A DNA stretch of 64,000 bases from an uncultured Oscillospiraceae bacterium (GTDB lineage: Bacteria > Bacillota > Clostridia > Oscillospirales > Oscillospiraceae): positions 62,001 to 126,000 of the forward strand of contig CALWOA010000003.1 of assembly GCA_944382965.1 (NCBI GenBank), given 5' to 3'. Each line of letters begins with the position of its first letter. The first letter of the stretch is position 1. Below the pieces are notes generated by a model. That model worked only from the letters and a program-made list of their open reading frames with translations. It searched no databases and had not been told where the DNA came from. Both the position numbers and the translations under genes were made by a program. Of the stretch, positions 1-64,000 are shown piece by piece.

Positions 1-878
1 CCGGAAACCTTCTTCTGCAGAATGGTCTCAATCAGCCCGGCAATGTGAGCGCCGGCCTCCACCGCTGGGGTGCCTTGGGCGTGGATATTGGAAACCACCG
101 TCCGAGCGGATTCGGAAACCCCGGTGTGGGGCTGATAGGTGATATAGGCGGACATGCTTTTATCCGTCACCAGACCGGGCCGCTCTCCCACCAGCATGCA
201 CACCAATTCGCAGCCGGTCACGTCTCCGATGGCGTCTCCGGCACCCACCCGGCAGTAGCGGACAAAAATGGGCGTTCCCGGGTCAATGCCCCGGATTTGC
301 AGTCCCTCCCGAATGGCCTGGAGGCAATCCATGGCATTGGCGGTAATGGCGGCAGAACTGAGCCCGTCCCCCACCACAATCTGCACCTTGGGCTTGCCTG
401 GGATGGCGGCACGGATTTTCTGCTGGTTTTCCGCGTCAAAGCACCGGCCATGATCCGGACGGGTCAGGTATTCGTCCTTGTCCTTGCACCGGGTCTGCAC
501 CTCCACCATGCCGTTCTGGGAAGCAAAATCCGGACTGACCTGGGAAAATACCGCATCCTGAGCCGCTGCATGGTCCGCCCGGAAGCGGAGCATGGTCAGG
601 GTTTTGTACCGGGGGCCTGCCCGACCGCTGCCCAGCCGGGCGGGGGTTCGCTCCTTCATGCTCCGGAATTTCTCCCCGTTTTCCGGATTTTCCGTCAGGT
701 ACAGCTTTCGTAAATCCAAAGCCGTTACATCCGGCACAAAGTCCCCGTCGCCATAGCCGGTTTCCTTTGCCTCCGGCTGGGGGGCGGTGGGATGGTACTC
801 CCCGGCCTTGACCATGGGCGGCATGTCCATGGTTCCCAGAATCTGGGCAACCATGGCAGCCAATTCCTGTTTGTTCAT
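1..878 (-). CDS. eutC: Ethanolamine ammonia-lyase small subunit, 3' end cut by window edge
   Basis: The reading frame is open from an ATG at 878 to the left edge, about 292 residues with no stop reached. Family signatures are clear: GRAGPR, LRFRADH, YLTRPDHGR, DGLSSAAITAN, GTPIFVRYCRVG, LVGERPGL and SNIHAQGTP. EutC pairs with EutB to form the adenosylcobalamin-dependent lyase that splits ethanolamine into acetaldehyde and ammonia. The start follows a GAGGAG ribosome site. It lies 29 bp after eutA in the same direction, so it is probably co-transcribed. Only the last few residues should be missing. The large subunit EutB is not between eutA and eutC, which is unusual. Confidence 0.93.
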   Translation of the reverse strand, partial: MNKQELAAMVAQILGTMDMPPMVKAGEYHPTAPQPEAKETGYGDGDFVPDVTALDLRKLYLTENPENGEKFRSMKERTPARLGSGRAGPRYKTLTMLRFRADHAAAQDAVFSQVSPDFASQNGMVEVQTRCKDKDEYLTRPDHGRCFDAENQQKIRAAIPGKPKVQIVVGDGLSSAAITANAMDCLQAIREGLQIRGIDPGTPIFVRYCRVGAGDAIGDVTGCELVCMLVGERPGLVTDKSMSAYITYQPHTGVSESARTVVSNIHAQGTPAVEAGAHIAGLIETILQKKVS

Positions 879-907
879 ACGCATCTCCTCATCCAATCCA
901 ATTTCTC

Positions 908-2254
908 CTACTGTTCCAGAACCAGGGTTTTCACCACCACCGGCAAGGCGCTGGCCACCGGAGCCCCGATGTCCAGATAGCTTCCGGCGCTGACCTTCAC
1001 CCGGTCAATGCACAGAATCTGGGCCTGCGGGGGTGTCCGGACCGCCAGGGCCTGACCCAGAGCTTTGGCCATGTCCTGTTCCAGGCACAGCAGCACCGGC
1101 GCTTGGGTCTGCCCCAAAATCTCCTCCGCCAAGGCCGTGACTTCTCGGTAGGAAGGAGCAGCCTTGCCCTGCATGGCTAGAATCGCCGTGCCTTCCTGCT
1201 TGCGCAGTTCTCGGCCAATGTCCTGGGGATTCCGGATGTTCACCACCGGAACATTTTTCAGGGGAAATTGTACATTTTGGTAAAACACTGTACTGCCGGA
1301 CAGCTGGGTGCTGTGGCAGCCCGCCCCGATCACCGTGGCCCGGATGGTTTCGCTGCCAAGGCGAAACTGCCCCTGGCACAGTCGGCTCCGGCGAATCGCC
1401 TGCCCCAATATCGGCCCCATGTCCCCGAATTGGGGCCAGGGGAAGTCGTTTCCGATGCAGTCTGCCACTCCGCCGGAGAAAGACAGTACCACCGATTCTT
1501 GGGGCGGGGCAAATCCGCCGGAAGCTTCCGCCGTGGTCAGTTTGTCCAGCAGCTGCGTCTTTTCCCGCAGTCCCGCCGCCATTTCCAGGGCCTGGGTCAG
1601 CATGTCCGCTACCGGTTCCAGGTCCTCCTGGGTGACCCTGTCCCCCACTTTCAGGTTACATAACCCGGAAAGCACCGGGGAAACGTAGGAAATAATCCCA
1701 TCTTCCCCGAATTTGACCAGCCGTCCGCCCACATTCAGGCATCCGGTGTTCACAATCTGCCCTTTGCGAATCAAAGCAAGATTGCTGGTGCCGCCGCCAA
1801 TGTCCATGTGCAGCACGGTTTTTCCTTCCTGCTCGGAATAAGCCGCGGCCCCCGCTCCTTTGGCTGCCAGTACGCTTTCCAGATCCGGCCCGGCGGTAGC
1901 TACCACAAACTCCCCGGCGAAATCCGACAAAGCATCCAACACCGCCCGGGCATTTTCCTTGCGGCTGGTTTCGCCGGTGATGATAATGGCCCCGGTGTCC
2001 ACATCCTGCCGCTGAAGTCCCGCTTTTCGGTATTCTTCCTGGACAATTTCCCGGATTTTCTCCCCGTCCACATGGCTTTCATCCAGCAGCGGTGTGAAAT
2101 AAACGGGACTTTTGTACCGGATTTCCCGCTGGGCAATTTCCAGCTCCGGCACGGCAAAGGCAGAAGCCCGGTTTTCCACCACCAGTTCCGACACAATCAG
2201 CTGGGTGGAAGTGGTTCCCACATCCAGGCCCACGCTGCACAGCCGCTCAGACAC
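908..2254 (-). CDS. eutA: Ethanolamine ammonia-lyase reactivating factor EutA
   Basis: A 448-residue ASKHA-fold protein with the N-terminal phosphate motif GLDVGTTSTQ and the second motif DIGGGTSN, in the arrangement of EutA. EutA uses ATP to expel damaged cobalamin from EutBC and restore activity. The start is GTG at 2254, with GAGGTGACC upstream; it overlaps the end of the upstream alcohol dehydrogenase by 8 bp, which suggests translational coupling. Length matches the family (about 450-480). The identification is strong from the motifs together with the neighbouring eutC. Confidence 0.92.
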   Translation of the reverse strand: MSERLCSVGLDVGTTSTQLIVSELVVENRASAFAVPELEIAQREIRYKSPVYFTPLLDESHVDGEKIREIVQEEYRKAGLQRQDVDTGAIIITGETSRKENARAVLDALSDFAGEFVVATAGPDLESVLAAKGAGAAAYSEQEGKTVLHMDIGGGTSNLALIRKGQIVNTGCLNVGGRLVKFGEDGIISYVSPVLSGLCNLKVGDRVTQEDLEPVADMLTQALEMAAGLREKTQLLDKLTTAEASGGFAPPQESVVLSFSGGVADCIGNDFPWPQFGDMGPILGQAIRRSRLCQGQFRLGSETIRATVIGAGCHSTQLSGSTVFYQNVQFPLKNVPVVNIRNPQDIGRELRKQEGTAILAMQGKAAPSYREVTALAEEILGQTQAPVLLCLEQDMAKALGQALAVRTPPQAQILCIDRVKVSAGSYLDIGAPVASALPVVVKTLVLEQ

Positions 2255-3329
2255 GCCCGGTCACCTCTTCCAGAATCCGCCGCACCACAAAATCCTCCAC
2301 CACCATGGGGTTGCTGTCACAGCAAGGGTCATGCAGGGTCGCTTGGACAATCTGCCCCACGTTCTCCCACACGGTCCGGGGATCTACCCCCGCCTGGGCC
2401 AGGGTTTCCGGCAGGTTCAGTTCCCGCCGGAGCCGGACAATGCCGTTTTTCAGATTCCGCACCGCAATGGTGTCGGCGCTTCCTCCCATCCCGGCGGCTC
2501 TTGCCAGTTCGGCATACTTTTTCCCCGCCACATGAGCGTTGCAGCCAATCACCGAGGGAAGCAGTATGGCGTTCAGTCGCCCGTGGGGCACATGGAATAA
2601 CCCGCCCAGAGAGTGGGCCATGGCATGGCACAGTCCCAGTCCTGCCTGGGTAAAGGCCATTCCCGCCATGGTGGCTGCCAGATGCACCTTCAGCCGGACT
2701 CCCTGATTTCCTGCATAGGAAGCGGGCAACGATGCGTAGGCGCTGCTGAATGCCTCCCGGGCGTACAGATCCGTTACCGCCCCGGCTCCCTTGGCAACGT
2801 AAGCTTCCAAAGCATGGGTCAGCACGTCAAATCCCGTCTCCGCAATCAGTCCCTTGGGCAGCTGCTGGAGCAAGTCGCTGTCCAAAATCGCCACATCCGG
2901 CCGCAGCCGGGGGTCAACCAGGGGGTGCTTAACCTTATTGTGGGTCAAAATAGCAAAATCCGTCACCTCCGACCCGGAGCCGGAGGTGGTGGGAATGGCC
3001 ACAAAGGTATAGTCTCCCTTGGCAAAGTAGGCCATGGCCTTGCCACAGTCCATTGCACTACCCCCGCCCAAGGCCACCACCAGGTCCGGGTTAAAATCCC
3101 GGAGCCGTGCGGTTCCTTCTGCCGCCAGTTCCACCGTTGGGTCCGGCTGTACCTTGTCGAAATATTCCACTTTCGGACATTTTGCCTGGTCAGCAATGCG
3201 TTTTGCCGTACCGTTTTTCATAAAATAGGGGTCCGTCACCAGAAACAGCCGTTGCCCTCCCAGACTTGCCAGCATGGAAACCGCTCCGCTGCCGGAAATC
3301 AACCTAGTTTTGCAGGAGAATTCCTCCAT
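2247..3329 (-). CDS. eutG: Iron-containing alcohol dehydrogenase (EutG-like)
   Basis: About 360 residues of the group III iron alcohol dehydrogenase family. Seen: the nucleotide-binding ALGGGSAMDCGKA, IPTTSGSGSEVT, and metal-site segments TGFDVLTHALEAY and GLCHAMAHSLGGLFHVPHG with their Asp/His ligands. In the ethanolamine pathway this enzyme would reduce acetaldehyde to ethanol and regenerate NAD. I start it at ATG 3329 behind AGGCGGTGG; a longer frame to 3440 runs back into the glgP terminator and is unlikely. First gene of the visible eut segment; a propanediol-type alcohol dehydrogenase is an alternative name, but the context favours EutG. Confidence 0.85.
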   Translation of the reverse strand: MEEFSCKTRLISGSGAVSMLASLGGQRLFLVTDPYFMKNGTAKRIADQAKCPKVEYFDKVQPDPTVELAAEGTARLRDFNPDLVVALGGGSAMDCGKAMAYFAKGDYTFVAIPTTSGSGSEVTDFAILTHNKVKHPLVDPRLRPDVAILDSDLLQQLPKGLIAETGFDVLTHALEAYVAKGAGAVTDLYAREAFSSAYASLPASYAGNQGVRLKVHLAATMAGMAFTQAGLGLCHAMAHSLGGLFHVPHGRLNAILLPSVIGCNAHVAGKKYAELARAAGMGGSADTIAVRNLKNGIVRLRRELNLPETLAQAGVDPRTVWENVGQIVQATLHDPCCDSNPMVVEDFVVRRILEEVTGRV

Positions 3330-3395
3330 AACTATCCACCGCCTTTTCAGAGGTAGTATTTCCATCAATACGGGAATTATGAGGAAAATTTCCAT

Positions 3396-3429
3396 AAAAA
3401 AGCCCCCGACTTCCGAAGAAGTCGGGGGC
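3396..3429 (-). terminator. Rho-independent terminator after glgP
   Basis: Perfect 9-bp GC-rich core (GCCCCCGAC / GTCGGGGGC) extended by TTC/GAA, followed on the minus strand by six Ts. It separates glgP from the eut genes. Confidence 0.9.
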
Positions 3430-3442
3430 AAAGAAAACAATA

Positions 3443-5776
3443 TTAGTACTGAGTGGGCTTGATGTGCCAGATTTCCTCAGCGTACTGACGGATGGTCCGG
3501 TCAGAGGAGAACTTGGCGGCGGAGGCCACGTTCATCAGGCACTTGCGGCCGAAGGCCATCCGATCGGCATAATCCCGGTTGGCCTGGAGCTTGGCGTCCA
3601 GATAGGACTGGTAGTCCAGCAGCAGATAGTAGTGGTCAGCCTTGTGCCAGGCGGTACCATCCAGCAGAGCGTGGAACAGCTCCCGCTGACCGTCGTCGGT
3701 GGGCACAGTGCCGTCCACCAGAGTGTTGATGGCCCGGCGCAGATCGGCGTTGGTATCGTAGATGCCCCGGGCATAGTAGCTGTCCTTGGCCTGGTTGATC
3801 TGCTCTACGGTATGACCGAAGATATACTCGTTCTCGATGCCGGCCTCCTGAGCAATCTCCACGTTGGCGCCGTCCAGGGTTCCCAGGGTCACAGCGCCGT
3901 TGAGCATCAGCTTCATGTTGCCGGTGCCGGAGGCCTCTGTACCAGCAGGAGAAATCTGCTCGGAAATATCGGCGGCAGGGATGATATGCTCAGCATAGGA
4001 GCAGTTGTAGTTCTGAACAAAGACCACCTTCAGCTTATCCGCCACGGCAGGATCGTTGTTGATCATCCGGGCAACCCGGTTGATATAGCGGATAATGGCC
4101 TTGGCCCGGGCATAACCGGGGGCAGACTTGGCGCCGAAGAGGTAAACCGTGGGATGGAAGTCCGGCAGACGGCCTTCCTTCAGACGGAAGTAGATATCCA
4201 CCACTGCCAGGATGTTCAGCAGCTGACGCTTATACTCGTGCAGACGCTTGACCTGGACGTCGAAAATGAAGTCCGGATTCAGCATCACGCCTTCGTGCTT
4301 GGCAACCACGGCGCACAGCTGCTGCTTCTTCTGCCGCTTGATGGCATTGAAGCGGGTAATGGTTTCGTCGTTGATGTGATCTTTCAGCTTAGAAATCAGC
4401 TCCAGATCCTTCAGGAAGTCGCCGCCCACCAGTTCCCGGATCATGGTGGTGAGTTCGGGGTTGCACAGACCAATCCAGCGGCGGGGGGTAATGCCGTTGG
4501 TCTTATTCTGGAACCGCTCGGGGAAGGCATGGTACCAATCCTTGAAGCAGTCGTCCTTCAGAATCTGGGAATGAATCTCTGCCACGCCGTTGACATAGGT
4601 GCCTACATACACGGACAGGTTTGCCATGTGGGCGGTATTGTCCCGGATGATGAACAGGTTGGGATGCTCCCACTTCAGCTTCTGGTCAATCTGGCAGATG
4701 ATGTCCACAATTTCGGGCACCACAGAGCGCAGCAGATCCAGAGGCCACTTTTCCAGAGCCTCACCCATAACGGTGTGGTTGGTGTAGGAGAAGGTCTTCT
4801 GGGCAACGGAGAATGCCTCGTCAAAGCTCAGGCCCTCCAGCATCAGCAGCCGGATCAGTTCGGGGATGGACATGGCAGGGTGCGTATCATTCAGCTGTAC
4901 GGCATAGTAGTCGCTGAACTTTCTCAGATCGCCTCCGTGGGCCAGCTTGAAGGTCCGCAGCATATCCTGCAGAGAAGCGGAGGACAGCACATACTGCTGC
5001 TTGATGCGCAGGCGCTTGCCTTCCCAGGTGGAGTCGTTGGGGTACAGGACACGGGTAATGTCCTCAGCCTTATTCTTGGCATCCAATGCCCGCAGGTAAT
5101 CCTGGTCGTTAAAGGCGTTGAAGTCCAGCTCCTGCTCAGCTTCACACTGCCACAGACGCAGGGTGCCCACGTTGTTGGTGTCGTATCCGATAACCGGTAC
5201 ATCGTAGGGCACAGCCAGCACGGTATGCTCAGGGAACTTGATCTTCACGGTGTGGTTATACCGGCGGTAGGACCAGGGGTCACCATACTTGGTCCAGTCG
5301 TCAGCCTTCTCCACCTGGCTGCCGTTGCCGTCGAAGCTCTGCTTGAACAGGCCGAACTTATAGCGCAGACCGTAGCCAGACAGAGGAATGTTGGTGGAAG
5401 CAGCGGAATCCAGGAAGCAAGCTGCCAGACGGCCCAGACCGCCGTTGCCCAGAGCATCGTCCTCGATCTCTTCCAGCACAGCCAGATCCACACCCCGCTC
5501 GGCAAACAGGGTCTTCATCTCATCCAGGATGCCCAGATTGAACAGGTTGCTGTAAACCAGACGGCCGATCAGGTACTCAGCGGAAATATAGTAAGCCTTC
5601 CGGTTGGGCATACGGGTTTTCTTGGAACGGCTCCAGTTGTCGGAAATGGCCATCATCACAGCCTGACCCAAAGCCTCATGCAGTTCCTGGGGAGTCGCCT
5701 CCTTCAAGGACACGTCATAGGTATACTTCAGCTGTGCCTCCGTCCATTTCAGGATATTCACACAATTTATATTCAT
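3443..5776 (-). CDS. glgP: Glycogen/starch alpha-glucan phosphorylase
   Basis: 777 residues of glycosyltransferase family 35. It releases glucose 1-phosphate from storage or dietary alpha-1,4-glucans in the cytoplasm. Seen: the N-terminal ISAEYLIGR and EDDALGNGGLGRLAACFLDS, QLNDTHPAMSIPEL, RRWIGLCNP, VQVKRLHEYKRQLLN, and the pyridoxal-phosphate segment GTEASGTGNMKLMLNG with its lysine. Start ATG 5776 follows GGAGAG. It is slightly shorter than the E. coli enzyme, as usual in clostridia. It appears monocistronic: its own promoter at about 5900 and a strong terminator after the stop. No other glycogen genes are next to it. Confidence 0.96.
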   Translation of the reverse strand: MNINCVNILKWTEAQLKYTYDVSLKEATPQELHEALGQAVMMAISDNWSRSKKTRMPNRKAYYISAEYLIGRLVYSNLFNLGILDEMKTLFAERGVDLAVLEEIEDDALGNGGLGRLAACFLDSAASTNIPLSGYGLRYKFGLFKQSFDGNGSQVEKADDWTKYGDPWSYRRYNHTVKIKFPEHTVLAVPYDVPVIGYDTNNVGTLRLWQCEAEQELDFNAFNDQDYLRALDAKNKAEDITRVLYPNDSTWEGKRLRIKQQYVLSSASLQDMLRTFKLAHGGDLRKFSDYYAVQLNDTHPAMSIPELIRLLMLEGLSFDEAFSVAQKTFSYTNHTVMGEALEKWPLDLLRSVVPEIVDIICQIDQKLKWEHPNLFIIRDNTAHMANLSVYVGTYVNGVAEIHSQILKDDCFKDWYHAFPERFQNKTNGITPRRWIGLCNPELTTMIRELVGGDFLKDLELISKLKDHINDETITRFNAIKRQKKQQLCAVVAKHEGVMLNPDFIFDVQVKRLHEYKRQLLNILAVVDIYFRLKEGRLPDFHPTVYLFGAKSAPGYARAKAIIRYINRVARMINNDPAVADKLKVVFVQNYNCSYAEHIIPAADISEQISPAGTEASGTGNMKLMLNGAVTLGTLDGANVEIAQEAGIENEYIFGHTVEQINQAKDSYYARGIYDTNADLRRAINTLVDGTVPTDDGQRELFHALLDGTAWHKADHYYLLLDYQSYLDAKLQANRDYADRMAFGRKCLMNVASAAKFSSDRTIRQYAEEIWHIKPTQY

Positions 5777-5898
5777 ACTCGCTCTCCATTCTTAAAGCGG
5801 AACACCGCAATTGCTGTTAGATTCTGCAGCGCCGGAAATGCCGTGCCGGGCTGCAAATGGTCCTGAAACGTTTCCACAATTTTTCAAGACACTTCTAC

Positions 5899-5927
5899 AG
5901 AGTAATACTTTTCCAGCTTTTTGTCAA
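5899..5927 (-). promoter_or_regulatory. SigA promoter of glgP
   Basis: On the minus strand TTGACA (5927-5922), 17-bp spacer, TACTCT (5904-5899), about 120 bp before the glgP start. The 325-bp gap 5777-6101 otherwise holds only AT-rich DNA and the terminator of the next gene. Confidence 0.6.
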
Positions 5928-6052
5928 GTAAAACCCTGTACAAAAGCCATAACATTTCCTATTTTTGGCAGAATGTTCAGATTCTGCCCAACTTTTTCGG
6001 CACATATACCCTGCCTTACAGAAGCGTGCTCCGCAGTTTTTTCGGTGTAGTG

Positions 6053-6086
6053 AAAAAGCCAGCCCCGCCGGACAGGCGAGGCTGGC
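6053..6086 (-). terminator. Terminator of the sugar ABC ATPase gene
   Basis: 12-bp stem (GCCAGCCTCGCC / GGCGGGGCTGGC on the minus strand, one G-T pair), 5-base loop, then five Ts, 16 bp after the stop of the ATPase gene. Confidence 0.88.
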
Positions 6087-6101
6087 AGAATCGATATGGA
6101 C

Positions 6102-7286
6102 TTAGGCTTCCAGATTGATGCCGGTCTCCTTGGAGAAGACATGGCAGACATGACCGGGGAATGCGAACTTGACAGTGGAGCCGTTGGACAGGGCAGCCAC
6201 TTCAGCGCCGGTCATATTCATGGTGGACACAACCATAACCACATCACGGCCCATGGAGGTGACGTGCAGGTGGACGGAGGAGCCCATCATTTCGGAAACG
6301 TCAACCTTGCCTTCGATGCCGGTGCCCAGCTCAATATGCTCAGGACGAACACCCAGAACCACATCCTGCTCAGCCACGTCATTCTTGGCCAGAGCAGCCT
6401 GCTTCTCCTCGCTCAGCTCAACAGTCAGGCAGTCCAGCTTCACAGCGTACTTGCCGTTGACCTTAACCAGCTTGGCGTTTTCGAACATGTTCATCTGGGG
6501 AGTGCCGATGAAGGTAGCAACGAACAGGTTGTAAGGATGGTTGAAGACCTCCTGAGGAGTGCCGATCTGCTGGATGAAGCCGTCCTTCATGATGACGATC
6601 CGGTCGCCCAGGGTCATAGCCTCAGTCTGGTCGTGGGTAACATAGATAAAGGTGGTGTTGATCCGTTCCCGCAGCTTGATGATCTCTGCACGCATCTGGT
6701 TACGCAGCTTGGCGTCCAGGTTGGACAGAGGTTCGTCCATCAGCATAACCTGAGGGGAACGAACGATAGCACGGCCGATGGCCACACGCTGACGCTGACC
6801 GCCGGACAGAGCCTTGGGCTTACGGCCCAGGTACTGGGTGATGTCCAGAATCTCCGCAGCCTGCTTGACAGCCTTGTCGATCTCATCCTTGGGGGTGTGA
6901 CGCAGCTTCAGAGCGAAAGCCATGTTTTCATAGACGGTCATGTGGGGGTACAGAGCGTAGTTCTGGAAGACCATGGCGATGTCGCGGTCCTTAGGAGCCA
7001 CGTCATTCACCAGACGGTCGCCGATGTACAGTTCGCCTTCGGAAATTTCTTCCAGGCCGGCGATCATACGCAGAGTGGTGGACTTACCGCAGCCGGAGGG
7101 GCCGACCAGGACGATGAATTCCTTGTCCGCGATCTCCAGGTTGAACTCCTGCACAGCCACGACACCCTTGTCCGTGATCTGCAGGTTGGTCTTCTTCTCG
7201 GGCTCGCCCTTCTTTTTCTTCTTCTTTGCGTCGTCGCCGCTGTAGGGGTAGATCTTCTTTACGTTCTTCAGGGTCAAACTTGCCAT
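6102..7286 (-). CDS. ugpC: Carbohydrate ABC transporter ATPase (MsmK/UgpC/MalK type)
   Basis: About 394 residues from the conserved start MASLTLKNVKK. Walker A GPSGCGKST, Q-loop VFQNYALYPHM, signature LSGGQRQRVAIGRA, Walker B MLMDEPLSNLDAKLR and H-loop THDQTEAM are intact, followed by the C-terminal OB-like regulatory domain. Such ATPases are often shared by several sugar importers, and this one stands alone without permease or binding-protein genes. Odd: a lysine-rich insert (GDDAKKKKKKGEPEKK) of roughly 25 residues lies between the first strand and the Walker A motif. No Shine-Dalgarno sequence precedes ATG 7286; two hairpins do. Confidence 0.92.
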   Translation of the reverse strand: MASLTLKNVKKIYPYSGDDAKKKKKKGEPEKKTNLQITDKGVVAVQEFNLEIADKEFIVLVGPSGCGKSTTLRMIAGLEEISEGELYIGDRLVNDVAPKDRDIAMVFQNYALYPHMTVYENMAFALKLRHTPKDEIDKAVKQAAEILDITQYLGRKPKALSGGQRQRVAIGRAIVRSPQVMLMDEPLSNLDAKLRNQMRAEIIKLRERINTTFIYVTHDQTEAMTLGDRIVIMKDGFIQQIGTPQEVFNHPYNLFVATFIGTPQMNMFENAKLVKVNGKYAVKLDCLTVELSEEKQAALAKNDVAEQDVVLGVRPEHIELGTGIEGKVDVSEMMGSSVHLHVTSMGRDVVMVVSTMNMTGAEVAALSNGSTVKFAFPGHVCHVFSKETGINLEA

Positions 7287-7301
7287 ACTTTTTTGACTCA
7301 G

Positions 7302-7356
7302 AACACACCGAGCCTTTCGCGTGTGCTCTCGCATACCCGGAAAGCAAACTTCCGGG
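7302..7356 (-). promoter_or_regulatory. Hairpins in the leader just before the ABC ATPase start
   Basis: Two stem-loops in the roughly 180-nt leader. The distal one is CCCGGAA / TTCCGGG (loop of 7). The proximal one pairs GAGCACAC with GTGTGTTC (8 bp with one G-T) and ends about 15 nt before the ATG. The only good ribosome site, AAGGAGG, lies more than 100 nt upstream at about 7408-7414. No riboswitch class recognised. Confidence 0.4.
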
Positions 7357-7471
7357 AGCATTACGACAGGTCTCCACACTGCCGCACCGTGAGTCAGACG
7401 GATGTTTCCTCCTTAAATTTAGCAGACTGGGCCTATTTCGTGGAGTAGACGCAATCCACCGGGATAGCAAC

Positions 7472-7500
7472 ATCATACCACATTTTTCAACCTCGGGCAA
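7472..7500 (-). promoter_or_regulatory. SigA-like promoter of the ABC ATPase gene
   Basis: Minus strand TTGCCC (7500-7495), 17 bp, TATGAT (7477-7472). It sets up a long untranslated leader. The rest of the 302-bp gap 7287-7588 shows nothing else. Confidence 0.5.
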
Positions 7501-7588
7501 TGGTGGGTAATCACAGTTTTAAGCGGTAATTTTTGGGCATTTTGACCGTTTCCCCCCGTCAAAAATTCCGTTTCCCTGGCTTTGTCTG

Positions 7589-8869
7589 TCAACGAAGAAC
7601 ATATCCGTCTTCGGACGCTTCCAGGGAAGTACTGTAGTAAGCCGCCATGGCATCTTCCAGATACACCGCATCTGCCACAGCGCCAGTTTCATAGCAGCTA
7701 TGCATTGCCAGCTGGGCAAGACCGATATCCGCCGTGGGCACGCTGACCTGGCCCAAAGAAATCCGTCCCAGGGTGGAGCCGCCGGGAAGGTCGGCCCGGT
7801 TGTAGTAACTTTGTACCGGCACGCCTGCCTTGCGGCAGACCTTGCGGAAAATGGCCGCCGCCACACCGTCGGTGCAGTAGCTCAGGTTCGCGTTTTGCTT
7901 GAGCACCACGCCGCCGCCTAGTACAGGGGCATTGCTGGGATCGGCAAATTCCGGATGGTTGGGGTGAACGCCGTGAGCGTTGTCCGCAGAAATCATAAAC
8001 GACTGCGCCAGCATCCGATTCAGGTCCAACTCCCGCTTCCGACAAATCCGCTCCAGTACCTGGTACAGCAGTGTAGAAGCAGCGCCCTGGACAGAGCCGG
8101 AGCCCACCTCTTCGCTGTCAAACACGCACAGCACCGGAATAGCTCGGCTGTCCTGGGCTTTCAGGAAACCCTGGGTGCAGCCCCAGGCGCACTCCAGGTC
8201 ATCCAGCGCCGGAGCGGAAATATACTCATCTGCCGCGCCCCAGATGCTGGTTTTCTGCCGTACATACAGATACAGGTCATGGCCCAGGATTTCTCCCCCG
8301 GCCTGCTGGGAAAGCAGCTGTTCCAGCTTGCCGGCAGCCTCCTTGGTTCCCGCCAGGGGCAGCATGTCCACCGCCGGATTCCATTTATAGCCCTCATTGA
8401 CCTGGCGGTTCATATGAATAGCCAGGTTTGGAATCAGCAGCAGGTCTTTGTCAATGTCCACCAGTTTGGTCTGAATCCCCTCCTCGGTTTCCACTGCCAC
8501 CCGTCCGGCAATGGACAAAGGTCGATCCAGCCAGGTGTGCATCAGCATGCCGCCGTAGCGTTCCACCGCCACCCGGGTGCTGGCTCCGGCCAGTTCAAAG
8601 TGTTCCTTGACCTTGAAGGTAGGCCGGTCGCTGTGGCTGGCGCTCATGAGAAAGCCCGTAGGCTCCTGCTGCGGAATCCGGAAGGCAACCACCGCCGTGC
8701 CGCCTCGGGTCAGGTAGTATTTGCCCCCGGGCACCAAATCCCAGTCCGCTTCCTCGGCAAGCCGGGTATAGCCCTGCTGCTGCAGCTGCCGGCAAATGGC
8801 GTTCAGGGCATGATAAACGCTGTGGGCCTCATCCAGAAAGCCCTTCAGCGCCTCAATTCTCTCATCCAT
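7589..8869 (-). CDS. M18 family aminopeptidase (first paralog)
   Basis: About 426 residues of the M18 (aspartyl aminopeptidase, PepC/ApeB) metallopeptidase family, a cytoplasmic enzyme removing N-terminal residues from peptides. The expected metal and catalytic segments are present in order: ASHSDRP, APALDDLECAW, FDSEEVGSGS, SADNAHGVHPNH and LAMHSCYETG. I start at ATG 8869, nine bases after a perfect AGGAGG; the upstream ATG at 8893 lies before that site. It appears monocistronic with its own promoter. A second, divergent M18 gene lies at 34673-36058. Confidence 0.92.
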   Translation of the reverse strand: MDERIEALKGFLDEAHSVYHALNAICRQLQQQGYTRLAEEADWDLVPGGKYYLTRGGTAVVAFRIPQQEPTGFLMSASHSDRPTFKVKEHFELAGASTRVAVERYGGMLMHTWLDRPLSIAGRVAVETEEGIQTKLVDIDKDLLLIPNLAIHMNRQVNEGYKWNPAVDMLPLAGTKEAAGKLEQLLSQQAGGEILGHDLYLYVRQKTSIWGAADEYISAPALDDLECAWGCTQGFLKAQDSRAIPVLCVFDSEEVGSGSVQGAASTLLYQVLERICRKRELDLNRMLAQSFMISADNAHGVHPNHPEFADPSNAPVLGGGVVLKQNANLSYCTDGVAAAIFRKVCRKAGVPVQSYYNRADLPGGSTLGRISLGQVSVPTADIGLAQLAMHSCYETGAVADAVYLEDAMAAYYSTSLEASEDGYVLR

Positions 8870-8905
8870 AACACAAATCCTCCTATGGAGCAAGTTCTCA
8901 GGGCT

Positions 8906-8934
8906 ATTTTACACGCTGCGCAGCCTTGCGTCAA
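8906..8934 (-). promoter_or_regulatory. SigA promoter of the M18 aminopeptidase
   Basis: Minus strand TTGACG (8934-8929), 17-bp spacer, TAAAAT (8911-8906), giving a short leader to ATG 8869. Confidence 0.6.
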
Positions 8935-8957
8935 CCGCCCCATTGGGCATCCGATTT

Positions 8958-9024
8958 TGTCGATTTTTGTCGAAAAGTTTTATTTTATATCCGTAGATGA
9001 TTAAAAACGTCGATTTTTGACGAG
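8958..9024 (+). promoter_or_regulatory. Two tandem pairs of Spo0A-box-like sites upstream of spo0A
   Basis: The Spo0A recognition heptamer is TGTCGAA (TGNCGAA core). Here TGTCGAT (8958-8964) and TGTCGAA (8968-8974) are repeated exactly 10 bp apart, and a second pair, CGTCGAT (9008-9014) and TGACGAG (9018-9024), again 10 bp apart, starts 50 bp downstream. The pairs lie just above the -35 of the spo0A promoter, so autoregulation is likely. Seen: the sites and spacing; inferred: binding. Confidence 0.65.
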
Positions 9025-9043
9025 CGATTATTTAGAAATTACC

Positions 9044-9072
9044 TTGCAAATCACCGCACTTCATGCTATGCT
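9044..9072 (+). promoter_or_regulatory. SigA-like promoter of spo0A
   Basis: TTGCAA (9044-9049), 17-bp spacer, TATGCT (9067-9072). The leader then contains a hairpin CACGGG-TTTTT-CCCGTG (9085-9101) before the ribosome site. Confidence 0.6.
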
Positions 9073-9137
9073 TTATTTGTCGCACACGGGTTTTTCCCGT
9101 GGCAAGGGGAGAATTTTACATGTTAGGAGAGGATCGT

Positions 9138-9917
9138 ATGGAACACACAACAACCGTATTTATCGCGGACAGTGCGGAGGACTTTTGTTCCGGTCTTACA
9201 GCCGCACTGCAGCGTGCCGATGGGTTTCAGGTAGTGGGAACCGCCAACGACGGGGAATTGGCGATTCGCATGATTGAAGAGCAGAAACCGGATGTACTGG
9301 TACTGGATCTGATGCTTGCCAAGCAGGATGGCATCAGCGTACTCAAGAGCATCGCCGGCATGGACCGCAAACCCATCACACTGGCTACCTCCGCATTCGT
9401 CACGGGATATGTATCTTCGGCGGCAGCCAATCTGGGCGTTCGGTATCTGATGCTGAAACCTTGCGATATGACCGCTCTGGTAGAACGGCTGGAGGAGATC
9501 CGCGGTGGGGAGAGCCTGCGGTATCCGGAAAAGCGCCGGGCAGACAAAACCAGCATTGAATCCATGGTCACGGGAATCATCCACGAAATCGGCGTTCCCG
9601 CCCACATAAAAGGCTATCAGTATCTGCGCGAAGCCATTATCATTGCCGTCAACGACATGGATGTAATCAACGCCATCACCAAGGTACTCTATCCACAGGT
9701 GGCCAAGACCTTCCAGACCACCCCCAGCCGGGTAGAGCGGGCCATCCGCCACGCCATTGAGGTAGCCTGGGACCGGGGCGACCTGGACACGCTGCAGCGT
9801 TTCTTCGGCTACACCGTATCCAATACCAAGGGAAAACCCACCAATTCCGAATTCATTGCCCTGATTGCGGACAAGCTCCAGCTGCAGCTGAAAAGCGCAG
9901 AGGCAGCCCAGTTTTAG
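9138..9917 (+). CDS. spo0A: Sporulation master regulator Spo0A
   Basis: 259 residues. The N-terminal receiver carries the phosphorylated Asp57 (LVLDLML) and the switch lysine (MLKPCD). The C-terminal DNA-binding domain is nearly invariant for Spo0[37 protein letters not shown]. It controls entry into sporulation in Firmicutes. Start ATG 9138 is chosen because AGGAGAGG precedes it; the frame extends upstream without a ribosome site. Odd: the acidic pocket reads Asp11-Ser12 rather than the usual Asp-Asp. spoIVB, the usual upstream neighbour, is absent, and the gene has its own promoter and terminator. Confidence 0.97.
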
Positions 9918-9928
9918 ATATACAAAGA

Positions 9929-9969
9929 TACACCCGGTTGATGAAGACGATCAACCGGGTGTATTTTTT
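9929..9969 (+). terminator. Terminator of spo0A
   Basis: 13-bp perfect stem ACACCCGGTTGAT / ATCAACCGGGTGT (9930-9942, 9950-9962) followed by ATTTTTT. A near copy of this stem recurs at 10026-10056. Confidence 0.92.
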
Positions 9970-9977
9970 GGATTTTA

Positions 9978-10056
9978 TTTGCCGGCGCAGGCGGCAAACT
10001 CTGCGAGGCTTTTTTGATAAGCTGACTCCCGGTTGATAGAAGCAATCAACCGGGAG
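9978..10056 (+). repeat. Intergenic repeat, copy A, ending in a second copy of the spo0A terminator stem
   Basis: Shared core: a TTTGCCG / CGGCAAA hairpin (9978-9998), CTCTGCGAGGC, a T-run, then CTGA. Directly after it (10026-10056) is CTCCCGGTTGAT...ATCAACCGGGAG, a near duplicate of the spo0A terminator stem with a different loop and outer pairs. The same core, in the same relation to a duplicated terminator hairpin, is found at 12817-12888. No coding sequence. Confidence 0.75.
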
Positions 10057-10072
10057 TTCCTGTTTGTTTGAA

Positions 10073-12142
10073 TTAAAAATCGCTGGCGTTCAGATAGGTC
10101 TGCCGACGCAGCAGGGCTTTGGCACACTTGTGACAGGTATAATCCTGTGTAAGCATCTGCGGGGCAATTTTCTCCGGCTCGCCGCAGCGGGCGCAGACGG
10201 GAATATTGGTAATCTTATACTCGAAAATCCAGTATCCGGAACCGGCACTGGTGATGCTCTCCCAGGTATGGCGATCCTGCTTATGGGAGGCGATGCGGCC
10301 GTAGTTATAGATATTGGAGTCGCGAACCTGGATGGTTCCGTCATCATTTACTTTTTCCAGAACGATGTAATGTCCGCCCTTGGTCCAATACCCTTTGTGC
10401 TGAATGGAAATGACGATATGCCCTTCATCCAGCGCTTGTTTCGCCACTGTAGTCTCATAGGTTTTTTCTCTTAGGTAGAAACCCAGTACCGGCGGTTCAT
10501 TGGTGAATATCATGCCATCGGTTCCGTTGCGGAAGCTGTAGTTGCCATAGCGGGCACACATTTCCGGGGGCGTCCATTCTTCATCTGCCAGATAGCTCGC
10601 CAGCATAGCCATGGAGGTAATGCCGCAGCCGTTGGTAGCAAGCTTGAACCCGCCGAACATGGTTCCGGCGTAGTCCTGCTGCAAATACAGCGGCACTTCC
10701 GGGAATCGCTCATGGGCTACGTCCGGGTACAGCACATCTCCGGTGCCCACGCTTCCTTCCGCCTCGGGCAGCACAATGGCACTGTAATCGACATCCATGG
10801 GATGGTTTTCCCGAGCTCCCGATAGAATCTCGTTTTGCATCTGGCTTTTCAAGTCCTGCTCCGCCTGGGCGTACCAAATGTCGGTGCTGCCGGTAAAGTA
10901 CAGGATATGGCAGCCGTACTCCGTGCGGATAATGGTGGTATCTCCCGGCTGACGCTCCGGGTCAAAGCACCAGCTGTCCAATTCCGGGATCAGCTGTCCC
11001 TGACGCAGCTGGTGATATGCACCGCCGTCCAGGGTGGTGCCGGTGTCCTGGGAATTCTTATTGGCCATTTCCGCGAAAGTGGCTTCCGTTCCCTTGGTTT
11101 TATTTTTCCAGTTGGTCAAAAGCTCCTCGGCTTTGGTCTGGCATGCCTGCCAAGCTTCCTCAGAGCAGCTTACCTTGCCGTCGGAAGCAATGGTCACCGA
11201 CTGGGCAGGCTGGGTAGAATCCGTAGCAGCAGAAGTGGTTTGCGCTGTCTGCGCTTCCGGCTCCTGACCCGGCACCACCAAAACATGGTGGATGTCCACA
11301 TATTTTCCGCTGTCTCTGGTAATTCCCTGGGCCTGGTAGTCGCTTTCCTGCTGGGCAAAGTAGCTTTCCACTTCCTCCTGGGTAGGGGCAAGATCATAGC
11401 ACAGGGAAGTCATGTACATGTAACCATAGTTATACAGCCAGGCAAAGTCCTGCACATCCTGCACTGTGGTGCCGAAAGCCTTTTGGGCCATCTCTTCCGC
11501 ACTGGCATACCCCTTCTCCTGGGCCAGGGTTTCCAGAGTCTGAGGAAGATTGTCCAGGTACTCCTGGTGCATGGTATTGAGCTGGAATGTATCGCTGTAG
11601 CCATAAAGGAATTTGGTTGCCGGGATATCCGTGAGGTAAATCTCATAGTTCTTCAGATTGGGCTTATAAGCCTCTTCCTTGGGCAGGCCCTTTTCCTCTG
11701 CCTCCATAGCCATTGCCTGGGCAGTATACCAGGAATTGATGGCCCGTTTCAGGAAATACTGCTGCCAGCTGGCTACGCTGGAATCCACCGTGCAGACCTG
11801 GGTATCCAGCGGTGCATCAAAATCCGGCGCCTGTTCCCGATTTTCGCTGCGGTACTGGGCAACCTCTGCCCAGTAATAGGCCCCCAGCAAACCGTTGGTC
11901 AGCTGTTTCTCTCCTACGGTAGCCACTACCACATCTGCGCTTCCCTGTCCGGTGTAACTTCCCTTGCAGGTCACATCCTCAGGGTTTCCATCTGCGGGGG
12001 TGGTAGCCTCCTCAGAAAGCGCAGACTGAGACACCGGGTCATCCTGGTCGGCAGGCGCTGCCGTTTGCACATCCTGTTTCTTTCCGCAGCCCGACAATAC
12101 CAGCAGCAGCGCCAGCACCAGGGCAGCCCATCGCTTTGTCAT
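10073..12142 (-). CDS. Lipoprotein: parvulin-type foldase fused to a C39-like cysteine peptidase and zinc ribbon
   Basis: 689 residues. Residues 1-19 form a lipoprotein signal (LVLSGC, lipid on Cys19). Residues about 70-270 resemble the helical region of SurA/PrsA. About 280-420 look like a PpiC parvulin peptidyl-prolyl isomerase domain (DIHHVLVVPG, FAEMANKNSQD, GGAYHQLRQGQLIPELDSW, TEYGCHILYFTG). About 478-640 match a C39-like (peptidase_C39_2) domain with NGCGITSMA (Cys506), GGHYIVL (His591) and VRDSN (Asp608). The tail carries C650-x2-C653 and C670-x2-C673, a zinc-ribbon pattern. The fusion is unusual; substrate unknown. Start ATG 12142 follows AAGGAAG. Likely surface exposed; gene stands alone. 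Confidence 0.85.
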   Translation of the reverse strand: MTKRWAALVLALLLVLSGCGKKQDVQTAAPADQDDPVSQSALSEEATTPADGNPEDVTCKGSYTGQGSADVVVATVGEKQLTNGLLGAYYWAEVAQYRSENREQAPDFDAPLDTQVCTVDSSVASWQQYFLKRAINSWYTAQAMAMEAEEKGLPKEEAYKPNLKNYEIYLTDIPATKFLYGYSDTFQLNTMHQEYLDNLPQTLETLAQEKGYASAEEMAQKAFGTTVQDVQDFAWLYNYGYMYMTSLCYDLAPTQEEVESYFAQQESDYQAQGITRDSGKYVDIHHVLVVPGQEPEAQTAQTTSAATDSTQPAQSVTIASDGKVSCSEEAWQACQTKAEELLTNWKNKTKGTEATFAEMANKNSQDTGTTLDGGAYHQLRQGQLIPELDSWCFDPERQPGDTTIIRTEYGCHILYFTGSTDIWYAQAEQDLKSQMQNEILSGARENHPMDVDYSAIVLPEAEGSVGTGDVLYPDVAHERFPEVPLYLQQDYAGTMFGGFKLATNGCGITSMAMLASYLADEEWTPPEMCARYGNYSFRNGTDGMIFTNEPPVLGFYLREKTYETTVAKQALDEGHIVISIQHKGYWTKGGHYIVLEKVNDDGTIQVRDSNIYNYGRIASHKQDRHTWESITSAGSGYWIFEYKITNIPVCARCGEPEKIAPQMLTQDYTCHKCAKALLRRQTYLNASDF

Positions 12143-12179
12143 ACCATGGTCTTCCTTTTCGTAATTGTATATTTTGTTT

Positions 12180-12208
12180 AGTTTACCATATTATCCCGGT
12201 TTTTTCAA
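12180..12208 (-). promoter_or_regulatory. Promoter of the foldase/peptidase lipoprotein
   Basis: Minus strand TTGAAA (12208-12203), 17 bp, TAAACT (12185-12180), about 40 bp before the start. Confidence 0.5.
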
Positions 12209-12273
12209 GACTTGCGCCAGGGGTGTCTTCTTAAGATTCCATAAAGTCCACGCCTTTTTTCCCATTTCCCTGC

Positions 12274-12302
12274 TTGCAATTCCCGAACATCTGGGGTATA
12301 AT
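12274..12302 (+). promoter_or_regulatory. SigA promoter of the DUF1292 gene
   Basis: TTGCAA (12274-12279), 17-bp spacer, TATAAT (12297-12302). Confidence 0.7.
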
Positions 12303-12335
12303 CCCAATGAAATTACCAAATACAGGAGGAACCCC

Positions 12336-12626
12336 ATGGAAAACGAAAATCAGCTTCCTGAGGAAGAAGTCAGCATTCTGACCCTCACCGACGAAAACGG
12401 TCAGGATACCAATTTTGAATACCTGGACTGCATGACCTACCAGGATAAGGAATACCTGATCCTGATGCCCACCGAGGACGAGTCCGGCGAGATCGTCATT
12501 CTGGAAGTAGAGCCCATTGACGAAGAGAACGAAAACTACCTGGCTGTGGAGGACGAAGCCATTCTGGATGCCGTCTACGGTCTGTTCAAGGAAAAGTACA
12601 AAGATGTGCTGACCTTCGAGGAATAA
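12336..12626 (+). CDS. DUF1292 family small acidic protein
   Basis: 96 residues, strongly acidic, with the DUF1292 pattern: ILTLTDENGQDTNFEYLDCMTYQDKEYLILMP, then EIVILEVEP and the C-terminal YGLFKEKYKDVL. The family is common in Firmicutes and its function is not established. The start ATG 12336 follows a perfect AGGAGG at 7 bases; a longer upstream frame lacks a ribosome site. It has its own promoter and is followed by a long intergenic hairpin array. Cytoplasmic, no membrane segment. Confidence 0.85.
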   Translation: MENENQLPEEEVSILTLTDENGQDTNFEYLDCMTYQDKEYLILMPTEDESGEIVILEVEPIDEENENYLAVEDEAILDAVYGLFKEKYKDVLTFEE

Positions 12627-12632
12627 GCATAT

Positions 12633-12888
12633 ATCCCCCGGAACGCTGTTCCGGGGGATTAAAACTGTCGGAAAAGCCCATAGGGCTTTTCCGACAACTA
12701 AAAGCAGTCTGCTGCGCGCATAATTTGTCCCCCGATGGGGGACAAATTCCACACTTGCAGTCTGAGAAGTGTTTTCTGCCAGGTACATGCCCCGGCAGAA
12801 AACGGTTTTAACTCTATTTGCCGCTGTAGCGGCAAACTCTGCGAGGCTTTTTGACACACTGATTCCCCGGAACGCTGTTCCGGGGAAT
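12633..12888 (+). repeat. Array of six perfect hairpins between DUF1292 and cysK (repeat copy B)
   Basis: Six stem-loops in 256 bp. HP1 12633-12659 (12 bp, triloop GCT). HP2 12666-12696 (14 bp, loop ATA). HP3 12722-12748 (12 bp, loop GAT). HP4 12771-12803 (10 bp, larger loop). HP5 12817-12836 (TTTGCCGC / GCGGCAAA). HP6 12862-12888 (12 bp, triloop GCT). HP1 and HP6 share an identical 21-nt core. The segment from HP5 to HP6 is the core also present at 9978-10025. No open frame of note. Confidence 0.85.
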
Positions 12889-12892
12889 TGTT

Positions 12893-13825
12893 TTATTGCT
12901 GATACATAGGGGTGGTCAGATACCGCTCGCCGGAGTCCGGCAGCAGCACCACAATGGTCTTGCCCCGGTTTTCCTCCCGCTGGGCCAATGTAAACGCCGC
13001 GTGCAGAGCCGCACCGCCGGAAATGCCCGTAAGAATTCCTTCTTCCCTGCCCAGCTGACGGCCTGTCTGGTAGGCGTCCTCTGTGGCAACGGGGATCACT
13101 TCATCCACAACGGTTCTGTCCAGAATCTCCGGTACAAATCCGGCACCGATGCCCTGGATGCCGTGGGGGCCACTGCGGCCCTGGGTCAGGACCGGGGAAT
13201 CCGCCGGTTCCACACCGATGATTTTCACATTGGGATTTTGTTCTTTCAGGTAGCGTCCCACCCCGGTGATGGTGCCGCCGGTGCCGATGCCCGCCACAAA
13301 CAGGTCCACCTTTCCGTCAGTATCCTCCCAGATTTCCGGGCCGGTGGTGCGGTAGTGGGCGTCCGGGTTGGCCGGGTTGACAAACTGCCCCGCCAGGAAG
13401 CTGCCGGGCGTTTCCCTTGCCAGTTCCTCGGCCTTGGCAATGGCGCCAGACATGCCCAGCTTGCCGGGAGTCAGCACCAGCTCCGCGCCGTAGGCCTTCA
13501 TCAGCAGCCGACGCTCCATGCTCATGGTATCGGGCATGACGATGATGCACCGATACCCCCGGGCCGCCGCCACACTGCACAGGCCAATGCCGGTATTGCC
13601 GGAGGTAGGCTCAATAATCACGCTGCCCTCTTTCAGCACACCCCGGCGCTGGGCATCGTCAATCATGGACAGGGCCACCCGGTCTTTGGCGGAACCGGCA
13701 GGGTTCTTCCCTTCCAGTTTTGCCAGAACGGTAGCCCGGAGGTTTCTATTTTTTTCCATATTCCCCAGATGCAGCAGCGGGGTTCTGCCGATGAGCTGGG
13801 ATGCGGACTGGTAAATATTTGCCAT
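12893..13825 (-). CDS. cysK: Cysteine synthase A (O-acetylserine sulfhydrylase)
   Basis: 310 residues of the fold-type II pyridoxal-phosphate family. It makes cysteine from O-acetylserine and sulfide. Seen: NPAGSAKDRVALSMI with the PLP lysine, the substrate loop PTSGNTGIGL, the glycine loop GIGTGGTITGVGRYL, and ISGGAALHAA near the C-terminus. Start ATG 13825 follows GGGAGGATT; the frame extends upstream past the promoter and is not used. It is transcribed divergently from cysE, which makes its substrate, from a shared regulatory region. Confidence 0.95.
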   Translation of the reverse strand: MANIYQSASQLIGRTPLLHLGNMEKNRNLRATVLAKLEGKNPAGSAKDRVALSMIDDAQRRGVLKEGSVIIEPTSGNTGIGLCSVAAARGYRCIIVMPDTMSMERRLLMKAYGAELVLTPGKLGMSGAIAKAEELARETPGSFLAGQFVNPANPDAHYRTTGPEIWEDTDGKVDLFVAGIGTGGTITGVGRYLKEQNPNVKIIGVEPADSPVLTQGRSGPHGIQGIGAGFVPEILDRTVVDEVIPVATEDAYQTGRQLGREEGILTGISGGAALHAAFTLAQREENRGKTIVVLLPDSGERYLTTPMYQQ

Positions 13826-13861
13826 AACAAATCCTCCCTGATTCAGCGTTTTCTTAGTGGG

Positions 13862-13891
13862 AATTATACACCCCGGCCTTCCTCGTGTCAA
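13862..13891 (-). promoter_or_regulatory. SigA promoter of cysK
   Basis: Minus strand TTGACA (13891-13886), 18-bp spacer, TATAAT (13867-13862), both hexamers fully consensus. The -35 lies inside an inverted repeat. Confidence 0.8.
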
Positions 13892-13904
13892 TTGACTTTG
13901 ACAC
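13885..13904. promoter_or_regulatory. Inverted repeat between cysK and cysE, candidate operator
   Basis: GTGTCAA (13885-13891), 6-bp spacer, TTGACAC (13898-13904). It covers the cysK -35 and lies just upstream of the cysE -10-like TATGCT (13910-13915), so one bound regulator could control both genes. The regulator is unknown; CymR-like control of cysteine genes is an inference. Confidence 0.55.
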
Positions 13905-13947
13905 AGGGCTATGCTAAACTGATGGCATAAAAAGGAGGGATGCATCT

Positions 13948-14892
13948 ATGACCCCCATTGAGGAACAGATTGAAGGCATTGTTGACAGTATTCTGGAAGA
14001 TTATCACAACGGCCGGGATATCGACAAGCTGGACCCCTTCCAGCACCCGGACAAAGACGTGGTCATCGACATGATCGGCAAGCTCCTGCGCATTGTTTAT
14101 CCCGGTTTTTCCCGGGACAGAGCCTACCGGATCTACAATACCAAGCACAACCTGTCCATGCTGATTGAAGATGTGATGTACAATCTGAACAAGCAGATTG
14201 CCATTGTTCTGCGCAGTTCTATGTCGGCTCAGGAAGCCCAGGACAAAGCCCAGATGCTGAGCCTGGAATTTTTCCGGGCCATTCCCGGTGTCCGGTCTGT
14301 GATTCAGACCGACGTGGAAGCCTTCTACGACGGCGACCCGGCGGCCTACAGTGTAGATGAAATCGTCTTCTGCTATCCCGGCCTGTATGCCATCACCGTT
14401 TACCGGCTGGCCCACATTCTGTACACATTAAATGTACCCATGCTGCCCCGGATTATGACGGAGCATGCCCACTGCATCACCGGCATTGACATCAACCCCG
14501 GCGCCACCATCGGCAAGTATTTCTTCATCGACCACGGCACCGGCATTGTGGTGGGAGAAACCACCGTCATCGGTGATCATGTAAAGGTATACCAGGGGGT
14601 CACCCTGGGCGCTCTGACCACCCGGGGCGGACAGAGCCTGCGGGGCAAGAAGCGTCACCCCACCATTGAGGACAACGTAACCATCTACGCCGGTGCTTCC
14701 ATTCTGGGCGGCGGCACTGTGATCGGACGGGACAGCGTCATCGGCTCCAACGTCTTTATCACCCACTCCATCCCCGCCTGCACCACCGTCAGTGTCAAGA
14801 GCCAGGAACTGCAGTTCAAACCCCGCAACTGCCCCGGCGACTGCTCCAAATGTGAATCCAAGCCGGAACCCTTCTGGGAAGGGCAGAAATAA
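13948..14892 (+). CDS. cysE: Serine O-acetyltransferase (long, SatA/EpsC type)
   Basis: 314 residues. An alpha-helical N-terminal domain precedes a left-handed beta-helix with hexapeptide repeats (INPGATIGKYFFIDHGTGIVVGETT region, VTLGALTTRGG, RHPTIEDNVTIYAGASILGG). It acetylates serine to O-acetylserine for CysK. Start ATG 13948 follows AAAGGAGGG. The C-terminal tail is unusual: CPGDCSKCES contributes three closely spaced cysteines after the usual end of the helix. Divergent from cysK and followed by a strong terminator. Confidence 0.93.
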   Translation: MTPIEEQIEGIVDSILEDYHNGRDIDKLDPFQHPDKDVVIDMIGKLLRIVYPGFSRDRAYRIYNTKHNLSMLIEDVMYNLNKQIAIVLRSSMSAQEAQDKAQMLSLEFFRAIPGVRSVIQTDVEAFYDGDPAAYSVDEIVFCYPGLYAITVYRLAHILYTLNVPMLPRIMTEHAHCITGIDINPGATIGKYFFIDHGTGIVVGETTVIGDHVKVYQGVTLGALTTRGGQSLRGKKRHPTIEDNVTIYAGASILGGGTVIGRDSVIGSNVFITHSIPACTTVSVKSQELQFKPRNCPGDCSKCESKPEPFWEGQK

Positions 14893-14926
14893 CGCCGTTC
14901 CTCCCCTGCCGTAAAATACCAATAGC

Positions 14927-14962
14927 AAGGCCGCTGATTTTTGTAAATCAGCGGCCTTTTTT
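14927..14962 (+). terminator. Terminator of cysE
   Basis: 14-bp stem AAGGCCGCTGATTT / AAATCAGCGGCCTT with a 4-base loop, followed by a T-run. Confidence 0.9.
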
Positions 14963-14997
14963 AGTATGCTGTTTTATATAAACAATCCCTACAAGCC

Positions 14998-15477
14998 TTA
15001 TTCCGCAAGGTTTGTAAGTGTATCGCCTGTAATGCGGTACACTGTCCAATCTGACATTGGCTCTGCTCCGAGGGATAAATAAAAATCGATACTGGGTTTA
15101 TTCCAGTCAAGACACCACCATTCCAAGCGTCCACATTTTCGCTCAATGGCAATGGATGCCAATTTTTTCAGGATCGCTTTTCCATAGCCGTTGCCGCGGT
15201 ATTCCGGTTTCACAAACAGGTCTTCCAGATAAATCCCTGCACGGCCAAGGAAGGTGGAAAAGTTATGAAAGAAAAGCGCAAACCCAATTTCTTTTCCGTC
15301 TACAACAGCAAAAAGGACCTCCGCTTTCTGCTTGTCAAAAATCCACTCTTCCAAAGTTGCGTCATCCGCAACCACTTCATGTAACATCTTTTCATAATCG
15401 GCAAGTTCTTTTATAAATTGTAGTATCAGATGGGTGTCTTTTCGCTCTGCATACCGAAACGTAAGCGCCTTCTTCAT
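14998..15477 (-). CDS. GNAT family N-acetyltransferase
   Basis: About 159 residues from MKKALTFRYAERK. The GNAT core is visible: IYLEDLFVKPEYRGNGYGKAILKKLA, with the R-x2-G-x-G acetyl-CoA loop, then WWCLDWNKPSIDFYLSLGAEPMSDW, a pattern seen in diamine acetyltransferase-like enzymes; the substrate is not known. An AGGAG lies rather far (about 13 bases) from ATG 15477, so the start is uncertain and a longer form up to 15576 is possible. Codon use is clearly more AT-rich than in the neighbours, which suggests acquisition by transfer. Confidence 0.8.
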   Translation of the reverse strand: MKKALTFRYAERKDTHLILQFIKELADYEKMLHEVVADDATLEEWIFDKQKAEVLFAVVDGKEIGFALFFHNFSTFLGRAGIYLEDLFVKPEYRGNGYGKAILKKLASIAIERKCGRLEWWCLDWNKPSIDFYLSLGAEPMSDWTVYRITGDTLTNLAE

Positions 15478-15562
15478 TTGGATAACACGATCTCCTTCTG
15501 TTTTTCTCACATGCTTGCCGCCAAACATCAAATCATTGGTCCCGACAGATTTTTGGATGTTT

Positions 15563-16282
15563 TCAAATACCCGCAATATCCTTAATCACTTCCCCCGCCA
15601 GAATCAGTCCCGCGGCTCCTGGGACGTAGGATAGGCTTCCCGGAATCTGGCGCTTTCCGATGGCGGCGGCTTCTTCCTCCCAGCCGGTGGGGGTTCTGGC
15701 TTCTTCCTGGGAATAGACCACCTTCAGATGGGCAATGCCCCGTTTTTTCAGTTCCTTGCGCATCACCCGGGCCAGGGGGCACATGGAGGTTTTGGCAATG
15801 TCCGCCACCTGGAAAGCCGCCGCATCCAGCTTGTTTCCCGTGCCCATACAGCTGATGATGGGCGTGCCTGCGTTATGCGCCTTCTGTACCAGTGCCAGTT
15901 TGCCGGTAACAGTATCGATGGCGTCCACAATGTAATCGTATTGGGCAAAATCAAATTGACTTTCCGTGTCCGGCCCGAAGAACAGCGCATAGGTTCTGAC
16001 AGCGCAAGCCGGATTGATTTCCGCTACCCGTTTCCGGGCGGCCTCCGTCTTGGGCATGTCCAGGGTTGCGTAGGTTGCCAGAATCTGGCGGTTCAAGTTG
16101 GAGATGCTGATGGTGTCGTTGTCGATCAGATCCAACCGCCCCACGCCGCTGCGTGCCAGAGCTTCTACCACATAGCCCCCAACGCCTCCCAGGCCGAATA
16201 CTGCAACCCGGGCATTTTGCAGCCGCTCCATGGCAGATTCTCCCAGCAGCATCTGGGTACGGTAAAATTGCTCGTGTATCAT
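15563..16282 (-). CDS. tcdA: tRNA threonylcarbamoyladenosine dehydratase (TcdA/CsdL)
   Basis: 239 residues of the ThiF/MoeB/E1-like superfamily. Adenylate-binding VFGLGGVGGYVVEALARSGVGRLDLIDND, ISNLNRQ and YDYIVDAIDT are present, and SCMGTGNKLDAAAF with TSMCPLARVMRKELKKRG fits TcdA. It cyclises t6A to ct6A on tRNA using ATP. Start ATG 16282 follows GGAGGAGG. It sits after murA, separated by a hairpin with a short T-run, so expression may depend on read-through. The tsaC gene for t6A synthesis is elsewhere in this window. Confidence 0.9.
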   Translation of the reverse strand: MIHEQFYRTQMLLGESAMERLQNARVAVFGLGGVGGYVVEALARSGVGRLDLIDNDTISISNLNRQILATYATLDMPKTEAARKRVAEINPACAVRTYALFFGPDTESQFDFAQYDYIVDAIDTVTGKLALVQKAHNAGTPIISCMGTGNKLDAAAFQVADIAKTSMCPLARVMRKELKKRGIAHLKVVYSQEEARTPTGWEEEAAAIGKRQIPGSLSYVPGAAGLILAGEVIKDIAGI

Positions 16283-16316
16283 GGCCTCCTCCGAAATGAT
16301 TTTTCTTATGGTATGC

Positions 16317-16351
16317 AAAAGCGGCTTTGGAATCCCTCCGAAGCCGCTTTT
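16317..16351 (-). terminator. Terminator of murA
   Basis: Stem AAAAGCGGCTT / AAGCCGCTTTT flanking a 13-base loop, between the murA stop and the tcdA ribosome site. Confidence 0.7.
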
Positions 16352-16354
16352 TGA

Positions 16355-17620
16355 TTAGTCTTCAATTCTGCGGATGCTGGCACCCAGAGCGGTGAGCTTC
16401 TCCACCAGATTCTCATAGCCACGTTCGATGAAGTGGATATGCTCGACGTAGGTGGTGCCCTCTGCCGCCAGTCCGGCAATGACCAGCGCCGCACCGGCCC
16501 GCAGGTCATGGGCGCAGACGGTAGCACCGGTCAGCTTCTCCACGCCGGTGACCAGCGCAGTTTTGCCGCCGATTCGGATATTGGCTCCCATGCTCTCCAA
16601 TTCGGTGCAGTAACCAAAGAACCGGGTCTCATATACACTTTCCATCAAACGGCTGGTACCATTGGCCAAGGCCATGCACACGCAGACCTGAGCCTGCATA
16701 TCCGTGGGGAAACCAGGATAGGGCTGTGTTTTGACCGTAGTTCTGCGCAGCTTTCCAGTCCGGATAATCCGGATGGAATCGTCGTAGTTGATGATCTTGG
16801 CGCCCATTTCCCGCAGCTTGCTGGTGATGCAGTCCATGTGCTTCGGGATAACGTTCTGAACCAGCACATTGCCGCCCACCGCCGTCACCGCCGCCATGTA
16901 GGTACCGGCTTCGATCTGGTCGGGAATGATGGCATAACTGCCGCCCCGGAGGAAATTCACACCCCGGATTTTCACCGTGTCCGTACCGGCGCCGGTAATC
17001 CGGGCGCCCATGGTATTGAGGAAGTTGGCAAGGTCCACAATATGCGGCTCTTTCGCCGCATTTTCAATGATGGTCTGGCCGGGAATCAAGGTAGCCGCCA
17101 GCATGATGTTCACCGTGGCGCCTACCGAAGCCATATCCAGGCAGATCCGTCCGCCCTGCAGTCCCTCTTCACTGGGGGACAGGGCTATGTAGTCCTCCGC
17201 TTCGTCCACCTCAGCACCTAAGGCCAGGAAGCCCTTGATATGCTGGTCAATGGGCCGGGAGGCAAAATTACAGCCGCCGGGCAGAGCCACATGGGCTTTT
17301 CCAAACCGGCCCAGCAGCGCACCCATCAGATAGTAGCTGGCCCGCATTTTGGTAACCAACCGGTCCTCCGGCTGCGTACACTGAACCTCAGAGCAGTCAA
17401 TTTCAACGACCCCCTGCTCCGGGGTTGTAATCTTTGCACCCATCCGATCCAGAATGCTCAGTAAAATCCGGACGTCGGAAATATCGGGCACATTCTCGAT
17501 CCGGCACTTGCCACTGACCAGCAGCGCCGCAGGCAGAATTGCCACGGCTGCGTTTTTCGCGCCGCTGATGGTGACGGTACCGTTCAAGGGATTGCCGCCG
17601 TTGATTTCGTATTTGGCCAA
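16355..17620 (-). CDS. murA: UDP-N-acetylglucosamine 1-carboxyvinyltransferase
   Basis: 421 residues, EPSP-synthase fold. It catalyses the first committed step of peptidoglycan precursor synthesis, transferring enolpyruvate to UDP-GlcNAc. Seen: the N-terminal GGNPLNGTVTISGAKNAAVAILPA and the catalytic-cysteine loop LPGGCNFASRPIDQH; fosfomycin would target this cysteine. The start is TTG at 17620, behind AGGAGAGG; no in-frame ATG or GTG is better placed. Length is normal. A promoter lies about 60 bp upstream. Confidence 0.95.
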   Translation of the reverse strand: MAKYEINGGNPLNGTVTISGAKNAAVAILPAALLVSGKCRIENVPDISDVRILLSILDRMGAKITTPEQGVVEIDCSEVQCTQPEDRLVTKMRASYYLMGALLGRFGKAHVALPGGCNFASRPIDQHIKGFLALGAEVDEAEDYIALSPSEEGLQGGRICLDMASVGATVNIMLAATLIPGQTIIENAAKEPHIVDLANFLNTMGARITGAGTDTVKIRGVNFLRGGSYAIIPDQIEAGTYMAAVTAVGGNVLVQNVIPKHMDCITSKLREMGAKIINYDDSIRIIRTGKLRRTTVKTQPYPGFPTDMQAQVCVCMALANGTSRLMESVYETRFFGYCTELESMGANIRIGGKTALVTGVEKLTGATVCAHDLRAGAALVIAGLAAEGTTYVEHIHFIERGYENLVEKLTALGASIRRIED

Positions 17621-17675
17621 GGAATATCCTCTCCTTGTTGCATGAAAGATTCAATCGCCGCATAAAGGCTAGACT

Positions 17676-17704
17676 ATTGTACCATAGAAATCGCCCTATG
17701 TAAA
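17676..17704 (-). promoter_or_regulatory. SigA-like promoter of murA
   Basis: Minus strand TTTACA (17704-17699), 17 bp, TACAAT (17681-17676). Confidence 0.6.
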
Positions 17705-17756
17705 GTCCAAAAATCCTCCCCCACCGGGGCCGTCCCCTGGGACTGTGCCGGGGAAA

Positions 17757-19046
17757 TCACCGCCGCAGGCCCTTGGGATAGTGATTTTTCAGCACCCGTC
17801 CATCGCCTTTGCCCCAGCCAATGCTGTACGCTCCGGCACAGACTAGGCACCATCCTTTGATAGAAGATGCCAAAACATCCCCATGCAGATAGTCCCCAAT
17901 CTGAGGACTGTCCGGTTCAAAACGTGCCGTATTGGCACAGTCTCTCAGCCACAGCGCCAACGCGTGAGCAGGCTCAAACCGGTCTTTTTTCACCGTTCCC
18001 AGCTCCAGGCCGGGGCGCAGTACCTTCAGCCGGGCAATATCCGGCATTTCTTCCGGTGCCAGGAACAGGCTCTGTCCAAAGGAAATCGCCTTCCCTGCCG
18101 GCAGAGAAATTCCCAGTTCCCCCGCAAAGTTCTGCCACTGCTGAGGCAGGGACTTTCCCTGGCTGAGGGGTACTTCTTCCGCTTCCCCGTCCGTTTTGCG
18201 CAGCACCGCAGCGAAGTGTCCTTCTCCTTTCAGCTTGTGGGGCCACATCCGGTAGCAGCCCGGGTCCGTGGCAGCAAACCAGGGAGCCTCCACCTGCTCC
18301 GGCTGAAACTCCGGGTGACTTTCCAGGAAGTTCGCCACCGCCTGTTCGTCTTCTTCCGGGGCAAAAGTACAAGTAGAGTACACCAGCCGTCCTCCGGGGC
18401 GCACCAGTTGGGCAGCGCTGTGCAGGATCTCCCCCTGGCGGCGGGCGCACATCTCTACCACTTCCTGACTCCAGTCGGTAATTGCGGCCTCTTCCTTTCG
18501 GAACATGCCTTCCCCGGAGCAGGGAGCGTCCACCAGTACCCGGTCAAAAAAGCCCGGGAATCGGCTGGCCAGAGTCGCCGGATGTTCATTGGTCACCAAC
18601 GCATTGGGCACCGCCATCCGTTCGATGTTCCGGGAGAGAATCTTTGCCCGGGCTGGGTGAATTTCGTTGCACAGCAAAAACCCTTTTCCCAGCATTCTGC
18701 CGGCAATCTGGGTACTTTTCCCCCCGGGGGCGGCGCAGAGGTCGCAGATCCGCTCTCCCGGCTGGGGATCCAGCAGAGAAACCGGCGCCATGGCACTGGC
18801 CTCTTGTAGGTAGTATACGCCGGCTTCGTGGTAAACGTGCAGGCCGGGCCGGGATTCCGGGTCATAGTAAACTCCCGCTTCCTCCCAGGGCACCGGCTCC
18901 TGGGCAAAGGACAGATCGGGCCGCTCCCCTTTCAGCGGATTAAACCGCAGAGCAACCGCCCGGGGACGCTCCAAAGTCTGTAAAAACTGAGGATATTCCT
19001 CCCCAAGCTGAAGCTGCATTCGGTCAAGAAAGGCTTTCGGCAGCAT
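17757..19046 (-). CDS. RsmF-like 16S rRNA (cytosine-5)-methyltransferase
   Basis: About 429 residues of the NOL1/NOP2/Sun family, with a C-terminal RNA-binding extension typical of RsmF/YebU. Seen: CDLCAAPGGKSTQIAG (SAM binding), VLVDAPCSGEGMFRK (motif IV with the release cysteine) and YSTCTFAPEEDEQAV (motif VI with the catalytic cysteine), EASAMAPV upstream. The protein should methylate a cytosine in rRNA; the exact position is inferred from the family only. Start ATG 19046 follows GGAGAAG; a longer frame to 19124 has no ribosome site. Confidence 0.88.
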   Translation of the reverse strand: MLPKAFLDRMQLQLGEEYPQFLQTLERPRAVALRFNPLKGERPDLSFAQEPVPWEEAGVYYDPESRPGLHVYHEAGVYYLQEASAMAPVSLLDPQPGERICDLCAAPGGKSTQIAGRMLGKGFLLCNEIHPARAKILSRNIERMAVPNALVTNEHPATLASRFPGFFDRVLVDAPCSGEGMFRKEEAAITDWSQEVVEMCARRQGEILHSAAQLVRPGGRLVYSTCTFAPEEDEQAVANFLESHPEFQPEQVEAPWFAATDPGCYRMWPHKLKGEGHFAAVLRKTDGEAEEVPLSQGKSLPQQWQNFAGELGISLPAGKAISFGQSLFLAPEEMPDIARLKVLRPGLELGTVKKDRFEPAHALALWLRDCANTARFEPDSPQIGDYLHGDVLASSIKGWCLVCAGAYSIGWGKGDGRVLKNHYPKGLRR

Positions 19047-19220
19047 ACACACTTCTCCATTTCTGTAAGATAGCAGCATTATACCACAGCCGGGCGCTTT
19101 TTTCCACCGCAATTCCGTCTCCACCTTTCAGCTGAGAAAAAAATGTAAAATTCTTCTGCCGGGGATTGTTTAAGCGGCAGGAAATAGGGCTATACTCAGC
19201 TTCGGAGGTGCTAATTTACC

Positions 19221-19907
19221 ATGAACGACAACAAACACACCGGTTGCGGCTTTGCTGGTAAGGGCTACTACATAGCCCTGATCCTGTGTGCTGCGGCCAT
19301 CGGAATCACCGGCTATTTGTACTACCAGAACGCAAGCCAGACGGAAAACGTTTCCCTCCAGGAAACGCAGGAAGTGCTGGTGGGCACCATGGGCACCGAA
19401 GATGTGGCAGTCATCGCCACCCAGCCCCAGACCAAGCCCACCACTACTCCCACAGAAACCACGGCTCCTGCCACCACGGAAAAGAAGCCCCTGAAAACCA
19501 TGTCCCCGGTCGAAGGGGAAATGATCAGCGGCTATTCCATGGAAGCGCTGAGCTACAACCAGACCACCCGGGACTGGCGGGTGCACAACGGCATTGATCT
19601 GGCTGCCGAGGAAGGCGCCGAAGTCTGTGCCGCCGCCGACGGTGAGGTGTACACCACCTATGAAGATGACATTCTGGGCTATACCGTGGTGATCCGACAC
19701 AGTGACGGCTACACCAGCTGCTACTCCAGCCTGGATGAAAACATCGCCGTCAACCCCGGCGACCAGGTGACCATGGGGCAGACCATCGGCTATGCCGGCT
19801 CCAGCGCCATTGTGGAAACCACCCTGGGCAGCCACGTGCATTTCAGTGTCACCCAGAATGACCAGCCCATCGACCCGTCCGAATTCCTGGCCATCGGTCA
19901 GGGCTGA
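19221..19907 (+). CDS. spoIIQ: Membrane-anchored M23 peptidase, SpoIIQ-like
   Basis: 228 residues. One N-terminal membrane segment (about 15-36), a Thr/Pro-rich linker, then an M23 LytM domain with zinc ligands HNGIDLAAEEG (HxxxD) and GSHVHFSV (HxH). Size and layout match clostridial SpoIIQ, the forespore membrane protein that forms the SpoIIQ-SpoIIIAH channel; clostridial versions keep the metal site, as here. Start ATG 19221, with GGAGG about 12 bases upstream. spoIIIAH is not nearby, so another sporulation or cell-wall M23 peptidase is possible. Confidence 0.7.
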   Translation: MNDNKHTGCGFAGKGYYIALILCAAAIGITGYLYYQNASQTENVSLQETQEVLVGTMGTEDVAVIATQPQTKPTTTPTETTAPATTEKKPLKTMSPVEGEMISGYSMEALSYNQTTRDWRVHNGIDLAAEEGAEVCAAADGEVYTTYEDDILGYTVVIRHSDGYTSCYSSLDENIAVNPGDQVTMGQTIGYAGSSAIVETTLGSHVHFSVTQNDQPIDPSEFLAIGQG

Positions 19908-19936
19908 GACCACTTTCTTCTTTCCTCCTTGATTCT

Positions 19937-19974
19937 CTGCCGGGAGCCTTCCGCAGGTTCCCGGCAGACTTTTT
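19937..19974 (+). terminator. Terminator of the M23 peptidase gene
   Basis: 12-bp stem CTGCCGGGAGCC / GGTTCCCGGCAG (one G-T pair) then ACTTTTT. A second hairpin, TACCCTGCAA / TTGCAGGGTA with AATTTTTG after it, follows at 19995-20025. Confidence 0.85.
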
Positions 19975-20096
19975 AAGCTCTCCTTTGCTTTGTATACCCT
20001 GCAAAAATTGCAGGGTAAATTTTTGTGTGTTTTGTATAGGAAAACAGGTGTCCGCCAGGAAATTTACGCATTTTTGCATTGTGACGAAAATAAGCA

Positions 20097-20125
20097 TTGC
20101 AATCGGGGTTCCTTTCGTGTATAAT
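20097..20125 (+). promoter_or_regulatory. SigA promoter of the EF-G-like gene
   Basis: TTGCAA (20097-20102), 17-bp spacer, TATAAT (20120-20125), giving a leader of about 60 nt. Confidence 0.75.
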
Positions 20126-20189
20126 GTCACCATTCGGGTGTCTTCGCCCACTTGGAAGGATTCCCCTTCCCGAAAGGAGTTAGATCAAC

Positions 20190-22253
20190 ATGTACACCGT
20201 TAATTCCATCCGCAACGTCTGCTTGCTCGGTCACAGTGGCAGCGGCAAATCCGCCCTGGCTGAGAGCTTACTCTACATGACCGGTGCCATCGACCGTATG
20301 GGCAAAAATGCCGACGGCAACACCGTTTCTGATTATGATCCCGAGGAGATCCGCCGCAATATTTCCATTTCCACTTCCGTAATCCCCCTGGATTACCACA
20401 ATGTGCGCATCAACCTGCTGGACACTCCCGGTGCCTTTGACTTCTCCGGCGCCGTAATGGAAGCCCTCCGGGCCGCCGATGCCGCCATTCTGGTCTGCTC
20501 CGCCAAGGACGGTATTACCGTCGGCTTTGAGAAGGCCTGGAAGTACTGCGAAGAGCGGAATATGCCCCGCTTTGTCTACATCTCCAAGGTAGACGAGGAT
20601 CACTCTGACTATAACGCCACCTTTGAAGCCCTCCGGGAAAAGTACGGCAACAAGATTGCTCCCGTCGTAGTTCCCATCTGGGACGCCAGCCACAAGGTCA
20701 CCGGCATCATCGACGTGCTGAACAAGCGCGCCTACGAGATGCAGAACCTGAAGCGCGTGGAAATCGACGTTCCCGAAGACAAGGTTTCCGTGGTGGAAGA
20801 GTTCAACGACGCACTGAAGGAAGCCGTTGCCGAAACCGACGAAGCACTGATGGACCGCTTCTTTGAAGGCGACGACTTTACTTACCGGGAAATGATTACC
20901 GGACTGCATCAGGGCGTCAGCGAACTGAGCCTGTTCCCGGTATTCTGCGGCTCCGGCCTGACCTGCTTGGGCAGCCTGATGCTGATGGATCACATCATCG
21001 ACCTGCTGCCTAACCCTGTTCAGGGCAACTACCACAAGGCCACCACTGCCGACGGCAAGGTAGAGGAGTTCGTTGTCTCCCCCGGCGGCGTTCCCTGCGC
21101 CTTCGTCTGGAAGACCGTATCCGACCAGTACGGCAAGTACTCCTTCGTCAAGGTGCTCTCCGGTGAAATCACCTCCGATACCACTCTGATCAACGCCCGT
21201 ACCGGCGAAACCGAGAAGCTGGGCCGTCTGTACACCATGTGCGGCAAAAAGGCTACAGAAGTCAAGGCCCTGACCTGCGGCGACATCGGCGCCTTCGGCA
21301 AGATGGACAAGGTCAAGACCGGCGACACCCTGTGCGACCCCAGAAAGGTGGTCTCCCTGAAGCAGATTCCCTACGCCCAGCCCTGCTACTCCATGGCCAT
21401 TGCCCCCAAGATCAAGGGTCAGGAAGATAAGGTCGGCACCGGCCTGAACCGTCTGAACGAGGAAGATCCCTCCTTCACCCTGGTCAACAATGCCGAGACC
21501 AAGCAGCTGGTGCTCTCCGGCGCCGGTGACCAGCAGCTGGATGTGCTGGTTTCCAAGCTCAAGAGCCGCTTCGGCGTAGACGCCGTCCTGTCCCCGGCAA
21601 AGGTTGCCTACCGGGAGAAGATCAAGAAGAAGGTGGAGGCTCACGGCCGTCACAAGAAGCAGACCGGCGGCAGCGGCCAGTTCGGTGACGTTTGGATTCG
21701 CTTCGAGCCCCAGGACGAGCAGGATGAGCTGATCTTTGCAGAAGAAGTCTTCGGCGGCAGCGTTCCCAGAAACTTCTACCCCGCTGTAGAAAAGGGCGTG
21801 CAGGAAGCCGTTCAGAAGGGCCCCCTGGCTGGCTATCCCATGGTCGGTCTGAAGGCCGTGCTGTACGATGGCTCCTACCATCCCGTGGACTCCAATGAAA
21901 TGGCCTTTAAGCTGGCCGCCATCCTGGCCTACAAGGAAGCCATGCCCAACGCCAGCCCCACCCTGCTGGAGCCCATCGGCTCTCTGAAGGTCAGCGTCCC
22001 CGAAGCTTACGTCGGTGACGTCATGGGCGATCTGAGCAAGCGCCGTGGCCGTCCCATGGGCATGAACCCCGACCGTGACGGCAACACCGTCATCGAGGCA
22101 GAAGTCCCCATGGCAGAAATGGGCAGCTACGCCATTGATCTGCGGGCCATGACCCAGGCCCGGGGCAGCTTCACTCTGGACTTTGTCCGCTACGAGGAAG
22201 TGCCCAAGGCCAACCAGGCCAAGATTATTGCCGACGCCAAGAACGACGACTAA
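20190..22253 (+). CDS. EF-G-like translational GTPase paralog
   Basis: 687 residues with the five-domain EF-G layout: G domain (about 8-270), domain II, and domains III-V with KVAYREKIKKKVEAHGRHKKQTGGSGQFGDV and the C-terminal EAEVPMAEMGSYAIDLRAMTQARGSF. The P-loop is GHSGSGKS (14-21). The G3 motif is DTPGAFDF (78-85): the catalytic His of DTPGHVDF in EF-G is Ala, as in EF-G-2-like paralogs. It is therefore a paralog rather than the housekeeping factor; its role is unknown. No rps/tuf genes are near. Start ATG 20190 follows AAAGGAG. Confidence 0.9.
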   Translation: MYTVNSIRNVCLLGHSGSGKSALAESLLYMTGAIDRMGKNADGNTVSDYDPEEIRRNISISTSVIPLDYHNVRINLLDTPGAFDFSGAVMEALRAADAAILVCSAKDGITVGFEKAWKYCEERNMPRFVYISKVDEDHSDYNATFEALREKYGNKIAPVVVPIWDASHKVTGIIDVLNKRAYEMQNLKRVEIDVPEDKVSVVEEFNDALKEAVAETDEALMDRFFEGDDFTYREMITGLHQGVSELSLFPVFCGSGLTCLGSLMLMDHIIDLLPNPVQGNYHKATTADGKVEEFVVSPGGVPCAFVWKTVSDQYGKYSFVKVLSGEITSDTTLINARTGETEKLGRLYTMCGKKATEVKALTCGDIGAFGKMDKVKTGDTLCDPRKVVSLKQIPYAQPCYSMAIAPKIKGQEDKVGTGLNRLNEEDPSFTLVNNAETKQLVLSGAGDQQLDVLVSKLKSRFGVDAVLSPAKVAYREKIKKKVEAHGRHKKQTGGSGQFGDVWIRFEPQDEQDELIFAEEVFGGSVPRNFYPAVEKGVQEAVQKGPLAGYPMVGLKAVLYDGSYHPVDSNEMAFKLAAILAYKEAMPNASPTLLEPIGSLKVSVPEAYVGDVMGDLSKRRGRPMGMNPDRDGNTVIEAEVPMAEMGSYAIDLRAMTQARGSFTLDFVRYEEVPKANQAKIIADAKNDD

Positions 22254-22257
22254 ACTG

Positions 22258-22294
22258 AAAAAAGTACCCGGCGCAGCCAAATGGCTGCGCCGGG
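22258..22294 (-). terminator. Bidirectional terminator between the EF-G-like and CorC-type genes
   Basis: 12-bp perfect stem CCCGGCGCAGCC / GGCTGCGCCGGG. On the minus strand it is followed by ACTTTTTT, so it mainly serves the transporter gene. Confidence 0.85.
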
Positions 22295-22299
22295 ATTTG

Positions 22300-23577
22300 T
22301 TATGCTTTTTTCACCGCAGTCTCCTGCTCCTGGGTCGGTTCTTTTTTTCCCACCTTGACGGTAGCCAGTTCCACCCGGTGATCGTCGGTCTGGGTAGCGG
22401 TGATGGTCAGGTTTTCATAAGTAAACCAGTCTCCCTGCCGGGGGATGCCCTCCATCTGTTCCATAATCCAGCCGCCGAGAGATACCCGTTCGGAGTCCGT
22501 CTCAATGTCAAAGAAATCGCAGAAATCATCCAATGTCACTGTGCAGTCCACAGAGTAGGTGTTTTCATCCAGCTTGCGGATCGGCTCTTTCACTTCGTCG
22601 TGTTCGTCCCAGATTTCGCCAACCAGCTCTTCCAGAATATCCTCCATGGTGACGATGCCCAAGGTGCCGCCGTACTCGTCAATAATCACCGCCAGGTGGG
22701 ACTTGCTGGACTGGAGCAGCTGCAGCAAATCGTCTACCTTTTCCGACTGGTGGATGAACAGAGGCGGGGTCATAATCTGGCTGATGGGGTTGGGATTCAC
22801 GCCCATACCCTGATAAAAGTCTTTCTGATGAATCACGCCTACGATCTTATCCACGCTGCCTTCATAAACCAGCAGCCGGGAGAACCGGGATTCGGTGAAG
22901 GCTTTGGCTACCTCTTCCTTGGTTGCGTCAATGCTGACAGCCTCCAGATCCACCCGATGGGTCAGAATATCCCGGGCTTCCAGGTCACCGAATTCCACAG
23001 CATTGCGCAGCAACTCCCCTTCGCTTTCATCAATGGCCCCTTCCTGCTCCACTTCTTCCAGCAAAAGCAGCAGCTCTTCCTGAGACATCTTCTCCTCCTG
23101 ACCGGAGTGGAACAAGGCGCCGACCAAGTCTTTCCACCGGGAAAACAGGTAATTCAGGGGAGTCAGTACCACCATCAGGCCGTGAATCAGCGGTGCAGAG
23201 AACATGGCGAACTTTTCCGGGTAGTCCTTGGCAATGCTTTTGGGGGTAATTTCACCGAAGATCAGCACCACAACGGTAATCACCGCCGTGGACACGGTAG
23301 CGCCCATATCCCCCAGCAAATCCACAAAAAACAGCGTGCCGATGGAGGCAGTAGCAATGTTGACAATGTTGTTGCCGATGAGCACGGTGGAAATCAGCTT
23401 GTCATAGCTTTCCGCCAGATCCAGGGTCTGCTTGGCCCGCTTGTTTCCTTTTTCCGCCAGGGCCTTCAGCCTGGTTTTATTCAAGGATGCGAAGGCGGTC
23501 TCTGTAGCGGAAAAATACGCCGACAGAATCACGCACACCAGCATCCCCACAATACTTCCGATATGTTCCGTAATCAT
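22300..23577 (-). CDS. CorC/HlyC family (CNNM) membrane protein with CBS pair
   Basis: 425 residues. An N-terminal DUF21/CNNM membrane domain (several hydrophobic segments in 1-150, with the SAYFSATETAFASLN motif and FGEITPKS), then a CBS pair (about 200-330: FIHQSEKVDDLLQLL, LAVIIDEYGGTLGIVTMEDILEELVGEIWDEHDE) and a C-terminal CorC_HlyC domain. Family members are linked to magnesium or cobalt export; hemolysin is an old label. Start ATG 23577 follows AAAGGAAG. Expression is probably controlled by the leader-peptide attenuator directly upstream. Confidence 0.9.
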   Translation of the reverse strand: MITEHIGSIVGMLVCVILSAYFSATETAFASLNKTRLKALAEKGNKRAKQTLDLAESYDKLISTVLIGNNIVNIATASIGTLFFVDLLGDMGATVSTAVITVVVLIFGEITPKSIAKDYPEKFAMFSAPLIHGLMVVLTPLNYLFSRWKDLVGALFHSGQEEKMSQEELLLLLEEVEQEGAIDESEGELLRNAVEFGDLEARDILTHRVDLEAVSIDATKEEVAKAFTESRFSRLLVYEGSVDKIVGVIHQKDFYQGMGVNPNPISQIMTPPLFIHQSEKVDDLLQLLQSSKSHLAVIIDEYGGTLGIVTMEDILEELVGEIWDEHDEVKEPIRKLDENTYSVDCTVTLDDFCDFFDIETDSERVSLGGWIMEQMEGIPRQGDWFTYENLTITATQTDDHRVELATVKVGKKEPTQEQETAVKKA

Positions 23578-23620
23578 AAAAAATTCTTCCTTTCAATTCC
23601 GGTTTGTTTCGTAAAAGCAA

Positions 23621-23663
23621 CAAAAAAAGACATACCCATCCCTACAAACGGGACACAGGCATG
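23621..23663 (-). terminator. Attenuator terminator overlapping the leader peptide
   Basis: On the minus strand CATGCCTGTGTCCC (23663-23650) pairs with GGGATGGGTATG (23642-23631), 12 pairs with a 2-base bulge, followed by TCTTTTTTT. The 5' arm is the last codons of the leader ORF and the loop contains part of its stop codon. Confidence 0.75.
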
Positions 23664-23725
23664 CCGCACGAAAACAAACGCAAATTGTCAGGGTTACCGC
23701 CGTCTGTACTACCGCAACTGTCCAT
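23642..23725 (-). CDS. 27-residue leader peptide upstream of the CorC-type gene
   Basis: The small ORF starts at ATG 23725 and stops at 23642. It begins MDSCGSTDGG and ends CGMPVSRL. Its ribosome site, AAGGAAGGTGAT, matches the anti-Shine-Dalgarno better than most genes here and is 7 bases from the ATG. A fully consensus promoter lies immediately upstream, and an intrinsic terminator starts within its last codons. This is the layout of a translation-coupled attenuator. The sequence is not a run of one amino acid; the sensed signal is unknown, though magnesium or another cation is plausible from the target. Confidence 0.7.
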   Translation of the reverse strand: MDSCGSTDGGNPDNLRLFSCGMPVSRL

Positions 23726-23761
23726 TGAATCTATCACCTTCCTTAAAATAAAATTGTCTGT

Positions 23762-23790
23762 ATTATACCAGAGGGGTAGGCCAGTGTCAA
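23762..23790 (-). promoter_or_regulatory. Consensus SigA promoter of the leader peptide/CorC-type unit
   Basis: Minus strand TTGACA (23790-23785), exactly 17 bp, TATAAT (23767-23762): both hexamers perfect. Transcription should begin near 23755, about 30 nt before the leader ORF. Confidence 0.88.
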
Positions 23791-23815
23791 TGCGCCACCG
23801 GTTAAGATACAGCAA

Positions 23816-23854
23816 AGCCCCCACAAGAGCAGATTATCCGCTTTTGTGGGGGTG
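23816..23854 (-). terminator. Terminator of ftsH
   Basis: Stem CCCCCACAA / TTGTGGGGG (23818-23826, 23844-23852) with a long loop and a short T-run on the minus strand. Confidence 0.7.
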
Positions 23855-23860
23855 CTTGGT

Positions 23861-25777
23861 TTATTCTTCCGCAGTTTGGGTTTCCTCAGATTCCTGGGAC
23901 TGGGGCAGCTTGTTCTTGTCGGCGTTGATGAAGGCCATCAGCTCGTCGCCGGTGATGGTCTCCTTGACCAGCAGGAACTCGGAAATCTCGTCCAGCAGTC
24001 CCCGGTTGTCCGTGAGAATCCGCTTGGCATCGGTGTAGGCGTTCTCCAGAATCTGCTTGACTTCCTCGTCCACCTGGGCAGCGGTACTCTGGGCGCAGTC
24101 CATATAGGCCTGGCCGTCCAGGTACTGGTTCTGGACGGAAGCGGTGGTCATCAGGCCGAACTTCTCGCTCATGCCGTACTGGGTCACCATGTTCCGGGCC
24201 AGGGATGTGGCACGCTGGATGTCGTTGGCAGCGCCGGTGGTCTGGATGCCGAACACCACCTGCTCTGCGGCACGGCCGCCCACCAGGGTCCGCAGCTCCG
24301 TGCGCAGCTCGTCGGCAGTGCTGAGGAACTTCTCCTCTTCCGGCATCTGCATGGTGTAGCCCAGAGCGCCGGAGGTATGGGGCACAATGGTAATCTTGGA
24401 CACCGGCTGGGAGTGCTTCTCCAGAGCCGCCACCAGGGCGTGTCCCACTTCGTGGTAGGCAACCAGCCGCTTTTCCATATCGGTAAGCACGGTGTTTTTC
24501 TTTTCCGTACCGGCGATGACGGTTTCAAAGGACACCAGCAGGTCCTCCTGGTTCACCGCCTGGCGGCCCTTACGCACAGCCCGCAGGGCAGCCTCGTTGA
24601 CCAGGTTGGCCAGGTCTGCGCCCACAGCACCGGCAGTGGCCTGGGCAATCTTGCGCAGATCCACATCCTCGCTGAGCCGGATTTTCCGGGTATGCACCTT
24701 CAGGGTATCCAGACGGCCCTGGAGGTTGGGACGGTCCACGATGATCCGCCGGTCAAACCGGCCGGGCCGCAGCAGCGCCTTGTCCAGCACTTCAGGACGA
24801 TTGGTTGCTGCCAGACAGACAATGCCCTTGGAAGGCTCAAAGCCGTCGATTTCGCTGAGCAGCTGGTTCAGGGTCTGCTCCTGCTCGGAGTTGTTGCCGA
24901 ATCGGTTATCCCGAGAACGGCCCACAGCGTCAATTTCGTCAATGAAGATAATACAGGGCGCCACCTTCGCCGCCTGCTGGAACAGATCCCGCACCCGGCT
25001 GGCGCCCATGCCCACGAACATCTCCACAAAATCCGAACCGGAGATGGAGAAGAAAGGCACATCCGCCTCACCGGCTACCGCTTTGGCAAGCAGGGTCTTA
25101 CCGGTACCGGGAGAGCCAACCAGCAGTGCGCCCTTGGGCAGTTTGGCGCCGATGGCGGTATATTTCTGGGGATTGTGGAGGAAATCAATGATTTCCTGCA
25201 GGGATTCCTTGGCTTCGTCCTGACCAGCCACATCCTTGAAGGTGACACCGGTCTGCTTTTCCATATAGACCTTGGCCTTGCTCTTTCCGAAGCCGCCCAT
25301 CATGCCTTCGCCGCCCATGCGCTTGGTCAGCATGTTCATGATGAAGAACAGTCCGCCGATCATGATGACGTAAGACAGGATCATCATGATGAGGGAGTTG
25401 TCCTCCACAATTTTCTCATTGACCGTGACACCCTGGGCTGCCAATTCCGCGCCCATGGCGGCCCAGTCACCGCCGTCCGGCAGGCCGGTGTAGCAGGCCT
25501 TTTGCTCCGCAGGGGGCTTAGCCGCCTCCTCCTTGGTCATATACAATACCCGGTCTGTCTGAAATTCCACTTCTGCCAGCTGTCCAGAGTCCTTGGCTTT
25601 CAGGAATTGATCGTAGGTAGTCTGTGTATACTGGCTGCTTTCTACCAGGTTCATCACCCAGCTGAATACCAGTACCAGAGCCAGTGCGATCATTAAAGGG
25701 GTAAAATAACTGCCCTTTGGCCGGTTGCCGTCGGGCTTTTGTGGATTATTGGAATCATTTCCGCGATTGGGATCCAT
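23861..25777 (-). CDS. ftsH: ATP-dependent zinc metalloprotease FtsH
   Basis: 638 residues. Two membrane segments (about 25-45 and 127-150) flank an extracytoplasmic domain; then the AAA+ module with Walker A GSPGTGKT (221-228), Walker B IIFIDEID (276-283) and second region of homology ATNRPEVLDKALLRPGRFDR, and the M41 protease with HEVGH (442-446). It degrades misfolded membrane and some cytosolic proteins. The Walker A second position is Ser rather than the more usual Pro, a minor variant. Start ATG 25777 follows AAGGAGG. Its own promoter and terminator flank it. Confidence 0.97.
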   Translation of the reverse strand: MDPNRGNDSNNPQKPDGNRPKGSYFTPLMIALALVLVFSWVMNLVESSQYTQTTYDQFLKAKDSGQLAEVEFQTDRVLYMTKEEAAKPPAEQKACYTGLPDGGDWAAMGAELAAQGVTVNEKIVEDNSLIMMILSYVIMIGGLFFIMNMLTKRMGGEGMMGGFGKSKAKVYMEKQTGVTFKDVAGQDEAKESLQEIIDFLHNPQKYTAIGAKLPKGALLVGSPGTGKTLLAKAVAGEADVPFFSISGSDFVEMFVGMGASRVRDLFQQAAKVAPCIIFIDEIDAVGRSRDNRFGNNSEQEQTLNQLLSEIDGFEPSKGIVCLAATNRPEVLDKALLRPGRFDRRIIVDRPNLQGRLDTLKVHTRKIRLSEDVDLRKIAQATAGAVGADLANLVNEAALRAVRKGRQAVNQEDLLVSFETVIAGTEKKNTVLTDMEKRLVAYHEVGHALVAALEKHSQPVSKITIVPHTSGALGYTMQMPEEEKFLSTADELRTELRTLVGGRAAEQVVFGIQTTGAANDIQRATSLARNMVTQYGMSEKFGLMTTASVQNQYLDGQAYMDCAQSTAAQVDEEVKQILENAYTDAKRILTDNRGLLDEISEFLLVKETITGDELMAFINADKNKLPQSQESEETQTAEE

Positions 25778-25812
25778 ATCCGCTCGCCTCCTTGGGTTGT
25801 TACATTTTTCCC

Positions 25813-25841
25813 ATCATAGCATATTTTTCCGCTGTAGGCAA
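25813..25841 (-). promoter_or_regulatory. SigA-like promoter of ftsH
   Basis: Minus strand TTGCCT (25841-25836), 17 bp, TATGAT (25818-25813). Confidence 0.55.
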
Positions 25842-25923
25842 CGAAGGATTCTGAGATTTGCCGTAAACTTTCTGTGAATGGGTGGAAAAAGCTGCATTTG
25901 TCCGTCTCGCCCGAAAAAAAGAG

Positions 25924-25952
25924 TTGAGCAATAGAAAATAATCTGCTATACT
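25924..25952 (+). promoter_or_regulatory. SigA promoter of rlmB
   Basis: TTGAGC (25924-25929), 17 bp, TATACT (25947-25952), with a leader of about 85 nt. Confidence 0.6.
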
Positions 25953-26044
25953 GTTATCATCTATCGCTATGTCAGGGAGTATTACACAGAGGTTTCCTCA
26001 CTTTTCCCGGCATAGAGAGGAAGCTGATTCTGGAGTTGAAACCT

Positions 26045-26857
26045 ATGAATGAAAAACGCCGTCCCCAGGGACGGGATGTCCCACGCCGGGCAGACCGGTT
26101 TGCTGAGCGAAGCAGCGTAGAAGAAGTAGAGGGCCAGCTGGAAGGCCGCAACGCCATCCAGGAGGCATTGAAAAGCGGACGTACCATTGATAAGGTCTTT
26201 GTGGCCTCCGGCGATACCGACCGGGGATTGCAGCGACTGGCCGCCCAGGCCAAGGAAGCCGGCGCCGTGGTGGTTCCGGTGGACCGCCGGAAGCTGGACG
26301 CCATGTCCACCACCCGCTCCCACCAAGGTATTATTGCCCTGGTAGCCGCCCACGATTACTACACCATTGACGACCTTTTGGAAGAGGCTGCCAACCGGGG
26401 CCAGGCACCGCTGCTGGTGATCTGTGACGAACTGTCCGATCCTCATAATCTGGGTGCCATTTTGCGAAGCGCCGAATGCGCCGGTGCCCACGGTGTCATT
26501 ATCCCCAAGCGCCGCAGCGTAGGGCTCACCGCCACGGTGGCCAAGGCCTCTGCCGGTGCCATGGAGTATATGAAGGTGGCCCGGGTCACCAACATCAACA
26601 ACGCCATTGCCGAACTAAAGGAGAAAGGCGTGTGGATTTACGGCACCGCCGCCGAAGGCTCCATTCCCATGTACCAGGCTGACCTGACCGGACCTTCTGC
26701 TATTGTCATCGGCAACGAAGGCGACGGCATGAGCCAGCTGGTTCGCAAAAACTGCGATGTAATGGTACACATTCCCATGAATGGGCGCATCAGTTCCCTG
26801 AACGCGTCCGCCGCCGCATCTATTTTATTGTACGAGGCGGTACGCCAGCGCCGATAA
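26045..26857 (+). CDS. rlmB: 23S rRNA (guanosine 2251-2'-O)-methyltransferase RlmB-like (SpoU family)
   Basis: 270 residues. A basic N-terminal stretch, a SpoU substrate-binding domain (LEGRNAIQEALKSGRTIDKVFVA), then the SPOUT methylase with motif 1 DPHNLGAILRSAECAGAHGVII, motif 2 IVIGNEGDGM and motif 3 IPMNGRISSLNASAAASILLYE. It methylates the ribose of an rRNA guanosine using SAM. Start ATG 26045 follows TGGAG; a TTG three codons upstream is possible. Only 15 bp separate it from the next gene, so the two are likely co-transcribed. Confidence 0.92.
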   Translation: MNEKRRPQGRDVPRRADRFAERSSVEEVEGQLEGRNAIQEALKSGRTIDKVFVASGDTDRGLQRLAAQAKEAGAVVVPVDRRKLDAMSTTRSHQGIIALVAAHDYYTIDDLLEEAANRGQAPLLVICDELSDPHNLGAILRSAECAGAHGVIIPKRRSVGLTATVAKASAGAMEYMKVARVTNINNAIAELKEKGVWIYGTAAEGSIPMYQADLTGPSAIVIGNEGDGMSQLVRKNCDVMVHIPMNGRISSLNASAAASILLYEAVRQRR

Positions 26858-26872
26858 CCAGGAGGATACCCA

Positions 26873-28981
26873 ATGATGGATAACAAAGACGAACTCCAGG
26901 AATTTGACCTGGATGACATTCTCAACGAATTTCACGAAGAACCTCAGGAGGAAGCCCCGGAACTGCCGGAACTGACCGACATGCCGGAATTATCTTCCGA
27001 CGAGGACTCCCAGGAGGATGACCTGGACTTGCCGGATCTGTCTGCCCCGGAAGACGCCGAGGGTGCTGAGGACGCTGAAGATGACGACTTGGATCTGTCC
27101 GGATTGGATCTGCCGGAACTGGAACAAGCCGATATGGATTCCGACGAAACAGCGGACGACACCGCAGCCTACGAGCCTTTCTCCGAGGATTCCGAGGAAG
27201 TGACGGCCTCTGAGGATGATACCCTGGAATTTGACCTGTCGGAAGAGGAGTCTCACTCCGCACCGGCAGAGCCTGCTTTCCAGACGGAAGAAACCTTCAT
27301 CCCGGCCCCCATTGTATTCACTCCCCGCTCCCGGCTGAAAGAACTGAAAAAGAAGCTGGTAGCCGGCCCGGAAAAGCGGTATTACGCTTTGTCGGAGGTG
27401 GGCACCACCAAGCTGCAGATTGCCCTGCTGATTAACGTACTGCTGGTAGCCCTGTGCGCCGGCGTGACCACCTTGTTTGTGCTGGATATGATTCCGGAAA
27501 ACCGGCTGCGGCTGGTGATTTTCAGCCAGGTGCTTTGCATGATGCTCTCTGCCCTGTTCGGCAGTTCCCTGATGATGGACAGCATCGGCGACCTTCTGAA
27601 AGGCCACTTCACCCTGAACACCCTGCTGACACTGACCTTTGCCGCCTGCATGGTTGACGGTGCTTTCTGTCTGATGGAGCTGCGGGTTCCCTGCTGCGCC
27701 GCTTTCTGCCTGGAAATGACCATGGCTCTGTGGGCAAGATTGCAGCAGCGCAATACCGAGCTGTCTCAGATGGACACCATGCGTAAGGCTGTGCGTCTGC
27801 ATGGTTTGGTGCGGGTCAGCGATTACTTCCAGGGCAAGGACGGCCTGCTGCGTACCGAAGGCGAAGTGGAAGATTTTATGGAAACCTATGACCGCACTTC
27901 CGGCCCTCAGCTGGTGCAGTCGATTTACGGTGGTCTAAGCCTGCTGGCCTGCATCTGCATCGCCGTATTTGCCGGTCTGTTCCACGGCCTTAGCATGGGC
28001 GTGCAGATTCTGTCCACCAGCCTGCTGGTGGCAGTGCCCGCCACGTTCTTCATCTCCGTTTCCCGCCCCACCGCTATTTTGGAGCAGCGGCTGCATATGG
28101 TAGGCGCTGTGCTGTGCGGCTGGCAGGGTGTGAAGGGTCTGGGCGGCAAAGTGGCTTTCCCTCTGAATGACCACGATCTGTTCCCCCAGGGTAGCACCAA
28201 GCTCAACGGCGTAAAATTCTACGGCAACCGCAATCCGGATGACGTAGTCAGCTATTCCACTTCCCTGATCAGCATTGCCGGCGGCGATCTGGTGCCGGTA
28301 TTCAAGCAGCTGCTGTCCAGCAGGGGCGCTTCCGAATATCCTGTGGAAAATTTCCAGAACTACGGTGACGGCGGCATCGGCGGTGAAATCTGCGGCGAAC
28401 CGGTTCTGCTGGGAAGTTTGAACTTCCTGCAGGATATGGGCGTGGAAATTCCGGAAGGCACCATGGTCAACCAGGCGGTCTATGTGGCAGTGGATGGTCA
28501 GCTGTGTGCCGTCTATGCCATTACCTACGCCAAGATGCGCTCCTCCGCTGCCGGTCTGGTGACCCTGTGCGGCTACTCCAAGCTGACCCCGGTAATGCTC
28601 TGCGACGACTTTATGTTAACCGAAAGCTTCCTGCAAGCCAAGTTTGACATCAAAACTCGCCGTATGGCCTTCCCCGATCGGGAAGTTTCCCAGCAGCTGC
28701 GTCAGGTTCAGCCCGCTCCGGAAGCCCCGGTACTGGCTATGACCACCCGGGAAGAGCTGGTCAGTGCAGCCTATGCCGTCACCGGTGCCCGTGCCCTGCG
28801 CACCGCGGCAAAGCTGGGTGTCACCATCCATCTGATCGGTGGTATTCTGGGTATGCTGATCATGCTGGTGCTGGCCCTGCTGGGCAACACCGACCTGCTG
28901 ACTCCCACCAACATTCTGCTGTATCAGCTGGTCTGGGCAATTCCGGGACTGCTGGTTACCGAATGGACGAGAATCGTATAA
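26873..28981 (+). CDS. Degenerate P-type ATPase-like membrane protein with acidic N-terminus
   Basis: 702 residues. Residues 1-140 are extremely acidic and low complexity; a basic stretch (PRSRLKELKKK) precedes membrane segments at about 180-285 and 350-400, with a final pair at about 645-698. Residues 385-560 follow the P1-type ATPase order: VPATFFISVSRPTAILE where CPCALGLATPTAI would be, then KVAFPLNDHDLFPQG where VVFDKTGTLT is expected, and an N-domain-like GEICGEPVLLGSLNFLQDMGVEIP...VYVAVDGQLCAVY. The DKTGT phosphorylation motif is lost, so it should not pump ions by the usual cycle. Role unknown. Start behind AGGAGG, coupled to rlmB. Confidence 0.75.
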   Translation: MMDNKDELQEFDLDDILNEFHEEPQEEAPELPELTDMPELSSDEDSQEDDLDLPDLSAPEDAEGAEDAEDDDLDLSGLDLPELEQADMDSDETADDTAAYEPFSEDSEEVTASEDDTLEFDLSEEESHSAPAEPAFQTEETFIPAPIVFTPRSRLKELKKKLVAGPEKRYYALSEVGTTKLQIALLINVLLVALCAGVTTLFVLDMIPENRLRLVIFSQVLCMMLSALFGSSLMMDSIGDLLKGHFTLNTLLTLTFAACMVDGAFCLMELRVPCCAAFCLEMTMALWARLQQRNTELSQMDTMRKAVRLHGLVRVSDYFQGKDGLLRTEGEVEDFMETYDRTSGPQLVQSIYGGLSLLACICIAVFAGLFHGLSMGVQILSTSLLVAVPATFFISVSRPTAILEQRLHMVGAVLCGWQGVKGLGGKVAFPLNDHDLFPQGSTKLNGVKFYGNRNPDDVVSYSTSLISIAGGDLVPVFKQLLSSRGASEYPVENFQNYGDGGIGGEICGEPVLLGSLNFLQDMGVEIPEGTMVNQAVYVAVDGQLCAVYAITYAKMRSSAAGLVTLCGYSKLTPVMLCDDFMLTESFLQAKFDIKTRRMAFPDREVSQQLRQVQPAPEAPVLAMTTREELVSAAYAVTGARALRTAAKLGVTIHLIGGILGMLIMLVLALLGNTDLLTPTNILLYQLVWAIPGLLVTEWTRIV

Positions 28982-28987
28982 TTTTTC

Positions 28988-29024
28988 ACCGGGAGGCCCC
29001 CAGGGGCCTCCCGGTATTTCTTTT
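28988..29024 (+). terminator. Terminator of the rlmB/P-type-like operon
   Basis: 13-bp perfect stem ACCGGGAGGCCCC / GGGGCCTCCCGGT, loop of 2, then ATTTCTTTT. Confidence 0.9.
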
Positions 29025-29051
29025 AGCTACGGGGAATTTACTGAAAAAAGG

Positions 29052-29080
29052 TTGCAAATTGTAAACTTTTGCGTTATAAT
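29052..29080 (+). promoter_or_regulatory. SigA promoter of the lipoprotein gene
   Basis: TTGCAA (29052-29057), 17-bp spacer, TATAAT (29075-29080). Confidence 0.75.
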
Positions 29081-29124
29081 GGGAGGACATTCGGAAATTG
29101 AGCCTTATGCAAGGAGGAACCTAT

Positions 29125-29952
29125 ATGAATCGCAAGCCTCTTCTGACACGGATTGCCCTGGTAACCCTGCTGGCCCTGGCCCTGACCGGCTGCGGCAAGA
29201 AGCAGGAGCAAGCCCAGTCTACCCAGCCCACCCAGGCAGCTTCCCAAGCCGTTGTATCCAACGAAGCCGGAATGTCCTGGTCCATGAATGCCACCACCTG
29301 GAGCAGCCCCAACGGTGCCACCGTCAACCTGACCCTCACCCCGGGGGATGACAGTTATGACGGCGTTACCTTTGTGGTTCGCCTGGAGGGCGAAGATGTG
29401 GCCAGCGTTCCCTGTGAGCGGGACGGCAGCAACTATGTGGCTTCCGCGGACCTGAATGCCGCCGATGGCTACTGCTATTATGCCCTGATTTCCGCCGACG
29501 GCACCACCTCGGAAATTGCCCTGAATACCCCCACCAAGCTTACGGATGAGACTTTGGTCAATATGGCCTCGGCGTTGGATTCTTACTGCAATGTGCTGGT
29601 GGAATCTTCCGACTTTGACGGCAAGAACCTGACCCTCACCGGGGGCGAAGTCCAGGTGCAGCTGCCCCGGATCACCAACGACGGCCAGGCCATTACCCCC
29701 AAGGAGGCACTGATGATCCTGACCATGGACGGTGAGGACGTAGCCCAGCAGGCCATTACCCTGACTTCTACGGACGGCTCCAACCGCTACGGCTGCGCTT
29801 TGACCGATGTATCCTTCCCGATACCGGAAATGGAGGAAGATCATCAGCTGTATCTGCGGCTGGATGTGACGCTGTCCAACGATCAGATTCTCTCCGCTCC
29901 GGGCGGTACTTGGTACTATTCCGGCGGAGAACTGCTGCTGGCTGTGGGCTGA
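29125..29952 (+). CDS. Putative lipoprotein of unknown function
   Basis: 275 residues. The N-terminus is a lipoprotein signal (LALALTGC, lipid on Cys23) followed by a Gln/Thr-rich linker, so the protein is anchored on the outer face of the membrane. The remainder is predicted beta-rich with repeated patterns such as TWSSPNGATVNLTLTPGDDSYDGV and LSNDQILSAPGGTWYY, suggesting immunoglobulin-like modules; no catalytic motif seen. Start ATG 29125 follows AAGGAGG. It is a single-gene unit between its own promoter and terminator. I do not recognise the family. Confidence 0.8.
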   Translation: MNRKPLLTRIALVTLLALALTGCGKKQEQAQSTQPTQAASQAVVSNEAGMSWSMNATTWSSPNGATVNLTLTPGDDSYDGVTFVVRLEGEDVASVPCERDGSNYVASADLNAADGYCYYALISADGTTSEIALNTPTKLTDETLVNMASALDSYCNVLVESSDFDGKNLTLTGGEVQVQLPRITNDGQAITPKEALMILTMDGEDVAQQAITLTSTDGSNRYGCALTDVSFPIPEMEEDHQLYLRLDVTLSNDQILSAPGGTWYYSGGELLLAVG

Positions 29953-29974
29953 TTTTCTCAATTTAACAGCGAAT

Positions 29975-30005
29975 AAGGTACCGCTCTTGGCAGCGGTACC
30001 TTTTG
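29975..30005 (+). terminator. Terminator of the lipoprotein gene
   Basis: Stem AAGGTACCGCT / AGCGGTACCTT with a 6-base loop and a TTTT run. The remainder of the 341-bp gap 29953-30293 is AT-rich with only the trmL promoter. Confidence 0.85.
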
Positions 30006-30206
30006 CATTTTGACCAAATCCACATTTTGGGAAAAAGAATGAGAAAAACATCCGCTTTTCTTCCATTTTTCCCGGTTTTACCCCAGCACATTTTCGGTAG
30101 ATTTCTTTCCTCCCAGGCCAACTTCTGCATTTTCAACAAATTTCCGTCTATTGCCCCCAAATTTATGTGAATACTATAAAAACTTGAAAAAATGGAATTT
30201 TCACAA

Positions 30207-30235
30207 TTGATTTTATGGCACATTTGTCTTACAAT
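30207..30235 (+). promoter_or_regulatory. SigA-like promoter of trmL
   Basis: TTGATT (30207-30212), 17-bp spacer, TACAAT (30230-30235). Confidence 0.6.
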
Positions 30236-30293
30236 AGGTGGCGAACGGATTCAAATAGTCTGTCCAAGTTCTGTCCTGCCGAGGTGAGGGTTT

Positions 30294-30776
30294 TTGCTGA
30301 ATATCGTACTGGTGGAACCGGAGATTCCCCAGAACTGCGGCAACATTGCCCGCACCTGTGCCGCCACCGGAGCAAGGCTCCATCTGATCCGCCCCCTGGG
30401 CTTTGATATCTCGGAAAAAGCCGTCCGCCGGGCCGGATTGGATTACTGGCACCTGGTGTCGGTTTCGGTTTACGATAACCTTGCCGATTTCTTTGCCAAA
30501 AACACCGTGGAGGAAATGTGGTGTCTTTCCACAAAGGCCCCCCGCAGTTACACCCAGGCCCAGTTTCATGATGGGTGCTACCTGTTCTTCGGCAAGGAAA
30601 CCAAAGGTCTGCCGGAACCGTTTCTGGAAGCGCACTACGACCAGTGCGTCCGCATCCCCATGCGCAGCGATGCCCGCAGTCTGAACCTGAGCAATGCGGT
30701 GGCCATCACCGTATATGAAGCTCTGCGGCAGCTGTCTTTCCCCGATTTGCAGGATTATGGAAAAATGCGGGTCTGA
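30294..30776 (+). CDS. trmL: tRNA (cytidine/uridine 34-2'-O)-methyltransferase TrmL
   Basis: 160 residues, the single-domain SPOUT enzyme that methylates the wobble ribose of some leucine tRNAs. Seen: LVEPEIPQNCGNIARTCAATGARLHLIRPLGF, LFFGKETKGLPE and IPMRSDARSLNLSNAVAITVYEALRQ, all characteristic. The start is TTG at 30294 after GAGGTGAGGG; no ATG or GTG fits better. Length is exactly as expected. The pgk gene follows after 61 bp without a clear terminator. Confidence 0.93.
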   Translation: MLNIVLVEPEIPQNCGNIARTCAATGARLHLIRPLGFDISEKAVRRAGLDYWHLVSVSVYDNLADFFAKNTVEEMWCLSTKAPRSYTQAQFHDGCYLFFGKETKGLPEPFLEAHYDQCVRIPMRSDARSLNLSNAVAITVYEALRQLSFPDLQDYGKMRV

Positions 30777-30837
30777 CCTTTCAGGCAGCGTTGCCTCCTG
30801 CCCGGAAGATCCCCGATAATGTTATGGAGGAGTAACT

Positions 30838-32037
30838 ATGAACTACAACAAGAAGTCTATTGAAGACATCGACGTAGCCGGCAAGCGCGTGCTGTGCCGC
30901 TGTGATTTCAACGTTCCCACCAAGAACGGTGTCATCACCTCCGACAAGCGGATTGTTGCCGCTCTGCCCACCATCCAGTACCTGATCGCCCACAAGGCCA
31001 AGGTCATTCTGTGCTCCCACATGGGCAAGCCCAAGGGCGAATGGAAGCCCGAGCTGAGCCTGAAGGTGGTTGCCGACCGTCTGAGCCAGCTGCTGGGTCA
31101 GGAAGTCATCATGGCTGCCGACGTAGCAGGCGAGGATGCCAAGGCCAAGGCCGCCGCTCTGGGCGAAGGCCAGGTCATGCTGCTGGAGAACACCCGTTAC
31201 ATGAAGGGCGAAACCAAGAACGATCCCGAGCTGAGCAAGGAACTGGCTTCCATGGCCGACATCTTTGTCAACGACGCTTTCGGTACCGCTCACCGTGCCC
31301 ACTCCTCCACCGCTGGTGTGGCTGATTACCTGCCCGCTGTGTGCGGCTACCTGGTGCAGAAGGAAGTCTCCATCATGGGCAAGGCTCTGGCCAACCCCGA
31401 GCGTCCCTTCGTTGCTATCCTGGGCGGCGCCAAGGTTTCCGACAAGCTCAATGTTATCAACAACCTGCTGGAGAAGGTGGATACCCTGATCATCGGCGGC
31501 GGTATGGCTTACACCTTCCTGGCTGCCAAGGGCTACTCCGTGGGCAACTCCCTGCTGGACGAGACCAAGATCGACTACTGCAAGGAAATGATGGCCAAGG
31601 CAGAAGCCAAGGGCGTCAAGCTGCTGCTGCCCATCGACACCGTGGTAGCTGACGGCTTCCCCTCTCCCATTGACGGCCCCGTTTCCGTGGAAACCGTGAA
31701 TGTGGACTCCATCCCCGCCGGCAAGGAAGGCCTGGATATCGGCGAGAAGACCCGTGCTCTGTTTGCTGACGCTGTGAAGAGCGCCAAGACCGTGGTTTGG
31801 AACGGCCCCATGGGCGTGTTCGAGAACCCCACCCTGGCTGCCGGCACCATTGCTGTTGCCCAGGCTCTGGCTGATTCCGATGCCATCACCATCGTCGGCG
31901 GCGGCGACAGCGCTGCTGCCTGCGAGCAGCTGGGCTTCGCTGACAAGATCACCCACATCTCCACCGGCGGCGGCGCTTCCCTGGAGTTCCTGGAAGGCCT
32001 GGAGCTGCCCGGTATTGCCTGCCTGCAGGATAAGTAA
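30838..32037 (+). CDS. pgk: Phosphoglycerate kinase
   Basis: 399 residues. It makes ATP and 3-phosphoglycerate from 1,3-bisphosphoglycerate. Seen: [10 protein letters not shown] (substrate arginine and aspartate), [49 protein letters not shown] and the nucleotide-site GGGDSAAA. Start ATG 30838 follows GGAGGAG. Codon use is strongly biased and GC-rich, as for a highly expressed gene. tpiA follows; gap is not absent here, but glyceraldehyde-3-phosphate dehydrogenase is. Confidence 0.98.
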
Positions 32038-32056
32038 GGCTTCTATTTCGCGTTTT

Positions 32057-32083
32057 GTAGGGGCCGGTGCGTGCATCGGCCCC
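32057..32083 (+). terminator. Weak terminator-like hairpin after pgk
   Basis: Stem GGGGCCG / CGGCCCC, 10-base loop, followed only by TTT; it may partly limit read-through into tpiA. The rest of the 159-bp gap has no clear promoter. Confidence 0.5.
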
Positions 32084-32196
32084 TTTCCCCGGTCTGCCTT
32101 TCCCCTGTTTGGGATCTGTGTTTCTTAGAGTAACCATTAAATCAGTATATTCACATGGTGTTAGCACATCCATGTTTAATAAAAGGAGAAAAGAAA

Positions 32197-32973
32197 ATGA
32201 ATCGTAAGTATCGTAAGACCGTCATTGCCGGTAACTGGAAGATGAACAAGACCCCCTCCGAAACCAAGGAGTTTATGACCCAGCTGAAGGCTATTATGCC
32301 CAAGGGCCGTTGGTGCGATGTAGCTCTGTGCGTTCCCGCCGTGTGCATCCCCGCTGCTGTCCGCGCTATGCGGGAGACCCGCGTGGGTATCGGCGCCGAG
32401 AACTGCAACGCCAATCCCTCCGGCGCTTACACCGGCGAAATCGCCACCAACATGCTGACCGATGCCGGCTGCAAGTACGTCATCATCGGCCACTCCGAGC
32501 GCCGCGCCATGGGCGAAACCGACGCCGATATCAATGCCAAGGTTCTGGCCGCTCTGGAAGCTGGCCTGATCCCCATTCTGTGCTGCGGCGAGAGCCTGGA
32601 GCAGCGCAACAGCGGCGTTACCGCTGAGTGGATCACCATGCAGATCAAGCTGGGTCTGGCTGGCGTGCCCGAAGACAAGATCCGCAAGGTCATCATCGCC
32701 TACGAGCCCATCTGGGCCATCGGTACCGGCCTGACCGCTACCCCCGAGCAGGCTGAGGAAGTCTGCGAGATGATCCGCAGCGTGGTGCGCAAGCTGTACT
32801 CTTCCAAGAACGCCCGCGCCATCTCCATCCTGTACGGCGGTTCCATGAACGAGAAGAACGCCTTCGAGCTGCTGGCTCAGCCCGACATCGACGGCGGCCT
32901 GATCGGCGGCGCTTCCCTGGTTCCCGAGAAGTTCGTCAAGATCATCGAAGCTGCCAACCAGCCCACCGTGTAA
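32197..32973 (+). CDS. tpiA: Triosephosphate isomerase
   Basis: 258 residues, TIM barrel. It interconverts dihydroxyacetone phosphate and glyceraldehyde 3-phosphate. Catalytic segments are complete: AGNWKMNKT (Lys), VIIGHSERR (His) and AYEPIWAIGTG (Glu), plus the phosphate loop ILYGGSMNEKN. Start ATG 32197 is chosen because AAAAGGAGAAAA precedes it; the frame runs 14 codons further up without a ribosome site. Glycolytic neighbour of pgk, with the same strong codon bias. Confidence 0.98.
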   Translation: MNRKYRKTVIAGNWKMNKTPSETKEFMTQLKAIMPKGRWCDVALCVPAVCIPAAVRAMRETRVGIGAENCNANPSGAYTGEIATNMLTDAGCKYVIIGHSERRAMGETDADINAKVLAALEAGLIPILCCGESLEQRNSGVTAEWITMQIKLGLAGVPEDKIRKVIIAYEPIWAIGTGLTATPEQAEEVCEMIRSVVRKLYSSKNARAISILYGGSMNEKNAFELLAQPDIDGGLIGGASLVPEKFVKIIEAANQPTV

Positions 32974-32985
32974 TTTCGCTTTCTC

Positions 32986-33020
32986 AAGGGAGCAGCCCAT
33001 GGCTGCTCCCTTGCGTTTTT
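32986..33020 (+). terminator. Terminator of tpiA
   Basis: 12-bp stem AAGGGAGCAGCC / GGCTGCTCCCTT with a 3-base loop, then GCGTTTTT, 14 bp before the next start codon. Confidence 0.85.
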
Positions 33021-33033
33021 ATGGAGGATACCC

Positions 33034-34068
33034 ATGCAAACCTTACTGCTTTCCGCCGATCAGCCCCAGACGGCTGCCATAGCGGCGGAACTGATTCAAA
33101 AAGGGGAACTGGTGGCCATTCCCACGGAAACCGTCTACGGTCTGGGCGCCAACGGTCTGGACGAGGAGGCAGTGGCCAAGATTTTTCTTGCCAAGGGCCG
33201 TCCCCAGGATAACCCCTTGATTCTGCATATCTGCGGTGCTGAGCAGATCGAACTGTTCTGCCACCACATTCCCCAAAGCGCCTATGATCTGGCCCAGGCT
33301 TTCTGGCCCGGCCCGCTGACCATTGTGCTGCCTGCCCGGGATGTTGTTCCCCGGCGTACCACCGGCGGACTGGATACAGTAGCGGTGCGCTGCCCGGACA
33401 ACGCCGTCACCCGGGAAATCATCCGCCTGTCCGGGGTTCCCATTGCGGCTCCCTCCGCCAACATTTCCGGCAAACCCTCCACCACCACCGCAGAGCATGT
33501 GCTCCACGACCACGACGGCAAAATCGCCGCCATTGTGGACGGCGGGCCCTGCCGGGTGGGAGTGGAATCCACCATTGTGGATCTGACCGAGGAGCGGCCC
33601 CGGCTGCTGCGTCCCGGCGGCATCGGCCCGGAGCAGCTGCTGGAAGTTCTGGGAGATCTGGTTATTGACAAAGCCGTCACTGCTCAGATTGACAAAGATA
33701 CCGTGGTGAAAGCCCCCGGCATGAAATACCGCCACTATGCTCCCGTGGAGCCGGTGGTCATTGTCTCCGGCAGCCGGGAAAAGGCCGCCGCTTATATTCA
33801 CCGCCACTTCACCCCGGGAGACCGGGTGCTGTGCTTTGAAGAAGAGCTGCCCCTGTATGAAGGCTGCAATCCCCTGTCCTACGGTCAGGAAGCGGATGTG
33901 AACACCCTTTCCGCCGGACTGTTTGCCGCCCTGCGGGAATTGGATGACCCCAAAATTCACCAGGTCTATGCCCGGTGCCCGGTAGGCGGGGGCGTAGCCT
34001 ACGCCGTGCAGAACCGGCTGCGCAAGGCCGCCGCCTTCCACATTGTGGACGCGGAGGAAGAAGCATGA
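33034..34068 (+). CDS. tsaC: L-threonylcarbamoyladenylate synthase (Sua5 type)
   Basis: 344 residues: a YrdC domain (about 8-200; PTETVYGLGANGL, KIFLAKGRPQDNPLILHI, AVRCPDN, PSANISGKPSTTTAEHV) joined to the C-terminal Sua5 domain, so the long Sua5 form rather than short TsaC. It makes the threonylcarbamoyl-AMP used for t6A on tRNA. Start ATG 33034 follows GGAGG. Its stop overlaps the coaE start by four bases (ATGA), so it leads a three-gene operon. The t6A-modifying tcdA lies at 15.6 kb. Confidence 0.95.
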   Translation: MQTLLLSADQPQTAAIAAELIQKGELVAIPTETVYGLGANGLDEEAVAKIFLAKGRPQDNPLILHICGAEQIELFCHHIPQSAYDLAQAFWPGPLTIVLPARDVVPRRTTGGLDTVAVRCPDNAVTREIIRLSGVPIAAPSANISGKPSTTTAEHVLHDHDGKIAAIVDGGPCRVGVESTIVDLTEERPRLLRPGGIGPEQLLEVLGDLVIDKAVTAQIDKDTVVKAPGMKYRHYAPVEPVVIVSGSREKAAAYIHRHFTPGDRVLCFEEELPLYEGCNPLSYGQEADVNTLSAGLFAALRELDDPKIHQVYARCPVGGGVAYAVQNRLRKAAAFHIVDAEEEA

Positions 34069-34676
34069 TTTTGGGCATCACCGGCGGCACCGGCTGCGGA
34101 AAAACCACCCTGCTGGGGCTTATTGCAAAGCAAGGCGGGATTGTGCTGGACTGCGACGCCATTTACCATCAGCTTCTTTCCACCGATGCCCAGCTCCTGG
34201 CCCAGATTGAGACTCGGTTCCCGGGCACTGTGGAAAATGGGATTTTGCAGCGGAAAAAGCTGGGAAACCTGGTCTTTTCTGACCCCGGCGCTCTGAAGGA
34301 TCTGAATAAAATCACCCACAGCGCCGTGGTTTTCCAGGTGCACCGCAGTCTGACCCCAAAACCCGCCCTGGCTGCCATTGACGCCATTGCCCTGTTTGAA
34401 AGCGGGTTGGATCAGCTGTGCGACATTACCGTAGCCGTCACCGCCCCCACGGAAGACCGGGTGCGGCGGCTCATGGCCCGGGATGGCATCAGCGAAGACT
34501 ATGCCCGCCGCCGCATTGCCGCCCAGCCGGAAGAAAGCTGGTTCCGGGAAAAATGCGGCTATGTTCTGAACAACGACGGAAGTCCGGCACAGTTCCGTGA
34601 CAAATGCCTTGCTTTTTTACAGCAACTCGGTATAATAGGAGAAGAAATCATACCCAAAGGAGAGATTGATTTATGA
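34065..34676 (+). CDS. coaE: Dephospho-CoA kinase
   Basis: 203 residues. The P-loop is GGTGCGKTT, followed by LDCDAIYHQLL with the catalytic Asp and later AIALFESGL and VTAPTEDRVRRLMARDG. It adds the 3'-phosphate in the last step of coenzyme A synthesis. ATG 34065 overlaps the tsaC stop, and its own stop overlaps the next start, both as ATGA, giving tight translational coupling in tsaC-coaE-aminopeptidase. Length is normal for the family. Confidence 0.94.
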   Translation: MILGITGGTGCGKTTLLGLIAKQGGIVLDCDAIYHQLLSTDAQLLAQIETRFPGTVENGILQRKKLGNLVFSDPGALKDLNKITHSAVVFQVHRSLTPKPALAAIDAIALFESGLDQLCDITVAVTAPTEDRVRRLMARDGISEDYARRRIAAQPEESWFREKCGYVLNNDGSPAQFRDKCLAFLQQLGIIGEEIIPKGEIDL

Positions 34677-36058
34677 CGACTGAAGAACTCCGGGAATCTC
34701 TGCTGATGAAGCCCAAGAACGGCCTGCGTCAGCTGAATCCTCAGCAGCGTGAAGAAATGGAAACCTACTGCAAAGGCTACATGGCCTTTATCGATGCCTG
34801 CAAGACCGAGCGGGAAGCAACCGCCTGGGCTGTGCGGGAAGCAGAAAAGCGGGGCTACCGCCCCTTTGTCCCTGGCATGGATGTCAAGCCCGGCGACAAG
34901 ATCTACTACAACAACCGGGATAAGTCCATCGCCCTGGCGGTGATCGGCTCCGAGTCTCTGGCAAAGGGCATCAACATCTGCGCCGCCCATGTGGACTCCC
35001 CCCGGATGGACATTAAGCCCAATCCTCTGTACGAGGACGGCGAAATCGCCTACTTCAAGACCCACTACTACGGCGGCATCAAGAAGTACCAGTGGCCCAC
35101 CATCCCCCTGGCCCTCCACGGTGTGGTGTACCGCAAGGACGGCAGCGTCATTACCATCACCATCGGCGAAGATGACAATGATCCCGTGCTGATGGTCACG
35201 GACCTGCTGATTCACCTGGCCGGCGATCAGATGCAGAAGACTCTGGCCAAGGGCATCGAAGGCGAGCAGCTGAACGTACTGCTGGGTACCGAGCCTCTGG
35301 AAGGCGAAGGCGCCGACCTGGTGAAGCTGAACATCATGAAGCTGCTCAACGAGAAGTACGGCCTGATCGAGTCCGACTTCCTGTCTGCCGAGTTGACCGT
35401 TGTCCCCGCCGGCCGCTGCCGGGAGGTTGGTCTGGACCGGAGCCTGCTGGGCGCCTACGGTCACGACGACCGGGTCTGCGCTTACGCCGAGCTGGACGCC
35501 CTGTTTGCCACCGAGAATCCTGCCAAGACTGCCGTTTGCATTCTGGCTGACAAGGAAGAGATCGGCTCCGTGGGCATCTCCGGTATGCAGAGCCAGTTCT
35601 TTGAGCACTTTGTGGGCGGCCTGTGCGATGCCCAGGGTGTGAAACTGGCTGACTGCTTTGCCAACTCCTTCTGCCTGTCTGCCGACGTGTCCAACGCCTT
35701 CGACCCCAACTTCCCCGAGGTCAGCGACAAGCGCAACAACTCCCAGCTCAACTACGGTGTTGCCATCTGCAAGTACACCGGTTCCCGGGGCAAGGGCGGC
35801 GCTTCCGATGCTTCCGCCGAAGCCATGGGCCATGTGCGTACTACGCTGAACAATGCCGGTGTCATCTGGCAGATTGCTACCCTGGGCAAGGTTGACCAGG
35901 GCGGCGGCGGTACTGTGGCCGCTTACATGGCCAACCGGAACATCGTCACCGTGGATGCCGGTGTTCCGGTGCTGAGCATGCACGCTCCCATTGAGCTGGT
36001 TTCCAAGCTGGACTGCTACGAAACCATGCTGGCCTGCAAGGCAATTTACAACGCCTGA
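34673..36058 (+). CDS. M18 family aminopeptidase (second paralog)
   Basis: 461 residues of the M18 metallopeptidase family. Metal and catalytic segments in order: CAAHVDSPRMDIKP, GAYGHDDRVCAYAEL, LADKEEIGSVG, SADVSNAFDPNFPE and LSMHAPIELVSK. It differs clearly from the paralog at 7.6-8.9 kb (longer N-terminal region and different linkers), so the pair probably have distinct peptide preferences; this is inferred. The ribosome site AAAGGAGAG lies inside the coaE end. Last gene of the tsaC-coaE operon. Confidence 0.93.
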   Translation: MTTEELRESLLMKPKNGLRQLNPQQREEMETYCKGYMAFIDACKTEREATAWAVREAEKRGYRPFVPGMDVKPGDKIYYNNRDKSIALAVIGSESLAKGINICAAHVDSPRMDIKPNPLYEDGEIAYFKTHYYGGIKKYQWPTIPLALHGVVYRKDGSVITITIGEDDNDPVLMVTDLLIHLAGDQMQKTLAKGIEGEQLNVLLGTEPLEGEGADLVKLNIMKLLNEKYGLIESDFLSAELTVVPAGRCREVGLDRSLLGAYGHDDRVCAYAELDALFATENPAKTAVCILADKEEIGSVGISGMQSQFFEHFVGGLCDAQGVKLADCFANSFCLSADVSNAFDPNFPEVSDKRNNSQLNYGVAICKYTGSRGKGGASDASAEAMGHVRTTLNNAGVIWQIATLGKVDQGGGGTVAAYMANRNIVTVDAGVPVLSMHAPIELVSKLDCYETMLACKAIYNA

Positions 36059-36069
36059 TAAAAACGCAC

Positions 36070-36115
36070 TTCGCGCGGCGCCGTCTCACTTTGGGACGAA
36101 CGCCGCGCGAATTTT
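36070..36115 (+). terminator. Terminator of the tsaC operon
   Basis: Stem TTCGCGCGGCG / CGCCGCGCGAA with a 20-base loop that itself can pair, followed by TTTTATG. Confidence 0.7.
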
Positions 36116-36125
36116 ATGTATGTTT

Positions 36126-36677
36126 TTACAATTCCGGACCGCCTCTGTAAACGCCCGGAACACCTTCCAGATTCTCCGGCAGCATACTCAGCTTTTTACC
36201 GGCCCGCACCGCCTGGAACAGCTCCCAGAGCACCCAAATATGGAACAGGAAATCCACCACCAGGTTTTCCACGGGGTTGTCCATCAGCAGCCAGGTAAAG
36301 CCCGCCAGAAAAAGCGTGTCCAGCAGGAACAGCACCAGTGCCGCCACCAGCCAGCCGTAGCGCTTCTTGCTCAGCAGCCAGCACAGCAGGAAGATTCCCA
36401 GAATCACCACACTAATTCCCAGTGCAGTCAGCGTGTAGGTTCCGGTGACGTCCCAGCTGCCGTTGGTGAAGGCATTGTCAATTCCCTTACCGAAGGCAGT
36501 CAGATAGTAAGGAAGGGATGCGGAAAACAGGAAGTAGGAGTTGAAATCCAGCAGCAGAAATGCAACATTGACCACTGTGAAGATCAGCACCAGCATCAGG
36601 CTGTACCTTCCGCCACGCATTTTGTTTTCCCAGTATTCCCGGGTACCTTTTTGGGGTTTGTCCGTTTTGTTTGCCAT
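36126..36677 (-). CDS. Small integral membrane protein, unknown function
   Basis: 183 residues from MANKTDKPQKGTREYWENKM. A short basic cytoplasmic N-terminus is followed by about four hydrophobic segments (RYSLMLVLIFTVVNVAFLLL; TALGISVVILGIFLLCWLL; YGWLVAALVLFLLDTLFLAG; VVDFLFHIWVLWELF). No catalytic motif is visible and I do not recognise a named family. Start ATG 36677 follows AGGAGAAA; the frame extends 21 codons upstream through the promoter. Convergent with the tsaC operon and divergent from queT. Confidence 0.8.
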   Translation of the reverse strand: MANKTDKPQKGTREYWENKMRGGRYSLMLVLIFTVVNVAFLLLDFNSYFLFSASLPYYLTAFGKGIDNAFTNGSWDVTGTYTLTALGISVVILGIFLLCWLLSKKRYGWLVAALVLFLLDTLFLAGFTWLLMDNPVENLVVDFLFHIWVLWELFQAVRAGKKLSMLPENLEGVPGVYRGGPEL

Positions 36678-36711
36678 AATGGTTTCTCCTCTCTTTTTTG
36701 TATCCATTGCT

Positions 36712-36740
36712 ACTATAGCAAAGGCCGTTCCGGATTGCAA
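36712..36740 (-). promoter_or_regulatory. SigA promoter of the membrane protein gene
   Basis: Minus strand TTGCAA (36740-36735), 17 bp, TATAGT (36717-36712). Confidence 0.65.
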
Positions 36741-36776
36741 TAACGTGTGAGCAAAAACTCCACATTTTCTCCCGTC

Positions 36777-36805
36777 TTGACATTTTCTCTTCCCCAGAGT
36801 ATAAT
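36777..36805 (+). promoter_or_regulatory. Consensus SigA promoter of queT
   Basis: TTGACA (36777-36782), exactly 17 bp, TATAAT (36800-36805): perfect consensus. Transcription would begin just before the preQ1 aptamer. Confidence 0.88.
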
Positions 36806-36821
36806 ATCTCCAATTTCATAG

Positions 36822-36860
36822 GACAGTTCGTGACCATCCTGTCGGTAAACAAAACTAGGG
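36822..36860 (+). ncRNA. preQ1-I riboswitch aptamer upstream of queT
   Basis: A compact aptamer with P1 stem GACAG / CTGTC (36822-36826, 36839-36843), a 12-nt loop, then an A-rich tail GGTAAACAAAACTAGGG. This is the arrangement of preQ1 class I riboswitches (short stem-loop plus tail forming an H-type pseudoknot; CC 36834-36835 can pair with GG 36858-36859). The gene downstream encodes the queuosine-precursor transporter, and a terminator follows at 36871. The class is identified by eye and by target, not by a covariance model. Confidence 0.85.
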
Positions 36861-36870
36861 AATTTCAGAT

Positions 36871-36894
36871 GGGCGCAGTGCGCTCATTTTTTTG
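36871..36894 (+). terminator. Expression platform terminator of the preQ1 riboswitch
   Basis: Short stem GGGCG / CGCTC (extendable through a G-T pair) followed by ATTTTTTT, 11 nt after the aptamer tail. Ligand binding would favour termination. Confidence 0.7.
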
Positions 36895-36939
36895 TTGTTC
36901 TGGTCACAGCTGCGCCATTTTTCAAAGGAGCAATGCCAA

Positions 36940-37449
36940 ATGACCAAACAAATTCGATTCCTGACCCAGGCTGCGATTATCGCCGCCCTGTACGCTGTAC
37001 TGACCCATATGCAGAACCTGCTGGTACCCGGCAGCACCACCTGGATGATCCAGATGCGCATGTCGGAAGCCCTGTGCGTGCTGGCCTTCTTCACCCCCGC
37101 CGCTATTCCCGGCCTGACCCTGGGCTGCCTGGTGTTCAACATCACCTACGCTGCCGCACTGCCGCTGGATTTTGTCATCGGTTCCGCCGCCACCTTGGCA
37201 ACAGCGGAAATCATGTGGCTGACCCGGAATGTAACCGTCAAGGGTTATCCCCTGCTGGGCATGCTGATGCCCGCCCTGAGCAATGCCATTTTCGTCGGCT
37301 GGGAGCTGTCGGTGTACATCGGCGGCGGCTTCTGGATCAATGCGCTGTATGTGGCCCTGGGCGAAGCGGCTGTGCTGCTGAGCTTGGGAAGCGTTCTGTA
37401 CTACGCTGTAAAAAAGCGCCACTTGGATGCGGCGCTGCTTCGTCTATAA
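36940..37449 (+). CDS. queT: QueT family queuosine-precursor transporter
   Basis: 169 residues, about five hydrophobic segments, with the QueT (COG4708) pattern TQAAIIAALYAVLTHM, QMRMSEALCVLAFFTPAAIPGLTLGCLVFN and SALSNAIFVGWELSVYIGGGFWINALYVALGEA. It is an S-component of an energy-coupling-factor importer thought to take up preQ0/preQ1; the ECF module is not in this window. ATG 36940 follows AAAGGAGC. The preQ1-I riboswitch in its leader supports the assignment. No queuosine biosynthesis genes are adjacent, consistent with salvage. Confidence 0.92.
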   Translation: MTKQIRFLTQAAIIAALYAVLTHMQNLLVPGSTTWMIQMRMSEALCVLAFFTPAAIPGLTLGCLVFNITYAAALPLDFVIGSAATLATAEIMWLTRNVTVKGYPLLGMLMPALSNAIFVGWELSVYIGGGFWINALYVALGEAAVLLSLGSVLYYAVKKRHLDAALLRL

Positions 37450-37459
37450 ACCTATTTTT

Positions 37460-37492
37460 CCGGGAACCCAAATGGGTTCCCGGCTTGTTTTT
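37460..37492 (+). terminator. Terminator of queT
   Basis: 10-bp stem CCGGGAACCC / GGGTTCCCGG, loop AAAT, then CTTGTTTTT. Confidence 0.9.
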
Positions 37493-37513
37493 ATGGACAA
37501 ACTATGGTATGAT
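37485..37513 (+). promoter_or_regulatory. Promoter of the DUF2156 gene, overlapping the queT terminator
   Basis: TTGTTT (37485-37490, part of the terminator T-run), 17 bp, TATGAT (37508-37513), about 22 bp before the start codon. Confidence 0.5.
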
Positions 37514-37535
37514 ACCTTGTTGAAGGAGTGAAATT

Positions 37536-38450
37536 ATGATCGATTTTAAACGATTGCAAGTAGACCAGAAACAACAATACGAATCCATTCTCTTCAGCGT
37601 TCCCAACCGGGGCTGTGAGTATTCCTTTGCCAACCTGATTCTCTGGGGCCACCAGAAGGTGGCTTTTGTCCATGGCTGCGCCGCCTTTTTCTCCCACTTC
37701 TACGGCCGCAGCGTCTACCCCTATCCCATCGGTAGCGGTGACCGTCGGGCGGTGATTTCCCTGATTATGGAAGACGCCCAGCAGCGGGGCATTCCCTGCC
37801 GGATTACCAACATGCTGCCGTCGGACTGGGAAGAACTGAACAGCTGGTTTCCCGACCGCTTCTTCCGCCGCACCGACCGGGACGGCTTTGACTACGTCTA
37901 CGCTGTAGATGACCTGGCAGATCTGCGGGGCCGGAAATTCCAGAAAAAGCGCAACCACTTCAACCGCTTCCGGGCAGAGCACCCGGACTATACCGTGGTT
38001 CCCCTGACCCCGGAGAATATCCCCCAGGCCCAGTGCATGGTGGAAGACTGGTACACCCACCGGGTACAGGAAGACCCTCACGGTGACTATATGCTGGAAA
38101 ATATCGCCATGTCCCGGGCCTTCCGGTGCTACTCCGGCCTGGAGATGGAGGGTCTGATGCTGATGGAGGGTGAAAAAATTCTGGCAGTCACCATGGGCTC
38201 CCGGATGGCTCCGGATACCTTTGATGTCCACTTTGAAAAGGCCCGGGAAGATGTGGACGGTGCCTACAACGCCATCAACTGCGAATTTGCCCGGTATCTG
38301 CGTCTGAAGCATCCGGAAGTAAAGTTCCTGGATCGGGAGGATGACATGGGCCTGGAAGGTCTTCGCAAGGCCAAGCTCTCCTACAATCCAAGCTTCATGG
38401 TAGAAAAATCCTGGGCTTACCTCCACGAGGAAATCGTCCATGATCGTTAA
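37536..38450 (+). CDS. DUF2156 protein (lysyl-phosphatidylglycerol synthase C-terminal-like)
   Basis: 304 residues with two GNAT-like halves as in the DUF2156 family. Visible markers: RNHFNRFRAEHPDYTVVPL, YSGLEMEGLMLMEGEKILAVTMGSRM, and near the end NAINCEFARYLRLKHPEVKFLDREDDMGLEGLRKAKLSYNPSFMVEK. The fold is shared with MprF and Fem aminoacyl transferases, but there is no membrane part here, so the acceptor is unknown. Start ATG 37536 follows GAAGGAG. It overlaps the following GNAT gene by 11 bp. Confidence 0.85.
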   Translation: MIDFKRLQVDQKQQYESILFSVPNRGCEYSFANLILWGHQKVAFVHGCAAFFSHFYGRSVYPYPIGSGDRRAVISLIMEDAQQRGIPCRITNMLPSDWEELNSWFPDRFFRRTDRDGFDYVYAVDDLADLRGRKFQKKRNHFNRFRAEHPDYTVVPLTPENIPQAQCMVEDWYTHRVQEDPHGDYMLENIAMSRAFRCYSGLEMEGLMLMEGEKILAVTMGSRMAPDTFDVHFEKAREDVDGAYNAINCEFARYLRLKHPEVKFLDREDDMGLEGLRKAKLSYNPSFMVEKSWAYLHEEIVHDR

Positions 38451-39174
38451 GCAGCTCAAGGACCTTTGGCAGCTGGCCTTTGCCGATTCTCCCCAGGCTA
38501 TCAACGCCTTCTTTTCCACCGCTTACAGCCCGGCACGGTGCCAGGTCCTGATGGAGGACGACCGGGTCGTGGCAGCGCTTCACTGGCTGGACACCCAGTA
38601 CCGGGGGCAGAAGCTTGCCTACCTCTACGCCGTTGCCACCCATCCGGATTTCCGCCGCCGGGGACTGTGCCGCACCCTGATGAACCACACCGAAAAACTG
38701 CTCAAAGCCCAGGGGTATGCAGGTGCTCTGCTGTCCCCTGCCAGCGATGGTCTGCGAAAAATGTATGGCAGCATGGGCTACCGGGATTGCTGTTACTGCG
38801 CTAAATTGTCTGTTCCCGCCGCTGCCGAGCCTGCAGTACTGCGCCCGGTGGGCATAGACGAATACACCCGCCTTCGGCGGCAGTATCTGCCGGAAGACGG
38901 GGTTATCCAGGAAGGGGAAAATTTAACGTATCTTGCAAGCTTTGCCAAATTCTACGCAGGGGACGACTTTCTGCTGGCCGCTTCCGTGGAAGGAGCCGCC
39001 TTGCAAGGTGTGGAGCTTTTGGGAAATACCCAGGCTGCCGGCGGAATTACCGCCGCCCTGGGCTGCACCGAAGGAACCTTCCGCACTCCGGGAAATGAGA
39101 CCATGCTGGCCATGTTCCTGCCCCTGAACCCTTCGGCCCAGGCGCCGGGGTATCTGGGTTTTCCCTTCGATTAA
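38440..39174 (+). CDS. GNAT family acetyltransferase, two-domain
   Basis: 244 residues. The N-terminal half is a GNAT domain with LAYLYAVATHPDFRRRGLCRTLMNHTEKLLKAQGY (acetyl-CoA loop R-x2-G-x-C) and GLRKMYGSMGYRDC; the C-terminal half resembles the second domain of Eis-like acetyltransferases. The substrate is unknown. The start overlaps the end of the DUF2156 gene, so the two are translationally coupled and probably act together. Its stop overlaps the convergent TraX-like gene by four bases. Confidence 0.82.
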   Translation: MIVKQLKDLWQLAFADSPQAINAFFSTAYSPARCQVLMEDDRVVAALHWLDTQYRGQKLAYLYAVATHPDFRRRGLCRTLMNHTEKLLKAQGYAGALLSPASDGLRKMYGSMGYRDCCYCAKLSVPAAAEPAVLRPVGIDEYTRLRRQYLPEDGVIQEGENLTYLASFAKFYAGDDFLLAASVEGAALQGVELLGNTQAAGGITAALGCTEGTFRTPGNETMLAMFLPLNPSAQAPGYLGFPFD

Positions 39175-39869
39175 GCATACAGCGCCAATCCCAGCAGATA
39201 AATCACCACCAGATGGGCCGGATAATACAGATAGAATACCATACCCATGGCATGTTTGCCCCGCTGACCGTTGTACGCCATCATCAGCGGCACCGCCGCC
39301 AGGGCAAACCATTGGGCCCACCCATAGGCAAATCCCAGCAAACCAAGTCCCAGGGCGAACATTCCCAGTTTCTTCCATTTACTTTGCGGGAAATACACCA
39401 GCGCCGGTAGCAGTACGCCCCAGATGCCGTAATCCACGGCAAAATCCGTACCCGGGAGCAAATCCGGCAGTATTTCACAGACAAACACCGCCAATGCCAG
39501 TGCCGCTGCGCCTATCCCCCATTTTTTCCGCTTTTGGGCATAATCCAGAGCATAAATGAAACCGATTCCCATGCTGAAGGTCACCAGAATGCACTGATAC
39601 AGTGACCCCATGGCAAAAAAATACACCGCCTGGCACACCGCCGCCAGCATCAGCACCCGCAAAAGATACTTTTTCCGGTTACGGGTATAGCGGCAGCCTT
39701 CGGCGATCATGTAAGCATAAATCGGCAGCGCCAGCCGCCCGATGATGCGCAGAATCAGCATCTGGGGCAGCAGGTACACCCCAATGTGATCCAATGTCAT
39801 AGCCGCCATGGCGATGAGTTTCAGCTGATTTCCGGTCAGGCCGGTTCTTTCTTTCAGGGCAATTCCCAT
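39171..39869 (-). CDS. TraX family membrane protein
   Basis: 232 residues, about eight hydrophobic segments, with the TraX-family opening TGNQLKLIAMAAMTLDHIGVYLLP, IIGRLALPIYAYMIAEGCRYTRNRKKYLLR and the ending GMVFYLYYPAHLVVIYLLG. TraX was named for F-pilin acetylation, but chromosomal clostridial members are general multi-pass acyltransferase-like proteins with unknown targets. No conjugation genes are nearby. Start ATG 39869 is at a position with a GGGGGGCTATCC-type purine-rich leader. Convergent with the GNAT gene. Confidence 0.85.
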   Translation of the reverse strand: MGIALKERTGLTGNQLKLIAMAAMTLDHIGVYLLPQMLILRIIGRLALPIYAYMIAEGCRYTRNRKKYLLRVLMLAAVCQAVYFFAMGSLYQCILVTFSMGIGFIYALDYAQKRKKWGIGAAALALAVFVCEILPDLLPGTDFAVDYGIWGVLLPALVYFPQSKWKKLGMFALGLGLLGFAYGWAQWFALAAVPLMMAYNGQRGKHAMGMVFYLYYPAHLVVIYLLGLALYA

Positions 39870-39965
39870 GGATAGCCCCCCTTTCCGGGCTATCTTAGCA
39901 TCCCGGCGGCAGACTTGTCAACGTCGGGGCGGCGAAATTCCGTTTCAGAATTGTGAGGCTTCTTT

Positions 39966-40475
39966 ATGAAGACGCTTTATCTCATTGGCGGCACCATGGG
40001 TGTGGGAAAAACCACCGTGTGCCGGGAACTGAAAAATCAATTGCCGGGCAGCGTCTTTTTAGACGGCGACTGGTGCTGGGACATGAATCCTTTTGTTGTC
40101 ACCGAAGAGACCAAAGCCATGGTCTTGGACAATATTACGACCCTGCTGGGAAATTTTCTCCGGTGTTCTGCTTACGACCATGTGATTTTTTGCTGGGTGA
40201 TGCACCAGCAGGCCATTCTGGATGAAATTCTGGGCAGACTGGACCTGACCGATGTGACGGTGGTTCCGGTATCCCTGGTATGTACCCGGGAGGTGCTGCT
40301 AAAGCGGCTGAATCAGGATGTGTCCGTCGGGCTGCGGCAGCCGGATATTTTGCTGAGAAGTCCCCAGCGGCTTTCCCTGTATGATGCCCTGGACACGATA
40401 AAAATCGACACCTCCTGCGCCACCGTTCCCGAAATCGTCCAGACCATTCTCCGACTTACCAAAAATGGAACATAA
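39966..40475 (+). CDS. P-loop nucleotide kinase-like protein
   Basis: 169 residues. The P-loop GGTMGVGKTT opens the protein, followed by VFLDGDWCWDMNPF (substrate-binding Asp-Gly-Asp), and a lid-like region with LVCTREVLLKRL. The pattern fits the small AAA_33/zeta-toxin/chloramphenicol-phosphotransferase group of kinases. No antitoxin gene is adjacent and the substrate is unknown. Start ATG 39966 follows GTGAGG. Base composition is slightly lower in GC than the neighbours. Single-gene unit. Confidence 0.78.
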   Translation: MKTLYLIGGTMGVGKTTVCRELKNQLPGSVFLDGDWCWDMNPFVVTEETKAMVLDNITTLLGNFLRCSAYDHVIFCWVMHQQAILDEILGRLDLTDVTVVPVSLVCTREVLLKRLNQDVSVGLRQPDILLRSPQRLSLYDALDTIKIDTSCATVPEIVQTILRLTKNGT

Positions 40476-40525
40476 AAAAGAAATAACCCTTGGCTGTCTT
40501 CCCAATCGAATCAGCCAAGGGTTAT
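40474..40525 (-). terminator. Hairpin terminator read from the minus strand
   Basis: 14-bp stem ATAACCCTTGGCTG / CAGCCAAGGGTTAT. The T-rich tract (TTTCTTTTTT) follows only on the minus strand, so it best terminates a minus-strand transcript, though it could also back up the plus-strand kinase gene. Confidence 0.75.
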
Positions 40526-40717
40526 CTCTGTTCACTCTTGATATCTAACATCCTTGATTAACCTCTCTTTCTGCAGGATCAGACACGGCTTCTGCTGACA
40601 AAAATTGAATCCCTTCCAATAATATTGCGGTTGAGGAAACGGAAGCGGTGCCTGTCAGATTCCAAAGCGGCTGCTCCGGAACCAAGGATTACCAATCCAA
40701 TTGGTCATTCCTTTTAT
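40478..40717 (-). ncRNA. Candidate rod-shaped small RNA upstream of purE (6S-like?)
   Basis: Between a minus-strand promoter and a minus-strand terminator there is no protein frame, but nested pairing. ATCCTTGGTT (40689-40680) pairs with AATCAAGGAT (40559-40550), 10 pairs including one G-U that is a mismatch if read from the plus strand. Inside are GCTTT/GAAGC (40668-40664, 40592-40588), CTGACA/TGTCAG (40658-40653, 40600-40595) and CTTCC/GGAAG. The resulting irregular rod of about 140 nt resembles 6S RNA in shape. SRP and tmRNA signatures are absent. Identity unproven. Confidence 0.4.
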
Positions 40718-40723
40718 GCCTTA

Positions 40724-40751
40724 ACTATACCACGTCCTACCAAAAACGCAA
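40724..40751 (-). promoter_or_regulatory. Promoter of the candidate small RNA
   Basis: Minus strand TTGCGT (40751-40746), 16 bp, TATAGT (40729-40724). Confidence 0.45.
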
Positions 40752-40973
40752 GATGGAATTGTGTACAAACTGTCCAGTTTTCTTCCATACAAAACGCAGA
40801 AATTGGGCGCAATGCCGTTTTTTCTGTTGACCAGTGGCGAAAAGGATGATAGTATGAATATATTGGGGTGGTTTTCTTTCCGGCTGCCTGCCGGATGGAA
40901 AAGCTACGCGGAATTTTGGCAACATACACATGCCGCCCCGGCAAAAATCCGACAGAAATTGGCTTTCTGCGAC

Positions 40974-41002
40974 TTGACGTGTTTTTTGCCCCATGGTATA
41001 AT
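40974..41002 (+). promoter_or_regulatory. SigA promoter of the purine operon
   Basis: TTGACG (40974-40979), 17 bp, TATAAT (40997-41002), just upstream of the riboswitch. Confidence 0.85.
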
Positions 41003-41010
41003 GTGGATGT

Positions 41011-41092
41011 AGTTTCTACAACCCCTTATGACTGACGGATCAGTGGAGCACCACACGGAGTAAGGGCGTTTCAATAGCCGACCGTCTGGGCA
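41011..41092 (+). ncRNA. ZTP (pfl) riboswitch controlling the purine operon
   Basis: P1 stem CCCTTA / TAAGGG (41023-41028, 41061-41066) encloses TGACTGACGG, an inner stem GTGG / CCAC, and CGGAG; after a short linker comes GCCGACCGTCTGGGCA, the conserved CCGnCTGGGC element of ZTP riboswitches that forms the pseudoknot. The 3' element overlaps the 5' arm of a terminator (41088-41130). ZTP accumulates when 10-formyl-tetrahydrofolate is short, and the operon needs that cofactor at PurN and the AICAR transformylase, so the logic fits. Identified by eye. Confidence 0.88.
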
Positions 41093-41130
41093 CACTTTCC
41101 CTTCTTTTTGGGACAAGTGCGCCCTTTTTT
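41088..41130 (+). terminator. Expression platform terminator of the ZTP riboswitch
   Basis: GGGCACACTTTCCC (41088-41101) pairs with GGGACAAGTGCGCCC (41110-41124), with one mismatch and one bulge, followed by six Ts. The first GGGC is also the riboswitch pseudoknot strand, so ligand binding blocks termination. Confidence 0.88.
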
Positions 41131-41155
41131 ATTTACTTTTCTTTGGAGGTAACAC

Positions 41156-41650
41156 ATGAAAAAAGTCGGTATCGTCATGGGCAGCGACAGTGATCTTCCT
41201 ATCCTGCGCAAGACCATGGACACTCTGGCCTCTTTGGACATTCCCTACGAGTGCCACGTCTATTCTGCCCACCGCACCCCGGTGGAGGCCCGGGATTTTG
41301 CCCTGTCCGCCCGGGAAAATGGCTTTGGCGTCATCATTGCCGCAGCCGGTATGGCTGCCCATCTGGCTGGCGCCATTGCAGCCAACACCACCCTGCCTGT
41401 GATTGGCATACCCTGTAAGTCTACCTGTCTCGACGGCATTGACGCACTCCTTTCTACGGTTATGATGCCCTCCGGTATTCCGGTGGCCACCGTTGCCATC
41501 AACGGAGGCGTGAATGCCGCTTTGTTGTCCGCCCAGATTCTGGCGGTGGAGGACAAGGATCTGGCCGCCAAGTTGGATGCCAAGCGCGCCGCCGATGCCA
41601 AAAAGGTTCTGGAAAAGGACGCCGCCCTCCAGGCGGAGCTGAATGCGTAA
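41156..41650 (+). CDS. purE: N5-carboxyaminoimidazole ribonucleotide mutase (PurE)
   Basis: 164 residues. [35 protein letters not shown] and [27 protein letters not shown] are the PurE signatures; SAHRTP fits class I. PurE forms CAIR in de novo purine synthesis. Class I PurE normally needs PurK, which is not in this operon. Start ATG 41156 follows TTGGAGGT. First gene of a nine-gene operon under the ZTP riboswitch. Length is normal. Confidence 0.96.
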
Positions 41651-41698
41651 GCCCATTCTTTCAACATAAACATCTATTTTCAGAAAGAGGTAATTATC

Positions 41699-42388
41699 AT
41701 GGAAAATCTCAAGCTGCTCTACACCGGTAAGACCAAGAATGTTTACGCCCTGCCCAACGGCAACTGCCTGCTGAAGTTCAAGGACGACTGCACCGGCAAG
41801 GACGGTGTCTTTGATCCCGGTGAAAACAGCGTCGGCCTGACCATCGAGGGCGTAGGTGATGTGAACCTGCGCATGTCCATCTACTTCTTTGAAAAGATCA
41901 ACGCCGCCGGCATCCGCACCCACTATGTTTCCGCCAACCTAGACGACACCACCATGGAAGTGCTGCCCGCCAAGGTCTTCGGCAAGGGTCTGGAAGTCAT
42001 CTGCCGGTACAAGGCTGTGGGTTCCTTCTATCGCCGCTATTCCGACTACATCGAAGAAGGCGCCGACCTGCCCGCTTACGTAGAAACCACCTTCAAGAAC
42101 GACGCCAAGGGCGATCCCCTGGTTACCAAGGACGGTCTGGTAGACCTGGGCGTTATGACTGCCGAGCAGTACGACTCCCTGAAGGAAATGACCCAGGCCA
42201 TCACCAAGATTGTTGCCGACGATCTGAAGGCCAAGGGCCTGGATCTGTACGACATCAAGTTCGAGTTCGGCTACGACGCCGACGGCAAGGTCATGCTCAT
42301 CGACGAAATTGCTTCCGGCAACATGCGTGTTTACAAGGACGGCAAGTACATCGACCCCATGACTCTGAACACCCTGTTCTTCGCTTGA
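41699..42388 (+). CDS. purC: SAICAR synthetase
   Basis: 229 residues. It joins aspartate to CAIR with ATP. Seen: [29 protein letters not shown] (nucleotide loop), [14 protein letters not shown]-type segment [17 protein letters not shown] and [21 protein letters not shown]. The form is slightly shorter than the E. coli enzyme and typical of clostridial PurC. Start ATG 41699 follows AGAAAGAGG. Second gene of the purine operon, 48 bp after purE. Confidence 0.95.
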
Positions 42389-42485
42389 TTTCCCTCTCCG
42401 GTCACGGCAGCCTGAAACAGCTGCCGTGACCCATGATTCCCTGTTACCTTCAATCTGCACATAGAATCAAGGAGGATATTCCCTT

Positions 42486-43907
42486 ATGGGTGGTTTCTTC
42501 GGAGCAATTTCCCACAATGACTGTGTCCATGACGTTTTCTTCGGCACGGACTACCATTCCCACCTGGGCACCCGCCGGGGCGGTCTGGCGTTCTACGACC
42601 CGGAGAAAGGGTTCCAGCGCCAGATTCATAACATTGAAAATACCCCTTTCCGCACCAAATTTGAAAATGACCTGTCCAAGATGAGCGGCACCATCGGCAT
42701 CGGCTGTATTTCCGACACCGATCCCCAGCCGCTGCTGTTCCGCAGCCATCTGGGACTGTTTGCCCTGTCCACCGTGGGCATTATCAACAACGCCGAGGAG
42801 CTGGTGGAAAAGACCTTCTCCGGTCCCGGCCATCAGTTCATGGCCATGTCCTCCGGCAAAGTCAATGCCACGGAACTGACCGCGGCCCTGATTAACCGCT
42901 GTGACAATCTGATTGACGGCATCCACTATGCCCAGTCCGTCATTGACGGCTCCTGCACCATTTTGCTGCTGACCGCCAACTCCATCATCGCCGCCCGGGA
43001 TCGGGTGGGCCGTCTGCCTGTTCTGGTGGGCAAGAAAGAGGGCGGTCACTGCGTCAGCTTTGAGTCCTTCGCCTGCCAGAAGCTGGGCTACCAGGTCTGC
43101 TACAACTTAGGCCCTGGTGAGATTGTGGAAATCTCTCCCGACGGCATTCGCCAGCTGGCAGCTCCCGGGGAGAAGATGAAAATCTGCGCCTTCCTGTGGA
43201 CTTACTACGGCTACCCCAACTCCAACTACGAAGGCAAAAACGTGGAGGTCATGCGCTGCCGCAACGGTGAGATCATGGCCCGGGACGAAGAAAAAAACGG
43301 CACCATGCCGGATGTGGACTACGTTGCCGGTGTGCCGGACTCCGGTCTGCCCCATGCCATTGGCTATGCCAACCAGTCCCACAAGCCCTTCGCCCGTCCT
43401 TTCGTGAAATATACCCCCACCTGGGCCCGTTCCTTCATGCCCTCCAATCAGCAGATGCGCAACATGATTGCGGAGATGAAGCAGATTCCCGTACCGGAAC
43501 TGATTGAGGACAAGAAGCTGCTGCTGGTGGACGACTCCATCGTCCGAGGCACCCAGCTGCGGGAAACCGTGGAATTTCTGTACAAGAGCGGCGCCAAGGA
43601 AGTGCATATGCGCTCTGCCTGCCCGCCCATTATGTACGGCTGCAAATACCTGAACTTCTCCCGGAGCAATTCCGAAATGGAGCTGCTGGCCCGGAAAGTG
43701 ATCCAGGAGCTGGAAGGCGACGAGGGCCAGAAGCACATCGAAGAATACGCCGACGGCTCGACCCAGCGGGGCAAAGCCATGCGGCAGGCCATCTGCCAGC
43801 AGATGGGCTTCGATTCCCTGGGCTATCAGTCCCTGGACGGTCTGCTGGAGGCCATCGGTCTGGATCGCAGCAAGGTCTGCACCTACTGCTGGACCGGCGA
43901 AGAATAA
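42486..43907 (+). CDS. purF: Amidophosphoribosyltransferase homolog lacking the N-terminal cysteine
   Basis: 473 residues. An N-terminal Ntn-type domain (HLGTRRGGLA, GIGCISDTDPQP, STVGIINNAEEL) is joined to a phosphoribosyltransferase domain with the PRPP loop LLLVDDSIVRGTQL. The C-terminus CTYCWTG and SACPPIMYGCKYLNFSRS resemble the iron-sulfur cysteines of B. subtilis PurF. The canonical mature N-terminus CG(V/I)FG, with the glutaminase nucleophile, is GGFFGAIS here, so glutamine hydrolysis is in doubt; Cys13 is the nearest cysteine. No propeptide with a hidden Cys exists upstream of ATG 42486, which follows AAGGAGG. Confidence 0.9.
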   Translation: MGGFFGAISHNDCVHDVFFGTDYHSHLGTRRGGLAFYDPEKGFQRQIHNIENTPFRTKFENDLSKMSGTIGIGCISDTDPQPLLFRSHLGLFALSTVGIINNAEELVEKTFSGPGHQFMAMSSGKVNATELTAALINRCDNLIDGIHYAQSVIDGSCTILLLTANSIIAARDRVGRLPVLVGKKEGGHCVSFESFACQKLGYQVCYNLGPGEIVEISPDGIRQLAAPGEKMKICAFLWTYYGYPNSNYEGKNVEVMRCRNGEIMARDEEKNGTMPDVDYVAGVPDSGLPHAIGYANQSHKPFARPFVKYTPTWARSFMPSNQQMRNMIAEMKQIPVPELIEDKKLLLVDDSIVRGTQLRETVEFLYKSGAKEVHMRSACPPIMYGCKYLNFSRSNSEMELLARKVIQELEGDEGQKHIEEYADGSTQRGKAMRQAICQQMGFDSLGYQSLDGLLEAIGLDRSKVCTYCWTGEE

Positions 43908-43938
43908 GTCCCATTACCAACGATAAAGGAGCACTCCC

Positions 43939-44991
43939 ATGGAACATACCAATTCCTACTCCGCCAGTTACGCCGCCGCCGGTGTGGACATCACCGCCGG
44001 TTACAAGGCCGTGGAACTGATGAAAAAGCACGTTGCCCGCACCCGCAACGAAGGCTGCCTGGATGATGTGGGCGGCTTCGGCGGTTGCTTCGGTCTGCCC
44101 ATCGCCGGAATGGAAGAGCCTGTGCTGGTCTCCGGCACCGACGGTGTGGGCACCAAGCTGAAGCTGGCCATTCTCATGGACAAGCACGACACCATTGGCA
44201 TCGACTGCGTGGCCATGTGTGTCAATGATATCATCTGTGTGGGCGCCAAGCCCCTGTTCTTCCTGGACTACATTGCCTGCGGCAAGAACGTCCCGGAGAA
44301 AATTGCCGAGATCGTCGGCGGCGTAGCAGAAGGCTGCGTCCAGGCTGGCAGCGCCCTGATTGGCGGCGAAACCGCCGAGCATCCGGGCATGATGCCGGAA
44401 GACGAATATGACCTGGCAGGGTTTGCCGTGGGCGTGGTGGACAAGAAGAAGATTCTGGACAAGAACACCATGGCAGCCGGCGATGTGGTCATCGCCCTGC
44501 CCTCCACCGGCATTCACTCCAACGGCTTCTCATTGTGCCGGAAGGTCTTTGACATCGACAACAACAATCCCCAGCTCTATGTCCCTCGTGAGGAACTGGG
44601 CGGCAAAACCATTGCCGAGGCTCTGCTGACCCCCACCAAGATCTACGTCAAGCCGGTTCTGGCCCTGCTGGAGAAGGTCAACGTCAAGGGCATCAGCCAC
44701 ATCACCGGCGGCGGCTTCTACGAGAACATTCCCCGTTCCATCCCCGATGGACTGGGTGCCAAGATCGACAAGTCCGCTGTCAAGGTTCTGCCCATCTTTG
44801 ACCTGATTGCAAAGTTTGGCAACATCCCTGAGCGGGATATGTTCAACACCTACAACATGGGCGTGGGCATGAGCATCGTGGTACCGGCTGACCAGGTTGA
44901 GCTGGCCCTGTCCACCCTGAAGGACAACGGCGAAGATGCCTATGTCATCGGCACCATTGTGGAAAGCGAAGAAAAGGTGATTCTGGCGTGA
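43939..44991 (+). CDS. purM: Phosphoribosylformylglycinamidine cyclo-ligase (AIR synthetase)
   Basis: 350 residues. PurM closes the imidazole ring of AIR using ATP. Seen: [75 protein letters not shown] and [13 protein letters not shown]. Start ATG 43939 follows AAAGGAG. Its stop overlaps the purN GTG start by four bases (GTGA), indicating coupling. Length typical. Confidence 0.97.
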
Positions 44992-45587
44992 AAACCAAAA
45001 TTGCCGTTCTGGTCTCCGGCGGCGGCACCAACCTTCAGGCACTGATTGATACCCAGGGGAATGTGCTGCAAAGCGGTGAGATTGTGCTGGTAGTGTCCAA
45101 TAACGCCGGTGCTTACGCCCTGGAGCGGGCCAAAAAGGCCGGCATTCCCACCGCCGTGGTGCTGAAAAAAGACTGCGGCTCCCAGGAAGCCTTTGAAGAA
45201 AAGCTGAAAGCCCTGCTGACCCAGTATGGGATCGAGGTCATCATCCTGGCGGGATTTATGACCATTCTCACCGAGAACTTCACCCGCTGCTATCCCAAGC
45301 GGATTCTCAACGTCCACCCTTCCCTGATTCCCTCCTTCTGCGGTGCGGGATTCTACGGGCTGCGGGTGCATCAGGCCGCACTGGATTACGGCGTGAAGGT
45401 CACCGGCGCCACCGTCCATTTTGTCAACGAAATTCCCGACGGCGGGCAGATCATCGCCCAAAAGGCAGTGGAAATTGCCCCCGACGACACCCCGGAAACC
45501 CTCCAGCGGCGGGTGATGGAGCAGGCGGAATGGGTCCTGCTGCCCCAGGCGGCGGAAGCTATTTGCGCCCAACTGCAAACTCTTTGA
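44988..45587 (+). CDS. purN: Phosphoribosylglycinamide formyltransferase
   Basis: 199 residues. It formylates GAR with 10-formyl-tetrahydrofolate. Seen: [60 protein letters not shown] (catalytic Asn/His), and [22 protein letters not shown] with the catalytic Asp. The start is GTG at 44988 overlapping the purM stop. It is one of the two folate-dependent steps that explain control of the operon by ZTP. Confidence 0.96.
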
Positions 45588-45614
45588 TTTTTCTCAGGAA
45601 TGGAGCGATTGTAC

Positions 45615-46328
45615 ATGAATGTCTATGAAGTCAAATCCATGTCCCAGCGTCTTTCCGGTAACACCTACCCCGGCCGGGGCATTGTGCTGGGCCTGACCCC
45701 GGATGGCAAAACTTCCGTTGCCGCCTACTTCATCATGGGCCGCAGCGTCAACAGCCGCAACCGGGTATTCATTCAGGAGCCGGACGGCATCCGTACGGAA
45801 GCCTACGACCCCAGCAAAATGGTGGACCCCAGTCTGATTATCTATCATCCCGTCCGGGAATTCGGCCGGGGCCTGATCGTCACCAACGGTGACCAGACCG
45901 ACACCATCCGGGAATACCTGGAAAACGGCCTTCCCATGGAGCAGGCTCTGCGCAGCCGGAAGTTTGAGCACGACGGCCCCAACTGGACCCCCCGGATCTC
46001 CGGCCTGCTCAGCCCCGACGGCAGCTACAAGATGTCCATTCTCAAATCCGCCGACCCGGAAGGCACCGACTGCGCCCGGTTTACCTTCGAGTATCCCGGC
46101 CTGCCCGGTCTGGGTCATTTCCTGCACACCTATGTCTGCGACGGAAACCCTGTGATTCCCACCTTCCAGGGCGAGCCGGAACGGGTGAGCATCCCGGCAG
46201 ACATTGATGCCTTTACCCAGGAACTGTGGGAAAATCTGGATGAAAACAACAAGATTTCCCTGTTTGTCCGCTACACCGATCTGGAGACCCGGAAGTACGA
46301 GCAGCGGATCCTCAACAAGCACGGCTGA
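45615..46328 (+). CDS. purO: IMP cyclohydrolase of the PurO type
   Basis: 237 residues. SQRLSGNTYPGRGIVLGLTPDG, AAYFIMGRSVNSRNRVF, LIIYHPVREFGRGLIVTNGDQTDTI and GPNWTPRISGLL follow the PurO-like (COG3363) family, first known from archaea, an Ntn-hydrolase fold that closes FAICAR to IMP. Start ATG 45615 follows GGAG; the frame extends five codons further without a ribosome site. It precedes a stand-alone AICAR transformylase, so together they replace bifunctional PurH. The assignment rests on motifs plus this context. Confidence 0.85.
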   Translation: MNVYEVKSMSQRLSGNTYPGRGIVLGLTPDGKTSVAAYFIMGRSVNSRNRVFIQEPDGIRTEAYDPSKMVDPSLIIYHPVREFGRGLIVTNGDQTDTIREYLENGLPMEQALRSRKFEHDGPNWTPRISGLLSPDGSYKMSILKSADPEGTDCARFTFEYPGLPGLGHFLHTYVCDGNPVIPTFQGEPERVSIPADIDAFTQELWENLDENNKISLFVRYTDLETRKYEQRILNKHG

Positions 46329-46361
46329 AATACCAAAGAACGATTTAGGGAGGAATGTTTC

Positions 46362-47546
46362 ATGAATGAATTTGCCCTGAAATATGGCTGCAACCCCAAC
46401 CAGAAGCCCTCGCGGATCTACATGAGCGACGGCTCCGACCTGCCCCTGACCATCCTCAACGGCCGCCCCGGCTACATCAACTTCCTGGATGCCCTGAACT
46501 CCTGGCAGCTGGTGAAAGAGCTGAAGGAAGCCACCGGCATGGTCGCCGTTACCTCTTTCAAACATGTCTCCCCCACCTCCGCAGCCGTGGGCAAACCCCT
46601 GAGCGATACTTTGAAGAAGGCCTGCTTTGTAGACGATGTTCCGGAACTGGAGGAGAGCCCTCTGGCCTGCGCCTACGCCCGGGCAAGAGGCACCGACCGG
46701 ATGTGCTCTTTCGGTGACTGGGTAGCCCTGTCCGATGTCTGCGACGTTACCACCGCCAAGCTCATCGCCCGGGAAGTTTCCGACGGCGTCATCGCCCCGG
46801 GATACACCGACGAGGCTCTGGCTATTCTGAAGACCAAGCGCAAGGGCGGCTACAACGTGGTTGCCATTGACCCGAATTACGTTCCTGCCGAGCAGGAAAC
46901 CAAGCAGGTCTTCGGCATCACCTTCCAGCAGGGCCGCAACAACTTCAAGATCGGCCCCCATCTGCTGGAGAACATCGTCACCGAAAACAAGGATCTGCCG
47001 GAAAGCGCCAAAATTGACCTGATTGTGGCCCTGATTACCCTGAAGTACACCCAGTCCAATTCCGTCTGCTTTGCCTATGACGGTCAGGCTGTGGGTGTGG
47101 GCGCCGGTCAGCAGTCCCGGATTCACTGCACCCGGCTGGCTGGCTCCAAGGCCGATACCTTCTTCCTGCGCCAGCATCCCAAGACGTTGAATCTGCCCTT
47201 CCGGGAAGATCTGAGTCGTCCCAACCGGGACAACGTCATTGACGGCTATATCAATGGCAACGAAGAAGATGTGTGCGCCGACGGTATCTGGCAGAACTAC
47301 TTCACCCGTCAGCCCGAGCGGCTGACCGCAGAGGACAAGCGGACTTTCCTGGCAAGCTTCGACGGCGTTGCCCTGGGTTCCGACGCATTCTTCCCCTTCT
47401 CCGACAATATCAAGCGCGCCCGGGCCTCCGGCGTCAAGTACGTTGCCCAGCCCGGCGGCTCCATCCGGGACGACCTGGTCATTGCCGAGTGCGATAAGCA
47501 TGGCATGGTCATGGCCTTCACCGGCATGCGGCTTTTCCATCACTAA
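46362..47546 (+). CDS. purH: Stand-alone AICAR transformylase (PurH C-terminal type)
   Basis: 394 residues starting directly with LKYGCNPNQKPSRIYM, the transformylase part of PurH; the N-terminal MGS-like IMP cyclohydrolase domain is missing. Visible: SFKHVSPTSAAVG (substrate Lys-His), ARARGTDRMCSFGDW, LKYTQSNSVCFAYDGQAVGVGAGQQSRIHCTRLAGSKAD and DAFFPFSDNI...VAQPGGSIRDD. It formylates AICAR with 10-formyl-tetrahydrofolate; the PurO-like neighbour should finish IMP. Start ATG 46362 follows GGGAGG. The split form is a lineage feature, not a truncation. Confidence 0.92.
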   Translation: MNEFALKYGCNPNQKPSRIYMSDGSDLPLTILNGRPGYINFLDALNSWQLVKELKEATGMVAVTSFKHVSPTSAAVGKPLSDTLKKACFVDDVPELEESPLACAYARARGTDRMCSFGDWVALSDVCDVTTAKLIAREVSDGVIAPGYTDEALAILKTKRKGGYNVVAIDPNYVPAEQETKQVFGITFQQGRNNFKIGPHLLENIVTENKDLPESAKIDLIVALITLKYTQSNSVCFAYDGQAVGVGAGQQSRIHCTRLAGSKADTFFLRQHPKTLNLPFREDLSRPNRDNVIDGYINGNEEDVCADGIWQNYFTRQPERLTAEDKRTFLASFDGVALGSDAFFPFSDNIKRARASGVKYVAQPGGSIRDDLVIAECDKHGMVMAFTGMRLFHH

Positions 47547-47557
47547 GCCCGTTTTTC

Positions 47558-47604
47558 ATAGGGGACAGCCCCAAAAAGGCTGCCCCCTATCGGTGCGTTT
47601 TTGG
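47558..47604 (+). terminator. Hairpin with T-run inside the purine operon
   Basis: ATAGGGGACAGCC / GGCTGCCCCCTAT (one mismatch), followed after CGGTGCG by TTTTT, between the transformylase gene and purD. It may set a lower level for purD-purL or end a shorter transcript. Confidence 0.6.
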
Positions 47605-47626
47605 ATAAACAGAAAATGAGGTGCTT

Positions 47627-48892
47627 ATGAAATTACTGGTTGTAGGCGGCGGTGGCCGGGAACACGCCATCATCCGCTCCCTGAAGAAAAATCCCCAGGT
47701 GGAAACCATCTACGCCCTGCCCGGCAACGGCGGCATTGCAGCGGATGCCACCTGTGTCCCCATCGGCGCTACGGAGATTGACAAGATCGTATCCTTCGCC
47801 GTGGAAAACGCCATTGACTACGCTGTGGTGGCTCCGGATGATCCTCTGGTTCTGGGCTGTGTGGACGCCCTGGAAGAAAAGGGCATCCCCTGCTTCGGCC
47901 CCTGGGCCAACGCCGCCATCATTGAAGGCAGCAAGGTTTTCTCCAAGAACCTGATGCACAAATACGGCATTCCCACCGCCGAGTATGCTGTGTTTGACCA
48001 GATGGATGCTGCACTTTCCTACCTGGACACCGCCCCCATCTCCACGGTGGTCAAGGCCGACGGTCTGGCTCTGGGTAAAGGCGTTATCATCGCCGAAACC
48101 CGGGAAGCGGCCAAAACCGCCGTTCGGGACATGATGGAAGCCGGTGTTTTCGGCAAGTCCGGCAGCCGGGTGGTCATTGAGGAGTTCCTCACCGGTCCGG
48201 AAGTGTCCGTGCTGGCCTTCACCGACGGCAAGGTGGTCAAGCCCATGGTCTCCTCCATGGACCACAAGCGGGCCGGAGACAACGACACCGGTCTGAACAC
48301 CGGCGGCATGGGCACCGTGGCCCCCAACCCCTACTACACCCCCGAAATTGCCCAGCGGTGCATGCAGGAAATCTTCCTGCCCACCATCGCCGCCATGAAC
48401 GCCGAAGGCCGCACCTTCCGGGGCTGCCTGTATTTTGGTCTGATGCTGACCCCCAACGGACCCAAGGTCATTGAGTACAACTGCCGTTTCGGCGATCCGG
48501 AAACCCAGGTGGTGCTGCCCCTGCTGGAGAGCGACCTGCTGACCATTATGAAGTCTTGCACCAACGGCACTTTGGCAGACACCGAAGTCCGCTTTGCCGA
48601 TAAGCATGCCTGCTGCGTGATTCTGGCCTCCAAGGGCTATCCCCAGAGCTACCAGAAGGGATTCCCCATCACCATGACCGAGGAAGCCGCCCAGCACACC
48701 TATGTTGCCGGCGCCAAACTGGAAAATGGCCAGCTTCTCACCTCCGGCGGCCGGGTCACCGGCACCACCGCCATTGCCGACACCCTGGAGCAGGCCATCC
48801 GGGAAGCCTACCGGATCAGCGACGGTGTCCGCTTTGAAAACGCCTACCGCAGAAGCGACATCGGCCAGCGGGCATTGCAGGCTCTCAAGTAA
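47627..48892 (+). CDS. purD: Phosphoribosylamine-glycine ligase (GAR synthetase)
   Basis: 421 residues, ATP-grasp fold. It joins glycine to phosphoribosylamine. Seen: LLVVGGGGREHAI at the N-terminus, VVAPDDPLVLGCVDAL (usually APEDPLAxG), VVKADGLALGKGVI, VIEEFLTGPEVSVLAFTDG, DHKRAGDNDTGLNTGGMG and EYNCRFGDPETQVVLP. Start ATG 47627 is preferred, with GAGG just upstream; a GTG two codons earlier is part of that ribosome site. Eighth gene of the operon. Confidence 0.96.
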   Translation: MKLLVVGGGGREHAIIRSLKKNPQVETIYALPGNGGIAADATCVPIGATEIDKIVSFAVENAIDYAVVAPDDPLVLGCVDALEEKGIPCFGPWANAAIIEGSKVFSKNLMHKYGIPTAEYAVFDQMDAALSYLDTAPISTVVKADGLALGKGVIIAETREAAKTAVRDMMEAGVFGKSGSRVVIEEFLTGPEVSVLAFTDGKVVKPMVSSMDHKRAGDNDTGLNTGGMGTVAPNPYYTPEIAQRCMQEIFLPTIAAMNAEGRTFRGCLYFGLMLTPNGPKVIEYNCRFGDPETQVVLPLLESDLLTIMKSCTNGTLADTEVRFADKHACCVILASKGYPQSYQKGFPITMTEEAAQHTYVAGAKLENGQLLTSGGRVTGTTAIADTLEQAIREAYRISDGVRFENAYRRSDIGQRALQALK

Positions 48893-48924
48893 GGAAACAA
48901 TAGAGAAACTAGGAGGATTACCCC

Positions 48925-51900
48925 ATGGTTTATCGTGTATTTGTAGAAAAGAAGGAAGGCCTGGACAACGAAGCCCGGGGCCTGCTCAGCGAAGCCAAGA
49001 ATCTTCTGGGCATGGCGAATCTGGAGCATGTGCGGCTGTTCAACCGCTATGACGCGGAAAACATCTCCCGGGAGCTGTTTGACTACGCCGTAAAAACCGT
49101 GTTCTCCGAGCCCCAGCTGGATACCGCCAGCGAAAGCGTATCCCTGCCCGGTGCTTATGTTTTTGCTGTGGAATCTCTGCCCGGTCAGTTCGACCAGCGG
49201 GCCGACTCCGCCGCCCAGTGCATCCAGATCATCTCCCAGGGCGAGCGTCCCCTGATCCGCACCGCCAAGGTCTACGCCCTGTACGGCAAGCTCACGGAGG
49301 CAGAAATCGCCGAATTCAAGAAGTACGTCATTAACCCCGTGGAGTGCCGGGAAGCATCCCTGGAAGTCCCCGAAACCTTGGCTATCCAGTACGAGATTCC
49401 CACCCAGGTTGCAACCCTGGACGGCTTTACCAAGCTGGACCGGGAAGGGCTGGACAACTTCATCCGTCAGTATGGCCTGGCCATGGACCTGGATGACATT
49501 ACCTTCTGCCAGTCCTACTTCATCAGCGAGCACCGTGACCCCACCATCACGGAAATCCGGATGATCGACACTTATTGGTCTGACCACTGCCGTCACACCA
49601 CCTTCGGCACCATCATTGACAGCGTCCACTTTGAGGACGCACTGCTGCAGAAGACCTATGAAACCTACCTGGAAACCCGCAACGCCCTGGGCCGCCAGGC
49701 AAAGCCCATCTGCCTGATGGATCTGGCTACCGTAGCCGTGCGGCATCTGAAAGCTGCCGGAAAGCTCAATAAGCTGGACGAGAGTGAGGAAATCAACGCC
49801 TGCACCGTGAAGGTCAACGTTACCGTGGACGGCGTGGAAGAGCCCTGGCTGCTGCTGTTCAAGAACGAAACCCACAACCATCCCACGGAAATCGAGCCCT
49901 TCGGCGGCGCTGCCACCTGCATCGGCGGCGCTATCCGGGACCCTCTGTCCGGCAGAAGCTATGTCTACGGCGCCATGCGTGTCACCGGCGCTGCCGACCC
50001 CTTAAAGCCCGTTTCCGAAACCATTCCCGGCAAGCTGCCCCAGCGTAAGCTGGTCACCACCGCTGCTGCCGGTTACTCCTCCTACGGCAACCAGATCGGT
50101 CTGGCTACCGGCATTGTGGACGAAATCTACCATCCCGGCTATGCTGCCAAGCGGATGGAAATCGGCGCCGTCATTGCCGCCGCTCCTGCGGAGAATGTCC
50201 GCCGGGAACGTCCCGATCCCGGTGACGTGGTGATCCTGTTGGGCGGCAACACCGGCCGTGACGGCATCGGCGGTGCCACCGGTTCTTCCAAGGCCCACAA
50301 CACCCAGTCCGTGGAAACCTGCGGCTCCGAGGTGCAGAAGGGCAACGCTCCGGAAGAGCGCAAGCTCCAGCGTCTGTTCCGCAACGCCGAGGCTTCCCGC
50401 CTCATCAAGCGCTGCAATGACTTCGGTGCCGGCGGTGTCTCCGTTGCCATTGGCGAACTGGCAGACGGCCTGGTCATCGACCTGAACGCCGTGCCCAAGA
50501 AGTACGAAGGCCTGGACGGCACCGAGCTGGCCATCTCCGAATCCCAGGAGCGTATGGCCGTGGTGGTGGAAGCCAAGGACGTTAACCGTTTCCTGGAACT
50601 GGCCCTCACCGAGAACCTGAACGCTGTGCCCGTGGCCACCGTTACCGAAGAGCCCCGTCTGGTGATGAACTGGAACGGCAAGACCATCTGTGACATCAGC
50701 CGGGAGTTCCTGAACTCCAACGGTGCGGACAAGCACATCACCGCCTCCGCCGCAGTTCCCCAGGGCTATGACAAGGCTGTGTCCGGCAGCTTTACCGATA
50801 ACTTCATGGCAGTTGCCTCCGACCTGAACACCTGCTCCAAGCGGGGTCTGTCCGAGCGGTTCGACTCCACCATCGGTGCCGGCACCGTGCTGATGCCCTT
50901 TGGCGGCAAGAATCAGCTGACTCCCATTCAGGCCATGGTGCAGAAGATCAGCGTGGAGAAGAAGCACACAGACGATTGCTCCTTCATGTCCTTCGGCTAC
51001 AACCCCTTCATCACCTCCGCTTCCCCCTACCATGGCGCTTACCTGGCAGTGGTGGAATCCGTGTGCAAGCTCATCGCCTCCGGCGCTTCCTTTGAAGATA
51101 CCTACCTGACCTTCCAGGAGTACTTTGAGCGCCTGGGCAAGGACCCCAGCCGCTGGGGCAAGCCTCTGGCTGCTCTGCTGGGTGCCTTCCAGGCCCAGAT
51201 GGATCTGGGCATCGCCGCCATCGGCGGCAAGGACTCCATGTCCGGCTCCTTCGAGAAGCTGGATGTGCCCCCCACTCTGGTCTCCTTCGCCGTTACCACC
51301 GGCAAAACCCAGGACGTGGTCTCCCCCGAATTCAAGGCCGCCGGTCATACCGTGTGCCTGCTGGAAACCGCCAAGGACGCAAACGGTCTGCCGGTGACGG
51401 AAGACCTGCTGAAGAATTTCGCCCTGGTGCATGAGCTGCTGCAATCCGGCAAGGCCGTTGCCTGCTACACACCCGGCATGGGCGGCGTGGCAGAAGCAGT
51501 GATGAAGATGGGCTTCGGCAACGGTCTGGGAATGGCCTTCGCTGAGGATGTAACCCTGGATACCCTCTTCGGCTATCGCTACGGCTGCTTCGTACTGGAA
51601 ATGGCAGAGGACACCGTAGGCACGGTTCTGGGCACCGTTACCCAGGACGGCAGTTTCTCCTACCATGGAGAAACTCTTTCCCAGGAGCAAGTGCTGAATG
51701 CCTACGAGGACAAGCTGGAATCCGTCTACAGCTGCAACATCCCCACCCGGGAGCAGAAGATGGAGAACTTCTCCTACGTCGCTTCCCAGCGCAAGGCCTC
51801 GGCTGTAAAGGTTGCCAAGCCCAAGGTGCTGATCCCCGCCTTCCCCGGCACCAACTGCGAATATGACTCTGCCAAGGCTGTCCGGGATGCAGGCGCCGAA

Positions 51901-52614
51901 CCGGAGATCATCGTCATCAACAACCTCTCCGCCGAGGGCATTACCCGCAGCGTAGAGCGCTTTGCCCGGGAACTGAAGAACGCCCAGATGGTATTCATCC
52001 CCGGCGGCTTCTCCGGCGGCGACGAGCCTGACGGCTCCGGTAAGTTCATCACCGCCTTCTTCCGCAACGCAGCCATTAAGGAAGGGGTCACCGACCTGCT
52101 GGAGAACCGGGACGGCCTGATGTGCGGTATCTGCAATGGCTTCCAGGCTCTGATTAAACTGGGTCTGGTGCCCTACGGCAAGATCATCGACACCGACGAG
52201 ACCTGCCCCACCCTGACCTTCAACAACATCAGCCGTCACCAGAGCCGGATTGTCCGCACCCGGGTGGCTTCCAACAAGTCCCCCTGGCTGGCGCTGACCA
52301 ACGTAGGTGATGTGTACAACGTGCCCATCTCCCACGGCGAAGGCAAGTTCCTGGCTTCCGAAGAGCTGATCCGCCAGCTGGCAGCCAACGGCCAGATTGC
52401 CACCCAGTATGTGGACCTGGAAGGCAATGCCACCGCTGACGTGCACTTCAACCCCAACGGCTCCCTGTATGCCATCGAAGGCATCACCTCCCCCGACGGC
52501 CGTGTCTTCGGCAAGATGGGCCACAGCGAACGTATCGGCAAGGGACTGTACAAGAACGTCCCCGGCGAATATGACATCCGGATGTTTGAGGCCGCAGTGA
52601 AGTACTTTAAGTAA
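48925..52614 (+). CDS. purL: Phosphoribosylformylglycinamidine synthase, fused PurL-PurQ
   Basis: 1229 residues: the large single-chain FGAM synthase. The synthetase part shows WSDHCRHTTF, NETHNHPTEIEPFGGAATCIGGAIRDPLSGR, GGNTGRDGIGGAT, NDFGAGGVSVAIGEL and GGKDSMSG. The C-terminal glutaminase (from about 960) has LIPAFPGTNCEYDSA, IPGGFSGGDEPDGSGK, the nucleophile in MCGICNGFQAL, SHGEGKF and the final GHSER. PurS- and PurQ-type genes are therefore not needed. Start ATG 48925 follows AGGAGG. It is the last gene of the purine operon; a weak hairpin follows. Confidence 0.98.
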   Translation: MVYRVFVEKKEGLDNEARGLLSEAKNLLGMANLEHVRLFNRYDAENISRELFDYAVKTVFSEPQLDTASESVSLPGAYVFAVESLPGQFDQRADSAAQCIQIISQGERPLIRTAKVYALYGKLTEAEIAEFKKYVINPVECREASLEVPETLAIQYEIPTQVATLDGFTKLDREGLDNFIRQYGLAMDLDDITFCQSYFISEHRDPTITEIRMIDTYWSDHCRHTTFGTIIDSVHFEDALLQKTYETYLETRNALGRQAKPICLMDLATVAVRHLKAAGKLNKLDESEEINACTVKVNVTVDGVEEPWLLLFKNETHNHPTEIEPFGGAATCIGGAIRDPLSGRSYVYGAMRVTGAADPLKPVSETIPGKLPQRKLVTTAAAGYSSYGNQIGLATGIVDEIYHPGYAAKRMEIGAVIAAAPAENVRRERPDPGDVVILLGGNTGRDGIGGATGSSKAHNTQSVETCGSEVQKGNAPEERKLQRLFRNAEASRLIKRCNDFGAGGVSVAIGELADGLVIDLNAVPKKYEGLDGTELAISESQERMAVVVEAKDVNRFLELALTENLNAVPVATVTEEPRLVMNWNGKTICDISREFLNSNGADKHITASAAVPQGYDKAVSGSFTDNFMAVASDLNTCSKRGLSERFDSTIGAGTVLMPFGGKNQLTPIQAMVQKISVEKKHTDDCSFMSFGYNPFITSASPYHGAYLAVVESVCKLIASGASFEDTYLTFQEYFERLGKDPSRWGKPLAALLGAFQAQMDLGIAAIGGKDSMSGSFEKLDVPPTLVSFAVTTGKTQDVVSPEFKAAGHTVCLLETAKDANGLPVTEDLLKNFALVHELLQSGKAVACYTPGMGGVAEAVMKMGFGNGLGMAFAEDVTLDTLFGYRYGCFVLEMAEDTVGTVLGTVTQDGSFSYHGETLSQEQVLNAYEDKLESVYSCNIPTREQKMENFSYVASQRKASAVKVAKPKVLIPAFPGTNCEYDSAKAVRDAGAEPEIIVINNLSAEGITRSVERFARELKNAQMVFIPGGFSGGDEPDGSGKFITAFFRNAAIKEGVTDLLENRDGLMCGICNGFQALIKLGLVPYGKIIDTDETCPTLTFNNISRHQSRIVRTRVASNKSPWLALTNVGDVYNVPISHGEGKFLASEELIRQLAANGQIATQYVDLEGNATADVHFNPNGSLYAIEGITSPDGRVFGKMGHSERIGKGLYKNVPGEYDIRMFEAAVKYFK

Positions 52615-52620
52615 GCAGCA

Positions 52621-52650
52621 AATCCCCGGGCAGAAATCTGTCCGGGGATT
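52621..52650 (+). terminator. Hairpin after purL
   Basis: AATCCCCGG / CCGGGGATT with a 12-base loop, but without a T-run, so read-through into the next small gene is likely. Confidence 0.5.
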
Positions 52651-52680
52651 GTGTCACACAGAAATTGTGGGAGAACCATC

Positions 52681-53019
52681 ATGGAATATTTTGGTGTATT
52701 TGCTTTTGTCCTGGTTATGTGCTATCTTTCCGTTCCCGGCAAGGTAAAAAAGCTGGAGGCAAAAGTAAAACGATTGGAAAAACAAAGGAACGGTGCATAC
52801 GCTATGTCGAAACTGATGCAGCAACTGATCGGAAAAACCTGTACCCTCATTTCGGAAAAGGGCCTGTCCATCGCCGGAAAGTGTGAATTTACCTGCGAAA
52901 TCCTGGATTGCGATGAAGAATGGGTCAAAATTCGTCTGGACCAGAAAAAAGGCGGCAAAGTCGTAAAAATGATGCGTCTGGAGGACATTGAATCCGTAGA
53001 ACTGGCAGACGAACAGTAA
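52681..53019 (+). CDS. Small membrane-anchored protein of unknown function
   Basis: 112 residues. One N-terminal hydrophobic segment (YFGVFAFVLVMCYLSVP), a short basic coiled-coil-like stretch (KVKKLEAKVKRLEKQ), then a compact domain (LIGKTCTLISEKGLSIAGKCEFTCEILDCDEEWVKIRLDQ...RLEDIESVEL) that looks like a small beta-barrel of the SH3/Sm type. I do not recognise a named family. Start ATG 52681 follows GGGAGAAC. It lies 66 bp after purL with only a weak hairpin between, and ends at a strong terminator, so it may be the tail gene of the operon. Confidence 0.75.
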   Translation: MEYFGVFAFVLVMCYLSVPGKVKKLEAKVKRLEKQRNGAYAMSKLMQQLIGKTCTLISEKGLSIAGKCEFTCEILDCDEEWVKIRLDQKKGGKVVKMMRLEDIESVELADEQ

Positions 53020-53044
53020 GGGTCCTCCTAAAAACAACACAAAT

Positions 53045-53078
53045 CCCCCGGGCAGCGAAATTGCTGCCCGGGTTTTTT
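53045..53078 (+). terminator. Terminator after the small membrane protein
   Basis: 10-bp stem CCCGGGCAGC / GCTGCCCGGG, loop GAAATT, then six Ts. Confidence 0.93.
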
Positions 53079-53100
53079 ACGGCCAAAATGGAAAGGAAGC

Positions 53101-53128
53101 TTGACATTTAAAAATGCCATGCTATATT
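53101..53128 (+). promoter_or_regulatory. Promoter of the XRE-regulator operon
   Basis: TTGACA (53101-53106), 16 bp, TATATT (53123-53128). A GGAAAAGAAACTTTCC partial palindrome at 53137-53152 lies just downstream and could be the operator of the encoded regulator. Confidence 0.65.
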
Positions 53129-53170
53129 GAAGCTACGGAAAAGAAACTTTCCATATGAAAGGAGAATCTC

Positions 53171-53374
53171 ATGAAAAACCGACTGGAGCAGCTTCGCAAG
53201 CAGCGAGGAATCAAGCAGGAAGATCTGGCCGCCGCCCTGGAGGTATCCCGCCAGACCATCGGCTCCTTGGAAAACGGCCGATATAATCCTTCCATCTTGT
53301 TGGCCTTCAAAATCGCTCGCTATTTCCAAATGTCCATTGAAGAAATCTTTATTTATGAGGAGGACGAATCATGA
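53171..53374 (+). CDS. XRE family (Cro/CI) transcriptional regulator
   Basis: 67 residues, a single helix-turn-helix domain: RLEQLRKQRGIKQEDLAAALEVSRQTIGSLENGRYNPSILLAFKIARYFQMSIEEIF. This short YozG-like group usually pairs with a small membrane protein, as here. It probably represses its own operon. Start ATG 53171 follows AAAGGAGAA. Overlaps the next gene by four bases (ATGA). Base composition is lower in GC than the purine genes. Confidence 0.9.
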   Translation: MKNRLEQLRKQRGIKQEDLAAALEVSRQTIGSLENGRYNPSILLAFKIARYFQMSIEEIFIYEEDES

Positions 53375-53802
53375 AATCGAAGATCGCAAACTCTGTAGCC
53401 ATGATTCTCGGTTTGTGTCTGCTGGCTATTGGCTTATTTTTGCTGAAAACAATCGCTGATCCCCAAGGCGTAATGCTGGCATTGCCCTATGTCTGTATTG
53501 GGGTTGGCTGCGGCCTGTTTGGTCAAGGGATGGGGAATCGGATTTCCCAGCGGGCACTACGCAGTGATCCGGAGCTGAAGAAAAGACTGGATATCGAAAA
53601 GAAGGATGAGCGCAATATTGCAATTGCAAGCAAGGCCAAGAGCAAGGCGTTTGACGCAATGACCTTTGTTTTCAGTGCTTTGATGCTTTGCTTTGCCCTG
53701 ATGGGAGTGGATATGATTCCTCTTCTTCTGCTTGTCTTCGCTTATCTACTTGTTCACGGCCTAGCTCTTTACTACCGGTTTCAGCTTGAAAAAGAAATGT
53801 AA
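53371..53802 (+). CDS. Membrane protein co-transcribed with an XRE regulator
   Basis: 143 residues with two pairs of hydrophobic segments (ANSVAMILGLCLLAIGLFLLKT and VMLALPYVCIGVGCGLFGQGMG; then FVFSALMLCFALMGVDMIPLLLLVFAYLLVHGLALYY) around a charged central stretch ELKKRLDIEKKDERNIAIASKAKSKAFD. This resembles DUF6442/DUF2178-like partners of short XRE regulators; function unknown. The start overlaps the regulator stop. Shares its lower GC content with the regulator. Confidence 0.75.
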   Translation: MKSKIANSVAMILGLCLLAIGLFLLKTIADPQGVMLALPYVCIGVGCGLFGQGMGNRISQRALRSDPELKKRLDIEKKDERNIAIASKAKSKAFDAMTFVFSALMLCFALMGVDMIPLLLLVFAYLLVHGLALYYRFQLEKEM

Positions 53803-53806
53803 CAGC

Positions 53807-53846
53807 AAAAAATCCCTCCTGACCAGATACATTCCGGTCAGGAGGG
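53807..53846 (-). terminator. Terminator of the rpmH-khpB operon, bidirectional
   Basis: 12-bp stem TCCCTCCTGACC / GGTCAGGAGGGA. On the minus strand six Ts follow directly; on the plus strand the tail is only CTTTATT. It separates the two convergent operons. Confidence 0.88.
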
Positions 53847-53863
53847 AATCTTTATTCATAAGA

Positions 53864-54757
53864 TTACCGAACGTACTCGATAATCACCCGGCGGTTGGGT
53901 TCTACGCCGGTGGAATGGGTGGTGATGTTCTCCATATCCTGCAAAGCAGCGTGGATCACATGCCGCTCATAGGCGTTCATGGGCTCCAGGGTGGTGCGGC
54001 GGCGGGCCTTCAGCACCTGCTGGGCTTTCTTCCGGGCATAGCGGCGCAGGCTTTCCTCCCGCTTTTCCCGGTAGCACTCCGCGTCCACGTTGATACGGAT
54101 GTGGCCGTCCAAATCCCGGTTGATGGTGTAGTTGGCCAAGTGCTGAATGGCATCCAGGGTATCACCCCGGCGGCCGATCAGGTAACCCAGGTCATCGCCT
54201 ACCAGGTCAACCTTGTATGTATTGCCCTCTACCTTCCAGCAGTGGGGCACGGCCTTGGAATCCATATGCTCCAGCAGGCCCTTCAGGAACAGCTCGATCT
54301 TCTCCTCGGTGGAGCCGCTTTCGGCAGGGGCGTACACCTTGGGTTCCGCCTTCACCTTGGCAGGCTTGGGCTCCTTGGGGGTCTTGGGAGGCTTGGGGGC
54401 CTCCGACTTCTTCTCAGCCTTGGGTTCCTGCTTGGGCTTGTCCGCCTTGGGCTCCTTGGCAGCCGGTTCCGGCTTGGGCATTTCCTTGGGCTGCTCCGGC
54501 TTCTTCACCGGGGCGGCTACCTTGGGCTTGGAGCGAGAAGCGGAGCTCAGGGCCACCTTGGGAGCTTCCGGCACCGGGTCCGGTGCCTCATAGCTGACCT
54601 GCACCTTGGCAGGCTGTGCGCCGAAGCCCAGGAAGCCTGCCTTTGCCTGCTGCAGAACCGTAACAGACACACTGTCCCGATCCAGTCCCAGCTGGGTCAG
54701 GGCTGCCTCAATGGCCAGGTCAATGGTTTTGCCGGTGGTAACAATGGTCTTTTCCAT
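53864..54757 (-). CDS. khpB: RNA-binding protein KhpB (Jag, SpoIIIJ-associated)
   Basis: 297 residues in three parts: an N-terminal Jag-N domain (1-55, TTGKTIDLAIEAALTQLGL, KAGFLGFG), a long Lys/Pro/Glu-rich linker (about 60-150), then KH (GYLIGRRGDTLDAIQHLANY) and R3H (EPMNAYERHVIHAAL) domains. KhpB with KhpA binds RNA and influences cell elongation and division. Start ATG 54757 follows GGAGGAAT and lies 3 bp after the yidC stop, the usual partner. Last gene of the rpmH-rnpA-yidD-yidC-khpB cluster. Confidence 0.95.
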   Translation of the reverse strand: MEKTIVTTGKTIDLAIEAALTQLGLDRDSVSVTVLQQAKAGFLGFGAQPAKVQVSYEAPDPVPEAPKVALSSASRSKPKVAAPVKKPEQPKEMPKPEPAAKEPKADKPKQEPKAEKKSEAPKPPKTPKEPKPAKVKAEPKVYAPAESGSTEEKIELFLKGLLEHMDSKAVPHCWKVEGNTYKVDLVGDDLGYLIGRRGDTLDAIQHLANYTINRDLDGHIRINVDAECYREKREESLRRYARKKAQQVLKARRRTTLEPMNAYERHVIHAALQDMENITTHSTGVEPNRRVIIEYVR

Positions 54758-54760
54758 AGC

Positions 54761-56005
54761 TTATTCCTCCGTAGGCTTCGCAGCGTAGCGGTTGGGATCA
54801 TAGCTGCGGCCCTTGCAGTAAGGACGATCGGCGATTCCGGAGAGGGTGGTCTTTTCTTCCTCTTCCTCCAGGATGCCCTTTCTGGCAGCATATTCCTTGG
54901 CGGCAGCGGCCTTGGCAGCCTGCTCCTGGTCACGCTGCTGCTTCTGCAGCTTCTTCTTGCTGGTATTGGTGGTGATGCCGTCGGGGTTGGCAGCCCGGCG
55001 CTCGGCACGGATACGCTCCTTCTCGGCTTCCAGGCGCTCCTCTTCCAGAGCCTTCTGCAGCCGCACAGCGTCCTCGGCATCGTAGATCTTGCGGTAGTGG
55101 TTGGTCATGATGGGGTCGGAGATCATACGCACCACGCCGCCGACAAACCAGTACAGGGACAGTCCGGCGGAGACGGTGAAGCCAATCCACAAGCTCATCA
55201 GGGGCATCATCCACATCATGGCCTGCATGGACTGGTTCTGCTGAGACTTCTTGGCAGTTTCCTCGTCCTGGATGCCCTTTTCGTTGGTGATAACGGAGTT
55301 GTTGGTCTTCTGGGCGATCCACATCTGGGCCACCTGAGACAGGCAGGACACCACAGGAATCAGGAAGGCACCGATGTGCGCCCAGTCCCAAGCCCAGGAA
55401 GCGGAGAAGATATTGAACTGGGGAATCGCACCCAGGTTAATGCCCAGGAAATTGAAGTTGATACCTGCCAGAGTCGCTTCGCTGATGGCAGGGATGGCAG
55501 CCTTCAGTTCTTCCGTAAACTGGGGGATGGCCTGGGCGGCAATTACCTGGTCATAGTAACTGTTGCCGGAGAAGATTCCGGGGGCATTGTCCTTGATAAC
55601 CGCCACAATCTGCTGAGCCACATCGGCAGACTCCATCAGAATGTAGGTGATGGGTTCCCGGATAACCGCAAACAGAGGCCACAGAATCAGCAGGGGGATA
55701 AAGCTCCACAGGCAGCCGCCGCCCATGGAAGCGCCTTCATCCCGGTACAGCTTCTGAACCAGTTCATTCTGCTTCTGGGGGTCGTCGGCATAGCGGGCCT
55801 GAATCTCCTGAACCCGAGGGGTCAGGCGGGACATCTTCATCATGCTCTTCTTGCCCTTGGCGTTAATGGGCATGAGGATCAGCTGAACCAGGATGCCGAA
55901 CAGGATCATGGCCACACCGTAGTTGCCGGTGAAGTGGTACAGCAGGTTCAGCAGGTAGCCGAAGGGCACGGTTACAATGTCGGATAACTGGAATGCAAGA
56001 AACAT
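54761..56005 (-). CDS. yidC: Membrane protein insertase YidC/OxaI
   Basis: 414 residues. The core has five hydrophobic segments: start FGYLLNLLYHFTGNYGVAMILFGILVQLILMP, the cytoplasmic loop KKSMMKMSRLTPRVQEIQARYADDPQKQNELVQKLYRDEG, LWSFIPLLILWPLFAVIR, and QNQSMQAMMWMMPLMSLWIGFTVSAGLSLYWFVGG. A long basic and acidic C-terminal tail follows, which may bind ribosomes. It inserts proteins into the membrane with or without Sec; in spore formers one copy (SpoIIIJ) is needed in sporulation. Start ATG 56005 follows GAGGAGG. Confidence 0.96.
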   Translation of the reverse strand: MFLAFQLSDIVTVPFGYLLNLLYHFTGNYGVAMILFGILVQLILMPINAKGKKSMMKMSRLTPRVQEIQARYADDPQKQNELVQKLYRDEGASMGGGCLWSFIPLLILWPLFAVIREPITYILMESADVAQQIVAVIKDNAPGIFSGNSYYDQVIAAQAIPQFTEELKAAIPAISEATLAGINFNFLGINLGAIPQFNIFSASWAWDWAHIGAFLIPVVSCLSQVAQMWIAQKTNNSVITNEKGIQDEETAKKSQQNQSMQAMMWMMPLMSLWIGFTVSAGLSLYWFVGGVVRMISDPIMTNHYRKIYDAEDAVRLQKALEEERLEAEKERIRAERRAANPDGITTNTSKKKLQKQQRDQEQAAKAAAAKEYAARKGILEEEEEKTTLSGIADRPYCKGRSYDPNRYAAKPTEE

Positions 56006-56032
56006 TGACTTTCCTCCTCAAAATTATGGAAG

Positions 56033-56248
56033 TCAGGGTACGGGGTCATAGACATCTCCCTTGTAGAAGGGATTGCAGCGCAGAAAGCGGCGCAGGGCAA
56101 GCCAGCCGCCTTTCCATGCCCCATACTTGCGGATTGCTTCGGCAGCGTAAGCGCTGCAGGTGGGCCGAAACCGGCATCGGGCCGGCAGTCCCGGGGAAAT
56201 ATAGCGCTGATAAATCTGAATTAGAAACAACAGAAGATTTTTAACCAT
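56033..56248 (-). CDS. yidD: Membrane protein insertion efficiency factor YidD
   Basis: 71 residues, the complete YidD family protein: [52 protein letters not shown]. An amphipathic N-terminal helix associates with the membrane and helps YidC insertion. It sits between rnpA and yidC as in most Firmicutes. The ribosome site GGAGG lies inside the rnpA end, about 12 bases from ATG 56248. Confidence 0.95.
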
Positions 56249-56256
56249 AGGACCGC

Positions 56257-56604
56257 TTACGCCTCCAAGGGCTCCCTCAGGAGTCCGGCTTTTTTCGCCA
56301 AAGCCAGATAGCTTCTGGTCAGGCGCTGAAAGTCCGCATCCACAGCCTTGCTCCGGGCAACCACCACAATGTCCCAGCCTGGCTGGAACTGCTCCTCATG
56401 GAGCCGGTAAATTTCCCGCAGACGACGGCGGGTGCGGTTGCGCACATGGGCCTTGCCCAGCTTCTTGCTGACGGTAATGCCCACCCGGTTGCAAGCCGTT
56501 CGGTTTTTCCTGGCATAGAGCACCAGGTATCCGTCAGCAAATCCAGAGGTATGGTACAGCCGGCGAAAAATGTGGTTGAGTTTTAATGCACTGGAATACT
56601 TCAT
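56257..56604 (-). CDS. rnpA: Ribonuclease P protein component
   Basis: 115 residues, basic. The RNR signature is [21 protein letters not shown], preceded by [22 protein letters not shown]. It partners RNase P RNA to mature tRNA 5' ends. I start at ATG 56604 behind GGAGAGAGG; the frame reaches 56658 only by running into the upstream terminator. It is separated from rpmH by an intrinsic terminator, so the level should be below that of L34. Confidence 0.95.
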
Positions 56605-56631
56605 AACCTCTCTCCAACCCCATTGCGTCCT

Positions 56632-56677
56632 AAAAAGGGAGCGGGGCGAATACTTCATTCACCCCGCTGTAGCTCCC
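56632..56677 (-). terminator. Terminator between rpmH and rnpA
   Basis: On the minus strand GGGAGC...GCGGGGTGAAT pairs with ATTCGCCCCGC...TCCC, followed by TTTTT. It should lower rnpA-yidD-yidC-khpB transcription relative to rpmH. Confidence 0.85.
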
Positions 56678-56725
56678 GTTTCGCTCATTGGCGCTTATTT
56701 TCCTTGACCCACATCGTTAAGCGCA

Positions 56726-56860
56726 TCAGGCGGACAGAACCTTGCGGCCCTTGGCACGGCGGCGGGCCAAAACCTTACGGCCGTTGGCGGTAGCCATTCT
56801 CTGGCGGAAACCGTGAACCTTGGAACGATGACGACGGCTGGGCTGATAGGTACGCTTCAT
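56726..56860 (-). CDS. rpmH: 50S ribosomal protein L34
   Basis: 44 residues, very basic and essentially invariant: starts [20 protein letters not shown] and continues with [19 protein letters not shown] component of the large ribosomal subunit. ATG 56860 follows AGGAGGTG. The start of the usual rpmH-rnpA-yidD-yidC-khpB order, but dnaA is not upstream as it is in most bacteria; capA and typA are there instead. Confidence 0.98.
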
Positions 56861-56953
56861 AATCGGATACACCTCCTGTCAAAAATCAATATGCTCGACA
56901 GCCAAAAGGCCGCAGCAACACATAGGTAATGACGATAACAGTCATGCTTGACC

Positions 56954-56982
56954 ATTATAACCGAAAAATGCGGTTTGGTCAA
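56954..56982 (-). promoter_or_regulatory. SigA promoter of rpmH
   Basis: Minus strand TTGACC (56982-56977), 17 bp, TATAAT (56959-56954), about 95 bp before the rpmH start. Confidence 0.8.
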
Positions 56983-57025
56983 TCTTTTTTTCGGATTTTT
57001 ATGGCTTTGGGAAAGACTTTGGAAT

Positions 57026-58150
57026 CTATCCGGAAATTTGCAGGTTCGGCCCCTGGAAGGTTCCGTCCAGCTTGGACATGACCCGGTCATACGCTTCGCT
57101 GCCCGGGTCGTAAGGCGTAGGCTGGTAATTGTTCCGGTCGGATACAGAACTGACGCTGGCGGGCACCAGAGTACGCTGGCCCAGAGAAATGCTGCCGTCG
57201 CTCTGGCGGATCACTTCCTGCTGAATCAGTGCCGTGTCAAAATCCTGAGGATATCCGTTGCCCCCGAAGCTGAAATTGCCCAGGGAGTAGAAAATCACCC
57301 CATCGCCGTATTCTTCCACCGGCTGCAGCACATGGGGATGAGATCCCCACACAATATCCGCCCCGGCGTCAATGGCCGCATGACCCACGTCAATTTGCTC
57401 CTGGGTGGGGCGGTAGCTTCCTTCGGTGCCCCAGTGGGGGGCCACGATCACCAGTTCCGCACCCTGCTCCCGCAGGGCCTGAATCTCCTGGGTCATATCC
57501 TGCACATCCAGCAAGTAGTACACCATGCCGTACAGGCCCACTTTCAGGCCGCCTTCCAACGTCAGCAGCACGGAGCTGTCCCGCTGGACGTAGGGAATTC
57601 CAACCTCCTCCAAAACCGCCAGAGTGGAATCGTAGCCGGTCTGCCCATAGTCAAAGGCGTGGTTATTGGCTACCGTCACCGCCTGGATGCTGTTTTCCGT
57701 GAGGATGCTGCCATACTCCGTCGGGCCCCGGAAGGTGTGCTTTTTCTGAACGGGATTGCCTTCATCGCACAATGGGCCTTCCAGATTCAGGAAGGTTCCG
57801 TCATCGGTGTTAACATAATCCGCCACATTCCGGAAGGGATATCCATAATCCTGACCCACCGTTTTGGTAAAGCCGTATTCGGCGTAGGCATTGACCTGAT
57901 TGGTGCCGAAGGTGCAGTCCCCCACAAAGGTCAGCAGGAAAGTCTCCGGCTGGGGCTCCGTGGGAGCCGGCTGGGTGGTTTCCGGAATCGGTTGGGTAGT
58001 CGGCGCGGCTGTGGGCACGGTCTGCTCCGTCTGCACGGCTTGGGTTGTGGTAGCTGTGGGAATCAGCTGCCGCCAGCCGCAGCCAGAGACCAGCGTCAAC
58101 ACCAGACACAGCCCCGCAGTGGCTGTGCCCAACTTTTTCCAATCAGCCAT
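57026..58150 (-). CDS. CapA-family lipoprotein (PGA_cap metallophosphatase-like)
   Basis: About 374 residues. A lipoprotein signal (LVLTLVSGC) and a Thr/Pro/Gln-rich linker lead to a CapA domain: FVGDCTFG, TFLNLEGPL, VTVANNHAFDYG, VIVAPHWGTE, GADIVWGSHPHVLQPVEEY and IFYSLGNFSFGG. The fold is a calcineurin-like phosphoesterase, linked to poly-gamma-glutamate handling, but no capBC genes are near, so the substrate is unknown. ATG 58150 overlaps the typA stop by 8 bp; a GTG at 58162 is an alternative start, and neither has a strong ribosome site, which suggests coupling to typA. Confidence 0.88.
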   Translation of the reverse strand: MADWKKLGTATAGLCLVLTLVSGCGWRQLIPTATTTQAVQTEQTVPTAAPTTQPIPETTQPAPTEPQPETFLLTFVGDCTFGTNQVNAYAEYGFTKTVGQDYGYPFRNVADYVNTDDGTFLNLEGPLCDEGNPVQKKHTFRGPTEYGSILTENSIQAVTVANNHAFDYGQTGYDSTLAVLEEVGIPYVQRDSSVLLTLEGGLKVGLYGMVYYLLDVQDMTQEIQALREQGAELVIVAPHWGTEGSYRPTQEQIDVGHAAIDAGADIVWGSHPHVLQPVEEYGDGVIFYSLGNFSFGGNGYPQDFDTALIQQEVIRQSDGSISLGQRTLVPASVSSVSDRNNYQPTPYDPGSEAYDRVMSKLDGTFQGPNLQISG

Positions 58151-59978
58151 TTTCCTGAGCACGGCGCTTCATCAGGTTGCGCATCCGCAGGCCGTGATCC
58201 AGCTCCCGCTTGCGAATCCGCAGGCTCTTGGGAGTGCATTCCAGCAGCTCATCGTCTGCCAGGAATTCCAGGCACTGCTCCAGGGAGAATACCTTAGGGG
58301 GCGTCAGCCGCAGGGCTTCATCGGAACCGGCGGCACGCATGTTGGTCAGCTGCTTGCGCTTGCAGACGTTAACCGTCATATCCTCATTCCGGCTGCAAAT
58401 GCCCACCACCATACCGGCGTACACCGGGGTGCCGGGGCCAATGAACAGGCTGCCCCGCTCCTGAGCGGCGGCCAGACCGTAGGTCACAGCCTCACCGGTT
58501 TCAAAGGCAATCAGAGAGCCGGTAAGCCGGCGCTCAATTTCGCCCTTCATGGGGGCGTAGGTCTCCAGGACGGAAGACATGATGCCTTCGCCCCGGGTAT
58601 CGGTCAAAAATTCGTTGCGGTAGCCGAACAGTCCCCGGGAAGGTACCAGGAACTCCAGACGGTAACGGCTGCCCATAGGGGTCATGCCCAGCAGGTCTGC
58701 CTTCCGGCGGCCCATTTTTTCAATTACGGAACCCATGCAGGCTTCCGGCACATCGGCCACCATCCGCTCGATGGGCTCGCACACCTTGCCGTCGATGACC
58801 TTGGTCAGCACACGGGGGGTAGATACGGAGAACTCATAGCCTTCCCGGCGCATGGTTTCCATCAGGATGGACAGGTGCATTTCACCACGGCCTGCCACGT
58901 TGAAGGCATCGGTACCTTGCTCGGTAACATGCAGGGACACATCCTTCAGCAGTTCTTTCTCCAGCCGATCCCGCAGATTCCGGGAGGTGACGAACTTGCC
59001 TTCCTTGCCGGCGAAGGGAGAATCGTTGACGGCAAAGGTCATCTCAATGGTGGGGTCGGAAATCTTCACAAAGGGCAGAGGCTCCACGCACTCGGGAGCA
59101 CACAGGGTACGGCCGATGGTGATGTCCGCCATACCGCTCAGAGCCACGATTTCACCAGCGCTGGCCTGCTGAATGGGATTCTTGCCCAGGCCGTCAAACT
59201 CATACAGGGCAACCACTTTGCCCTTCTGCCGTACTTCCGGGTTGTGGTAGTCGCAGATGGTCACTTCCTGGTTAACCTTGATGGTACCCCGTTCCACACG
59301 GCCCACCGCAATCCGGCCTACATATTCATTGTAGTCAATGGAGGACACCAGCAGCTGCAAAGGAGCCTCTGCATCGCCCTGGGGTGCGGGGATATAGTTG
59401 ACGATGGTTTCAAACAGGGGGGTCAGGTCGGTGCCTGCCACATCGGGGCCGTAGGAAGCGGTACCCTGACGGCCGGAGCAGAACACCGTGGGGGAATTGA
59501 ACTGCTCGTCGGTAGCGTCCAGATCCAGCAGCAGCTCCAGAACTTCCTCCATTACTTCGGAGATCCGGGCATCAGGCTTGTCAATCTTGTTAACGGCAAC
59601 AATGACCTTGTGGCCCAGCTCCAGGGCCTTCTGCAGCACGAACCGGGTTTGGGGCATGGGGCCTTCAGCAGCATCCACCAGCAGGATAACGCCGTTGACC
59701 ATTTTCAGAATCCGTTCCACCTCGCCGCCAAAGTCGGCATGGCCCGGGGTATCCACAATGTTGATCTTGTAATCTTTGTAGTGTACAGAGGTGTTCTTGG
59801 CCAGGATGGTGATACCACGTTCCCGTTCCAGATCACCGGAGTCCATCACTCGTTCCACGGTGGCCTGATTTTCCCGGTAGATGCCGCCCTGCTTCAGCAT
59901 CTCATCCACCAGGGTGGTCTTGCCATGGTCAACGTGGGCAATGATGGCGATATTTCGGATTTTCTCCTGAGGTACCAT
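58143..59978 (-). CDS. typA: Ribosome-associated GTPase TypA/BipA
   Basis: 611 residues. GTPase motifs AHVDHGKTTLVDEM, DTPGHADFGGEVERIL and NKIDKPDA are all canonical, followed by domains II, III and V and the TypA-specific C-terminal domain (GTPVYAGMVVGICSRNEDMTVNVCKRKQLTNMRAAGSDEA). It acts in ribosome assembly and stress adaptation. ATG 59978 follows AAGGAGCG. A good promoter lies upstream; the CapA-like gene overlaps its 3' end. Confidence 0.97.
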   Translation of the reverse strand: MVPQEKIRNIAIIAHVDHGKTTLVDEMLKQGGIYRENQATVERVMDSGDLERERGITILAKNTSVHYKDYKINIVDTPGHADFGGEVERILKMVNGVILLVDAAEGPMPQTRFVLQKALELGHKVIVAVNKIDKPDARISEVMEEVLELLLDLDATDEQFNSPTVFCSGRQGTASYGPDVAGTDLTPLFETIVNYIPAPQGDAEAPLQLLVSSIDYNEYVGRIAVGRVERGTIKVNQEVTICDYHNPEVRQKGKVVALYEFDGLGKNPIQQASAGEIVALSGMADITIGRTLCAPECVEPLPFVKISDPTIEMTFAVNDSPFAGKEGKFVTSRNLRDRLEKELLKDVSLHVTEQGTDAFNVAGRGEMHLSILMETMRREGYEFSVSTPRVLTKVIDGKVCEPIERMVADVPEACMGSVIEKMGRRKADLLGMTPMGSRYRLEFLVPSRGLFGYRNEFLTDTRGEGIMSSVLETYAPMKGEIERRLTGSLIAFETGEAVTYGLAAAQERGSLFIGPGTPVYAGMVVGICSRNEDMTVNVCKRKQLTNMRAAGSDEALRLTPPKVFSLEQCLEFLADDELLECTPKSLRIRKRELDHGLRMRNLMKRRAQENG

Positions 59979-60028
59979 ATAATAAACGCTCCTTCGGGTT
60001 GTTAGATCTTTGAAACTCTCGACTGAAA

Positions 60029-60057
60029 ATTATAGCACCTAACCAAAAGTTTTGCAA
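60029..60057 (-). promoter_or_regulatory. SigA promoter of typA
   Basis: Minus strand TTGCAA (60057-60052), 17 bp, TATAAT (60034-60029). Confidence 0.75.
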
Positions 60058-60129
60058 GATATTTGGTGAAATTTACGAAGAAAAATTCTGTTTTTCATCC
60101 AGTTGCTTCCCCAACTGCCTGCAACACAG

Positions 60130-60165
60130 AAAGCCTCTTTGCTTGCGCAAAGAGGCTTTTCTTTT
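60130..60165 (-). terminator. Terminator after the DUF3786 gene
   Basis: AAAGCCTCTTTGC / GCAAAGAGGCTTT, 13-bp stem with a 4-base loop, overlapping the DUF3786 stop. T-rich on both sides, so it can work in both directions. Confidence 0.8.
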
Positions 60166-60775
60166 ACATATACTGCTTGATGGTGGAAATCAGAATATCT
60201 CCGGCCACCACCCGGTCCTCGGCAGCAAAGCCCTCGGCAAAGTTGTCCGAGTAGAGTACCTGGGCATTGGGCGGGAATTCCTCGTCCCCTTCCCACACCA
60301 GCAGCTGCATCCGGTAGCCGCCGATCAGGGAAAATTCAAAGCCCGCGTCTCCATGGGCAACAGGCTGGGCGCCCATTTTCTCCGCTGCTGCCCGGAATGC
60401 CGCCACCCGGGTACCGAAAGTATAAGCCGCCCGGGTCAATACCCGCCCGGTATAGGGCTGGATGTACATTTCTCCCCAGGGCATTTCCCGGAAGGTTTTC
60501 CACTGGCCCGCCCAGAATACATCCCGGCTTTCCAGCAGGTAGCGAAGCAGGAAGGTCTGGGTAGGCAGAGGCGGCAGAGCGCCCCCATCCAGCGCCCGGA
60601 TAGCGTAGTCCGGGTGGGAAATTGCGAAGGTTCTGCCAAGCATGGTCAGGGTAAACTCGTTACCGTCCCAGGATACGTCCTGCAGACGCTGCTTTACGCT
60701 TTCCGGGTCCAACTCCCGGAATTTCTCCTGGTAGTGGGCAAAGGGTACTTCTTCTTTATGATTTTCAATCTGCAT
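60164..60775 (-). CDS. DUF3786 family protein
   Basis: 203 residues matching the DUF3786 pattern: HYQEKFRELDPESVKQRL, FTLTMLGRTFAISHPDY, LLRYLLESRDVFWAGQWKTFREMPWGEMYIQPYTGRVLTRAAYTFG and SLIGGYRMQLLVWEGDEEFPPNAQVLYSDNFAEGFAAEDRVVAGDIL. The family is found in anaerobes and its function is unproven. ATG 60775 follows AGAGGAAA. It lies downstream of RACo and VOC genes in the same direction, so a role beside the corrinoid protein activator is possible but inferred. Confidence 0.85.
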   Translation of the reverse strand: MQIENHKEEVPFAHYQEKFRELDPESVKQRLQDVSWDGNEFTLTMLGRTFAISHPDYAIRALDGGALPPLPTQTFLLRYLLESRDVFWAGQWKTFREMPWGEMYIQPYTGRVLTRAAYTFGTRVAAFRAAAEKMGAQPVAHGDAGFEFSLIGGYRMQLLVWEGDEEFPPNAQVLYSDNFAEGFAAEDRVVAGDILISTIKQYM

Positions 60776-60819
60776 ATTGTTTCCTCTTGTATTGTCAGTC
60801 TGTATCGTAGGTATTGCCT

Positions 60820-61200
60820 TTATTCGTGCAGTTCTAACGGCAGACCGTCCGGGTCCCGGAAGAAGGTCATCCGGCGATTGGTATATGGATCTACACGGAT
60901 GGGTTCCGTTTCAATGCCTTTGTCACGCAGCCATGCCGCTGCCGTTTCCACATTGTCCACATGGAAAGCCAAGTGCCGCAGCCCCCGAGCCTCCGGATTG
61001 GTGACACGAATGGGCGGATTTTCCTCTACAAACAGTTCTATCTCCACGTCCCCCACCTGCAGGGTCAGGATGTAGTCCCGCCGCTCCGGGCGGTAGACCT
61101 CCCGCAACAGGGGAAGTTCCAGTTTATTTACATAAAACTCTTTCGCTGCCTGATAGTCCGATGTGATAATCGCCACATGGTGGATCTGATCCAGCTGCAT
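60820..61200 (-). CDS. VOC (glyoxalase/dioxygenase-fold) family protein
   Basis: 126 residues, two beta-alpha-beta-beta-beta modules. Possible metal ligands are in IHHVAIITSDYQAAKEFY (His), GDVEIELFVE (Glu), LRHLAFHVDNVETAAAWL (His) and DPDGLPLELHE (Glu), the GloA2-like pattern. Whether it is a lactoylglutathione lyase is not known. Its ribosome site AGGAGAAG is within the last codons of the upstream RACo gene, whose stop is one base before ATG 61200, so they are coupled. Confidence 0.88.
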   Translation of the reverse strand: MQLDQIHHVAIITSDYQAAKEFYVNKLELPLLREVYRPERRDYILTLQVGDVEIELFVEENPPIRVTNPEARGLRHLAFHVDNVETAAAWLRDKGIETEPIRVDPYTNRRMTFFRDPDGLPLELHE

Positions 61201-61201
61201 A

Positions 61202-63127
61202 TTACTTCTCCTGCACGCTGTTGGGAAACAGTCGGGCATCGGTATGGGGCAGGAAGCAGGCTGCCACGAAAGAATCCATGTATCCAGGATAGGTACTCAG
61301 TTCCAGATAGGTCATGTTGGCGGCCACCTCGGCGGTCTTGGCGGCGGCTTCATCGCTGACCACCATAGCGTAGGCACCGCTGAGGGAGGAGTTGCCGATG
61401 TAATGGAACTTGCTTAGGTCCACATCCGGGAACATGCCGATATTTACCGCATTTTTCATATTGATGCCGCTGCCGATGCCGCCGGCAACATAGACGCTGT
61501 CAATCATATCCACCGTCATATCCACGCTCTTGAGCAGGGTGTCAATGGCGGAGAAAATAGCGCCCTTGGCCCGGATAAAGTTGTCGATATCCACTTCGTT
61601 GATGGAAATTTCCCGACCGGTTTCGCTCTCCTCTGCGTGTGCCAGCACAAAGCGGCCCATACCGTGGCTGTCCCGTTTCACCCGGCTGCCCTCCCGGACA
61701 AACAGGCCCTTGGCATTGATGATGCCGGTGCGGAACAATTCGGAAATGATGTCGATGATGCCGCTGCCGCAGATACCTACCGCCTTCTGTCCCTCGTCAC
61801 CAACAATGCTTAAGGTGGGTTCCATGGTAGCTTTGTCAATGGTACAGGCCTCCACCGCACCGTCGGTGGCACGCATGCCGCAGGAAATGTCGCCGCCTTC
61901 AAAGGCTGGACCTGCCGAGCAGGCGCAGCTCATCAGGAAGTCCCGGTTGCCGAACACGATTTCGCCGTTGGTGCCCAGATCAATGAACAGGCTCATTTCA
62001 TCCTTGTCCCAGATCCCGGAAGCCAGAGTACCGGCGGTGATGTCACCTCCGACGTAGGAGCCGATGTTGGGCGCAATCAGCACCGGAGCCACAGGGTTTG
62101 CCAGCAGGTTTACATCCCCTGCCCGCATTCCCTCCCAGGAGAAGAAGCTGGGAACATACGGCTCCATCCGGACGGACTCAGCGTCCACGCCCACAAACAG
62201 GTGGTTCATGGTGGTGTTGGCGCCCACAGCCAGGCGAAGGATATCCCGTTTGGTAATGCCGGCGCTCTTGCACAGGTTGCCTAAGATAGGGTTCAGGGTT
62301 TCCTTGATAATGGCCTTTTGCAGTTTCACCCGTCCGCCAGGGTGTCCCTGCTCGATGATCCGGTTGATGACGTCGGCGCCGTAGCGAATCTGGCCGTTGC
62401 CGGAGGAACCTTTGGCCAGAATCTTGCCGGTGGCCAGATCTGTCAGCACCATGGTCACGGTGGTAGTACCGATATCGATGGCGGCACCTACAATGGCGGT
62501 ATCATCTTTGCCGCAGATTTCCATGCAGCAGAAGGTATCTTCCTTGCGGTAGCCCTTGACGCAGACGGAGAAATTCTCTTCCCGCAGCGTGGCAGCCAGC
62601 TTCACCATCACGCAGAAGGGAATCTCCACATGGGATACCCCCAGAGCATCCTCAATGGCCCAGGTCAGCCGTTCGTTATCCGGCATGGTATCTTCCAAAG
62701 TGGGTGCAGCCAGGTCCAGCTGCACTGCCAGGAAGGAATTTTCAAAATGGATGCCGCTTTCCTTCAGCTGTTCCTGGCATTCCTGGAAAATGGCAATCTC
62801 CTTGGGACTGCTCAGGTCAGCGGTTTTCATCCGGGACTGATATGCGCTGGCAATATCCGGCACAAACACAGTGCAGTCGCCTACAATTCGGCTGTTGCAG
62901 CTGAGCCGCCAGCCGGCTTCGTACTCTTCGTCACTGATATGGCGGCTCTGTATGGACTCCAACTCTCCCTCTACCAGCTGAACACGGCATTTGCCGCAGG
63001 AGCCGTTGCCGGAGCAGGGCGCGTCAATGGCCACGTTGGCCCGCCGGGCCAGTTCCAGCAAATTATCTCCGGCGTTGCAATCGATGGTTACGGGATTGGC
63101 TCCCTGGATTTGGAAAGTTACTTTCAT
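61202..63127 (-). CDS. Corrinoid protein reductive activator (RACo/RamA-like, DUF4445)
   Basis: 641 residues. An N-terminal plant-type [2Fe-2S] ferredoxin domain (1-90; APCSGNGSCGKC then RLSC) precedes a middle domain and a C-terminal ASKHA ATPase region (GAAIDIGTTTVTMVLTDL, SLFIDLGTNGEIVFGN, AVGICGSGIIDIISELF, VYVAGGIGSGINMKNA). Such proteins use ATP and an electron to return Co(II) corrinoid proteins to active Co(I). No corrinoid methyltransferase gene is in the window, so the partner is elsewhere. Start ATG 63127 has AAAGGA upstream. First gene of the RACo-VOC-DUF3786 group. Confidence 0.92.
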   Translation of the reverse strand: MKVTFQIQGANPVTIDCNAGDNLLELARRANVAIDAPCSGNGSCGKCRVQLVEGELESIQSRHISDEEYEAGWRLSCNSRIVGDCTVFVPDIASAYQSRMKTADLSSPKEIAIFQECQEQLKESGIHFENSFLAVQLDLAAPTLEDTMPDNERLTWAIEDALGVSHVEIPFCVMVKLAATLREENFSVCVKGYRKEDTFCCMEICGKDDTAIVGAAIDIGTTTVTMVLTDLATGKILAKGSSGNGQIRYGADVINRIIEQGHPGGRVKLQKAIIKETLNPILGNLCKSAGITKRDILRLAVGANTTMNHLFVGVDAESVRMEPYVPSFFSWEGMRAGDVNLLANPVAPVLIAPNIGSYVGGDITAGTLASGIWDKDEMSLFIDLGTNGEIVFGNRDFLMSCACSAGPAFEGGDISCGMRATDGAVEACTIDKATMEPTLSIVGDEGQKAVGICGSGIIDIISELFRTGIINAKGLFVREGSRVKRDSHGMGRFVLAHAEESETGREISINEVDIDNFIRAKGAIFSAIDTLLKSVDMTVDMIDSVYVAGGIGSGINMKNAVNIGMFPDVDLSKFHYIGNSSLSGAYAMVVSDEAAAKTAEVAANMTYLELSTYPGYMDSFVAACFLPHTDARLFPNSVQEK

Positions 63128-63175
63128 ACACGCAAGTCCTTTCGGTTAGATTTTATTAAACTATCACCCGGTGGG

Positions 63176-64000
63176 TTATTCCTTCGGTTGAATCGCAGTA
63201 ATGGAATTTAAGCCATAGTATCTGGCCATATCATTGTTCGGCCATTCGTCAGGAGATTTTGTGTCCAAATATTTTATTTCAAACACCGGACTTTGCTCCG
63301 TAGAACCCACTACATTTTCTAATTCAATATCCAGTTTTCCCTGATCCTTACACGCATAAATGTACGCTTCATTGTTTTTCATGCGCACATAGTTGTCCCG
63401 GATATCTGCAACTCCCACCAAAAAATCAGGTATGCACACAATAAGCGTCACCGCCATAATACATACCCCAGCGGTTCGGTATCGCAAATTTTCCAGCAGA
63501 GAATACAATGCAATTCCATCTGCGGCGACCAGGAAAATCACCGCGCTGGCTGCCGTCCGCTCTTTATAATAGCTGGCAAAAACCATAATGAAATTGGCTG
63601 CCAAAGAGCCTGCCAGGAATGCCAACGAAAGCAAATTCCTTTTCAGATCTGTTCTCTGGGATATGTTCAGGATCAGCATGACCGCATACGCAAGCAGAAG
63701 AATACCAAATTCTTCGTATACTTCCACTGCCCGGATCAGGTTTTGAAACAATACATAGAAAGACATTTCCGCTGCCTTATTCTCCAGTTGGGCAGGGGCC
63801 ATATAGATACTGATATAACCCATGCAGGCACACAATACGGCAACGAACACATAGCCGCTGACGTTCCGTTTCCGAAAAAACGCCGTCATAGCCGTCAGCA
63901 GCATGGCAATAAAGATTGCTGCGGCAGAAGTGTTTTCATAGTAAGCCCCCGCAGCAAATGCCAGAAGTAAAAATCCAGCCTTTTTCCATCCTCCAGACAG
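63176..64000 (-). CDS. DUF6056-like polytopic membrane protein, 5' end cut by window edge
   Basis: The frame is open from the right edge to a stop at 63176, at least 274 residues, so the first visible ATG at 63904 is internal. The opening visible part has the YYENTSAAAIFIAM pattern typical of DUF6056/GtrA-like surface polysaccharide proteins (usually WSNENT). About six hydrophobic segments are seen, followed by a soluble C-terminal stretch ending TKSPDEWPNNDMARYYGLNSITAIQ. The DNA is clearly more AT-rich than the preceding genes, consistent with a horizontally acquired cell-surface cluster continuing to the right. Confidence 0.72.
   Translation of the reverse strand: MSGGWKKAGFLLLAFAAGAYYENTSAAAIFIAMLLTAMTAFFRKRNVSGYVFVAVLCACMGYISIYMAPAQLENKAAEMSFYVLFQNLIRAVEVYEEFGILLLAYAVMLILNISQRTDLKRNLLSLAFLAGSLAANFIMVFASYYKERTAASAVIFLVAADGIALYSLLENLRYRTAGVCIMAVTLIVCIPDFLVGVADIRDNYVRMKNNEAYIYACKDQGKLDIELENVVGSTEQSPVFEIKYLDTKSPDEWPNNDMARYYGLNSITAIQPKE

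Follow-up and report, generated by a model that had tools for sequence, protein, structure and literature searches.

The stretch of DNA analysed here (the window, 64,000 nt) contains two intergenic sites at which a short conserved segment is flanked on both sides by the same terminator hairpin, which raises the question of what this segment is and how its flanks came to be paired. An initial annotation had placed conserved cores at 9978-10025 and 12817-12862, and both were found again at these positions, each between two copies of a local hairpin (9930-9962/10025-10057 and 12633-12659/12862-12888), with no relation seen between the hairpins of the one locus and those of the other. The sequence GGCAAACTCTGCGAGGCTTTT, at up to 3 mismatches, occurred twice in the window and was absent from 100 shuffles.

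Anatomy of the two window copies

The core is real and repeated, but it forms just the right end of a longer element, whose full-length form of 201 nt is window copy 2 (Table 1), and the hairpins between the outermost ones of this locus (HP1 and HP6 of the initial annotation) are internal helices of the element. The CTGA with which the core was said to end is also present, but its final A is part of the duplicated target. Window copy 1 is a deletion remnant that aligns with the last ~60 nt of copy 2 in a local alignment; it would have lost its left ~140 nt after insertion, and this loss would have placed the T-run behind its left hairpin. The element is recognised as a MITE by its length of ~200 nt, the lack of a transposase gene, its many copies, terminal inverted repeats, target duplication and empty site. 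The terminal inverted repeats are imperfect (CAGnnTGTC(G/A)AAAA) and match at 9 or more of 14 positions in 68 of 89 copies, compared with 0.4 % of shuffles, and the internal structure shows covariation.

The flanking hairpins, described at first as identical, do form matching pairs, but both pairs carry a compensated exchange of one base pair close to the foot, from A-T to T-A at locus 1, where the loops also differ, and from C-G to T-A at locus 2. A relative free of the element at both window sites (genome G020) has a single hairpin at each, as had been expected of an empty site with one terminator, and the left hairpin of locus 1 departs from this empty site by one base pair near its foot.

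Table 1 Features of the two element loci in the window
Feature	Position	Strand	Evidence or remark
spo0A, gene upstream at locus 1	9123..9917	+	TIGR02875 above cutoff
Left copy of spo0A terminator hairpin (locus 1 target duplication)	9930..9962	+	followed by T-run 9963-9969 ATTTTTT
MITE remnant (copy 1), 62 nt, left ~140 nt missing, end GATAAGCTG	9963..10024	+	CM match E 7.9e-11 (locus L082); local alignment to copy 2 right end
Right copy of spo0A terminator hairpin (locus 1)	10025..10057	+	stem identical to single hairpin at G020 empty site
Left copy of terminator hairpin between DUF1292 gene and cysK (locus 2 target duplication)	12633..12659	+	
Full-length MITE (copy 2), 201 nt	12661..12861	+	CM R1 match 221 bits, G000:C3:74661-74861
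Left terminal inverted repeat AAAACTGTCGGAAAAG; family consensus CAGnCTGTCGAAAAAC	12661..12676	+	terminal-repeat comparison
Helix 1 TGTCGGAAAAGCCC/GGGCTTTTCCGACA, shares bases with left terminal repeat	12666..12696	+	
Helix 3 AATTTGTCCCCC/GGGGGACAAATT, covarying among genomes	12722..12748	+	
Helix 4 GTTTTCTGCCAGG..CCCGGCAGAAAAC	12771..12803	+	
Right-end hairpin TTTGCCGC/GCGGCAAA, the core first annotated	12817..12836	+	
Conserved CTCTGCGAGGC, T-run, right terminal inverted repeat (reverse complement CAGTGTGTCAAAAAGC)	12837..12861	+	
Right copy of locus 2 terminator hairpin	12862..12888	+	
cysK, convergent gene at locus 2	12893..13828	-	TIGR01139 above cutoff; start codon picked by eye

Flanks and genomic sites of the MITE

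The MITE model matched in 25 of 61 genomes of the genus, with counts that include antisense echoes and in which no more than 40 candidates were scored for any genome. One genome (G002) has about 30 right-end cores, and the window's own has 8 real copies. Matching flanks, with scores higher than that of any of 441 mismatched left/right pairs, were found at 69 of 89 distinct full copies, a sample that leans to well-preserved ones because copies were taken from the best-scoring matches, and at 35 of 40 copies in a second set (highest control score 11, from 156 pairs). Duplicates of the first set (n = 69) are 16-34 nt long and mostly adjoin the element, with a gap of 0 on the left in 54 and on the right in 50. 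Their median MFE is -19.8 vs -5.4 for shuffles, and one stem-loop spans at least 80 % of the duplicate in 67 of the 69, compared with 36 % of shuffles. This folding comparison was used instead of a first hairpin scorer, which took its background from the loci themselves and was too strict (33/69 right and 33/69 left copies passed), and whose T-run orientation result (11 vs 9, n = 25) was discarded.

The prediction that flanks would match in other genomic copies held for most, but not for 20/89 and 5/40 copies; at some of these the two hairpins differ from each other (e.g. L011, L136, L139, all at convergent gene sites, and L057), and others show little or no duplication (L028, L110, L111). Recombination between copies, or decay, could be the cause; exact 22-mers, searched among the retrieved loci, revealed no reciprocal partner for any unmatched copy. 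Of 104 pairs that could be compared, 11 have a right copy that resembles the left one more closely in reverse complement, about five of them clearly (e.g. L054, L240, L292), which is not predicted by a simple duplication model.

Gene 3' ends are the site of 80 of the 81 copies having confident genes on both sides (41 convergent, 29 co-directional, 10 anti-directional and 1 divergent, in a codon-usage version trained on nine window genes). Two simple counts were set aside because wrong-strand open frames are long: one gave gene ends on both sides at 65 sites, left only at 17, right only at 4, none at 2 and short at 1, the other (left/right strands) -/- 24, -/+ 24, +/+ 21, +/- 16, -/? 1 and short 3. 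The latter would put many sites as divergent, contrary to the codon-usage count. The MITE is predicted to sit inside 3' UTRs. T-tracts are weaker at the inner hairpins: the outer side of each hairpin retains its T-tract and the element-facing side is mostly without it, so that transcription is predicted to continue across the element and to end past it.

IS1182-type transposons and the origin of the paired hairpins

Of the 34 IS loci at which both ends could be located, 23 (22 distinct places in 16 genomes) have a whole-hairpin duplication, and in one genome (G258) five of six equal-scoring IS copies each duplicate a different hairpin. The IS ends are CAGnnTGTC(G/A)AAAA-like or CAGnnTGT(A/C)GACAAA-like, and NF033551 was above cutoff for 4 of 5 transposases scanned, the fifth being the partial IS1182 gene of the window's own genome, where the left end CAGATTGTCGAAAAAGTCC adjoins a hairpin. 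IS1182 transposases include a GGGTCTGTTGCCAAA-ended group. The 11 loci lacking a whole-hairpin duplication comprise four with differing hairpins (one end doubtful), six with neither outcome, two of these cut off by contig ends, and one IS with other ends (L316) that splits a palindrome. Finding ends by inverted repeat alone misplaced them, because hairpin arms flank both sides, and was replaced by a motif-based search, which failed to find both ends at 16 of 50 IS loci, including L036 and L307, whose duplication was seen all the same, and L219, although inverted-repeat end search shows two different hairpins there. At 10 further PF13751 loci no such duplication was seen. The draft genome of the window yielded no complete transposase, and across 31 draft genomes the presence of PF13751 does not follow that of the MITE (5/12 with the MITE, 5/19 without). 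A plasmid search with an IS1182 transposase matched 334 records, 270 of them Enterococcus.

Judged by sequence, the ends of the MITE are inverted repeats like those of IS1182-type transposons, the stem-loops that it targets lie at gene 3' ends and have many different sequences, and the entire stem-loop is duplicated, whatever its length. The matched hairpin flanks, the single-hairpin relative and the IS1182 hairpin duplications therefore point to target-site duplication of entire terminator stem-loops, in line with the first proposal of a non-autonomous element that targets and duplicates terminators. The element is most probably (about 0.86) a MITE mobilised by a DDE transposase of the IS1182 family; its ends in common mark it as a likely derivative of that family, with putative mobilisation in trans. 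The stem-loop, as a single-stranded hairpin or a cruciform, would be recognised by the transposase, which would join the two 3' ends of the element at the hairpin's 5' foot on each strand, so that gap repair would copy the whole stem-loop to both sides.

For the recognition step only, a possible but rather doubtful alternative is that the target is chosen by some property of the terminator sequence (A-tract/T-tract borders or composition) instead of the extruded hairpin, duplication length being set by cuts at A/T borders. Such a choice agrees with the right copy starting with A in 47/69 and the left flank ending with T in 55/69, and with an orientation bias of 29 vs 10 at tandem sites, but a stem-loop spans nearly every duplicate across the 16-34 nt range, 22/69 duplicates start with a base other than A, and the related IS1272 is reported, in the account of its targets in PMC4923244, to target stem-loops without primary-sequence consensus.

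Replication template switching at terminator hairpins, also put forward in the initial annotation, would have given rise to the hairpin pairs and captured a common filler sequence without a transposase. Palindromes provoke template switching, loop inversions exist in some pairs, and the compensated swaps at both window loci are what quasi-palindrome correction would yield; against this stand the occurrence, at unrelated loci, of a family ~200 nt long whose ends are conserved, and exact abutment in most copies. Template switching is unsupported, is not needed as an explanation and is very improbable, given that the element ends in inverted repeats and that IS1182 transposons whose ends are the same or similar produce this duplication too. 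As little credence is given to two pre-existing terminators of convergent genes with the element merely between them, which would suit the 41/81 convergent sites and the convergent copies with two different hairpins, but not the matching hairpins in 69/89 copies, the single hairpin of G020 at both window sites or the 28 tandem sites among the 63 that have matched flanks and confident genes. Least probable of all is a REP/RAYT-like or group IIC-intron-like element homing to terminators by other chemistry: a preference for hairpins or terminators is a feature of group IIC introns and REP systems, but HUH transposases and group II introns to our knowledge leave no long duplication such as is present here, the inverted-repeat ends are shared with a DDE IS, and the RAYT-like gene once suggested comes down to a sole Y1_Tnp match in the own genome (G000) with two internal stops. 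Rfam scans gave no family over the MITE copies at gathering scores and no intron match in the window, and nothing over the element at six loci, with just 3 sub-gathering matches at E<=1. A group IIC intron was rejected as a candidate, the element being too short for a reverse transcriptase gene and a duplication being present.

Significance and relation to known systems

Under IS1182-type transposition, cuts at the hairpin feet would leave the T-tracts outside, and the MITE, with its conserved internal structure and predicted transcription, becomes a candidate mobile 3'-UTR RNA. That it is transcribed in the 3' UTRs of one or two neighbours, ended by their terminators, and that its multi-helix structure is selected as RNA is a speculative and rather unlikely reading; if true, the target chemistry of a transposon, not promoter capture, would be the route to expression. 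The hosts are gut bacteria, among them Flavonifractor sp. An10, and the target-duplicating IS1182-family group was found across the phylum. As the target is left in two full copies, more than 100 natural insertions record strand-cut positions relative to the hairpin, and equality of duplication length and hairpin length is a directly testable rule. The arrangement suggests a route by which an element may colonise terminators at low host cost, and it carries a warning that terminators occurring in pairs in such genomes may have arisen by target duplication.

REP/BIME elements with RAYT are intergenic palindromic repeats near gene 3' ends that use HUH chemistry, and we know of no target duplication made by them; the present MITE is likewise palindromic and near gene 3' ends, but duplicates its target. 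RUP, BOX and QMITE are short, structured, non-autonomous repeats. The MITE resembles them in these respects and in its terminal inverted repeats, and the passages on them in PMC10969869 describe neither a terminator stem-loop target nor a target-length duplication. ISPse1 and ISCaa15 share the IS1182 family and terminal inverted repeats with the present elements, but their duplications are short, direct repeats of 4 bp being given in their entries (PMC3281130, PMC3196728). Closest are IS1272 and TnSha1 of staphylococci, with the same transposase family and stem-loop targeting, whose targets, in the accounts of target choice in PMC4923244 and PMC5678879, include confirmed terminators and have no sequence consensus. 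Stem-loop targeting in the family is detailed there for a target destroyer: IS1272 deletes or replaces its target stem-loop and leaves no duplication, and duplication of a whole stem-loop is drawn just as a possible branch (Wan et al. 2017, Fig. 13, pathway b; PMC5678879). Unlike IS1272, the present group keeps its target stem-loop, duplicated whole, and leaves two full copies of it.

Extent of the element and its empty sites

The positions given in the initial annotation for both cores and for all four flanking hairpins were borne out in the window sequence. The core 21-mer (up to three mismatches) has two occurrences in the window and is absent from all of 100 shuffles, and the whole-genome search that the annotation had proposed yielded further copies (seven occurrences of a 22-mer with up to three mismatches in the 2.63-Mb genome, 0 for the reversed control). 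Comparison with other copies identified the core as the right end of a non-autonomous element of about 200 nt, here termed the MITE. Copy 2 of the window is full length, and copy 1, downstream of spo0A, is reduced to the last ~60 nt. The left end, (C)AGnCTGTCGAAAAACCCC, and the right end, CAGnnTGTC(A/G)AAAA on the opposite strand, are imperfect terminal inverted repeats, with at least 9 of 14 positions matching in 68 of 89 copies versus 0.4 % of shuffles.

An element-free relative with a single terminator, which the annotation had proposed to look for, was found in genome G020, whose Spo0A is 98 % identical to that of the window genome. At each of the two window sites it lacks the element and has a lone hairpin. 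It is the sole relative aligned, the downstream stretch at the other loci (28 after spo0A, 9 at the second site) being too divergent by eye. The lone stem of G020 after spo0A, ACTCCCGGTTGAT/ATCAACCGGGAGT, is that of the right copy of the first locus, and the left copy is one swapped pair away. Between the DUF1292 gene and cysK, G020 has one hairpin with a larger loop and both flanks alignable; this hairpin and the left copy share a C-G pair, so at this locus the right copy is the changed one. Every stem change between the duplicates at both window loci is compensated on the opposite arm, a pattern expected under selection for pairing and also from palindrome correction. Another repeated module, with CCTATGAATACT-like and CAGGAGTATTTTT-like stretches, was seen by eye 3' of spo0A in several relatives, at loci L165, L166, L168, L169 and L174-L176. 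Short open frames with 88-96 % identity to the final ~84 residues of Spo0A lie ~8-11 kb from spo0A in G059, G045 and G065, and are probably stand-alone copies of the C-terminal DNA-binding domain.

Coordinates of the window MITE copies and of other features
Feature	Location	Strand	Evidence or remark
MITE copy 1	window 9963-10024		after spo0A
MITE copy 2	window 12661-12861		DUF1292 gene/cysK
malK-I RNA	window 7281-7463	-	Rfam, 117 bits
ZMP/ZTP riboswitch	window 41018-41098	+	Rfam, 53 bits
Short frame like Spo0A C-terminus	G059:C104:17577-17828		similar in G067, G057
Short frame like Spo0A C-terminus	G045:C47:87072-87320		similar in G067, G057
Short frame like Spo0A C-terminus	G065:C33:24335-24586		similar in G067, G057

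Duplicated hairpins, terminators and internal structure

A first sample was assembled from core searches and from matches to R1, a covariance model of the MITE built from 20 copies, together with 60 places picked from the ~150 best R1 matches listed, and is biased toward well-preserved copies and copy-rich genomes. It comprised 149 profile matches, 117 of them full length and 91 unique, giving 89 distinct loci after L127 and L068 were dropped. The expectation that the flanking hairpins match each other beyond chance held for 69 of the 89 full copies, which score above all 441 mismatched left/right pairs, and failed for the other 20. A second set, which included loci from a pattern scan of named genomes and some loci from the same species, gave 71 matches (25 partial, 46 full with flanks), or 40 once first-set loci and repeats were removed; flanks match in 35 and not in five (control maximum 11 over 156 pairs).

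The duplicates of the 69 matched copies are 16-34 nt long, and the match adjoins the element at gap 0 at the left end in 54 of these copies and at the right end in 50. Their median folding energy is -19.8 kcal/mol versus -5.4 kcal/mol in shuffles, and the stem-loop spans at least 80 % of the duplicate in 67 of 69 versus 36 % of shuffles. The 20 unmatched copies include several with two different hairpins (L011, L136, L139, L057), some with a hairpin at one side alone and a few with short non-hairpin duplications (L028, L111). Among other elements, two different hairpins also flank L216, L217 and L223. Recombination between copies and joining to two neighbouring hairpins are candidate readings of such sites. 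At L107, AAATAAATTT stands at both sides within arms GCATAAAA / TTTTATGC (by eye), as if the loop only had been duplicated. Across 130 loci surveyed for loop inversion, a direct fit was better in 87 pairs and a reverse-complement fit in 11 (about five of them clear cases), with six ties and 26 pairs lacking similarity. The right hairpin copy at L054, L159, L240 and L292 has the same stem and a reverse-complemented loop; such loops would reflect hairpin inversion, at insertion or afterwards.

The targets of the MITE are terminators. Gene context was taken from codon-usage gene calls, in favour of which cruder gene-orientation counts were dropped, at 86 usable loci, 81 of them with confident genes at both sides. 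Convergent genes flank 41 of these sites and divergent genes one; the rest are tandem, 29 running the same way as the element and 10 the opposite way. This tandem bias (29 versus 10, P = 0.003) is also seen among matched copies (21 versus 7, P = 0.013). At 61 of 70 gene ends on the left and 44 of 51 on the right, the hairpin is within 28 nt of the stop codon. Unlike the stem, the T-tract is mostly left out of the duplication in the 69 matched copies. On the + strand the 8 nt past the stem hold 2.7 T in the left copy and 4.9 in the right (higher in 63 of 69, lower in one), and the - strand shows the same excess of T on its outward side (4.1 versus 2.5; 50 against 9). From this asymmetry transcripts are predicted to run past the inner hairpin and stop at the outer one, the MITE therefore lying in 3' UTRs. 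At window copy 1, the deletion placed ATTTTTT after the left hairpin, which would restore that terminator.

In 76 distinct aligned copies, 97.2 % of the cells at paired positions are pairing. Changes on both sides occur in 21 of 45 pairs (shuffled mean 9.9, slid controls at most 11), with a covariation score of 0.190, versus 0.082 for shuffles and no more than 0.055 for slid controls, although fitting the alignment to the structure favours the score and kinship of the sequences alone can beat shuffles. In pairs that are mostly Watson-Crick, G-U cells outnumber A-C cells by 57 to 18, an excess that tilts towards an RNA transcribed in the sense of the element; however, two pairs of one weak helix supply 22 of the 57, and an RNA folding program was the source of the structure.

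Distribution and probable IS1182 partners

R1 matched at E ≤ 0.001 in 25 of 61 genus genomes, some weakly, and in 0 of the other 36, in a scan that scored at most 40 candidates per genome and included antisense hairpin echoes, so that its figures are not copy numbers. Eight copies in the window's own genome are real, each on its own strand: besides window copy 1 there are six full copies and a partial one. The remaining R1 rows of this genome are antisense echoes or weak matches. The core alone occurs ~30 times in genome G002. Core variants are largely genome-specific, which suggests that the MITE spread in separate bursts. The pattern scan found 65 stretches in genomes named, among others, Candidatus Faecousia, Flavonifractor sp. 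An10, Pseudoflavonifractor sp. 524-17 and MSJ-30, Candidatus Pelethomonas, Dysosmobacter, Oscillibacter and Butyricicoccus, and distant forms that share the MITE's right end are present in G030, a genome from a different family of the order. One viral-collection contig (L293, IMGVR_UViG_3300001525_000690) bears a full copy whose flanks match.

PF13751 transposases do not track the MITE: among 31 genus genomes, which are incomplete drafts, they match in 10, namely in 5 of the 12 that have the MITE and in 5 of the 19 that lack it. Near a contig end, the window's genome carries one partial IS1182 gene; its left end, CAGATTGTCGAAAAAGTCCAGCGAAAGCTGGGCTTTTTCG, adjoins a hairpin in the same layout as the MITE left end. 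In G022, a 1520-bp IS with ends like those of the MITE (L037) has an identical 25-nt hairpin at both sides, and L036, in the MITE-rich G002, has a duplicated hairpin with 19 identical nt; no such duplication was seen at the other 10 PF13751 loci of the scan of 31 genomes. Spaced copies of CGCACCCCGCAAGGGGTGCGTGGGTTGAAAT, seen by eye at ~601-1450 of L041 close to a PF13751 match, look like a CRISPR array.

A wider search gave matches in 12 of 245 genomes of the order and 28 of 398 of the phylum at the thresholds used, and these relatives with L036 and L037 formed a sample of 50 IS loci, with both ends located in 34. Whole-hairpin duplication of 20-35 nt was found at 23 of the 34 (22 distinct places, 16 genomes); four have differing hairpins, one splits a palindrome and six show neither (two at contig ends). 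In G258, six copies of one IS score equally; five of them duplicate a different hairpin each, and the sixth has two unlike hairpins. The split palindrome is at L316 (G684), where an IS1182-like element with ends GGGTCTGTTGACAAA lies between arms AAATTCCCAAACGT / ACGTTTGGGAATTT, apparently a splitting mode unlike that of the CAG-ended group. NF033551 (IS1182 family) scored above cutoff in four of five transposases scanned, the same four also having PF13751 and DUF772. Direct repeats of 0-60 bp are listed for the IS1182 family in ISfinder.

Comparison with known IS1182 elements

In the proposed mechanism, the target hairpin would be extruded when attacked by the transposase. Duplication of a whole stem-loop corresponds to pathway b, and of the loop only to pathway c, in Fig 13 of Wan et al. 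(PMC5678879). In the literature searched, which took in few subscription journals and lay outside ISfinder, no report was recognised of IS1182 elements that duplicate an entire stem-loop as their target, or of a MITE of this kind. Some IS1182 members target palindromes, according to the review of Siguier and colleagues as cited in PMC5678879 and PMC4923244. The staphylococcal members TnSha1 and IS1272 are described as deleting stem-loops (PMC4923244), and, whereas IS1272 removes its target stem-loop (PMC5678879), the MITE and IS elements described here duplicate theirs.
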